DNA of 37,005 nucleotides from Anaeroplasmataceae bacterium (GTDB taxonomy: Bacteria > Bacillota_I > Bacilli_A > Acholeplasmatales > Anaeroplasmataceae): the NCBI GenBank assembly GCA_029057785.1, contig JAIDZC010000030.1, positions 1 through 37,005 of the forward strand. The letters are read 5' to 3'. Shown here one piece after another: positions 1 to 37,005 of the stretch. The notes beneath the pieces were generated by a model. The model did no database searches. It was not told the DNA's origin and saw only the letters and a program-made list of their open reading frames with translations. Both the position numbers and the translations under genes were made by a program. Each line of letters starts with the position of its first letter. Position 1 is the stretch's first letter.

Positions 1-75
1 ATGGAATATAATATAACTGGAGTATATAGGACGTATAATGGAGCATTAGAGAAATTAAGAAGAGTGTTAGAGTAA
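1..75 (+). CDS. C-terminal end of an upstream gene (partial)
   Basis: Frame 1 is open from the window edge to TAA at 73-75, giving 24 residues that end in ALEKLRRVLE. The ATG at position 1 may be an internal methionine, because the edge cuts the gene. The end is charged and helical and I do not recognise a family. About 80 bases of AT-rich DNA and an intrinsic terminator follow, which suggests a true gene end. Confidence 0.45.
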   Translation: MEYNITGVYRTYNGALEKLRRVLE

Positions 76-155
76 ATAAAAAATAATATACTATTAATTT
101 TAAATATAATTAAAATTATATAGAATTTTCTAATGAAATGAATTCAACAAAGTGG

Positions 156-194
156 ACCATAGAAATACAACAATCTCTATGGTTTCTTTTTTTA
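156..194 (+). terminator. Intrinsic terminator of the upstream gene
   Basis: ACCATAGA (156-163) pairs with TCTATGGT (176-183) around a 12-nt loop, followed by a T-rich tract. It separates the partial gene at the left edge from the GH28 gene. Confidence 0.75.
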
Positions 195-228
195 TTTATG
201 ATAATCTCTTTTTAAATCATTTTATTTG

Positions 229-237
229 TGATATACT
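229..237 (+). promoter_or_regulatory. Extended -10 promoter for the GH28 gene
   Basis: TGA-TATACT at 229-237 is an extended -10 element (TGn plus TATACT). The -35 is poor (a T-rich stretch near 209-214). The start codon at 259 has GAGGT at 245-249 as ribosome binding site. Confidence 0.45.
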
Positions 238-258
238 ACATATTGAGGTATAACATAA

Positions 259-1764
259 ATGAAAATTTTATCGACTACATCCAGAACTATAACTATCGAA
301 TTAAATAATAATGAACCATATTATGCGTTAGAAGAATTTGATATTTATCTAAATTCCGTTTTTTTAAGAAAAGAAAGAATAAATGTTTTTACTATCTATA
401 ATTTAGAGCCAAATACCTTTTACACTATTTCTGTTGGTGAGGAAAAAGTAAAAATTACAACCAAAGAAGAAAGCTTATGTCTTAATATTAAAGAGTTTAA
501 TGCTATCGGAGATGGACTTGCAGATGATACAGTAAAGATTCAAGCTGCCATAACATGTTGTCCCAAAAATGGATGTGTTTATATTCCAAAAGGGACATAT
601 TTAATTTCCTGTATCTTTTTAAAATCAGATATGCTTCTTTACTTTGAAGAAGGCGCCAAAATAATAACCAAGTATAATAGAATGGACTATCCTATCTTAC
701 CAGAGGAGAAGAAAGGATTTTCTTTTGGAACTTGGGAAGGAAGTATGGTAGCAGGTTTTGCATCAAGCATTACTGCCATTGGATGTGATAACTTAAGTAT
801 TGCAGGTTTAGGGGAGATTGATGAACAGGCTTCCTTAGGAGATTGGTATCATAACCACAGAGAGAAGAAAATAGCTTGGCGAGGCTTTGGAATGTATTTT
901 AAGGATTGTACGAATCTTGATGTGATTGGTATTTACATTCATGATACGCCTGCTTGGAATGTGCATCCATTTTTTTCTAAGCATTTAAAATTTTTAAATA
1001 TGAGAATAGAAAACCCGGTTTCTATGCCTACAACAGATGGATTGGATCCAGATTGCTGTGAGGATTGTTTAATCGCTGGCTGCTATTTTAATGTTGGAGA
1101 TGACTGTATCGCAATTAAATCTGGAGTATATGAGCTTGCTAAAAAATATAAGCAGCCCTCATCATATATTACAATACGAAATAATTATATGGCATCTGGT
1201 CATGGTGGAGTTGTTTTCGGAAGTGAATCCTCTGGAGGTATCCATCATATTATGGTAGAGCAATGCATCTTTAAAAATACGGATAGAGGCTTAAGAATTA
1301 AGACACGTCGTGGTAGAGGTAGAGTCGGTGGTATAGATCATATTTTCTTTAATTCTATTTTAATGGATGGTGTAAAGACACCATTTGTAATAAATATGTT
1401 TTACAATATGGGGTCTGCAGGAGGACATGAGGAGTATGTATGGTCTAAAAAACCTCAAAAAGTATCAGAGCTTACTCCTATGTTAGGTCATTTTAGATTT
1501 ACGAATATGATATGCAAGAATGTAGGATATGCAGCAGGTGTTTTTTTGGGATTGCCAGAATCTCCTATTAAAGGAATCGAATTAGAAAATATTGAATTTC
1601 ATTATGATCCAAAATGTGAAGAAGGCTATCCTGTTATGATAGAACACAATTTTAAATTAAAAAATGCTGGATTGTATTGCTTGAATGTTGGAAAAATATA
1701 TACGAAAAACGTGACATTTGATGGACTAATAGGAAAAAATATAATTATAGAAGAAGAGGAATAA
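259..1764 (+). CDS. GH28 family glycoside hydrolase (polygalacturonase-like), cytoplasmic
   Basis: A right-handed beta-helix pectinase of family GH28, 501 residues. It would hydrolyse galacturonic acid linkages in homogalacturonan or rhamnogalacturonan fragments. The family entry pattern FNAIGDGLADDT is near residue 78. The catalytic signatures are TTDGLDPD (Asp260, Asp263, Asp265), GDDCIAIKSG (Asp281, Asp282), SGHGG (His315) and a RIK triplet soon after; the usual Asn of the NTD signature is Thr here. Residues 1-75 form a small beta-rich N-terminal domain. There is no signal peptide, so it probably acts inside the cell on imported oligosaccharides. The permease gene follows after 3 bases, so the two are co-transcribed. 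Exo- versus endo-activity cannot be told from sequence alone. Confidence 0.9.
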   Translation: MKILSTTSRTITIELNNNEPYYALEEFDIYLNSVFLRKERINVFTIYNLEPNTFYTISVGEEKVKITTKEESLCLNIKEFNAIGDGLADDTVKIQAAITCCPKNGCVYIPKGTYLISCIFLKSDMLLYFEEGAKIITKYNRMDYPILPEEKKGFSFGTWEGSMVAGFASSITAIGCDNLSIAGLGEIDEQASLGDWYHNHREKKIAWRGFGMYFKDCTNLDVIGIYIHDTPAWNVHPFFSKHLKFLNMRIENPVSMPTTDGLDPDCCEDCLIAGCYFNVGDDCIAIKSGVYELAKKYKQPSSYITIRNNYMASGHGGVVFGSESSGGIHHIMVEQCIFKNTDRGLRIKTRRGRGRVGGIDHIFFNSILMDGVKTPFVINMFYNMGSAGGHEEYVWSKKPQKVSELTPMLGHFRFTNMICKNVGYAAGVFLGLPESPIKGIELENIEFHYDPKCEEGYPVMIEHNFKLKNAGLYCLNVGKIYTKNVTFDGLIGKNIIIEEEE

Positions 1765-1767
1765 ATT

Positions 1768-2754
1768 ATGAAAAATTTGTTATTTACATTAAACGCGATT
1801 TTGCCAATTATTTTACCTATCTTATTAGGATATTTTTTAAAGAGAATTCATTTCTTTAAGGAAGGATTCCTGACAGAAGCAAATAAGCTTGTATTTAAAA
1901 TATTGATTCCTATTTTGTTATTCAGTAATTTATATTTAGCTGATATGACAGAAATCAATTGGGCATTTGTTGGATTTTCCGCTGCTGCAATACTAGTATT
2001 ATTTCTTATTGGTCTTGTTGTAGTACTTTTCATTCCGGATAGAAAGCAAAAGGGAGTAATTTTACAGGCTAGCTTTCGATCTAATTATGCTATTATAGGA
2101 ATACCACTTGCAACAATGCTAGGAGGTCCTCAGGCAGGAGCAGAGGCATCTGTTGTGGCTGCGGTAAGTGTTCCTTTATTTAATATCCTAGCCGTTATAG
2201 CTTTAAGTATTTATGATCATGATGAAAACACGAAAATATCTATAAAAAATATTCTTTTCAAGATTATTACTAATCCATTAATTCTTGGAGTGGCAGCTGG
2301 CTTAGTTGTGTGTGGCATTAATATGGGAATAAATGCTGGTGGCGGCAATGCCAGTGAGTTTCTAGATGAGTATATGAGTTTTATTCCAAGTACAATTACT
2401 AGTCTCGCTAAAGTTGCAACCCCACTAGCACTGATTGTATTGGGTGGAAGATTCGAGTTCAAGGCAGTTAAAGCTTTGTGGAAGCAGTTGACTCTTTCTG
2501 TAACCTTACGCTTGGTTATCACTCCGGCGATTTTTCTTGTCATTGCCTATTTCCTTGGGTTTAAGGGATCTACACAGTTTGCAATTTTGATTTCTCTTTT
2601 TGCAACACCTATCGCTGTTTCAAGTGCACCAATGGCTGCTCAAATGGGACAGGATGAAGAATTAGCAGGACAAATCGTTGTTTGGACAAGTGCTTTATCA
2701 GCATTTAGTTTGTTTGTCATCATAATGATTTGTGCTGCAATAGGGATTTTCTAA
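1768..2754 (+). CDS. AEC (auxin efflux carrier) family permease
   Basis: A 328-residue integral membrane protein with about ten hydrophobic segments in two halves. The N-terminus (ILPIILPILLGYFLKR) and the early LVFKILIPILLFSNL segment are typical of the AEC/MdcF family. The C-terminal half carries ATPIAVSSAPMAAQMG, the conserved broken-helix region. Family members move organic anions such as malate or malonate, and some are of unknown substrate. It starts 3 bases after the GH28 gene, with GAGGA upstream as ribosome binding site, so it shares that transcript. The pairing suggests transport of a sugar acid or fermentation product linked to pectin use, but that substrate is inference. A strong hairpin terminator follows. 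Confidence 0.85.
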   Translation: MKNLLFTLNAILPIILPILLGYFLKRIHFFKEGFLTEANKLVFKILIPILLFSNLYLADMTEINWAFVGFSAAAILVLFLIGLVVVLFIPDRKQKGVILQASFRSNYAIIGIPLATMLGGPQAGAEASVVAAVSVPLFNILAVIALSIYDHDENTKISIKNILFKIITNPLILGVAAGLVVCGINMGINAGGGNASEFLDEYMSFIPSTITSLAKVATPLALIVLGGRFEFKAVKALWKQLTLSVTLRLVITPAIFLVIAYFLGFKGSTQFAILISLFATPIAVSSAPMAAQMGQDEELAGQIVVWTSALSAFSLFVIIMICAAIGIF

Positions 2755-2775
2755 AAAATGTTTAAATAATATAAA

Positions 2776-2808
2776 AGGAGTTAGATTTTTTCTAACTCCT
2801 AAATTTTT
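2776..2808. terminator. Bidirectional terminator between convergent genes
   Basis: AGGAGTTAGA (2776-2785) pairs perfectly with TCTAACTCCT (2791-2800) around TTTTT. A T tract follows on the plus strand, and the A-rich left flank serves the minus strand. The stop codon of the minus-strand ATP-grasp gene lies inside the right arm. Confidence 0.85.
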
Positions 2809-3989
2809 TCTAAAACAATATCCATAAATTTTTTTGTATCCTCAAAGTCTTCAAATTTGGCTGCAAAGAATTCGTCTCCCATAGCTACAGCTAAAACTTT
2901 ACTCATCCGTTCATGCATCATAACTTGGGTAGGGTACAATTTTTTTATTTCTTCATAAGTATATTTATAATTCAGTCTATCTCGTCTACCAACGAAGCAG
3001 CAGTAGTACTTAGGATAATCTAAGACTACATTTCTTATTTTGTCATAACAAATAATATCTGCATAAATTTGGTATGTATCTACAGACTGTCCAAAATTAA
3101 TTAAATCTGGGGCAGGACCTCCAGGCGGTCTCATATTTACTTCCAAGGCCACGATATCTCCAACCTTACCAAGTCCTTTTTTTTCTTTGCTAAGTCTAAA
3201 GAATTCTAAATGAAAATATCTTGAATGTATGTGAAAAGCTTTAAGTACTTTTGAACCTGCCTCATATATGTCTTTAGGAATTTCTTTGTTCACATAATAT
3301 GTAACCTCTAAATTTTCATTTACTATATCCATAATAGAAGGAGGGAAGACCTCATTGTCACAGAATACAATATTACTATTGGAATCACATATTCCGTCTA
3401 AAGAAGTGATATTACCCTCGATAAATTCTTCCATAATATAAGGAACCTGAAATCCACCCTTATAAAAGTTTTTTAAATCCTCTTCATTTTTGATTTTGTA
3501 AGTAGCAGCAGCACCAACACCAACATTGGGTTTTACAACTACAGGATATCCAACCAGTTCAATGAATTTTAAATCTTCCTCAAAGGATTTGCAGAAGACA
3601 TAACGAGCAACAGGAATGCCAGCTTGAATATAGTAATCCTTCATCAAAGATTTAGAAGTAAAAGCAATTACATCATCTATTTTAGCTCCATTGATATTAA
3701 AATCAGTTCTCAATCTTGCATCCTGACGTAACCAATATTCATTATTTGATTCCAAATAATCAATCTTTCCGTATTTGAAAGCAAAGAAAGCAACTGCACG
3801 ATATACTTCATCATAGGATTCTAAAGAATTTACTTTGTAGTATTCAGTTACAGAATCTTTTACACATTGTTTTAATTCATTATATGGAGTGTCACCTATT
3901 CCTAATACATTCACGCCATTTCTTTTCAAACGATCACAAAAATTATAATAATTTGTAGGAAATGCTGGCGAAATAAATATAAAATTCAT
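2799..3989 (-). CDS. ATP-grasp family ligase, substrate unknown
   Basis: A 396-residue ATP-grasp protein of the type that joins a carboxylate to an amine or amino acid through an acyl phosphate. The N-terminal domain (NFIFISPAFPTNYYNFCDRL, then GIGDTPY) resembles the preATP-grasp fold. The ATP-binding loop is YPVVVKPNVGVGAAATYKI, the phosphate/lid region has EEFIEGNITSLDG, and the metal site is LEVNMRPPGG. Translation probably starts at the ATG at 3989 rather than 4004: GGAG is about 9 nt upstream of 3989, and the 4004 start would overlap that site. It is transcribed alone, opposite to both neighbours, with its own promoter. No partner gene hints at the substrate; a small peptide, a modified amino acid or a cell-wall compound are all possible. 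Confidence 0.85.
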   Translation of the reverse strand: MNFIFISPAFPTNYYNFCDRLKRNGVNVLGIGDTPYNELKQCVKDSVTEYYKVNSLESYDEVYRAVAFFAFKYGKIDYLESNNEYWLRQDARLRTDFNINGAKIDDVIAFTSKSLMKDYYIQAGIPVARYVFCKSFEEDLKFIELVGYPVVVKPNVGVGAAATYKIKNEEDLKNFYKGGFQVPYIMEEFIEGNITSLDGICDSNSNIVFCDNEVFPPSIMDIVNENLEVTYYVNKEIPKDIYEAGSKVLKAFHIHSRYFHLEFFRLSKEKKGLGKVGDIVALEVNMRPPGGPAPDLINFGQSVDTYQIYADIICYDKIRNVVLDYPKYYCCFVGRRDRLNYKYTYEEIKKLYPTQVMMHERMSKVLAVAMGDEFFAAKFEDFEDTKKFMDIVLEKI

Positions 3990-4023
3990 AAAAATCAACT
4001 CCATTTCGTATAAAATATAAATA

Positions 4024-4052
4024 ATTATATCATAAAAAAGAAAGCTTGTGAA
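4024..4052 (-). promoter_or_regulatory. Promoter of the ATP-grasp gene
   Basis: On the minus strand TTCACA (4047-4052) and TATAAT (4024-4029) are separated by 17 nt. The element lies 35 nt before the chosen start and is divergent from the promoter at 4064. Confidence 0.7.
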
Positions 4053-4063
4053 GTGAATTTATC

Positions 4064-4092
4064 TTGTTTATAGAAGAATAGTAGTGTATAAT
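4064..4092 (+). promoter_or_regulatory. Promoter of the 4123 membrane protein gene
   Basis: TTGTTT (4064-4069), 17-nt spacer, TATAAT (4087-4092). It lies back to back with the ATP-grasp promoter, with 11 nt between the two -35 boxes, so one bound regulator could affect both. Confidence 0.75.
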
Positions 4093-4122
4093 TAGGATTA
4101 GAATAATAGAGGAGGTTTTAAA

Positions 4123-4836
4123 ATGAAAAATCCGTTTAAAACCTATTCCTTTTGGGTGAAGATAATTGCAGCAGCATTACTCATCACTTTAGGAGTTTGG
4201 TTAATTATAGATGTGAATACGGGAGAAAAGTTTTCAACGTTTATTGTACTTATGTTTACAGGATTAGTTGCAGGTGTTTTCGCTCTGATTCGTGCCATTC
4301 CGCTTATGCGCACTTTAAAAACCGGAAAAGGTCGTTTAACCTGTATCATAGAAATAGCTGTTCATCTTGGACTTGCTGCTGCGATGATTTTTGCAGCGAT
4401 TGCTAAAATCAGTAACGAAGAATCTGATTTTGCTGATTTTGTATATAAATATTATCGATTTGCTATTGCATTATTTTTCTATACTCGTATAGTTTCCTAC
4501 TTCGTATGTACAGTTTTATGTAAAGAAGAAACGGATAAACTAAAGTTTTGGATCCATATTGGTTTAATTACCTTGACTTGCGTGATTTGTGCAATCGACT
4601 TTAAGGGAAGAACTATAGCTTGGATTATATCAGTTTTAGCATTATTCTGTTCTGCATTCTTAATTGTTGAGGGCGGAATGGGGTATAACCGCTATCGAAA
4701 GTCTATCTCTAAGGAACGCGAAGAAAAAAAGCAAGAACAAGTATCTGATGATGAAGGTCTAGAAGCCCCATCAGACGAGGAGTTTATCATTCCAATGGTT
4801 GATGATGAACCCGAGGATACTATACATATCAGTTAG
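4123..4836 (+). CDS. Integral membrane protein of unknown function
   Basis: A 237-residue protein with about six transmembrane helices between residues 10 and 190, then a charged cytoplasmic tail: a Lys/Arg/Glu stretch (KSISKEREEKKQEQ) followed by a strongly acidic end rich in Asp and Glu. The helix spacing recalls the HdeD/DUF308 group of small membrane proteins, but that is a weak impression. The start is clear: AGGAGG lies 8 nt before ATG 4123. It has its own promoter and terminator, so it is a single-gene unit. No catalytic motif is visible. Confidence 0.8.
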   Translation: MKNPFKTYSFWVKIIAAALLITLGVWLIIDVNTGEKFSTFIVLMFTGLVAGVFALIRAIPLMRTLKTGKGRLTCIIEIAVHLGLAAAMIFAAIAKISNEESDFADFVYKYYRFAIALFFYTRIVSYFVCTVLCKEETDKLKFWIHIGLITLTCVICAIDFKGRTIAWIISVLALFCSAFLIVEGGMGYNRYRKSISKEREEKKQEQVSDDEGLEAPSDEEFIIPMVDDEPEDTIHIS

Positions 4837-4857
4837 TTCAAATTGGAGAATGAAAGT

Positions 4858-4886
4858 AAGGGATTAAGAAATATAATTCCTTTTTC
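4858..4886 (+). terminator. Intrinsic terminator
   Basis: AAGGGATTA (4858-4866) pairs with TAATTCCTT (4874-4882) with one G-U pair and a 7-nt loop, followed by a T tract. It ends the 4123 gene. Confidence 0.7.
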
Positions 4887-4914
4887 TTTTTCAAATGATA
4901 GAAATTATTTTGAC

Positions 4915-4943
4915 TTGAAAGAATTAAGTAAAAGAAGTATAAT
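4915..4943 (+). promoter_or_regulatory. Promoter of the pantothenate unit
   Basis: TTGAAA (4915-4920), 17-nt spacer, TATAAT (4938-4943). The predicted transcript start near 4950 lies downstream of the ATG at 4948, which rules out that codon and supports 4996 as the start of the next gene. A small hairpin (CCTC-TAAA-GAGG) occupies the short leader. Confidence 0.8.
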
Positions 4944-4995
4944 ATAAATGCTTACGGGACCTCTAAAGAGGCCTAAAAAGAAAGGAAAATTATAT

Positions 4996-5649
4996 ATGAA
5001 AAACAGTAGAAAAATTCAGCGAATGGTGGGTATTGCTAGCCTTGCAGCGATTACTGTTGTATTGCAGGTGATTGCAAACTATATTACCTTCGGACCAGTC
5101 AGCATTACGCTTGCATTAATTCCGCTTGTTATCGGAGCCATTTTATATGGACCTTGGGCAGGAGCAGGATTAGGTGCATTGATGGGAGCGATTATTTTGA
5201 CAGCCCCATCTACAGGAAGCTTTTTAGCGATAAATCCATTTTTAACCGTTTTGATTTGCTTAATTAAAACAAGTGCTGCTGGAATTGCTTCAGGATTTAT
5301 TTTTAAAGCACTTTACAAAAAGAATCTAACAATTGCTGTAGTTTTAGCAGCTATTGCTGCCCCAATCGTAAATACGGGATTATTTGCCTTGGGATGTATG
5401 GCATTCTTTTGGAAGACATTACAGGAATGGGCAGGAGGATCCAATACACTTGGTTTCTTATTCCTAACAATGATAGGAGCAAACTTTTTAATTGAGTTTG
5501 CTGTCAATTCTATACTATCTCCATCTATAGTTTATCTTGTAAGAATTATTTCAAGAAACTATAGTATTGGAGCGAATTTTAATGCTGGAGCTATCTATTC
5601 TGATGATGAAATTAAAGAGACTAAATTAGTAGTTGAGAGTGAAAAATAA
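4996..5649 (+). CDS. panT: ECF transporter S component, probably for pantothenate
   Basis: A 217-residue membrane protein with about six transmembrane helices, matching the size and pattern of ECF vitamin transporter substrate-binding subunits. The N-terminal IASLAAITVVLQVI and LALIPLVIGAILYGPWAGAGLGALMGA segments are typical of the family. It would bind the vitamin and work with a shared EcfA-EcfA'-EcfT energising module encoded elsewhere. The assignment to pantothenate rests on the next gene, pantothenate kinase, 47 bases downstream. The start is ATG 4996, preceded by AAAGGAAA; an earlier in-frame ATG at 4948 precedes the predicted transcript start. The pantothenate specificity is inference; membership of the S-component superfamily is firm. 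Confidence 0.82.
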   Translation: MKNSRKIQRMVGIASLAAITVVLQVIANYITFGPVSITLALIPLVIGAILYGPWAGAGLGALMGAIILTAPSTGSFLAINPFLTVLICLIKTSAAGIASGFIFKALYKKNLTIAVVLAAIAAPIVNTGLFALGCMAFFWKTLQEWAGGSNTLGFLFLTMIGANFLIEFAVNSILSPSIVYLVRIISRNYSIGANFNAGAIYSDDEIKETKLVVESEK

Positions 5650-5658
5650 AAGAAAGGG

Positions 5659-5684
5659 AAAAAGGAGGAGGCACCTCCTTTTTT
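5659..5684 (+). terminator. Hairpin with T run between panT and coaX, hiding a ribosome binding site
   Basis: AAAGGAGG (5661-5668) pairs with CCTCCTTT (5674-5681) around a 5-nt loop; A-T pairs extend the stem to 5659, and a short T run follows. It looks like an intrinsic terminator giving partial read-through into coaX. The left arm holds the only strong Shine-Dalgarno sequence near coaX. Confidence 0.65.
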
Positions 5685-5696
5685 GTGGTTAGGGCT

Positions 5697-6443
5697 ATGT
5701 TATTATTAGTAGATATAGGAAATACAAATATAGTATTAGGCTTTGCGGAGAATTTAAAAATTATAGATACATATAGGTTTAAGACTTCCTTGAATCGTAC
5801 AGCAGATGAATATTATGTTTTGATTAAGCCAATTTTAGAACAATACAAAATAGAGGATTGTATCATTTCATCTGTAGTACCTGTGATTACAAGCGCTTTT
5901 AAAAAGGCTTTAGTCAAATACAATAAGAAACAACCTATCATTTTAGGACCAGGAGTAAAAACAGGTGTATCCTTGAAGGTAGACGACCCTAAAACAGTAG
6001 GAGCAGACATTATATGTGATGTTGCAGGAATCAAGGACTTAGCAGATGAGGCTATCATTGTTGATTTGGGTACTGCAACAAAATATATTTATACTAAAAA
6101 TCAGGTGTTTTATGGTGTAAGCATAGCACCTGGAGTTAGCGTATCTATGAAAGCTTTGGTTAACAATGCAGCTTTGCTTCCAAGTGTGGAGCTTGTCTGT
6201 CCTAAAAAGGTTATTGGTACATCTACAGTAGGTTGCATCCAATCAGGTGTTATCTATGGAGGTGCTGCTCAAGTAGATGGCATGATTGAACGTATCAAAG
6301 AAGAAATTGGTTGTAAGGATGCTAAAGTGTTTGCTACAGGTGGACTTTCTAGCTTGATTGTACCTTTGTGTAAGAATGAGATTACCTTACTAGAAAGTCT
6401 CACTTTAGAGGGACTTTTGAAAATATATGAATTAAATGTATAG
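5697..6443 (+). CDS. coaX: Type III pantothenate kinase
   Basis: Catalyses ATP-dependent phosphorylation of pantothenate, the first step of coenzyme A synthesis. The N-terminal LLLVDIGNTNIVLG is the phosphate-binding ASKHA motif of CoaX. VDLGTATKY is the second phosphate motif, and GVSIAPGVSVSM plus FATGGLSSL match the family. At about 248 residues it is full length. The start is uncertain: GTG 5685 would add four residues, but the family normally begins right at the LLLVDIGNTN strand, which favours ATG 5697. Neither start has a well-spaced free ribosome binding site. It forms a vitamin-to-cofactor unit with the upstream ECF component. Confidence 0.93.
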   Translation: MLLLVDIGNTNIVLGFAENLKIIDTYRFKTSLNRTADEYYVLIKPILEQYKIEDCIISSVVPVITSAFKKALVKYNKKQPIILGPGVKTGVSLKVDDPKTVGADIICDVAGIKDLADEAIIVDLGTATKYIYTKNQVFYGVSIAPGVSVSMKALVNNAALLPSVELVCPKKVIGTSTVGCIQSGVIYGGAAQVDGMIERIKEEIGCKDAKVFATGGLSSLIVPLCKNEITLLESLTLEGLLKIYELNV

Positions 6444-6451
6444 GTGGTAAT

Positions 6452-7432
6452 ATGCTAGTATTATATATTACAATTGGTGTTTTAGTAAGTTTAATTCTAA
6501 TTTTATTTATTCTTGCGATTTTTGTTCATCATAGTGCTTTTGGAAAACGTTGGGATCCAGATGAAGTTGTAACTTATTATAGTCCTATAGATTACCCGGA
6601 TATAAAAGAAGAAAATATAGGAATTTCTACTAAAAAAGGAATATTAAGAGGAAAACTATATTTTTATTCTAAAGAGCAATATAAAGGAATTTTAGTATTT
6701 TCTCATGGGATGTGGGGATCCCATAAGGCTTATTTTCAAGAGATGGAGTTTTTTGCAAGAAATGGATATAAGGTTCTTGGCATAGATGCATATGGCACAG
6801 AGCTTTCCGATGGGAAAAGTATAAAAGGCCTTGGAAATAGTCTTTTGACATTAGATAAAGCTATCAACTATATCAAAAAGAATTATCCTAAGGAAAAAAT
6901 ATATGTTATGGGTCATTCATGGGGTGGCTTTGCAGCAACAAATATAGTCAAGTATCATAAGGATCTTACAGCGATAGTTGCAATGTCTCCATTTCTTAGT
7001 GTGGCTAAAATATTGAAGCACCAGTTACCTAAGCTTTTATACCCTACAATTCCATTTTTGATTTTAATTGATGCAATGCGTTGTGGGCAATATAGCTTTG
7101 CTAATGCCAAAAAGTCTTTAAAGAAGACACCTATAAGCACATTGATTCTTCATTCTAAGGATGATACAATGGTCCCTTACCTAACTGCAACAGGTCATTT
7201 GCAGAAGGCCATTTGTAATTCTAAAGTCTTATTTTATATTGTTGATGGCAAAAAACACAATCCAGACTATTCAGTTGAGGCTTTAGCTTATACACAAGCT
7301 GCCTATGAAAAGCTTAACGCTATAACTAATCCTATAGATAAACTAGAGTTTCGAAGGAACTTAGATTATCACAAAATGGGTGAACTAGATGAAAAAGTAC
7401 TTCGTGATATTCTAGATTTCTTGAAATTGTAG
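6452..7432 (+). CDS. Membrane-anchored alpha/beta hydrolase (serine hydrolase)
   Basis: A 326-residue alpha/beta hydrolase of the monoacylglycerol lipase / serine aminopeptidase S33 type. Residues 1-25 form a hydrophobic anchor. LVFSHGMWGSH is the oxyanion-hole region, GHSWGG holds the nucleophile Ser156, HSKDD supplies the acid (Asp237 or Asp238), and KKHN the base (His269). AGGTGGTAAT lies just before ATG 6452, and only 8 nt separate it from coaX, so it is co-transcribed. The substrate is unknown; an esterase or lysophospholipase acting at the membrane is plausible. Confidence 0.85.
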   Translation: MLVLYITIGVLVSLILILFILAIFVHHSAFGKRWDPDEVVTYYSPIDYPDIKEENIGISTKKGILRGKLYFYSKEQYKGILVFSHGMWGSHKAYFQEMEFFARNGYKVLGIDAYGTELSDGKSIKGLGNSLLTLDKAINYIKKNYPKEKIYVMGHSWGGFAATNIVKYHKDLTAIVAMSPFLSVAKILKHQLPKLLYPTIPFLILIDAMRCGQYSFANAKKSLKKTPISTLILHSKDDTMVPYLTATGHLQKAICNSKVLFYIVDGKKHNPDYSVEALAYTQAAYEKLNAITNPIDKLEFRRNLDYHKMGELDEKVLRDILDFLKL

Positions 7433-7475
7433 CAGAAGTATGATATAAATAGTAGAGAATGCAGAGGTGGGTATA

Positions 7476-7781
7476 ATGCAGAAAAAGAATAAGGGAATGC
7501 TATTAGCATTTCGAATTATTATTGTAATTGCATTTATTTTTGTAGTTACTTGCACAATCCTTTATTTTATGGAAGTTGGAAAAGAAGAAAAATCTTATTT
7601 TTCTATGCATTTTGCAGTTCCTACGATTTTATTTTTTGTAGGCGTAATAGCTATAATGCTTTGTACTTTATCTAAAAAAAGTATGACTGGAGAAAGCAAA
7701 GGAGATTCGATGATGATAGGTGTAGGTTTATTATTATTCCTTTGTTCTATCCTCAGTTTGATATTTTCTTATTTGCTGTAA
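7476..7781 (+). CDS. Small membrane protein of unknown function
   Basis: A 101-residue protein with three hydrophobic helices (about residues 10-30, 43-60 and 80-100) and short charged linkers. I do not recognise a family. ATG 7476 is preferred over GTG 7467 because GAGGTGG sits directly upstream at the right distance and overlaps the GTG. It follows the hydrolase gene after 43 bases and may be the last gene of the pantothenate transcript. Confidence 0.7.
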   Translation: MQKKNKGMLLAFRIIIVIAFIFVVTCTILYFMEVGKEEKSYFSMHFAVPTILFFVGVIAIMLCTLSKKSMTGESKGDSMMIGVGLLLFLCSILSLIFSYLL

Positions 7782-7828
7782 TTTGTTTTTTTCAAAAATA
7801 TTGACAAAAATTGGATAAAAAAATAGAA

Positions 7829-7863
7829 AAAGATATGCATTAATAAAATATTGACATATCTTT
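7829..7863. repeat. Inverted repeat in the 7782-7950 intergenic stretch
   Basis: AAAGATATG (7829-7837) and CATATCTTT (7855-7863) form a perfect 9-bp inverted repeat with a 17-nt AT-rich spacer. No T tract follows, so it is not a standard terminator. TTGACA occurs at 7801 and 7851, but no good -10 follows either. Apart from this and the small RNA promoter, the 7782-7916 stretch shows nothing I can name. Confidence 0.5.
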
Positions 7864-7916
7864 CCAACAGAGGCTATGCAAAAAGTAGAAAATGTATAGT
7901 CTTTTCTTTCGTTTTA

Positions 7917-7945
7917 TTTACAATTTAGATGTTTTATGGTATATT
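7917..7945 (+). promoter_or_regulatory. Promoter of the small RNA gene
   Basis: TTTACA (7917-7922), 17-nt spacer, TATATT (7940-7945). The predicted start near 7952 coincides with the first base of the long closing stem of the RNA. Confidence 0.7.
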
Positions 7946-7951
7946 TAAATT

Positions 7952-8146
7952 GCTAGGAAGATGGCCGCGAAGCTCAAACAATTAGAAAGCGAATCCGAGA
8001 GGAAACAGGTGATGCGTTCTTATCCATAGCGAACTAGAACCCTAAATGTTACTAAGAGAGGATTCAAATGTAGAAGATATTAGTCTTCTCGACCTTCCTA
8101 GCGCAAATAAGTCCATGAGTAGGTAGCTTTAATCGGCTACCTTTTT
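7952..8146 (+). ncRNA. Structured small RNA of unknown class, ~195 nt (6S-like candidate)
   Basis: An independent RNA gene: a promoter ends at 7945 and an intrinsic terminator lies at 8121-8146, with no protein-coding frame between. The ends pair: GCTAGGAAG (7952-7960) with CTTCCTAGC (8094-8102), a perfect 9-bp closing stem. Inside, GAATCC pairs with GGATTC, GTTCT with AGAAC, and AGAAGA with TCTTCT (loop TATTAG). Size, closing stem and own terminator fit 6S RNA, but I cannot show the hallmark promoter-like bubble. It lacks the SRP tetraloop region, the RNase P core, the tmRNA ends and the T-box sequence. It shows a faint likeness to the 5' part of lysine riboswitches (GCGAAGCTCAA) but not their core. 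The downstream helicase has its own promoter, so this is not its leader. Confidence 0.6.
8121..8146 (+). terminator. Intrinsic terminator of the small RNA
   Basis: AGGTAGC (8121-8127) pairs with GCTACCT (8136-8142) around an 8-nt loop, followed by a T run. Confidence 0.85.
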
Positions 8147-8147
8147 C

Positions 8148-8176
8148 TTGTATTTTGTCACATTTTTTGATATAAT
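8148..8176 (+). promoter_or_regulatory. Promoter of the DEAD-box helicase gene
   Basis: TTGTAT (8148-8153), 17-nt spacer, TATAAT (8171-8176), placed immediately after the small RNA terminator. Its predicted start (~8183) lies downstream of ATG 8180, so translation must begin further on. Confidence 0.75.
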
Positions 8177-8200
8177 AAAATGGTTATGGAGAATAAATTT

Positions 8201-9799
8201 ATGAATGCTTTTTTTGATATGAATATAGATGCAGCAATTCTTTCTGCATTAAAAGAAAATAATATAGAACAACCAACACCAATTCAAAAGGAAGCCATTC
8301 CTTATTTACTTGAAGGAAAGGATGTCATTGGTCAAGCTCAAACAGGTACAGGTAAGACCTTTGCTTATGCCATTCCCTTATTAGAAAGAATTGATAAAAG
8401 AAGAAAATCCGTTCAGGCCTTAATCATGTGTCCTACAAGAGAATTATCTTTGCAGGTTTGCAAGGAAGTAGAAAAGCTTGCGAAATATACAACTATTAAG
8501 GCAACTACAATTTATGGTGGAGAATCCTATGAAAAGCAGTTCAAAGCAATAGCTAAAAAGCCTCAAATCATCATAGGAACCCCTGGTAGAATTATTGACC
8601 ATTTACATCGTGGCACCTTAAGTTTTAAGGAAGTGAGTTATTTGGTTTTAGATGAAGCAGATGAAATGCTAAAGATGGGTTTTGAAGAGGATATGGAAAC
8701 AATTCTTAAGGAAGTACCATCTGTAAGACAGACCTCTCTTTTTTCTGCAACACTCCCTCCTTGGGTAAAGCAGACAAGTAAAAAATATATGCAGGAGCCT
8801 ATTTTAGTAAAAATCGAACAGAAGACACTCACTGTAGAGAAAATAAAAGAAGTTCTTTATTATGTAAAAAAGGAACAAAAGAAGGATTTGTTAGTCCGTC
8901 TGTTAGATTATTATCAGCTCAAATCTGTTATGATTTTTGCAAATACCAAGGCTATGGTTGATGAGCTTGTTTTATTTTTGCAGGAGCATCATTTTAAAGC
9001 CGACGGGCTACATGGAGATTTAAAACAGCTTAGTAGAGATCGTGTTATGCAATCCTTCCGTTTAGGATCTGTTGAAATTATGATTGCTACAGATGTTGCA
9101 GCTCGTGGAATTGATGTTGAGAATATTGAAGCTATTGTGAATTTTGATTTGCCTCAAGAAAATGAAATCTATGTACATCGGATTGGTAGAACAGGTCGTG
9201 CTGGTAAAACAGGATTGGCCATAACACTTGCCACAACACGTCAATCTACAAGAGTTCATGAATTGGAAACTTATACAAAGTCTAAAATGGATGTTATGGA
9301 GATTCCAACACCTAAACAGATTGCAACGAAAACTCAAAAGGGATTAACAGAAAAAATTTTTATGGGGCTAGAGTCTGCAAGTCAGAATCATACCTACGAT
9401 AATCTTTTACAAGATTTAGCTAGAAAAACCACAGATCCAACGCCAATTATAATTCGCTTATTGGAATTATTAAATGAAAACACAGGTCGTAGTTATCCTG
9501 CCATAGATACTGTGCGTCCTAAGCAGAAGAGTAAAGAAAAGAAACCGACCTCTACCTGGGCATATATATGTATCAATGTTGGGGCTAATGATAAAATACG
9601 TCCAAATCAGATTGTGAATTTTTTACATGATGAGGTTTCCATACATAGAGAACATTTTGGTAAGATTATCATAACAAGGGATTCAACATATTTAGAAATT
9701 AATTCCCAGGCGCTACGTTTTTTAAAGGATTTAAAAAATAAGAAATATATGGGAAAACGCCTTACTTATCATCAAGTAAAATCATTACCAAAAAGCTAG
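8201..9799 (+). CDS. DEAD-box RNA helicase with C-terminal DbpA-type RNA-binding domain
   Basis: An ATP-dependent RNA helicase, 532 residues from the chosen start, probably acting in ribosome assembly or mRNA turnover. It has the Q motif (PTPIQKEAIP), Walker A (AQTGTGKT, near residue 48), DEAD at 151-154, SAT, and HRIGRTGRAG near 326. Residues ~450-525 (ICINVGANDKIRPNQIVNF through LEINSQALRFL) form the RRM-like domain found in DbpA, CsdA/DeaD and CshA. The long basic tail of CsdA is missing. ATG 8201 is chosen because GGAG lies 9 nt upstream, whereas ATG 8180 precedes the likely transcript start. The symbol is left open, since CshA, DeaD and DbpA cannot be separated by eye. Confidence 0.92.
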   Translation: MNAFFDMNIDAAILSALKENNIEQPTPIQKEAIPYLLEGKDVIGQAQTGTGKTFAYAIPLLERIDKRRKSVQALIMCPTRELSLQVCKEVEKLAKYTTIKATTIYGGESYEKQFKAIAKKPQIIIGTPGRIIDHLHRGTLSFKEVSYLVLDEADEMLKMGFEEDMETILKEVPSVRQTSLFSATLPPWVKQTSKKYMQEPILVKIEQKTLTVEKIKEVLYYVKKEQKKDLLVRLLDYYQLKSVMIFANTKAMVDELVLFLQEHHFKADGLHGDLKQLSRDRVMQSFRLGSVEIMIATDVAARGIDVENIEAIVNFDLPQENEIYVHRIGRTGRAGKTGLAITLATTRQSTRVHELETYTKSKMDVMEIPTPKQIATKTQKGLTEKIFMGLESASQNHTYDNLLQDLARKTTDPTPIIIRLLELLNENTGRSYPAIDTVRPKQKSKEKKPTSTWAYICINVGANDKIRPNQIVNFLHDEVSIHREHFGKIIITRDSTYLEINSQALRFLKDLKNKKYMGKRLTYHQVKSLPKS

Positions 9800-9814
9800 G
9801 AGGTATTTTGAAGT

Positions 9815-10345
9815 ATGCGTATTGTTGCAGGCAAGCTTAGGCACCGCAATATTGAAATGACCAATCTTACGACAACAAGAGAAACCCAAGATAAGGTTCG
9901 TGGTGCTATTTTCAACATGATAGGACCTTACTTTGATGGTGGTAGTGCCCTAGACTTGTTTGCGGGTAGTGGGGCAATGGCCATAGAAGCTTTTTCTAGA
10001 GGAATATCTCATATTGATTTAAATGATATTGAACCTAAAGCAATTGAAGTTTGTAAAAAGAATTGTTTAAGCTTAGGAATTAAGGATGCAAGTTTTAGTA
10101 ATTTGGATTATAGTAAGTTTTTGAAGGAGACTACAAAAGTATGGGATATCATCTTTTTAGATCCTCCTTATCTGATGAATGACATAGAGGGAATTTTAAA
10201 TGAGGTCTATCCTCATATTGCTAGGCAGGGAAGAATCGTCTTTGAACTAGCGAAGGAGTCTGTTTACCCAAAAGAATTTAAGGATATGATTTTGATTAAA
10301 GATAAGACCTATGGTATTAAAAGAGTGATTGTTTATAAATTGTAA
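9815..10345 (+). CDS. rsmD: 16S rRNA (guanine(966)-N(2))-methyltransferase RsmD
   Basis: Uses S-adenosylmethionine to methylate N2 of G966 in 16S rRNA during 30S assembly. At 176 residues it has the usual size. It begins MRIVAGKLRHR, followed by the family signature TTRETQDKVRGAIFNMI. ALDLFAGSGAMAIEAFSRG is the SAM-binding loop and DPPY at 116-119 the catalytic N6/N2-methyltransferase motif. It starts 15 bases after the helicase with AGGAGG upstream, so it shares that transcript. In many Firmicutes coaD follows; here an unknown gene takes that place. Confidence 0.93.
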   Translation: MRIVAGKLRHRNIEMTNLTTTRETQDKVRGAIFNMIGPYFDGGSALDLFAGSGAMAIEAFSRGISHIDLNDIEPKAIEVCKKNCLSLGIKDASFSNLDYSKFLKETTKVWDIIFLDPPYLMNDIEGILNEVYPHIARQGRIVFELAKESVYPKEFKDMILIKDKTYGIKRVIVYKL

Positions 10346-10362
10346 GAAGGAGGATTTGTAAA

Positions 10363-11382
10363 ATGACATATAAAGAATGCTATATGGAACTAAAAAAAGC
10401 GATGAAGCTTTTACAAAATTTACATGCCTTCGAACAATATAATTATATGAATTTATTTTATTTGCTTGATGAAAAGTCCAAAGGAATTGTCATTTTTTCT
10501 GATCACCTTATGGGTGAATCCTCTGGCTTGCAAATTCATTTTGAGGATTCAGGGATTAATTACTTATATGACAGCTATACATCTTCGTCTGGGCTTATTT
10601 TAAATTGCGTTTTTGCAGATATGGTAACCGTATCCTTAGTATCTAAGGAAGAGTTAACTATAGAAGATATAGCTTATTTAAAGAAACATAAAATTCGATT
10701 GAGTACAAAGAATCTTATTCCTTGCGAGTTTAAAGAAGGGCATGATTATTCCTATCTTACTATAAAGAAGATGCAGCAGGTTATTGCCTATATTTATTAT
10801 TTGCTCAGTTTGATTAAAAATGAATATGATGATATTTTAAAATGCTTTGAGAATTCAGATTTAGTTCTTGCAGCCTTTGATACTGCTCATAATGTTTATG
10901 AAGTAAAATACACTAGTGACCTTGCATTAGGAACTATGCCTAGATTAAAGAAGCAGAATCAAGAATTTATAAAGGAATATCAGGAAGCCATTTATGTGGA
11001 GGATACTTGCTATATTTCTAGATATTACTCTATGGAAAAGGTTCCTTCAAAAGACTATTATCAAAGTGTCCTATTTGGTTATTATCCAAAGAAGAATACC
11101 TATATAATTCATACAATTCATTGTAAGCCTAAACAAATTGGGGAATATTTAATTGGTTTTTTAGATGAGCTTTTTAAGGAAAATGACTTACCAACTAAAG
11201 TGATATTTAATGAACGAAGAATGGTATCAGAGCTTTATAAGACATTAGAAGGACTACATATTGATGTGGAATTCAAAAGAGAAACAGAAGAAGTTGATAC
11301 AATGTTTTTTGAAATTATGAGAGAAAATCAGGAAGTACTTAAGGAAGGAGAACAAAAGCTTAATATGGCTTTTGTATCATAA
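10363..11382 (+). CDS. Uncharacterised 339-residue soluble protein
   Basis: No signal peptide, no membrane segment, and no catalytic motif I recognise. The C-terminal third (PTKVIFNERRMVSELYKTL and the strand that follows) recalls a group of uncharacterised Firmicute proteins annotated with DUF6930/DUF7309-like domains; this is memory-based and weak. The start is well supported, with AAGGAGG 8 nt before ATG 10363. It lies 17 nt after rsmD and its stop is followed one base later by the next ATG, so it belongs to the helicase-rsmD-nucleotidase transcript. Confidence 0.8.
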   Translation: MTYKECYMELKKAMKLLQNLHAFEQYNYMNLFYLLDEKSKGIVIFSDHLMGESSGLQIHFEDSGINYLYDSYTSSSGLILNCVFADMVTVSLVSKEELTIEDIAYLKKHKIRLSTKNLIPCEFKEGHDYSYLTIKKMQQVIAYIYYLLSLIKNEYDDILKCFENSDLVLAAFDTAHNVYEVKYTSDLALGTMPRLKKQNQEFIKEYQEAIYVEDTCYISRYYSMEKVPSKDYYQSVLFGYYPKKNTYIIHTIHCKPKQIGEYLIGFLDELFKENDLPTKVIFNERRMVSELYKTLEGLHIDVEFKRETEEVDTMFFEIMRENQEVLKEGEQKLNMAFVS

Positions 11383-11383
11383 G

Positions 11384-12919
11384 ATGAAAAAAAGATATTT
11401 ACTATTTATAGGTATGATATTTCTAGGTCTTTTAACAGGTTGTATTGAAGAAGAAAAACCGACACCTATCTTGCCTCCGGACAATTCAGAAGTAAATGAA
11501 TCTGTTACTATTGAAATATTGCAGATGAATGATATTCATGGACATATAGAAAATGAAGGTTCTTATGGAGGTCTTGCAAGAGCTAATACATTGATTCAAC
11601 AAATCCGTGATGAATCTAAAGAGGATAATACGGTGTTAATTGGAAATGGAGATATGCTTCAAGAAACTGCCATCGCTAGAGTAGGTTATGGAAAAGTTGT
11701 CATAGATGCAATGAGTCAGATGAAATTTGATATGATGGGTGTTGGAAATCATGAATTTGATTGGGGCTTTGATCAGTTTTTAAGTTATTTTGATGGAGAC
11801 ACTTCAAATGGAGAGGCTTCCTTTCCTCTTGTGAATTCTAACATTTATTATGAAAATCAGCTTGTTACCAATGGGAATCAAGTTACTTCCTCTTTACTAC
11901 TAGAAAAGGATAATGTAAAGGTGGGAATCTTAAGCTATATTGGAAATGTTTATTCCTCAATTAATGCCAATATGACTGTAGGATATACCTTTAAGGGACG
12001 TCCTAGTGAGATTGCTGAAAGTGTAGAGGTTTTAGGAACAAGCCTTAAGGAAGAGGGAGCAGACATAATTATTGTGAATATACATGATGGAGAGTCCTCC
12101 TCTTGTAAAGATTATGAAGCAAATCAACTTTTAGCAAATTTAAAGTATAAGGATTCCTATCTAGTTGATGCAGTAATCAATGGGCATACTCATACGAGAC
12201 AGGATGCCCTGCTTCAAAGAAAAGATGGTGTTGCTTTACCTGTAGTTCAGTCTGCAGGGAAACTTTCTGACTTTGGTAGAATCAATTTGAAATATGATAC
12301 TACCTTGAAAAAAGTAACTTATGCAAATGTTTCTCACATCAGTGTTTCTAAGGCGAATGGGATGGATCAGGAGGTTCAAAAAATTATTGATGATCATTAT
12401 ACTGCTTCTAAAGATATCTTAGAAGAAGTATATTGTGAGAATCAACAGTATATCCAACGCTATGATCAAAACTTTCAAGCCTATATTTCTAATGTTATGA
12501 TGACTGCCACAGGGGCAACAGCATCTATCTGTAATACAGGGGCTTTTAGAAATAATGTTCCAAAAGGAACTTTTGATTTTAATGTTCTTTATGCTTTGAA
12601 TCCTTTTGACAATCACATTATTTTGTGTGAGATAAGAGGTATAGATTTGAAAAGATTTTATGATGCGAACAAGGATAAAGAGATTGTTTATACAAAGGAC
12701 TATGGTGCCTCAATTGCGACCGATCAAACCTATACACTTGCCATCATAGATTATGTGTATTTTAGTCCTTATTTTGCAGGATATAGAACAAATACCTATA
12801 CAGATACAAATTTAGTATTAAGAGATCTAATTGCCCAAGATTTAAGACTTCGTAAGGATGTAGGATTTAATATAGAAAAAGATTATTCTAACATTTTACT
12901 TTCAAGAGTTGTTTCTTAA
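11384..12919 (+). CDS. 5'-nucleotidase / UshA-type metallophosphatase lipoprotein
   Basis: An exported two-domain phosphohydrolase of the 5'-nucleotidase family, likely releasing phosphate from nucleotides or related esters outside the cell. The N-terminus is a lipoprotein signal with lipobox LLTGC. The dimetal site is seen in QMNDIHGH, GNGDML, GNHEFD and INGHTHTR. The C-terminal 5'-nucleotidase domain begins around residue 335 and carries ICNTGAFRNNVP and ALNPFDNHI. From ATG 11384 it has 511 residues, the usual length. The start lies 1 nt after the upstream stop with no close ribosome binding site, so translation is probably coupled; GGAAGGAG lies 33 nt upstream inside the previous gene. An upstream TTG at 11372 is less likely because the lipoprotein signal begins at MKKRYLL. 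Confidence 0.9.
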   Translation: MKKRYLLFIGMIFLGLLTGCIEEEKPTPILPPDNSEVNESVTIEILQMNDIHGHIENEGSYGGLARANTLIQQIRDESKEDNTVLIGNGDMLQETAIARVGYGKVVIDAMSQMKFDMMGVGNHEFDWGFDQFLSYFDGDTSNGEASFPLVNSNIYYENQLVTNGNQVTSSLLLEKDNVKVGILSYIGNVYSSINANMTVGYTFKGRPSEIAESVEVLGTSLKEEGADIIIVNIHDGESSSCKDYEANQLLANLKYKDSYLVDAVINGHTHTRQDALLQRKDGVALPVVQSAGKLSDFGRINLKYDTTLKKVTYANVSHISVSKANGMDQEVQKIIDDHYTASKDILEEVYCENQQYIQRYDQNFQAYISNVMMTATGATASICNTGAFRNNVPKGTFDFNVLYALNPFDNHIILCEIRGIDLKRFYDANKDKEIVYTKDYGASIATDQTYTLAIIDYVYFSPYFAGYRTNTYTDTNLVLRDLIAQDLRLRKDVGFNIEKDYSNILLSRVVS

Positions 12920-12930
12920 ACAAATTTTTC

Positions 12931-12959
12931 TTGAAAATTTGATGTATAAATGCTAAAAT
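12931..12959 (+). promoter_or_regulatory. Promoter of the T-box / hisS-aspS operon
   Basis: TTGAAA (12931-12936), 17-nt spacer, TAAAAT (12954-12959). The predicted start near 12966 opens the T-box leader. Confidence 0.75.
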
Positions 12960-12965
12960 GATAGC

Positions 12966-13185
12966 GTATGATAAATTGAAGAAGAAGAGGAGTACTTATT
13001 TAGATTTATACTAGCGAGGATGGTTGGTGGAAGCATCTATAAAGGAAAATAAGGAAAGACACTTTGGAGAGCTTTTAAAACAAGACGTACCAGGCGTTAA
13101 CGGACTTAAGTGCTAGTATAATACTAGAAGTAAGGTGGCACCGCGGCTTAATTCGTCCTTAATATTTTTTTAAGGACGTTTTTTT
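12966..13185 (+). promoter_or_regulatory. T-box leader (tRNA-sensing riboswitch), Asp specifier GAC overlapping His CAC
   Basis: Transcription attenuator controlled by uncharged tRNA. Stem I has the AGTA element (13012 region upstream counterpart at 12991-12994) and GGTTGGTGG. The specifier context GGAAAGACACTTTGGAG aligns with the B. subtilis glyQS leader (GAAAGGCATTCTTGAG), putting GAC (13058-13060) in the specifier position; CAC (13060-13062) overlaps it. The T-box AAGGTGGCACCGCGG holds UGGC at 13136-13139, which pairs with a GCCA tRNA end, as expected for tRNA-Asp (discriminator G). The terminator arms are CGTCCTTAA (13154-13162) and TTAAGGACG (13170-13178), followed by seven Ts. It precedes a GNAT gene, hisS and aspS. 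Confidence 0.93.
13154..13185 (+). terminator. T-box attenuator terminator
   Basis: A perfect 9-bp stem (13154-13162 with 13170-13178), 7-nt loop and seven Ts. It competes with the antiterminator that includes the T-box sequence at 13131-13145. Confidence 0.9.
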
Positions 13186-13208
13186 AATAGAAAAAAGGGT
13201 GATGAGCT

Positions 13209-13763
13209 ATAGAAACAGTATTACCAGTAGTAAATTTAGGGCGATATGAGCTCAGAAGTATTGTAAAAGAAGATTATTTAGATTATTTTGAAATTGGGAA
13301 GGATGAAGAAACCTGTAAGCATTTAAATTGGGGACCATTTCAAAGACCTAAGGAAGCTTTATGGTGTATAGAGGAGGTCTTTTTAAAGAGACCTTTATCA
13401 GGGATTCCTGCAGGTTATGCTATTATTGATAAATCTGCTGAAGGCAAAATGATTGGTATGATTGATTTTCATACCTATTATGAAAGTATCAATACAGCAG
13501 AAATTGGATATATCCTGCATAGAGAGTATTGGAATCAAGGGATTATGACAATGTGCTTAAAGGAGATGACTAGAATTGGATTTCAGCTTTTAAAGCTAGA
13601 TAAGATTTTAGTTGGGCATACCCTTGCCAACCAGTCCTCTAAGCAGGTCATTTTACAATGTGGCTATCACTATGAATATCAGTCCTTAGCCAAAATTAAA
13701 AACAATGAATGTATAGCGATGTATTATAGTATGTATCGCTATGAATATGAAGAAGGGAAGTAG
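13209..13763 (+). CDS. GNAT family N-acetyltransferase (RimJ/RimL type), apparent ATA start
   Basis: Transfers an acetyl group from acetyl-CoA; the target is unknown but may be an amino group on a protein or antibiotic. The frame is open from 13206 to 13763. The N-terminal part reads LPVVNLGRYELRSI, the usual first strand of RimJ/RimL-type acetyltransferases, then AEIGYILHREYWNQGIMT, the acetyl-CoA-binding region, and ends with a Tyr-rich helix. The first ATG in frame (13449) would lose about 80 residues of conserved fold, and no ATG, GTG, TTG or CTG occurs before it. GGGTGATG (13197-13204) is well placed for ATA 13209. Either ATA is used as start, giving 184 residues, or the gene has lost its start and is decaying. 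It is the first gene after the T-box and lies 5 nt before hisS. Confidence 0.75.
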   Translation: METVLPVVNLGRYELRSIVKEDYLDYFEIGKDEETCKHLNWGPFQRPKEALWCIEEVFLKRPLSGIPAGYAIIDKSAEGKMIGMIDFHTYYESINTAEIGYILHREYWNQGIMTMCLKEMTRIGFQLLKLDKILVGHTLANQSSKQVILQCGYHYEYQSLAKIKNNECIAMYYSMYRYEYEEGK

Positions 13764-13768
13764 GAAGT

Positions 13769-15076
13769 ATGATTAGTAAACCAAAAGGCACCTATGATGT
13801 TTTGCCTGATGAGGTCAAAGCTTGGACAAAGCTGGAATCTACAATAAGAAAAATTTGTCAAATCTTTAATTATAAGGAAATAAGAACACCTATATTTGAA
13901 TCCAGTCAAACCTTCCATAGAGATGTCAATGATACCTCAGATATGGTTACAAAGGAAACCTATGATTTTAAGGATCGTTCCGATCGCTTGATTACACTTA
14001 GACCAGAAGGAACAGCAGGTACAGTTAGAGCCTATATTGAAAATAAATTATATGCGTTAAACCCTATGGAAAAGCTATTTTATATGGGACCAATGTTCCG
14101 TTATGAACGACCACAAAAGGGAAGAACTAGACAATTTAGTCAGTTTGGTGTAGAAGCCTTAGGGTCTAATTCTGCCTCTATAGATGCAGAGGTTATCGCC
14201 TTAGGAGCCACTCTAATTAAGGCTTTAGGTCTAACCAATGTCAAGGTGAAGCTAAATACGTTAGGAGACGCTGAATCTAGACAAGCCTATAAGAAGGTCC
14301 TTGTGGATTACTTTAAGAATCATGCGGACGAGCTATGTAGTGACTGTTTAAACAGATTAGAAAAGAACCCTTTACGTATCCTAGATTGTAAGGTAGATAG
14401 GGATAAGGAATTTTTTAAAAAAGCTCCTAAAATTAATGATTATTTAACAGAATCTTCCAAAGAACATTTTAATCAGGTTTTAGCATCCTTAAAGGATATG
14501 AATATTGCCTATGAGGTAGATCCATCTTTAGTTCGAGGATTAGATTATTATTCTCATACTGTATTTGAACTAGAGGTAGATATCCCTGAATTTGGTGCTC
14601 AAAATGTTATTGGAGCAGGTGGAAGATATGATGCCTTAGTCAAGGATTTAGGAGGTCCTGAAATACCTGGTGTTGGAATGGCATTTGGTATGGAACGATT
14701 ACTCCTTGCCTGTGAGTATGCAGGTAAGAAACTAGCAACTCCTGATTTTGTGCATGTCTATTTTATTGCTTTAGGTGATGCTGCAAAACAGGCAGCATTA
14801 AGGGAAATGCAGGTGTGTCGTTTAGGTGGACTTTATTGTGATATGGATCATTTAGGAAGGGGTCTTAAGGCTCAGTTTAAGGCAGCAGATACAAATCGGG
14901 CTATGTTTACTTGTATCCTAGGCGATAATGAACTTGCAGAAAATAAAATCAATATTAAGGATAACACAACTGATGTGCAGGAGACCATTTCTTTATTTGA
15001 AATTTATCCTTATGTATTAAATAAAATCAATAACAACTCTGCTTGTGCGAAATGTAAAGAAAAAGAGGTAAAATAA
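13769..15076 (+). CDS. hisS: Histidine-tRNA ligase
   Basis: Class II aminoacyl-tRNA synthetase that charges tRNA-His, 435 residues, full length. It starts with the family signature KPKGTYDVLPDE; motif 2 is FRYERPQKGRTRQFSQFG; the histidine-specific loop is LVRGLDYYSHTVFE; motif 3 is GVGMAFGMERL. The C-terminal anticodon-binding domain runs from about residue 330 and ends in a short Cys pair (CAKC). ATG 13769 has AGGAAGT upstream. It lies in the T-box operon immediately before aspS (2-nt gap). Confidence 0.97.
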   Translation: MISKPKGTYDVLPDEVKAWTKLESTIRKICQIFNYKEIRTPIFESSQTFHRDVNDTSDMVTKETYDFKDRSDRLITLRPEGTAGTVRAYIENKLYALNPMEKLFYMGPMFRYERPQKGRTRQFSQFGVEALGSNSASIDAEVIALGATLIKALGLTNVKVKLNTLGDAESRQAYKKVLVDYFKNHADELCSDCLNRLEKNPLRILDCKVDRDKEFFKKAPKINDYLTESSKEHFNQVLASLKDMNIAYEVDPSLVRGLDYYSHTVFELEVDIPEFGAQNVIGAGGRYDALVKDLGGPEIPGVGMAFGMERLLLACEYAGKKLATPDFVHVYFIALGDAAKQAALREMQVCRLGGLYCDMDHLGRGLKAQFKAADTNRAMFTCILGDNELAENKINIKDNTTDVQETISLFEIYPYVLNKINNNSACAKCKEKEVK

Positions 15077-15078
15077 AA

Positions 15079-16380
15079 ATGAAAAGAGTTATGTTAAAAG
15101 ATATAAAGCTTGGACAAGTTAACAAAATTGCAGGCTTTGTAGAAAATATCCGTAATAAAAAAGCAATGTGTTTTATTGTTTTAAGAGATGTTTCTGGTAA
15201 ATTACAATTAACAATTGAAAAGGAAAAGCATCCAGAGCTTGTAGATATTTTAGATCAAATTACAGTAGATAGTGTGATTGAGGCTACAGGTCCAATTTTA
15301 GAAAGTGAATATGTTAAGCTAAATCATATGGAGATGTATCCAGATACAATCAAGTTAGAAAGTGTTGCTGCTCCATCTCCAATTGTAGCTCCTAAGGGAG
15401 AAGAAACAAATATTGATTTAAGATTAGACTATCGTTGGATTGACCTACGTACAGATAAGAATACCTTAATGTTTAAGGTACAATCTTATTTTATTGCGAA
15501 ATGCCGTGAATTTTTAGTAGACCGTGATTTCATTGAGATTCATTCTCCAAAGCTCATTGGTGCTGAATCTGAATCTGGGGCTGGTGTATTTAAGGTAGAA
15601 TATTTTGATAGAGATGCTTTCTTAGCTCAGTCTCCACAATTCTATAAGCAAATGGCTATGGCTGCAGGCTTTGAACGTATCTTTGAATCAGGTCCAGTAT
15701 TCCGTGCTGAAAAGTTTGCTTCTCGTAAGCATGCAACAGAATTCACAGGCTTTGATTTAGAGTTTTCTTATATTGAATCCTTTGAAGATGTCATGAAAAT
15801 GGAAGAAGAAATGCTGACTTTCGCACTTTCAGCTGTTCATGAGAAATATGCTAGCCAAATTAAGGAAGTTTATGATATTGATTTAGTTGTTCCAACACTT
15901 CCTTTCCCTAGAATGGATTTACATGATGTGTATGATGAATTGGAAACTCGTTATGGTTATAAGGTACCTGAAAGTGAGAAGGGAGACTTAACTACAGAAG
16001 GAGAAAGAATGTGCCAAAAGCTTTCTATGGACAAGTTTGGTCATGAATTCTTATTTATTACAGGTTATGCAAAGGAAAATAGAGCATTCTATCACATGCG
16101 TGATGAGCATGGTGTTCCTTGTGGATATGATTTAATTTGGAAGGGCTGTGAAATTACAACAGGTGCCCAAAGAGAGCATCGTTATGAAATTTTAAAGAAA
16201 CAAGCAGAAGAAAAGGGCTTAGATAAGGATGTGGAATTCTATCTAGATTTCTTTAAGTATGGCTGTCCTCCTCATGGTGGTTTTGGAATTGGTGTTGATA
16301 GAATTACAATGTTATTATTTAACCAAGGAATTAAGGATGCAATGTTCATCTTCCGTGGACCAGATCGATTAAATCCATAG
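15079..16380 (+). CDS. aspS: Aspartate-tRNA ligase, short archaeal-type form
   Basis: Class II synthetase that charges tRNA-Asp, 433 residues. The bacterial enzyme is near 590 residues because of a GAD insertion; this one lacks it and matches the archaeal/eukaryal-type AspRS2 also found in clostridia and relatives. The OB-fold anticodon domain occupies residues 1-~105, followed by LDYRWIDLRT. Active-site segments are FLAQSPQFYKQ, VFRAEKFASRKHATEFTGFD and the C-terminal GGFGIGVDR. Such enzymes are often non-discriminating, also charging tRNA-Asn for later amidation by GatCAB; whether this one does cannot be read from the sequence. It is T-box controlled through an Asp specifier. Confidence 0.95.
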   Translation: MKRVMLKDIKLGQVNKIAGFVENIRNKKAMCFIVLRDVSGKLQLTIEKEKHPELVDILDQITVDSVIEATGPILESEYVKLNHMEMYPDTIKLESVAAPSPIVAPKGEETNIDLRLDYRWIDLRTDKNTLMFKVQSYFIAKCREFLVDRDFIEIHSPKLIGAESESGAGVFKVEYFDRDAFLAQSPQFYKQMAMAAGFERIFESGPVFRAEKFASRKHATEFTGFDLEFSYIESFEDVMKMEEEMLTFALSAVHEKYASQIKEVYDIDLVVPTLPFPRMDLHDVYDELETRYGYKVPESEKGDLTTEGERMCQKLSMDKFGHEFLFITGYAKENRAFYHMRDEHGVPCGYDLIWKGCEITTGAQREHRYEILKKQAEEKGLDKDVEFYLDFFKYGCPPHGGFGIGVDRITMLLFNQGIKDAMFIFRGPDRLNP

Positions 16381-16391
16381 GAGGGATATCT

Positions 16392-16865
16392 ATGAATCAT
16401 ATTACCTGGGATGAATATTTTATGGGGGTTGCTGCCCTATCGGCAAAAAGAAGTAAGGATCCAAGCACTAAGGTTGGCGCTTGTGTTGTAAACGAGGATA
16501 GAAGAATTATCGGTATTGGCTATAATGGTTTTCCTATGGGCTGTTCAGATCAAGTTTTTCCTTGGGGAAAGACTGATCCAAACTATTTAAGTACGAAATA
16601 CCCATATGTAGTGCATGCAGAGCCAAATGCAATCCTAAACTGTACCTCCTCTTTAAAAAATTCTACACTTTATGTGACATTATTTCCTTGTAATGAATGT
16701 GCAAAGATTATCATTCAATCTGGTATAAAGCATATCGTTTATGGGGATGATAAATATCATAATGAGGCATCCTATATTGCATCAAGAAAAATGTTTGATG
16801 CAGCGAATGTGACCTATACAAAAATGCCTAAGGTCATTGTGGATATAAGGAGTGAAGAGGTTTGA
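16392..16865 (+). CDS. Deoxycytidylate (dCMP) deaminase family protein
   Basis: Zinc-dependent deaminase that converts dCMP to dUMP for thymidylate synthesis, 157 residues, the usual size (the ComEB/dCMP deaminase group). The zinc site is HAE at 75-77 with catalytic Glu77, and PCNEC with Cys100 and Cys103. SKDPSTKVGACVVN is the typical N-terminal substrate-side motif. TAGGAGGGATATCT precedes ATG 16392, 11 nt after aspS. Its stop overlaps the next gene's TTG start (TTGA), so translation is coupled. Confidence 0.93.
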   Translation: MNHITWDEYFMGVAALSAKRSKDPSTKVGACVVNEDRRIIGIGYNGFPMGCSDQVFPWGKTDPNYLSTKYPYVVHAEPNAILNCTSSLKNSTLYVTLFPCNECAKIIIQSGIKHIVYGDDKYHNEASYIASRKMFDAANVTYTKMPKVIVDIRSEEV

Positions 16866-17884
16866 AATATTTTATAAAAAAATTTTGGATAATTATCTTG
16901 ATTGCGCTATGTATCAATATTCCTCTTTTAGTTTTAGGTGCCACTCGCACAAATCAATCGGTAACCTTAAAAGGCGATACAACAATAGTAGAGGATTTTG
17001 TGGAAATCGAAAATTCATATCAAGCAAAGGGAAGTCTTTCCACAATTTATGTCATTAGCTTTGATCATTCTACTATATTACAAAATCTTATGGTATCTCT
17101 AAGCTCTACATCAGAGCTTTCTGAACTCCCTTCTCATTATCTACATTTCACAGATAGTGAGCTTAGCCAAATGGGAAAAATTCAACACGAATCTAGTATT
17201 ATGTATTCTTTGATGTTATCTTATAAAGCAGCATCACTAGTAGATGAAAACATACACTTAGATTATGAATATGATGCGTATGTGATTGCATATTATGATA
17301 AAACTTCAGAGTTTAGAATTGGAGACAGAATCATTGGCGTAAATGGAGTATATGCAAAGGATGGATTTGATGCTTTTGCTGAGGAATTTAATTCTGCCAA
17401 AGAAGGAACAATTTATCAAGTAAAACGTGGGAATGAAGAACTTGAAATCTCATATACAAAAGATAATATGAGAGTCGCAGGATATTCTTATTATACTTTA
17501 AATTCTAAGACTGCAAGTCCTCAGTATAAAATTAAAAATACGAACGTAGGTGGACCTTCAGGTGGTCTTCTTCAAACATTAGCTTTATACAATTCTTTAA
17601 TAGAAGAGGATATCACAAAGGGCAATAAAATTGCAGGAACTGGAACGATTGAACCAGACGGAACGGTTGGAGTGATTGGTGGTATTCAGCAAAAAATTTA
17701 TACTGCCTATGATGATCAAATGGAAATATTTTTATGCCCAGAAGGAAATTATGAAGAGGCACTGATTGCTTATAATCGTCTTCCCCATAAGGAAAGGATG
17801 AAACTGTATTCTGTCTCTACCTTTGAAGATGCATTAGAGAAGCTAAGAGCACATAATTCTACGGAGGTGCTTTCCAATGCTTAG
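16862..17884 (+). CDS. YlbL-like membrane PDZ / Lon-type serine protease
   Basis: A 340-residue membrane-anchored serine protease with one N-terminal helix (residues 7-28), a PDZ domain (~115-200, with FRIGDRIIGVNGVYAK) and a C-terminal Lon-type (S16) proteolytic domain. The catalytic dyad is Ser233 in VGGPSGGLL and Lys278 in GGIQQKIYTA, spaced as in Lon. Relatives are B. subtilis YlbL and streptococcal SepM, which process extracellular peptides or damaged-division regulators. It starts at TTG 16862, with AGGAG 9 nt upstream, overlapping the dCMP deaminase stop. The mature protein faces outside. It overlaps the next small membrane gene by 8 nt. Confidence 0.88.
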   Translation: MKYFIKKFWIIILIALCINIPLLVLGATRTNQSVTLKGDTTIVEDFVEIENSYQAKGSLSTIYVISFDHSTILQNLMVSLSSTSELSELPSHYLHFTDSELSQMGKIQHESSIMYSLMLSYKAASLVDENIHLDYEYDAYVIAYYDKTSEFRIGDRIIGVNGVYAKDGFDAFAEEFNSAKEGTIYQVKRGNEELEISYTKDNMRVAGYSYYTLNSKTASPQYKIKNTNVGGPSGGLLQTLALYNSLIEEDITKGNKIAGTGTIEPDGTVGVIGGIQQKIYTAYDDQMEIFLCPEGNYEEALIAYNRLPHKERMKLYSVSTFEDALEKLRAHNSTEVLSNA

Positions 17885-18227
17885 TTTTCAAGAACGATAT
17901 AGAGCGTGTAAGAGTGATGTTAAGGAGCTATCAAGCCAAACCCCAAATAAAATTTGGATAGCCCTTGCGTCTATAGGACTCGCACTTTTAATTATGGTGG
18001 GACCAATTGTTGTTTTAGTGAATTGTTTTATCTTTAACGACTATTTGAACTTAGTTCTTATAGGCATTCTTTTGTGTGTGTATTTTATTATATTATTGAG
18101 TCGTATTTTTTATTATAAAACCATAACGAAGAAACAGGTAGAGGATATGCATATCTTTTATTTGGTAGATGCAGGTATTTGTGCGATTGCTCTTTGTGTG
18201 GGTATATTTATAGGATTATTTATTTAG
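17877..18227 (+). CDS. Small membrane protein of unknown function
   Basis: A 116-residue protein with a charged N-terminus of about 25 residues and three transmembrane helices (~27-52, 58-80, 95-115). It starts inside the last codons of the YlbL-like gene (ATGCTTAG), with GGAGG about 8 nt upstream. I do not recognise a family. The overlap and the 15-nt gap to lspA place it firmly in the operon. Confidence 0.75.
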   Translation: MLSFQERYRACKSDVKELSSQTPNKIWIALASIGLALLIMVGPIVVLVNCFIFNDYLNLVLIGILLCVYFIILLSRIFYYKTITKKQVEDMHIFYLVDAGICAIALCVGIFIGLFI

Positions 18228-18242
18228 ATTGGAGGGAACTTT

Positions 18243-18749
18243 ATGTGGATTACCTTACTTGTTTTAGGAGGATTACTCATCCTAGATCAGTTAACAAAAT
18301 ATTTATCTGAAATCTTTATTGCTAGAGGAAGTGAGGTTACGCTCATTCCCCATGTCTTAGATGCTACTTTAACATATAATACAGGAGCTGCATGGTCTTT
18401 TCTTTCTGATCATACATGGATTTTAGCAGTAGTCAGTTTCATAGCCTCTGCAGTTTTAGTTTATTTCATTACAAAAAATAACTGGAAAAAGAAGAAGTGC
18501 TATTCTATAGCCATTACCTTGATGCTTGCAGGAACATTCGGAAACTTTATAGATCGTTTCTTTTCTTGTATTGGTCTTAGAGATGGTGTAGTAGATATGA
18601 TTATCTTTAAGCCGTTAGATACAGTTTGGAATTGGATAACCAAATCTGGATTTCCGATATTCAATGTGGCAGATATGTGTTTAGTTATTGGCATTGTCTT
18701 TCTAGCCGTTGATATTATCTTTTTCCAAGAAAAGAGAGCAAAGTCATGA
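18243..18749 (+). CDS. lspA: Lipoprotein signal peptidase (signal peptidase II)
   Basis: A membrane aspartyl protease that removes signal peptides from prolipoproteins after lipid attachment. It is 168 residues with four helices. Family motifs are DQLTKYL, YNTGAAWSFL, GNFIDRF (Asp104) and FNVADMCLVIG (Asp144); the two Asp residues form the catalytic dyad. The segment between them is about 40 residues, longer than in E. coli or S. aureus enzymes, with an insertion around IFKPLDTVWNWITKSG. GGAGGGAA precedes ATG 18243. The window encodes several likely substrates (lipoproteins at 11384, 19798 and 31178). It overlaps the next gene by ATGA. Confidence 0.95.
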   Translation: MWITLLVLGGLLILDQLTKYLSEIFIARGSEVTLIPHVLDATLTYNTGAAWSFLSDHTWILAVVSFIASAVLVYFITKNNWKKKKCYSIAITLMLAGTFGNFIDRFFSCIGLRDGVVDMIIFKPLDTVWNWITKSGFPIFNVADMCLVIGIVFLAVDIIFFQEKRAKS

Positions 18750-19648
18750 ACCAATATGTAGTTGATGAGACTTTAGCTAAGATTAGATTGGATAAAGCCT
18801 TGACCCAAATTATAGAAGGCAAGTCCAGAAGTTATACGCTAAAATGTATAGAAGAAGGAAAAATTTTAGTTAATGGAAAAAAGGAAAAGCCCTCCTATTC
18901 TTTAAAAAAAGGTGATGTCGTTTCTTATGATCCTTTAGAAGAGCAGCCTTTAAATATGGATGCTAAGAATTTAAACTTAGAGATTGTGTATGAGGATAAT
19001 GATGTTGCAGTAGTGAATAAACCTAAAGGAATGGTAGTCCATCCTGGGGCAGGAAATACAGAAGATACTTTAGTTCATGGACTACTTTATGAGCTTGATG
19101 ATCTTGCTACTATCAATGGTGTGGTTCGTCCTGGAATTGTGCATAGAATCGATAAGGATACAACAGGTCTATTGATGATTGCTAAAAATGATATGGCAGC
19201 CTTAGGTCTTGCTGAGCAGTTAAAAAATCATAGCTGTAAAAGAAGATATCAAGCTTTAGTATATGGAACATTTGCTGAGAACAAAGGTAAAATCAATGCC
19301 CCTATTGCTAGAGACCCAGAAGATAGAAAAAAGATGGCTGTATCTAAAACGGGAAAACAAGCTATTACACATTTTACAGTTTTAAAAAAATTTAAGGATT
19401 TTACATTGATTGAGTGTGAATTAGAAACAGGTAGAACGCATCAAATTCGTGTACATATGAGTTATATTGGACATCCTATTGTTGGTGATAAGGTCTATGG
19501 CAGAAGAAAGGTCATTGGAGATCAAGGACAATTTCTTCATGCAAAGCTCATTGGATTTAAACATCCTAGAACACAGGAATGGATGGAATTTGATTCTGAG
19601 CTACCAAAGTATTTCTTAGATTTCTTAAAAGAACTTGAAACAAATTAA
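18746..19648 (+). CDS. RluD-family 23S rRNA pseudouridine synthase
   Basis: Isomerises uridine to pseudouridine in large-subunit rRNA. The 300 residues hold an N-terminal S4 RNA-binding domain (~residues 8-70, with RLDKALTQII and EGKILVNGKKEK) and the RluA-type catalytic domain. The catalytic motif is HRIDKDTTGLLM with Asp136; GRTHQIRVHM is the other conserved motif. The pairing of lspA with this gene is widespread in Firmicutes (ylyB). It starts in the lspA stop (ATGA) and is the last gene of the operon, closed by a hairpin terminator. The exact target uridines are not deducible. Confidence 0.92.
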   Translation: MNQYVVDETLAKIRLDKALTQIIEGKSRSYTLKCIEEGKILVNGKKEKPSYSLKKGDVVSYDPLEEQPLNMDAKNLNLEIVYEDNDVAVVNKPKGMVVHPGAGNTEDTLVHGLLYELDDLATINGVVRPGIVHRIDKDTTGLLMIAKNDMAALGLAEQLKNHSCKRRYQALVYGTFAENKGKINAPIARDPEDRKKMAVSKTGKQAITHFTVLKKFKDFTLIECELETGRTHQIRVHMSYIGHPIVGDKVYGRRKVIGDQGQFLHAKLIGFKHPRTQEWMEFDSELPKYFLDFLKELETN

Positions 19649-19671
19649 CCACTTTCAAAGTGGTTTTTTTA
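19647..19671 (+). terminator. Intrinsic terminator of the hisS-aspS-lspA operon
   Basis: AACCACTTT (19647-19655) and AAAGTGGTT (19657-19665) flank a single C; the tip will open into a small loop. A T run follows. The stem overlaps the stop codon of the pseudouridine synthase gene. Confidence 0.85.
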
Positions 19672-19700
19672 TTATTTGGATTTGAGTGTAAAGCATTTCG

Positions 19701-19729
19701 TATACAATAGCAGATGTTTATGATATAAT
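19701..19729 (+). promoter_or_regulatory. Promoter of the 19798 lipoprotein gene
   Basis: TATACA (19701-19706, weak -35), 17-nt spacer, TATAAT (19724-19729). Confidence 0.55.
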
Positions 19730-19797
19730 AAAATATAGATAAATAGGATATAGAGCTATTCTGACAATTCTAAATTTTTAAAAAAGGTGGAATGGAA

Positions 19798-20859
19798 ATG
19801 AAAAAGATATCTTGTCTAATGCTTATGATTTTTAGTTTATTTATTCTTATTGGTTGTAAGGAGGAAAACGAGAAAATAGAAAAGCCTCAAGATCAGCCTA
19901 TAGAAGAAGTCCATCAAGCTTCTCATGTAATGAAAGAATTAAATTTATTAGGTATGGCTTCCATCAAGGAATTCAAAGCAACTACACAACCTCATAAAGT
20001 AAAGCATTTCATTACAAAACAAAAGCAAGTAAAAGAATTAAGTGATGAAAAACCAACATATGTACCAGGTGTTACTTATCCTTACGATTATGTTAAAATT
20101 CATTCTGCGATGAAGTTTTCTATTTTCATTCCTGAAAATGTAGAGGATGAGGCACTAGAGGTGATTAAGGATTCTTGTGGCTTGGGGTACTTAGATGTTA
20201 TCATTGCTGATTTCTCAACTTTTGAATTTGATGAGAAAAAGGAAGAATTGCGTTTAGGAGTTCAAGACACAATGATTACACTCGTTGGGAAAAAGGGACT
20301 TTATACTATATTAGCTAATAGTGGAAGATATCAATATGATCAAGGCAAAACATATTTTTGTGAAGTCTATAGTTCACATAAAACGATTGATTCAAACAGC
20401 ATAAATAAATCCTCTGAACCGCCTTTTTATGGGATAAATGTGAATTATGGATATGATGGAATTTATAATGTATCCTTTTCTAAAAATGAGAATTATGCAA
20501 CCTATGATGATTTTACTTTAGTAACTAAATATACATATAATGCTACAACAGTAGAAAGAGTTGCTAGAGATACAATGTATAGCGTATTAGATTTAACTTC
20601 TTATCCTCAAGAATGGATAGAAGGAGATATTACTTCTATAAATCAAGAGGCAAGTTATTTTACTCTAAGAGTAGAAAAGGATTCCTTTATAGATGTATTC
20701 ATAAGCAAGAATACAGTTTTTGAGGACAATACAATAGAGATGGATAGTATATGGGAGTACCTAGAAATAGATGCACATATAGCTGTTTGCTATGACTATT
20801 GGTATGATGGATATGAACCAACGTATATATACGCGAATACTTTTAAACTATTTAGTTAA
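19798..20859 (+). CDS. Lipoprotein of unknown function
   Basis: A 353-residue predicted lipoprotein: basic start, hydrophobic core and lipobox LIGC near residue 20, followed by a Glu/Lys/Pro linker. The mature part is rich in beta-strand-like, Tyr- and Asp-containing segments, and I do not recognise a fold. AAAGGTGG lies 8 nt before ATG 19798, while ATG 19792 would be almost touching it, so 19798 is chosen. It is flanked by terminators and has its own promoter, so it is a single-gene unit. Surface location is firm; function is open. Confidence 0.8.
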   Translation: MKKISCLMLMIFSLFILIGCKEENEKIEKPQDQPIEEVHQASHVMKELNLLGMASIKEFKATTQPHKVKHFITKQKQVKELSDEKPTYVPGVTYPYDYVKIHSAMKFSIFIPENVEDEALEVIKDSCGLGYLDVIIADFSTFEFDEKKEELRLGVQDTMITLVGKKGLYTILANSGRYQYDQGKTYFCEVYSSHKTIDSNSINKSSEPPFYGINVNYGYDGIYNVSFSKNENYATYDDFTLVTKYTYNATTVERVARDTMYSVLDLTSYPQEWIEGDITSINQEASYFTLRVEKDSFIDVFISKNTVFEDNTIEMDSIWEYLEIDAHIAVCYDYWYDGYEPTYIYANTFKLFS

Positions 20860-20861
20860 TC

Positions 20862-20886
20862 AAATCGGCATTTTGCCGATTTTTCT
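20862..20886 (+). terminator. Intrinsic terminator
   Basis: AAATCGGCA (20862-20870) pairs with TGCCGATTT (20874-20882) around TTT, followed by a T-rich tract. It ends the lipoprotein gene. Confidence 0.85.
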
Positions 20887-20948
20887 TTTTGTTGCTGAAA
20901 TAAATTTATTATCCATTTACTCTTTTTAGCAGAATGATAATAAGAGAA

Positions 20949-20976
20949 TTGACAAATACTAGAAATAGCGTATAAT
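20949..20976 (+). promoter_or_regulatory. Promoter of the NAD synthesis unit
   Basis: TTGACA (20949-20954), 16-nt spacer, TATAAT (20971-20976). ACTA in the spacer (20958) and TAGT after the -10 (20979) are possible half-sites for a regulator, but this is too short to claim. Confidence 0.75.
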
Positions 20977-21000
20977 TATAGTAACGATGGAGGTATTCCT

Positions 21001-22914
21001 ATGCTAAAAAAATATGGATATGTACGTGTAGGTGCGGCTGTAAACAAATTAAAGATTGCAGATATCACCTATAACGTAGAAGAAATGAAAAAAATCTTAG
21101 ATGAGGCAATAGAAAAGGGAATAGAGATTTTAACCTTCCCAGAGCTATCTCTTACAGGCTATACCGCTCAGGATTTCTTTTTAAATGATGATTTAATTAA
21201 AGGTACTTTAGTGGGGTTAGATGCTTTAAAGGAATATAGTAAAACACATTCTATAGTCTTCATTGTAGGTGCACCACTTAAGATTGGGAATGCTTTATAC
21301 AATTGTGCTGTAAGCTTTTCTGATGGTAAGATTATTGGTGTTACACCAAAGACTTATATTCCAAACTATAATGAATTCTATGAGGCAAGATATTTTGCTT
21401 CTGCAGAACGATTAACTGAAACAAGCTTTACTTTATTAAAAGAAGAGGTAGCAGTTTCTAATTTATTGTTGTATCATGCAAAAAATTATGATGAGATTTG
21501 TTATGCCATAGATATTTGTGAAGATTTATGGGCTGCGAATTCCCCAAGCAATAAAACAAGTGTTGCAGGGGCTACCATTATATTTAACCTATCTAGCAGC
21601 AATGAGCTTGTTGGAAAATGTAATTATAGAAGAAACCTAATTAAATCTCAAGCAGCTAAAACAATGTCTGCCTATGTTTATGCATCTTCAGGAATATCAG
21701 AATCTACAAGTGATTTGGTATTTTCAGGTCATGCTATGATTGCTGAGGCAAATGGTGAGGTAGTAGAAAACGAAAGATTCTCTTTTGAATCTTCAATCAT
21801 TTATCAGGATGTAGATGTTTTAAGAATTTCTCATGATAGATTATCTCGTCCAACTGCAGAAGGTATTTTTAAAGAAGGTAATTTTATTCACACTACCTTT
21901 TCTCTTGTAGATATAGAAAATACTCTATCTAAAAAATATACAAAGACGCCTTTTGTTACGAAGAATCAAGATGCCTTAGAAGAAATATTAAATCTTCAAA
22001 CCTTTGGTCTTGCTAAAAGAATTAAGCATTTAGGAAATGCAAAAATGGTTATAGGTATTAGTGGAGGAGCAGATTCTACTTTAGCCTTTCTAATTTGTTT
22101 AAGAGTAGCCAAGGTACTAAATCTTCCTGCATCTGATATTCATGCAATTACTATGCCTGGCTTTGGAACAAGTGGTAGAACTTATCAGAATGCGGTACAG
22201 TTAATTCAAACTGTAGAGGCAACATTTAAAGAAATATCAATTAAAGATGCTTGTATACAACACTATAAGGATATAGAGCATGACCCAAAGGTATTTGATG
22301 TGACTTATGAAAATGCTCAGGCAAGAGAACGTACTCAAATTCTATTTGACTATGCCAATAAGATCAATGGTATCGTAATTGGTACAGGAGATTTATCTGA
22401 AATAGCTTTAGGCTGGGATACCTATAATGGAGATCATATGTCTAGCTATGCAGTAAATGTGTCTATTCCTAAAACCTTAGTTACTGCATTAATTGCTAAG
22501 GTTAGGGATGATAGTGAAGAGGGTGTGTTTAAAAATACTCTATCAGATATTTTAGATACTCCAATATCTCCAGAATTATTACCACCAGATGCTGATGGTA
22601 AAATTACTCAAAAGAGTGAATCTAGTGTGGGTCCATATATCATTCAGGATTTCTTTTTGTACCACTTTATGCGCTATGGGGCTAGCGTAAAGAAGTTATA
22701 TTTCTTAGCTTGCCAAACCTTTGAATATCCTAAAGAGGATATTAAGAGATATTTAACGACATTTATCAAGCGCTTCTTTACTCAGCAATTCAAAAGAAAC
22801 TGTATGCCTGATGGTGTTAAGGTTGGAACAATCAGCTTATCTCCACGAGGGGATTTAAGAATGAGTTCAGATACTTCCTATAATCTTTATCTAAAGGAAT
22901 TAGAGAGCTTATGA
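21001..22914 (+). CDS. nadE: Glutamine-dependent NAD+ synthetase
   Basis: Last step of NAD synthesis: converts deamido-NAD to NAD using ATP and ammonia taken from glutamine. At 637 residues it is the long two-domain form. The N-terminal nitrilase-type glutaminase domain has FPELSLTGYTAQDF (Glu), TPKTYIPNYNEFYE (Lys) and DICEDLWA (Cys). The C-terminal synthetase domain has the PP-loop GISGGADST near residue 355 and GTGDLSEIALGW. ATG 21001 has GGAGG 7 nt upstream. It overlaps the adenylyltransferase fusion gene by four bases (ATGA), so the two proteins are translationally coupled. Confidence 0.96.
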   Translation: MLKKYGYVRVGAAVNKLKIADITYNVEEMKKILDEAIEKGIEILTFPELSLTGYTAQDFFLNDDLIKGTLVGLDALKEYSKTHSIVFIVGAPLKIGNALYNCAVSFSDGKIIGVTPKTYIPNYNEFYEARYFASAERLTETSFTLLKEEVAVSNLLLYHAKNYDEICYAIDICEDLWAANSPSNKTSVAGATIIFNLSSSNELVGKCNYRRNLIKSQAAKTMSAYVYASSGISESTSDLVFSGHAMIAEANGEVVENERFSFESSIIYQDVDVLRISHDRLSRPTAEGIFKEGNFIHTTFSLVDIENTLSKKYTKTPFVTKNQDALEEILNLQTFGLAKRIKHLGNAKMVIGISGGADSTLAFLICLRVAKVLNLPASDIHAITMPGFGTSGRTYQNAVQLIQTVEATFKEISIKDACIQHYKDIEHDPKVFDVTYENAQARERTQILFDYANKINGIVIGTGDLSEIALGWDTYNGDHMSSYAVNVSIPKTLVTALIAKVRDDSEEGVFKNTLSDILDTPISPELLPPDADGKITQKSESSVGPYIIQDFFLYHFMRYGASVKKLYFLACQTFEYPKEDIKRYLTTFIKRFFTQQFKRNCMPDGVKVGTISLSPRGDLRMSSDTSYNLYLKELESL

Positions 22915-24329
22915 AAATCGGAGTATATGGCGGATCCTTTAATCCATGTCATTTAGTGCATAAGCAAATTGTTTTGACTTTGTTGGAGCAATATGACTTT
23001 GATCGAATCATTTTATTGCCCACTGGAAATTTTTATAAGAAAAGTAATTTAGCAAAAGGAGAAGAGCGTATCCATATGCTAAATTTAATGTTTCAAAATC
23101 ATCCAAAGGTTATCATCTGTGACTACGAATTTAAAAACAATTTAATCTGTACTTATAGAAGTTTAGATTATTTGCAAAATCTCTATAAGGGAGATGAGCT
23201 TTACTTTATTATGGGAAGTGATAATCTTCTTCATTTTGATACATGGAAACGATATGAATACATTTTAGATACCTACAATTTATTTGTTATTGTTCGTAAA
23301 GATATTGAACTAAAAGGAGTATTAGAAAAATATCATAATCATAAAGGTAAGATTGAACTTGTTGATATAGAAGTAGAAGGCTTTAATTCCTCATTTATAA
23401 GAGAGTGTGTAAGTGAAAATAAATATGATGAGGTGGCTCATATTTTAGATTCTAATGTATTAAGATATATTCAAGAAAGAAGAATCTATACAAAGGAATA
23501 TCAAGAATACAGAGAGATTAAATATACCTCTGATGAAGAGTTTTTAAAGAATTACAATAGTGATGACTACGAAAAGATGAGTATTACTACGGATATTACT
23601 TTATTTAGTATAAGTGATATTGAAACTCAAAATTATCGCAAAAAAAATGGGAAAAGCTTTAGTATTCTTTTAGTTGAAAGAGAGTCAGCCCCATTTATGA
23701 ATCGCTACTGTATTCCAGGAGGATTTCTTTCTTTAGACGAAAAGCTTTTAGATTCAGCAAAAAGAATTCTTTTTACAGAGGCAAATATTGATGATGTTTA
23801 TTTGAATCAATTTCATACCTTTTCTGATATTGATAGAGATATTAGAGGAAGAGTGTTATCTGTAAGTTTTTTAGGTTTGATTGATAAGACAAAGATTGTA
23901 GGCGACTTAAAAGCAAAGGCAAGCTTTTTTGATTTAACCTTAAGTCAAAACCAAGATATAGTTACGATTGAATTTAAAAATGCATTCAAGGAATTCAGTT
24001 GTAAAGTAAAAAGAACAATAGATAGCTATGGAATTATTAGCTATAGAGAAATCGAAAATGAGTATTTAGCTTTTGATCATTTAAAAGTGATAGCCACTGC
24101 CTTAGAATATTTAAAAACTCAGATTCAAACACATGATATTGTTTATCATATGTTACCAAAAGAATTTACTTTAAAGGAGCTTCAGCTAGTCTATGAGTCT
24201 ATTTTAGGAAAAAAACTCATAGATTCAGTCTTCAGAAGAACTATAAAAGATAAAGTGAGTCCGACGGATAAATTTAAAAATGATGGAGGACATCGTCCTT
24301 CTAGGCTGTATAGCTATAAGACAGAATAA
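22911..24329 (+). CDS. nadD: NadD adenylyltransferase fused to a Nudix/winged-helix (NrtR-like) module
   Basis: A 472-residue fusion. Residues 1-~195 are nicotinate-nucleotide adenylyltransferase: GVYGGSFNPCHLVH (nucleotidyltransferase motif), MGSDN, and SSFIREC near the end (the second ATP motif). Residues ~205-375 form a Nudix-fold domain: SILLVERE, then a Nudix box at 270-293, GGFLSLDEKLLDSAKR followed by ILFTEAN. The consensus G(5x)E(7x)R is kept, but the next residues do not match REUXEE, so hydrolysis is doubtful. Residues ~415-472 (LPKEFTLKELQLVYESILGK, then DSVFRR) match the winged-helix domain that follows Nudix in NrtR-type regulators of NAD metabolism. It overlaps nadE by ATGA. It is therefore probably an enzyme joined to a sensor or DNA-binding regulator; the regulatory role is inference. 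Confidence 0.88.
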   Translation: MKIGVYGGSFNPCHLVHKQIVLTLLEQYDFDRIILLPTGNFYKKSNLAKGEERIHMLNLMFQNHPKVIICDYEFKNNLICTYRSLDYLQNLYKGDELYFIMGSDNLLHFDTWKRYEYILDTYNLFVIVRKDIELKGVLEKYHNHKGKIELVDIEVEGFNSSFIRECVSENKYDEVAHILDSNVLRYIQERRIYTKEYQEYREIKYTSDEEFLKNYNSDDYEKMSITTDITLFSISDIETQNYRKKNGKSFSILLVERESAPFMNRYCIPGGFLSLDEKLLDSAKRILFTEANIDDVYLNQFHTFSDIDRDIRGRVLSVSFLGLIDKTKIVGDLKAKASFFDLTLSQNQDIVTIEFKNAFKEFSCKVKRTIDSYGIISYREIENEYLAFDHLKVIATALEYLKTQIQTHDIVYHMLPKEFTLKELQLVYESILGKKLIDSVFRRTIKDKVSPTDKFKNDGGHRPSRLYSYKTE

Positions 24330-24346
24330 AAAAGTTTATTAAATGT

Positions 24347-24375
24347 AAAAGGACAAGCTTGACTTGTCCTTTTAT
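24347..24375. terminator. Bidirectional terminator between NAD unit and asparaginase
   Basis: AAAAGGACAAG (24347-24357) pairs perfectly with CTTGTCCTTTT (24363-24373) around CTTGA. A-rich and T-rich flanks allow use from both sides; the asparaginase stop codon overlaps the right arm. Confidence 0.9.
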
Positions 24376-25364
24376 ACTTCTGGATGAATTTCATTAGCAA
24401 TAGGGGTTAAGAAAATCTTTTTGATTTCAGATAGATTTTTCGTTTGCCCTAATGCATACATAAGCTTTGTTACAGCGGCTTCTGTGGTCATATCATAGGC
24501 CTCAATTGCTCCACTTGCAAGTACTTTAGTACCAACCTCATAGATATTGAAATTGGAACGTTCATATAAGCACTGACTACTTACAACAATTGGAATGCCT
24601 TTTAAAATGGCAGCTTTAATTTCTTTAATAAAATCTCTTCTAATATAAGATATTCCACCAGCACCATAGGCTTCAATTACAATTCCCTCAATGCCTGAAG
24701 AGATAAGAAGTGGAATAATAGAAGGATTTGTTGTTGGAGTTAATTTAAGTAAAAATACATTTGTATTGATATCTAAAATAAGCTTTGGAGCTTTATCCGT
24801 TTTATGAAGCATATCCTTGTGAATGACAAGTCCTGTTGCAGAAACACTGCCTAATGGATGTAGATTGATTGATTCAAAAGCATCAAAGCTTGAGGTTCTA
24901 GCTTTTACAGAACGCGATGCAAATATAATTTTTCTATTAAAGGCTAAAAAAACCCCTGGAATGTCTGACTTTGCCATAGCTAAGGCACAGTGCAAGTTAT
25001 CAATCGCGTCAGTTAAGGGATGAGAGATTGGCAACTGTGATCCTGTAAACACAATAGGGATATTAGGATTTTGAACCATAAATGTAATCATAGAAGCAGT
25101 ATAAGACATTGTATCCGTTCCGTGCGTAATAATAATACCATTATATAAGTGTAGACTTTCATAAATCTTACTGGCAATAATCTTCCATTCTTCTGGCTGA
25201 ATATTAGAACTATCTAATACTAGTATACTTTGAATTTCAATTGTTGCATCCACTTCTTTAAAAACGGATGCTAATATATCCTTGGAATTCTTTGGTACAA
25301 GACCATCTTTTGATGGAACACTGGAGATTGTTCCTCCAGTTGTAAGGATTAATATTCTTTTCAA
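24372..25364 (-). CDS. L-asparaginase (type I-like, cytoplasmic)
   Basis: Hydrolyses asparagine to aspartate and ammonia. At 330 residues it has no signal peptide, so it is the cytoplasmic form. LTTGGTISS holds the nucleophile Thr12, HGTDTMSYTAS holds the second catalytic Thr and Asp, and PIVFTGSQLPIS and GIVIEAYGAGG are family signatures. It starts at TTG 25364 with AAGGAGGG about 8 nt upstream. It stands alone on the minus strand, convergent with the NAD operon and divergent from tig. Its aspartate product may feed the same pool sensed by the Asp-type T-box, but that link is only contextual. Confidence 0.93.
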   Translation of the reverse strand: MKRILILTTGGTISSVPSKDGLVPKNSKDILASVFKEVDATIEIQSILVLDSSNIQPEEWKIIASKIYESLHLYNGIIITHGTDTMSYTASMITFMVQNPNIPIVFTGSQLPISHPLTDAIDNLHCALAMAKSDIPGVFLAFNRKIIFASRSVKARTSSFDAFESINLHPLGSVSATGLVIHKDMLHKTDKAPKLILDINTNVFLLKLTPTTNPSIIPLLISSGIEGIVIEAYGAGGISYIRRDFIKEIKAAILKGIPIVVSSQCLYERSNFNIYEVGTKVLASGAIEAYDMTTEAAVTKLMYALGQTKNLSEIKKIFLTPIANEIHPEV

Positions 25365-25510
25365 ATTTATCCCTCCTTAGATTTCTATACATATTATACA
25401 CTAAATCTATCATTTTTTAGTAAAATTTTTATAAATTAGATTGATTTTTTGTGGGAGATAGAAGGAATTAGAAAATCCGATAAGGAATTTTAGATTTTGT
25501 TTCATTTTTC

Positions 25511-25538
25511 TTTACTTTTTCTTAGTTTATGCTATAAT
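25511..25538 (+). promoter_or_regulatory. Promoter of the trigger factor gene
   Basis: TTTACT (25511-25516), 16-nt spacer, TATAAT (25533-25538). The predicted start is near 25545, so the leader is about 77 nt and contains two palindromes (25552-25568 and 25594-25609). Confidence 0.7.
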
Positions 25539-25551
25539 AATAGTTGCGTTT

Positions 25552-25568
25552 GTACCAAAAATTGGTAC
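25552..25568 (+). promoter_or_regulatory. Palindrome at the 5' end of the tig leader
   Basis: GTACCAA (25552-25558) and TTGGTAC (25562-25568) around AAA. Its position just after the predicted transcript start suits an operator or a 5' stabilising hairpin; it has no T run. Confidence 0.55.
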
Positions 25569-25593
25569 TTAAAATATTTATATTTTAGGAGGA

Positions 25594-25609
25594 GTGAACA
25601 ATAGTTCAC
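25594..25609 (+). promoter_or_regulatory. Hairpin between ribosome binding site and start codon of tig
   Basis: GTGAAC-AATA-GTTCAC is a perfect 6-bp hairpin that begins one base after AGGAGG (25587-25592) and ends 12 nt before ATG 25622. Without it the 29-nt spacing would be far too long; folding brings the effective distance to about 13 nt. Confidence 0.55.
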
Positions 25610-25621
25610 GTTAGATGTATT

Positions 25622-27109
25622 ATGAAAGTAGAAAAATTAGAACATAGTCGTAATAAGGTTGTTTTTGAGGTAACACCTGAAGAGTTTGAAAAAGCTTTAG
25701 ACAAGGCTTTTGAAAAATGTAATGCAAAAGTTACAATAAAGGGCTTTAGAGCAGGTAAAGCACCTCGTTCAGTTTATGAAAAAATGTATGGAGTGGAATC
25801 TTTATATGATGAAGCCATCAATGTTGTTTTAAATAACAAGGCTCAAGAAATCTACAAAGATCAAGATTTGGCAAAGGAAATTGTTGGTCCTTTTGAACCA
25901 AACTTTGAAAGTGATGAGAAGCTAGAACGTGGTAAATCATTTAAGGTTTCTTTATCCTTTGATGTATATCCAGAAGTAAATTTACCACAATATAAAGGAG
26001 TAGAGTGTGTAGCTGCAAACCTAACTGTTAGTGATGCTGATGTAGATGCTGCAATTAAGTCTATTATGGCAAAGGATGCCTCTATGGAGGTTAAGAAGGA
26101 ACAGGTTATTGAGGCAGGAGATACTGCGAACTTTGATTTTGTCGGCAGTGTTGATGGTGTTGAATTCCCTGGTGGTAAGGCAGAAAATTATGAATTAGAA
26201 ATTGGCTCAGGTCAGTTTATTCCTGGATTTGAGGATCAAATGATTGGAATGAAGGCTGATGAAGTTAAGGATGTCAACGTAACCTTCCCTGAAAATTATG
26301 GCGAGAAATCCTTAGCTGGTAAGCTAGCAGTATTTAAGGTAACTGTTCATGAGGTTAAACATAAGATTTATCCTGAGCTTACAGATGAATATGTAAAAGA
26401 ACAAAAATTGACTGATATTGAAACTGTTGCTGCTTGGAAGAAAGCTAAGAAGGCTGAATTGGAGGCTTCTAGAGAAAAATCTGAAAAAGATCGCCAAGTA
26501 GATGAAATAATCAATAAGATACTAGATAATGCCGTTGTGGATATGCCTAAGGCTTTAGAAGAAGAAAGAATTTCTCAAGTTCGTGGACAATACGAACAAC
26601 AAGCTAAGATGTATAATATTCCATTCGAGACTTTCTTAGGTTTAATGAACATTACTAAAGAAAAGTTTGAAGAAGATACTGAAAAGCAAGGTAAGCGCCA
26701 AGCATTGTTTAATGTAGTTGTTTCTAAGATTATTGAAGTTGAAAATTTAACTCCAACAAAAGAAGATATTGAAGCTAGGGCAGAAGCAGATGCTAAGGCT
26801 CATAATAGCAAAAAGGAAGTAATGCTAAGAAATAATGCTCAAAGATATTATAGTGATATCGCATATCAAAGAGTTGTAGATTTATTACTTTCAAATGCAA
26901 CTATGGTTGGTGAGGCTGCTCCTAAGAAAGCTCCTGCTAAAACATCAACTGCTAAAACTACTGCTGCAAAATCTTCAACTAAGAGCACTACAGCAAAAGC
27001 AAGCACAACGAAGTCTTCTACAAAGACTACTGCAACAAAAACAAGTACAGCTAAGTCTACAGCCACAAAAAAGACAACTACAAAGAAGACTACAAAAACT
27101 ACTGAGTAA
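25622..27109 (+). CDS. tig: Trigger factor with Lys/Thr/Ala-rich C-terminal tail
   Basis: Ribosome-associated chaperone with peptidyl-prolyl isomerase activity, 495 residues; usual family length is near 430. The N-terminal ribosome-binding domain starts MKVEKLEHSRNKVVFEV and has the ribosome-contact loop GFRAGKAPRSVYEKMYG. The FKBP-type isomerase domain (~155-245) has GDTANFDFVGSVDG and GSGQFIPGFEDQMIGM. The C-terminal chaperone arms run to about residue 430. From there to the end is a ~64-residue low-complexity tail made almost only of Lys, Thr, Ser and Ala (units such as KTSTAK and TKSSTK), ending in Glu. The tail resembles histone-H1-like basic tails and is not part of the known fold. The start follows an unusually distant AGGAGG. 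Confidence 0.95.
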   Translation: MKVEKLEHSRNKVVFEVTPEEFEKALDKAFEKCNAKVTIKGFRAGKAPRSVYEKMYGVESLYDEAINVVLNNKAQEIYKDQDLAKEIVGPFEPNFESDEKLERGKSFKVSLSFDVYPEVNLPQYKGVECVAANLTVSDADVDAAIKSIMAKDASMEVKKEQVIEAGDTANFDFVGSVDGVEFPGGKAENYELEIGSGQFIPGFEDQMIGMKADEVKDVNVTFPENYGEKSLAGKLAVFKVTVHEVKHKIYPELTDEYVKEQKLTDIETVAAWKKAKKAELEASREKSEKDRQVDEIINKILDNAVVDMPKALEEERISQVRGQYEQQAKMYNIPFETFLGLMNITKEKFEEDTEKQGKRQALFNVVVSKIIEVENLTPTKEDIEARAEADAKAHNSKKEVMLRNNAQRYYSDIAYQRVVDLLLSNATMVGEAAPKKAPAKTSTAKTTAAKSSTKSTTAKASTTKSSTKTTATKTSTAKSTATKKTTTKKTTKTTE

Positions 27110-27129
27110 TATGTTATGAAAAATAGGGA

Positions 27130-27156
27130 AGGAAGGTCGAGTGACTTTCCTTTTTC
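27130..27156 (+). terminator. Intrinsic terminator of tig
   Basis: AGGAAGGTC (27130-27138) pairs with GACTTTCCT (27143-27151) with one G-U pair, followed by a T run. Confidence 0.8.
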
Positions 27157-27170
27157 TAAAAAATAAAATT

Positions 27171-27205
27171 ATTTTTGGCAAAGTACTTGCAAAAGTGCCA
27201 AAAAT
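27171..27205 (+). promoter_or_regulatory. Operator-like inverted repeat over the lon promoter
   Basis: ATTTTTGGCA (27171-27180) and TGCCAAAAAT (27196-27205) are a perfect 10-bp inverted repeat with a 15-nt spacer. The -35 box (TTGCAA, 27187-27192) lies inside the spacer, which fits a repressor site. It matches neither the CIRCE element of HrcA nor the CtsR heptad repeat. Confidence 0.6.
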
Positions 27206-27215
27206 GATATATATT
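27187..27215 (+). promoter_or_regulatory. Promoter of lon
   Basis: TTGCAA (27187-27192), 17-nt spacer, TATATT (27210-27215). The leader to ATG 27256 is about 35 nt with GAAAGGATGG as ribosome binding site. Confidence 0.65.
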
Positions 27216-27255
27216 ATATTTGTCGATATTTTTTAACGACTGAAAGGATGGTAAA

Positions 27256-29574
27256 ATGGAAGAAAATAAATTAGTATTACCTGCGATTGCAGTTCGCGGT
27301 GTCATTCCACTACCTAGTAATGAATTTCGGATAGAAGTAGGTCGCCAGAATTCTGTTATGGCTTTAGATGCCGCAGAAAAAATGTATGGTGGAAATATAT
27401 TGTTATTAATCCAAAAGGATGCAAATAGTAAAGAAGTTACAGAAGAGGATGTTGAGAGTGTTGGTGTATTAGCCAAAATAACTCTTAAACTAAAGCTACC
27501 TAATAAGAATTATAAGGTGAAGTTTAAAATTTCTGATCGTATCTCTGTTCAGAATTTCACATCTTTAGATCCTTATTTTGTTTGTGCTTATGAAAAGCTT
27601 CATTCTTATATGCACAATGATGATAAGGAAGCGGCTTTAATTAAAAATATTGCCTCAGCTATCTCTAGACCAGCTGCCAATATTGTGCAAAGCTTAGATG
27701 AAGTATCTCGTGCTTTGCAACAAGGAACCAATGTTGCTGTGCTATCAGATGTCATTGCCTATAATTTAAAAATAACTGGCCCTCAAACTATGAAATATCG
27801 TTATTTGGCTGAGCTTGATGCTACCAAGCGTTTAGAATATATTTTAGAGGATATAGAGCATGAGAAGCAAATTGTTGAAATTGAGAATAAAATCAATGAT
27901 GATGTAAAAAAATCTATCGATGAATCTCAAAAAGAATATTATCTTCGTGAAAAGATGAAAGCCATTCAAAATGAACTTGGAGATAAGGCGCGTCAGGAAG
28001 AGGATGTAGAAGCCTTAAGAAAGGCTATAGAAGAAGCTCACTTACCTCAGAATGTCTATGATAAGGCAAAAAATGAACTTCAAAAATATGCTTCTACCAG
28101 CAATCAAATGGCTGAATCTGGTGTGATTCGTACCTATTTAGAGTGGATTATTAATCTACCTTGGTATAAACAAACAGAAGATACAACTGATTTAAAGAAG
28201 GTTGCAGAAAGTCTAGATAAAAACCATTATGGACTAGAAAAGGTTAAGGATAGAATTGTTGAGTATTTGGCAGTTAAAATGATGACTGGTAAAAACCCAA
28301 ATACGATTCTATGCTTTGCAGGTCCTCCAGGAGTAGGTAAGACCTCTTTAGCTAAATCCATCAGTGAAGCCTTAGGACGTAAGTTTATTAAGCAATCCTT
28401 AGGTGGTGTGCGTGATGAATCTGAAATCAGAGGTCATAGAAGAACTTATATTGGTGCCTTACCTGGCCGTATTCTAAAAGGAATGAAGGATGCAGGTTCA
28501 GTTAATCCAGTATTCCTACTAGATGAAATTGATAAAATGACTGCTGATTATCGTGGAGATCCAGCTGCTGCAATGCTTGAGGTATTAGATCCTGAACAAA
28601 ATAAGTATTTCTCTGATAACTATTTAGAGGAGCCTTATGATTTATCACAGGTAATGTTTATCACTACCGCAAATGATTTATCTAATATTCCAGCACCTTT
28701 AAGAGATCGTATGGAAATCATTGAGCTTTCAAGCTATACAGAAATTGAAAAGTTCAATATTGGCTTTAAGCATCTATTAAAGAGAAATTTAGATGAACAT
28801 GGTTTAAAAGAAGAACAATTGACAATTCAAGATGATGCAATGTATGCCATTATTCAAAACTATACTAGAGAAGCCGGTGTACGTGAATTAAATCGTATGA
28901 TTGCAACAATCTGCCGTAAAACAGTGAAGAAAATCTTAATTGACAAGATTGAAAGTCAAGTTGTTACCTGTGATAACTTATCTGAATTCTTAGGTAAAAT
29001 ACGTTTCACTAACAACAAGAATCGTGAGATGGATCAGGTAGGTATAGTTACAGGACTTGCCTATACTCAGTTTGGTGGAGATACTCTAGATATCGAGGTT
29101 ATGACTTACCCTGGTAAGGGAGGCTTACAGTTGACAGGTAAGCTTGGAGATGTTATGAAGGAATCTGCTCAAGCAGCTTATTCTTATGTAAGAAGTCATG
29201 CAAAGGATTATGGCATTGATAATGAAGTCTTTGAGAAAAATGATGTTCATATCCATGTTCCAGAGGGTGCAGTCCCTAAGGATGGACCTTCAGCAGGTGT
29301 AACTCTTACTACAGCCATTGTATCTGCACTTGCCAATAAGCCTGTAGATTGTCATATTGGTATGACTGGAGAAATCACTTTAAGAGGACAGGTTCTACCA
29401 ATTGGTGGTTTAAGAGAAAAGTCTATTGCTGCTCATCGTAGTGGTTTAACGACAATCTTTATCCCTAAAGAAAATGAAAGAGATATCGAAGATATTCCTG
29501 AAGAGGTAAGAAATGTTTTAGAGATAAGACCGGTATCTCATATCAAAGAAATTTTAAATAAAGTTTTTCAATAA
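27256..29574 (+). CDS. lon: ATP-dependent Lon protease
   Basis: Cytoplasmic AAA+ serine protease that degrades misfolded and regulatory proteins, 772 residues, full length. The N-terminal substrate-binding domain occupies ~1-205 and a coiled-coil region follows (EKQIVEIENKINDDVKKSI). The AAA+ module has Walker A GPPGVGKT at 356-363 and Walker B PVFLLDEIDKM. The proteolytic domain carries Ser679 in KDGPSAGVTL and Lys722 in LREKSIAA. It has its own promoter under a large inverted repeat and lies 147 bases after trigger factor, so folding and degradation factors are adjacent but separately controlled. Confidence 0.97.
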   Translation: MEENKLVLPAIAVRGVIPLPSNEFRIEVGRQNSVMALDAAEKMYGGNILLLIQKDANSKEVTEEDVESVGVLAKITLKLKLPNKNYKVKFKISDRISVQNFTSLDPYFVCAYEKLHSYMHNDDKEAALIKNIASAISRPAANIVQSLDEVSRALQQGTNVAVLSDVIAYNLKITGPQTMKYRYLAELDATKRLEYILEDIEHEKQIVEIENKINDDVKKSIDESQKEYYLREKMKAIQNELGDKARQEEDVEALRKAIEEAHLPQNVYDKAKNELQKYASTSNQMAESGVIRTYLEWIINLPWYKQTEDTTDLKKVAESLDKNHYGLEKVKDRIVEYLAVKMMTGKNPNTILCFAGPPGVGKTSLAKSISEALGRKFIKQSLGGVRDESEIRGHRRTYIGALPGRILKGMKDAGSVNPVFLLDEIDKMTADYRGDPAAAMLEVLDPEQNKYFSDNYLEEPYDLSQVMFITTANDLSNIPAPLRDRMEIIELSSYTEIEKFNIGFKHLLKRNLDEHGLKEEQLTIQDDAMYAIIQNYTREAGVRELNRMIATICRKTVKKILIDKIESQVVTCDNLSEFLGKIRFTNNKNREMDQVGIVTGLAYTQFGGDTLDIEVMTYPGKGGLQLTGKLGDVMKESAQAAYSYVRSHAKDYGIDNEVFEKNDVHIHVPEGAVPKDGPSAGVTLTTAIVSALANKPVDCHIGMTGEITLRGQVLPIGGLREKSIAAHRSGLTTIFIPKENERDIEDIPEEVRNVLEIRPVSHIKEILNKVFQ

Positions 29575-29580
29575 AAAAGG

Positions 29581-29608
29581 CTACAGCCAAGATAGGGCTG
29601 TAGTTTTC
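29581..29608 (+). terminator. Intrinsic terminator of lon
   Basis: CTACAGCC (29581-29588) pairs with GGCTGTAG (29596-29603), followed by TTTTC. Confidence 0.8.
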
Positions 29609-29610
29609 TT

Positions 29611-29639
29611 TTGCTATTTTGAGGGTTTAATGCTATAAT
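29611..29639 (+). promoter_or_regulatory. Promoter of the SGNH esterase pair
   Basis: TTGCTA (29611-29616), 17-nt spacer, TATAAT (29634-29639). It serves the gene at 29664 and, with a 23-nt gap and no terminator, the paralogue at 31178. Confidence 0.75.
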
Positions 29640-29663
29640 TAGCCTAAGAAGGAAGTGTCGGTA

Positions 29664-31154
29664 ATGAATGAACCTGTATTGTATGTTATAGGAGATTCTA
29701 CAGTTTCCAGCTTTAATGATCCATATTATTATCCAAGATATGGCTATGGAACAAAGCTTGAGTACTATTTTGAAAATATAGAAATTGTAAATTTAGCATT
29801 GTCAGGTAGAAGCTCTAAAAGTTTTCTAGAAGAAGAAAACTATAAAAAGCTAATGATGAGCTTAAAGCCTAATGATTTTTTAATGATTGGCTTTGGTCAT
29901 AATGATGAAAAGAGTGATGACCCTTTACGTTTTACAGATGCTTCAAAGCCTGTAGAAGATAAGAATTCTTTTTCCTATTCCTTATATGAACACTATATAA
30001 AACCCGCTTTAGATAAGAAAGCAATCCCCATTTTATGTACTCCCATTTGTAGAGTAGATTTGAAAAATGATTACACAAAAAATAGTGGTCACATTACTCC
30101 AAATGGAGATTATAGAGAAGCTATTCTAAATCTTGGAAAACAGAAGAATGTAACAGTTTTGGATTTGACTTTAGCTACAAGGCATCAGTATATGAAGCTA
30201 GGGTATTTAGAAGCTATGAAATATCATGCAACTATAGCTGGAAAATATGGAAAGGATAATCATATCATTCCTGATTTAGCTACAGTTGATACGACGCATT
30301 TAAATGCATATGGGGCTAAGTATATTGCATATTTAGTGGCTTCTCTCATAAAACAAACCAATTGTCCATTAAAGGAATATACCTTAGATCAATTGGTTGA
30401 ACCAAAGGAAGATTTAGATTTAGTGCCAAATCCAGCGTATAAGGTACGTGTCTATGAAACACCAAAGTTAGAAGAGTATCAACCAAAGGAGCATTTTAAA
30501 ACTTTAACAGAAGGATGGTATGGAACAGCTTTTGGTGATTGTGGAGGCTTACCCGATGAAGAAGAACATGGATTTGTTGCAAAAGAAATAAATCTAGGTA
30601 CTTTCTGTGTAGGTCAAAAGGGAAATGCAGTAAAAGGTAAAATTTCTTTAATTTCAGATGGTTTGGCATTTTGCTTTAGAAAAATAGATGCGACTGATAA
30701 TTTTATTCTTTCTGCAAAAGCTAAAATTCTTCAAACTGCTCTTGTTAAGCAAGCAGGCTTTGGCTTGATGCTTAGAGATGACTGCTACATCCAGCAGAAA
30801 GCAAACAATGAAATCATCACCTCTAACTTTTTGGCAGCAGGGATAGTGACAACAGATGTAACGATGAGTCCCATCTTTTATAGAGAACAAGCAGAGCTTC
30901 ATAAAGAAGAACCTTTATTAGACTTTCTATATCAAGAGGATGATGTTGCTGATTTAAAAATAGAACGTGTTGGACAATCTATGAAGATGAGCTTAACCTA
31001 TAAAGGTATTTGTTATTCTAAGAACTATGTTGACTTTGATTTGCTAGCAATTGATCATAATTATATGTATGTAGGAATGTTTGCTACTAGAGGTACAGTT
31101 GTAGAATTTAGTGATGTTGATTTTAAAATAACTGGGAAATCCCAGGGGGCATAA
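29664..31154 (+). CDS. Cytoplasmic SGNH/GDSL esterase (rhamnogalacturonan acetylesterase-like) with C-terminal beta domain
   Basis: A 496-residue SGNH-fold hydrolase without signal peptide. Block I is VIGDSTVSSF (nucleophile Ser12), block II ALSGRSSKSF (Gly), block III GFGHND (Asn) and block V DTTHLN (Asp and His), so the catalytic set is complete. The GDST form and spacing match CE12-type rhamnogalacturonan acetylesterases. From about residue 255 a ~240-residue C-terminal part (TEGWYGTAFGDCGG, GFGLMLRDDC, MFATRGTVVEFSDVDFKI) looks like a beta-sandwich domain, perhaps carbohydrate-binding; I cannot name it. ATG 29664 is chosen over GTG 29655 because AAGGAAG lies 8 nt upstream and overlaps the GTG. 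It is a close paralogue of the next gene. Confidence 0.85.
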   Translation: MNEPVLYVIGDSTVSSFNDPYYYPRYGYGTKLEYYFENIEIVNLALSGRSSKSFLEEENYKKLMMSLKPNDFLMIGFGHNDEKSDDPLRFTDASKPVEDKNSFSYSLYEHYIKPALDKKAIPILCTPICRVDLKNDYTKNSGHITPNGDYREAILNLGKQKNVTVLDLTLATRHQYMKLGYLEAMKYHATIAGKYGKDNHIIPDLATVDTTHLNAYGAKYIAYLVASLIKQTNCPLKEYTLDQLVEPKEDLDLVPNPAYKVRVYETPKLEEYQPKEHFKTLTEGWYGTAFGDCGGLPDEEEHGFVAKEINLGTFCVGQKGNAVKGKISLISDGLAFCFRKIDATDNFILSAKAKILQTALVKQAGFGLMLRDDCYIQQKANNEIITSNFLAAGIVTTDVTMSPIFYREQAELHKEEPLLDFLYQEDDVADLKIERVGQSMKMSLTYKGICYSKNYVDFDLLAIDHNYMYVGMFATRGTVVEFSDVDFKITGKSQGA

Positions 31155-31177
31155 AAAAATAGAAAAGGAGTGTTATT

Positions 31178-33565
31178 ATGAAGAAAATATTTTTTGCATT
31201 TTTTAGTTTAATTTTGGTTGTATTTTTAGTATCTTGCAATGGCAAAAAGGAAGTACCACCAGTTCCAGATGGGCCAGTTCAGCTTGCAACACCTGTCTTG
31301 AGTATCAAAAATAATGTAGTTACTTGGGAAGCTATTCCTAATGCAGATTCTTATCTTGTACATGAGGAAGGAGAGCTTGTTAACAACAATCTTTCCTCTT
31401 TTATTGAGAATACAGTAACAACAACGAGCTATACAATTGAGCCTTTTGGCAAAGGAACTTACTATGTTAAAGTTCAAGCAATTTCTAAGAATAAAGAAAA
31501 TTTTAAAGATAGTGAGTTTTCAAAGAATGTAAGATATATATGTTCTAAGTTTGATCCAATTGTAATTGCAGCGCCTGTGTTAAGGCTAGAAGGCAACGTA
31601 GTACGTTGGAATATGGTTCCTTTTGCAGATGCATATATTGTAAATATAAATGGTGTTGATTTAGAAGAACAAGGTGGAACAAAATATACAATTACTGCAA
31701 CAGAGCCAGGAGAATATGTAATTAAGGTTAAAGCAATTGCTTATGGAGCAGAAATGGATGATGAAATAGAAAATAGTGCATATTCAGCCCCTGTTACCTA
31801 TACTATATTAGCCACAGAACCAACAACACTTTCTACACCTTCTCTTAAACTAACAGATAAAGTAGTATCTTGGGAGGAAATAGAGAATGCAGATGGGTAT
31901 ATTGTTTTCCTAAATGGAACGGCATTAGAAGAACAAACAGAAACCTCTTATACCATAGTAGTAGAAGAAGATGGAGACTATGAGGTAGCAGTTAAGGCAA
32001 TTTCACATCAGTCTAGTCAATATTTAGATAGTGAATTATCTACTGAAGTTGTTTATCATTATGAGACACCTTTTGAAAAAGTTCCTGCAACCTTATTTGT
32101 TGTAGGAGATTCTACACTTGCAAGCTTTGCAGATTCTTATTATTATCCACGTTATGGATATGGTACACAACTTGCAAATTATTTTGATGCAGCTATCAAG
32201 GTCAATAATCTTGCCTTATCTGGAAGAAGCTCTAAGAGTTTTATTACAGAGACGAATTATACAACCTTAAAGAATAATTTAAAAGCTGGAGATTACTTAT
32301 TGATTGGCTTTGGTCATAATGATGAAAAAAGTGATGATGCAGCTCGTTTTACAGATGCATCTAAGCCTTTGACTGATTCAACATCTTTTAAATATAGCTT
32401 GTATGAATATTATATTAAGCTTGCGTTAGAGAAAGGTGCAACTCCTATTTTATGTACACCTATTGTTCGTGCTGATAAAAATAATACTTACACAGCTTCT
32501 AATGGACATGTAACAGCTACTGGAGATTACGCACAAGCTATTGTTGAGCTTGGACAAGAGAAGAATGTAACGGTTATCAATTTAAGAGATTTAACTAAGA
32601 AGAAATACACAGATTTGGGTTATAGTGAGGCAATCTACTATCATGCCATGACTTCTGGAAAGAAAGAAGGAGCAGAGGTTGTAGTAGATACCAATTCTGT
32701 TGATACAACACATCTAAATATTTATGGAGCAAAATATGTTGCTTATTTAGTAGCTTCTGAACTTGCTAAAACAAAGAACACTCTAGGAAAATATGTTCTT
32801 GCAGATATCATAGAGCCTACAAAGGATAAGGATTTAGTAAAAAATCCAAGCTACTCATTTGTTGATTATACTTCACCTAATTTGGCATCTTATCAAGCAC
32901 CAGCACATTACAAGACAACAAGTGAGGGCTGGTATGGAACAGCCTTTGGTGATTGCGGTGGAGATCCTTCCGCCTCAGTCAATGGATACAGGGCTAAGGA
33001 AATAAATGGAGGATTTGAAGTTGGTCAAACAACAGCCTCTGTAAAGGGAAAATTTGCAAGTGCTGGTGATGGCTTTGCCTTCCTTTTCCAGCAGATATCT
33101 AAGGATAAGAATTTTGAAATTACAGCATCTGCAAAGGTAACTTCTACAGCATCAACTAAGCAAGCAGGCTTTGGTTTGATGCTAAGAGATGACTGTTTTA
33201 TCAATCAGACAGATAAAACAAAAACAATTACCTCAAACTATTTAACGGCAGGATTTGTCACAAAGGATAGCAGTATGAATGCATTAGTCTATAGAGAAAA
33301 TACTGCCTTAGTAAATAATGCAAATAATATCTCTTTTTTATACCAAGTGGATGATACAGCAGAATTTACGATTATTCGTTTAGGTCAGTCTATTACAACT
33401 AGTATAGTGTATAAGGGAAAAACCTATACAAAGACCTACTATGATTTTGATTTATTCTCTGTTGATACAAACTATATGTATATCGGTATGTATGCAACAA
33501 GAGGAACTGTAGTTGAATTTAGCAATGTAAGCTTAGTTATCACAGGTACATCACAGGGAGCTTAA
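31178..33565 (+). CDS. SGNH esterase lipoprotein with three FN3-like repeats
   Basis: A 795-residue surface lipoprotein. It has a signal with lipobox LVSC, a Pro-rich linker, then three ~90-residue FN3-like repeats (~35-125, 125-215, 215-300) sharing a core such as NVVTWEAIPNADSYLV, NVVRWNMVPFADAYIV and KVVSWEEIENADGYIV. The SGNH esterase domain follows: VVGDSTLASF with Ser312, ALSGRSSKSF, GFGHND and DTTHLN. The last ~260 residues are the same C-terminal domain as in the upstream paralogue. AAAGGAG precedes ATG 31178. It probably deacetylates pectin (rhamnogalacturonan) at the cell surface, with the cytoplasmic paralogue acting on imported oligomers; this division is inference. Confidence 0.88.
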   Translation: MKKIFFAFFSLILVVFLVSCNGKKEVPPVPDGPVQLATPVLSIKNNVVTWEAIPNADSYLVHEEGELVNNNLSSFIENTVTTTSYTIEPFGKGTYYVKVQAISKNKENFKDSEFSKNVRYICSKFDPIVIAAPVLRLEGNVVRWNMVPFADAYIVNINGVDLEEQGGTKYTITATEPGEYVIKVKAIAYGAEMDDEIENSAYSAPVTYTILATEPTTLSTPSLKLTDKVVSWEEIENADGYIVFLNGTALEEQTETSYTIVVEEDGDYEVAVKAISHQSSQYLDSELSTEVVYHYETPFEKVPATLFVVGDSTLASFADSYYYPRYGYGTQLANYFDAAIKVNNLALSGRSSKSFITETNYTTLKNNLKAGDYLLIGFGHNDEKSDDAARFTDASKPLTDSTSFKYSLYEYYIKLALEKGATPILCTPIVRADKNNTYTASNGHVTATGDYAQAIVELGQEKNVTVINLRDLTKKKYTDLGYSEAIYYHAMTSGKKEGAEVVVDTNSVDTTHLNIYGAKYVAYLVASELAKTKNTLGKYVLADIIEPTKDKDLVKNPSYSFVDYTSPNLASYQAPAHYKTTSEGWYGTAFGDCGGDPSASVNGYRAKEINGGFEVGQTTASVKGKFASAGDGFAFLFQQISKDKNFEITASAKVTSTASTKQAGFGLMLRDDCFINQTDKTKTITSNYLTAGFVTKDSSMNALVYRENTALVNNANNISFLYQVDDTAEFTIIRLGQSITTSIVYKGKTYTKTYYDFDLFSVDTNYMYIGMYATRGTVVEFSNVSLVITGTSQGA

Positions 33566-33577
33566 ATCTATGAATTA

Positions 33578-33607
33578 GGACACAAGTTAAAATTGTGTCC
33601 TTTTTTT
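33578..33607 (+). terminator. Intrinsic terminator of the SGNH pair
   Basis: GGACACAA (33578-33585) pairs with TTGTGTCC (33593-33600) around a 7-nt loop, followed by seven Ts. Confidence 0.9.
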
Positions 33608-33626
33608 ATGAAAATTCATTTTAATA

Positions 33627-33663
33627 TATAATTTTTCATCTTTTTTGGTAATTATTTATATGA
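33627..33663 (+). promoter_or_regulatory. radC promoter -10 and 21-nt leader element (copy 1)
   Basis: TATAAT at 33627-33632 with a poor -35. Ten bases later, 33643-33663 carries a 21-nt sequence (TTTTGGTAATTATTTATATG plus A) that recurs exactly at 36971-36991, again 10 bases after a -10-like TAAAAT. Confidence 0.5.
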
Positions 33664-33672
33664 GGTGGAAAA

Positions 33673-34395
33673 ATGAACATAAAAGATTTAAGAAAAGACG
33701 ATCGTCCGCGTGAAAGAATTGCCCAATTTGGAGCTAAGGCACTTTCGGATACGGAATTGCTTGCTATATTAATTGGAAGTGGAACAAAAGAACATACTGT
33801 ATTAGATATTGCTAGCACAATTTTAAAGAAATATCGTTTGTCAGAATTAAAGGATTTAACATATTCTAATTTGCTTAAAATCAAGGGCATTAAAAAAGCA
33901 AAAGCATGCCAGCTTTTAGCTTGTTTTGAACTTGCAAGAAGAGGAGCCAAAAAAGAAAAAAATCATCCTAGTCTAGAAACGGCAGAAGATATATACAATT
34001 ATATTTATCATGAAATCTATTTGGAATCTAATGAAATCATCATAGCGATTTTACTAGATTGCAAGTTACGCCCTATTAAAACATTAGTGGAACGAGGAAA
34101 TAGTTCACATGAGATTGAAATTCCTGTTCGAAGAATTATTCAGGAGGCATTAGATGCAAAAGCCTATGGAATTGTATTGGTTCATAATCATCCTTCAGGG
34201 GAAGTAGATGCTTCCATAGCAGATATCGAGGCAACACAGGAATTAAATGATATATTGATGTCTTTAAATATTTTACTCCTTGATCACCTTGTAGTTTCTT
34301 CTTCAGAATATTTTTCGATGAATGAGCATGGTCTACTTTCTCTTGGGATGGAATATAATTTGATAGGTGATACTCTTGAAAAAAATACTCATTAA
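33673..34395 (+). CDS. radC: RadC family JAB-domain protein
   Basis: A 240-residue RadC protein. The N-terminal helix-hairpin-helix part starts RPRERIAQFGAKALSDTELL and the C-terminal JAB/MPN+ metal site is VHNHPSGEVDASIAD. Despite the name, its biochemical role is unsettled; the JAB domain suggests a metal-dependent hydrolase. GAGGTGG precedes ATG 33673. Its 3' end overlaps the next gene by 20 nt. In bacilli radC often stands before mreBCD; here the SpoIVFA/SpoIVFB-like pair follows, as in the bacillar cluster where both sets are near each other. Confidence 0.93.
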   Translation: MNIKDLRKDDRPRERIAQFGAKALSDTELLAILIGSGTKEHTVLDIASTILKKYRLSELKDLTYSNLLKIKGIKKAKACQLLACFELARRGAKKEKNHPSLETAEDIYNYIYHEIYLESNEIIIAILLDCKLRPIKTLVERGNSSHEIEIPVRRIIQEALDAKAYGIVLVHNHPSGEVDASIADIEATQELNDILMSLNILLLDHLVVSSSEYFSMNEHGLLSLGMEYNLIGDTLEKNTH

Positions 34396-34837
34396 AGGAT
34401 TTTTATTAGGCTTATTTGTAGCAAGTTATCTTTTCATTCAACCCGTTCAGAAGTTTTTGGATAAGGAAATTAATACTGTTGCTATCACTAACTTTTTAGC
34501 TGAGAATTTGTACAAAGACGAAGAAAATGTTGCAAGTGTACCTATGGTGGTAAGAGACTATATTGTAGAAGGAAATAAGTTATATGTCTTTCCATTGAGC
34601 CAAGAAGTCAGTCTTCCTATTGATATGATGATTGTTTCTGTTGAAGAGGGTGCAGTTGAAGTAGTAAACCTAGATACAAGATTTAGGATTAGTCACATCT
34701 CTAAAAGAACTGGAAATTTATATCAATATATCCATAGTCTAAATTCTTTTGGTCTTACTGAGGATTTTTTCGTTGTAGAAGGAGAAAATCTTACAACAAT
34801 CTCTGGAAGATTGAGTATTTATTATGAAAAGGTTTAA
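34376..34837 (+). CDS. SpoIVFA-like membrane protein (short form)
   Basis: A 153-residue protein with one N-terminal transmembrane helix (ILIKGFLLGLFVASYLFIQP) and a beta-rich extracytoplasmic domain ending RLSIYYEKV. The shape and its place directly before an M50 protease match SpoIVFA, the partner that holds SpoIVFB in B. subtilis, though it is much shorter than the ~264-residue Bacillus protein and I see no sure motif. TTG 34376 is preferred, with AGGTGAT upstream at ideal distance; GTG 34367 overlaps that site. It overlaps radC by 20 nt and the protease gene by 14 nt. Confidence 0.65.
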   Translation: MKKILIKGFLLGLFVASYLFIQPVQKFLDKEINTVAITNFLAENLYKDEENVASVPMVVRDYIVEGNKLYVFPLSQEVSLPIDMMIVSVEEGAVEVVNLDTRFRISHISKRTGNLYQYIHSLNSFGLTEDFFVVEGENLTTISGRLSIYYEKV

Positions 34838-35552
34838 AATAGATTATAGCTTTCTACTCCTTCTTTGTATTATTTCTTTATCTCCAAAGCAGAGTATTAT
34901 CGTGAAATTATTCTTATGTCTATTTATTCATGAAATAGGACATCTATTTTTTATAACTCTATTTAGATATAAAATTGAAAAGCTAGAGCTTTCTATATTT
35001 GGTTTTTTTCTTAAGCTTGAAAATACAAAAGAAGAATTTTACAAAGACTTTATTATTTATTTTGGTGGCATATTTTTTAATTTAATCCTTTATTTTCTCA
35101 TCCCCGATGAGACAATGAGAAAAATTAATTTAATTCTTATCTTATTTAATAGTCTGCCCATTTATCCTTTGGATGGCTTTAATATTATAAAGACTTCTTT
35201 ATCTTACTTTTTTCCTTATCGATTTGTTTTGAAAATGATGAGTATTGTAAGTCTATTTGGTGGGGTAGCAGGTATTGGTATAAGTATATATTTTAAAATG
35301 GATATTTTTATTATCCTTAATGCAACCTATCTTTTTTTCCTAAGTCTAGAGTATTATTTTAAAGAACAACTTCTATATCAAAAATTTCTATTAGATAAGC
35401 AGATATATAAAAAAAAGTATCCAGTGAAAACAATTCATTTTCATACAAATTTTCAAAATTATTTTTATAAGTACCATACGATACAAATGTCTATAGGTAA
35501 TAAGTTTTTTACAGAAGAAGAACTTCTTGATACACAAAATAGAATCACTTAG
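34824..35552 (+). CDS. M50 family intramembrane metalloprotease (SpoIVFB-like)
   Basis: A site-2-type protease that cuts substrates within or near the membrane, 242 residues, about six hydrophobic segments. The zinc motif is FIHEIGHLFFI (His36, Glu37, His40) and the third ligand is Asp117 in YPLDGFN, which replaces the usual NPDG. Size and topology fit SpoIVFB, which in spore-formers activates pro-sigma-K in the mother cell. Overlap with the SpoIVFA-like gene supports a complex. Residues 180-242 are basic and may form a cytoplasmic tail; no clear CBS domain is seen. Whether this organism sporulates cannot be decided here. Confidence 0.82.
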   Translation: MKRFKIDYSFLLLLCIISLSPKQSIIVKLFLCLFIHEIGHLFFITLFRYKIEKLELSIFGFFLKLENTKEEFYKDFIIYFGGIFFNLILYFLIPDETMRKINLILILFNSLPIYPLDGFNIIKTSLSYFFPYRFVLKMMSIVSLFGGVAGIGISIYFKMDIFIILNATYLFFLSLEYYFKEQLLYQKFLLDKQIYKKKYPVKTIHFHTNFQNYFYKYHTIQMSIGNKFFTEEELLDTQNRIT

Positions 35553-35573
35553 TATTTTTTTGATAAAAGCTCT

Positions 35574-35601
35574 TTGAAAATCAGTTCAATTTGTGTATAA
35601 T
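35574..35601 (+). promoter_or_regulatory. Promoter of the M28 peptidase gene
   Basis: TTGAAA (35574-35579), 16-nt spacer, TATAAT (35596-35601). Confidence 0.75.
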
Positions 35602-35630
35602 AGATATGATATGCGATTGGAGTGGTTTGA

Positions 35631-36884
35631 ATGGAAAGATTTGATAGTTTTGATTTTCTCAAGAAGATTGCCTATGAACGTACTGGAGGCAGTGAAGAAG
35701 AGCTTAAAACAGCGAATCTGATTATAACAGAATGCCATAAATTTCAGGTAGAAGCACATTTAGAGGAGTTTTTAATTGATGGATATGAGATTAAAAAAGC
35801 AATGCTTGAAACAATTGACGGCACCTATGAGGTGACAGGGGTTGGCATGAGTGGTTCTACACCGATAGAAGGAATCATTGGAGAACTTGTTGTTATAGAG
35901 TCTGATACTCATTTGAAACATTTGGATTCACTTGAAGGAAAAATAGCTTATGTCAGTTCAAGAATGATGGTAAAAACTTATAAGCTGTTATGTGAAAAGA
36001 AGGCCTCTGGATTTATTTGTACTAGCGGAACATTGTACGACGATATTGCAAATTCAGATTTAGAAAAGATGATGATAAGAGAACGTCATTATCAGCATGG
36101 AAAGATTCCCGGTTTATGTATACGAATGATTGATGCAGAAAAACTTCTATTGTCTAGTTCAAAAGAAGTGAAGATTACTCTTCAACAGGATGAATTTAAA
36201 CGAACTTCCCACAACGTAATTGCTACAATTCCCGGAACAGTTAAGAAAAATGAGATTGTATGCTTTACTGCTCATTTTGATTCTGTACCTTTCTCTACAG
36301 GAGCATATGATAATGGTACAGGAACAACAACGATATTGGAGGTACTAGCCTATTTTTCCAAACATCGTCCATCAAGAACATTGAAATTTATTTGGTGCGG
36401 TTCTGAAGAGATGGGACTTTTAGGTTCTAAAGCATTTACAGATTCTCATCAAGAAGAATTGTTAGATTATAAGCTATGCATCAATGTAGATATGACAGGT
36501 GTTGTTATTGGAAAGGACATTGCTTGCTGTACTTCTGAAATGTCTTTAGTAAATTATATCAACTATATGGGTTGTGAAGTGGGATTCCCAATTACTGCAA
36601 AGCAAGGTGTTTATTCCTCAGATTCAACACCCTTTGCCGATCATGGTGTTCCAGCGATTTCCTTTGCAAGATTAGCTCCTAAGGGTGGAGCTGAAATTCA
36701 TAGCCGCAAAGACATAATAGATTTTTTAGATCAGGAAAATTATTATAGAACTGCTGAATTTATAATTCAATTTGCCCAAAGAATGATTGAGAGTACCTAT
36801 TTTCCAGTAGATGCTACTATCCCTGAGGAAATGAAGAAGGAATTAGATATCTATTTAGGTAGAAAAGAAAGAGAAGAAAAATAA
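35631..36884 (+). CDS. M28 family zinc aminopeptidase
   Basis: A 417-residue dizinc exopeptidase without signal peptide, so probably cytoplasmic peptide turnover. The metal and catalytic residues are seen in TAHFDSV (His), GAYDNGTGTT (bridging Asp), CGSEEMGLLGS (Glu-Glu), NVDMTG (Asp) and AEIHSRKD (His). Residues ~70-190 form the PA-type inserted domain often found in this family. GGAGTGG precedes ATG 35631. It is a single-gene unit with its own promoter and terminator. Confidence 0.92.
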   Translation: MERFDSFDFLKKIAYERTGGSEEELKTANLIITECHKFQVEAHLEEFLIDGYEIKKAMLETIDGTYEVTGVGMSGSTPIEGIIGELVVIESDTHLKHLDSLEGKIAYVSSRMMVKTYKLLCEKKASGFICTSGTLYDDIANSDLEKMMIRERHYQHGKIPGLCIRMIDAEKLLLSSSKEVKITLQQDEFKRTSHNVIATIPGTVKKNEIVCFTAHFDSVPFSTGAYDNGTGTTTILEVLAYFSKHRPSRTLKFIWCGSEEMGLLGSKAFTDSHQEELLDYKLCINVDMTGVVIGKDIACCTSEMSLVNYINYMGCEVGFPITAKQGVYSSDSTPFADHGVPAISFARLAPKGGAEIHSRKDIIDFLDQENYYRTAEFIIQFAQRMIESTYFPVDATIPEEMKKELDIYLGRKEREEK

Positions 36885-36903
36885 TATTATAATCTGAAAT
36901 TAG

Positions 36904-36937
36904 ACTATAAGGAATTATCCCTTATAGTTTTTTTTAA
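36904..36937 (+). terminator. Intrinsic terminator of the M28 gene
   Basis: ACTATAAGG (36904-36912) pairs perfectly with CCTTATAGT (36920-36928) around a 7-nt loop, followed by a long T run. Confidence 0.9.
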
Positions 36938-36954
36938 TTTTTTTTAAATAAATA

Positions 36955-36991
36955 TAAAATAATTGAGACATTTTGGTAATTATTTATATGA
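36955..36991 (+). promoter_or_regulatory. -10-like box and 21-nt leader element (copy 2)
   Basis: TAAAAT at 36955-36960 and, 10 bases later, the same 21-nt sequence as at 33643-33663 (here 36971-36991). The preceding region is T/A-rich with no clear -35. Confidence 0.45.
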
Positions 36992-37005
36992 AGCACCAAA
37001 AAGGT
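36988..37005 (+). CDS. Possible start of a gene cut by the window edge
   Basis: ATG at 36988 reads MKHQKG to the edge. No Shine-Dalgarno sequence precedes it, so this could equally be untranslated leader of a gene beyond the window. Confidence 0.2.

Follow-up and report, generated by a model that had tools for sequence, protein, structure and literature searches.

A NadD–NrtR fusion protein predicted to autoregulate the nadE operon in two genera of Anaeroplasmataceae

We analyzed a 37,005-nucleotide stretch of DNA from an Anaeroplasmataceae bacterium (the window) in which one gene joins a nicotinate mononucleotide (NaMN) adenylyltransferase, NadD, to a regulatory module of the NrtR type. Our best reading of the sequence is that its product is a bifunctional NadD::NrtR protein, at once the only detected, predicted NaMN adenylyltransferase and an NrtR-type repressor. 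We consider it probable that the nadE-nadD::nrtR operon is negatively autoregulated by this protein and that repression is relieved by an NAD-derived ligand. Two related genera of gut-type bacteria have the enzyme for the immediate NAD precursor permanently joined to an NAD-gene regulator of a DNA-binding type, and a conserved site upstream suggests that the enzyme shuts off its own operon.

The fusion gene (22911-24329, forward strand) is a single unbroken open reading frame (ORF) of 472 amino acids whose 5′ end overlaps nadE via ATGA. A preliminary description of this DNA had given its coordinates, strand, frame, and overlap with nadE (21001-22914) exactly, and its claim that NadD, Nudix, and NrtR-type winged-helix domains share one frame is upheld by profile searches. 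The NadD equivalog model TIGR00482 scores 123.1 bits against a cut-off of 112.45, placing the protein within the NadD family. NUDIX (PF00293) matches residues 247-325 with 26.3 bits (cut-off 21.1) and NrtR_WHD (PF21906) matches residues 412-468 with 60.6 bits (cut-off 27); the winged helix is present as proposed, but the match is narrower than the residues 375-472 first assigned to it. A Nudix-like domain followed by an NrtR winged helix, both above the cut-offs of their Pfam models, is the layout of NrtR regulators. Since the NCBIfam NrtR equivalog NF050029 reaches 113.6 bits, far below its cut-off of 400, we call the module NrtR-type by its domains and not a member of that equivalog. Its closest solved relatives are BtAraR (5bs6), E. 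faecalis 2fml, and SoNrtR (3gz5), and phmmer aligns residues 205-471 with 2fml, an Enterococcus faecalis Nudix/winged-helix protein, at E 1.5e-19. Searched with profiles, the whole genome yields the fusion gene as its sole NadD match and also as its sole PF21906 match.

Table 1 Features of the nadE-nadD::nrtR operon in the window
Feature	Coordinates	Strand	Basis
Probable operator CTTTTTAGCAGAATGATAATAAG, 23-mer	20922..20944	+	Conservation; core TTAGCA-GAA-TGATAA at 20926-20940
Near-consensus sigma-70-type nadE promoter, TTGACA-16-TATAAT	20949..20976	+	Sequence, conserved in 7 species
nadE, glutamine-dependent-type NAD(+) synthase, 637 aa, first gene of the operon	21001..22914	+	NF002730, 781 bits, cut-off 473
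NadD domain, nicotinate mononucleotide adenylyltransferase	22911..23495	+	Residues 1-195; TIGR00482, E 1.4e-35
Linker between NadD and the NrtR module	23496..23522	+	Residues 196-204; alignment, stop-free in all complete copies
Nudix-like effector domain, degenerate box	23523..24062	+	Residues 205-384, box 271-293; PF00293; matches AraR, 2fml, SoNrtR
NrtR winged-helix DNA-binding domain	24063..24326	+	Residues 385-472; PF21906 at 412-468, E 1.6e-16

The active-site motifs of NadD are present as GGSFNPCHLVH and NSSFIR (GxFxPxHxxH and SSTxIR types) and are maintained across the fusions except in two genomes, G009 (first H to N) and G001 (SNQIR); the NadD half would be expected to convert NaMN and ATP to NaAD. 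An AlphaFold model of the protein matches solved NadD structures with a target TM of about 0.73-0.86, its Nudix part being weak and its NrtR half poor. Modelled alone, the NrtR half is of low confidence (pLDDT 55), and we therefore build no fold claim on that model. Separate translation of the NrtR half was considered and rejected: M223, the first methionine past NadD, already lies within the Nudix domain and is not preceded by an evident ribosome-binding sequence.

The Nudix box reads G271-x5-E277-x7-R285-I-L-F-T-E290-A-N-I, as had been described. Of the three REUXEE glutamates, all 16 aligned fusions lack those at positions 286 and 289, and none of the 16 has the intact GX5EX7REUXEEXGU box of active Nudix hydrolases. 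Because the box keeps its G, E, and R and has lost these two glutamates, the fused Nudix fold is more plausibly a sensor than a hydrolase; degenerate Nudix boxes are common among NrtR regulators (PMC4666351, PMC12735969). Such a box would also suit a module that works in cis only, its Nudix-like domain binding ADP-ribose or NAD to tune NadD and its winged helix being a non-binding structural remnant, and the module is indeed covalently joined to the enzyme in every complete copy. However, purifying selection is strong on each of the three domains (dN/dS about 0.05) and all parts are kept: in pairwise comparisons within the window's genus, dN/dS is 0.045-0.068 for NadD, 0.059-0.070 for the Nudix domain, and, with one pair saturated, 0.038-0.075 for the winged helix, so that selection on the winged helix is as strong as on the enzyme. 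The winged helix also scores far above its cut-off, retains the FRR and DGGHRPSxLY-type stretches in the fusion alignment, and is accompanied by a conserved palindrome at the operon promoter. We regard action in cis only as very improbable and favor a fusion protein that, judging from these features, would bind DNA.

The search for relatives that the preliminary description had proposed turned up 20 genomes with this fusion, 15 of them with a full-length copy, all from two Anaeroplasmataceae genera. Of 11 genomes in the window's genus (g1), 9 carry it (7 complete, 2 cut by contig ends), as do 11 of 27 (8 complete, 3 cut) in a second genus (g6). Wherever the contig extends far enough to show it, the gene directly preceding the fusion is nadE; in the remaining genera of the family, most genomes encode a separate NadD of ~190 aa adjoining nadE. 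Wider sampling took in 160 genomes from the order, 395 from the class, and 392 from the phylum, with overlap between the three sets; beyond g1 and g6, none of them showed an NrtR_WHD frame exceeding about 330 aa. The fusion, earlier called unusual, is accordingly confined to two genera of one family in the sampled order, class, and phylum, and the literature searched, which did not cover the founding NrtR paper (Rodionov 2008), gave no description of a NadD-NrtR fusion. The genomes of the relatives are metagenome assemblies, a source in which two genes could appear joined by misassembly or a frameshift, but such an artefact is ruled out by the independent copies: separate assemblies yielded 15 complete copies, 54-92% identical to that of the window, and these share the same junction and contain no stops. 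Two near-complete genomes of the fusion-bearing genera (G004 and G021) have no detectable NadD or large NadE. The NAPRTase model TIGR01514 exceeds its cut-off in 0 of 10 genomes, but it does so in only 2 of 14 control genomes as well, and we therefore draw no conclusion that pncB is missing.

A phylogenetic tree groups the NrtR modules of all 15 complete fusions in a single clade (support 100/99), whose sister is a stand-alone NrtR of g6 (G124; support 98/94). This stand-alone gene stands at the end of an NAD-gene cluster comprising an isochorismatase-family (pncA-like) gene, NAPRTase, prs (ribose-phosphate pyrophosphokinase), and NAD kinase. The simplest reading of the tree and gene order is a single fusion event from an NAD-operon NrtR. 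Stand-alone NrtR-type genes were also seen in two other settings. In G022 one (L036:1-1183) directly follows an NAD_synthase-domain gene, apart from that genome's large nadE; in G079, from another family of the order, one is followed by a methyltransferase-like ORF and an SPFH/band7-like ORF (L085:519-5468), and a further ORF at this locus, without a Pfam match, resembles NAD kinase by eye.

We then consider the DNA upstream of nadE. Of the region 20940-21000, put forward earlier as the promoter, the core promoter is indeed inside (-35 at 20949, -10 at 20971), but the operator-like site lies just upstream of it, at 20922-20944. Seven g1 species share a near-invariant block here, TCTTTTTAGCAGAATGATAATAAGAGAATTGACAAATA, and the DNA further upstream is unalignable. 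The 23-mer CTTTTTAGCAGAATGATAATAAG is an imperfect palindrome (8/11 pairs); 9 of the 11 g1 genomes carry it exactly or with a single mismatch, against 0 for a reversed-pattern control. At up to 3 mismatches there is one site per genome in 9 of 11, plus one extra 3-mismatch match in G007; the g1 genome G004, without the fusion and without a large nadE, also lacks the operator-like site. In g6 the promoters differ, but the core of the site is shared: TTAkCA-N3-TGATAA stands at the equivalent place before the -35, with TTAACA in three loci. We propose that CTTTTTAGCAGAATGATAATAAG, which is new in this analysis, is probably the operator of the fusion's operon; from its conservation, the predicted site would give the operon the palindromic operator upstream of NAD genes that is a trait of NrtR systems. 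Another candidate operator, TACTA-N17-TAGTA around the -10 in the window, was rejected, being absent from some relatives and no more frequent in the genome than its control. As for a second regulon member, the extra 23-mer match (G007:C48) was also set aside; it lies near a 1296-aa surface-type ORF.

The core is found upstream of nadE at 16 of 16 fusion loci, among them G132, which was read after the pattern was set, and at 0 of 15 nadE loci without the fusion, counts that do not amount to a probability because the genomes are related and not independent. The pattern itself was derived from fusion loci. The 15 include two g6 orthologues with 65% identity (G123 and G144), in one of which (G144) nadE is preceded by an isochorismatase-family gene and another adenylyltransferase. 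Where the fusion is missing, nadE is mostly not the first gene of its operon and has coding DNA in front of it, so that the direct comparison is only partly fair; scanning whole non-fusion loci on both strands, which reaches some of their operon promoters within limited flanks, gave a single core match, which in L114 (G023) lies ~200 bp beyond the point where the nadE match stops. The window's genome holds five core sites, about the number in the reversed control. The nadE site alone is intergenic, and the other four were rejected as marks of a second regulon member, all lying inside ORFs.

The site could instead belong to another transcription factor, such as a niacin or metal regulator, with the fused NrtR regulating something else. 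The g6 sites contain TGATATTATCA, which bears a vague resemblance to Fur-type boxes. However, the element common to both genera is TTAkCA-N3-TGATAA and not a Fur-type 7-1-7 box, it is absent upstream of fusion-less nadE genes in the same family, and the genome has no second intergenic core site. We judge ownership by another factor very improbable.

Because the palindromic site at the nadE promoter goes with the fusion, we favor autoregulation; of the two roles suggested in the preliminary description, autoregulator and allosteric sensor, the former gains from this association. When NAD is plentiful, the protein, probably as a dimer, would sit on the core palindrome just upstream of the -35 and bar RNA polymerase from the nadE-nadD::nrtR promoter. 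As NAD is turned over, an NAD-derived ligand, most likely ADP-ribose by analogy, would be sensed by the Nudix fold of the C-terminal half and free the protein from DNA, so that the last two steps of NAD synthesis would be induced together. Characterized NrtR proteins of NAD metabolism are repressors and several are released by ADP-ribose (PMC4666351, PMC12735969, PMC6800001), which makes negative autoregulation relieved by an NAD breakdown product likely.

The direction of control may be judged from the promoter. With its center ~16 bp upstream of the -35 and ~-50 from the likely start, the site occupies a place that an activator could also use, and the NrtR half might accordingly activate the operon. 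However, the promoter is already near consensus (TTGACA-16-TATAAT) throughout g1, the distance from the site center to the -35 varies among g6 loci, and the NrtR proteins of NAD metabolism have been described as repressors (PMC4666351, PMC12735969, PMC6800001). A near-consensus promoter, a site adjoining the -35, and variable spacing in g6 fit occlusion better than activation; to activation we attach very little probability, and the predicted direction is repression. Coupling between the two halves, in which a substrate or product of the NadD half or a ligand of the Nudix half alters DNA binding by the winged helix, or perhaps the reverse, is a tentative and rather doubtful idea; were it true, the working state of the enzyme would set the transcription of the last two NAD synthesis steps. 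If NAD homeostasis in these small genomes rests, as the negative autoregulation proposed here suggests it may, on a single enzyme-regulator acting at a single promoter, then one protein and a 40-bp DNA probe would be enough to test directly how enzyme amount, ligand, and transcription are linked.

The window has other features, all on the forward strand. A lipoprotein-like ORF without a Pfam match (19792-20859) separates nadE from an RNA pseudouridylate synthase gene; it looks like a lineage-specific insertion, because several relatives seem to have the predicted nadE operator immediately after the end of the pseudouridylate synthase frame. The trigger factor gene (25622-27109) encodes an extra C-terminal tail of ~65 residues very rich in Lys, Thr, Ala, and Ser, the Trigger_C match ending before it at residue 423. 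Two neighboring paralogous GDSL-type hydrolases (29655-31154 and 31178-33565) differ in that one has a lipoprotein-like signal and repeated N-terminal domains and the other does not.

Among known systems, the fusion resembles NrtR (SoNrtR 3GZ5/3GZ6, MsNrtR, streptococcal NrtR) in its Nudix-like domain with a C-terminal winged helix, its degenerate Nudix box, its place among NAD genes, and, as in mycobacteria, a ~23-bp palindromic site at an NAD-gene promoter. In contrast, classical NrtR is a separate protein, and the predicted operator differs in sequence from the mycobacterial and streptococcal NrtR boxes; the 23-bp palindrome bound by mycobacterial NrtR is different from CTTTTTAGCAGAATGATAATAAG (PMC6800001). 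BtAraR (5BS6), an NrtR-family arabinose regulator of Bacteroides, is the best solved sequence relative of the NrtR half, but it is a stand-alone sensor of L-arabinose that regulates sugar genes. NadM-Nudix proteins (NMN adenylyltransferase/ADP-ribose pyrophosphatase, 2QJO, 2R5W) likewise place a Nudix domain after an adenylyltransferase, but with an NadM-type enzyme, a catalytic Nudix domain, and no winged helix; their NCBIfam models cover only about residues 248-335 of the fusion and score far below cut-off, which sets it outside that class. Enterobacterial NadR also combines adenylyltransferase and repressor in one chain (PMC6800001), and the two are alike in uniting an NAD-pathway adenylyltransferase with the pathway's transcriptional repressor, repression by the fusion being predicted. 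NadR differs in consisting of an HTH repressor, an NMN (not NaMN) adenylyltransferase, and a ribosylnicotinamide kinase, in a different domain order and with DNA-binding and sensing modules unrelated to those of the fusion, in which no Pfam match to a NadR-type HTH or kinase was found and which does not share the NadR layout. The fusion is best read as convergent with enterobacterial NadR, built from NadD and NrtR, and, if this is true, it would be the second independently built adenylyltransferase-repressor of the NAD pathway, after NadR.
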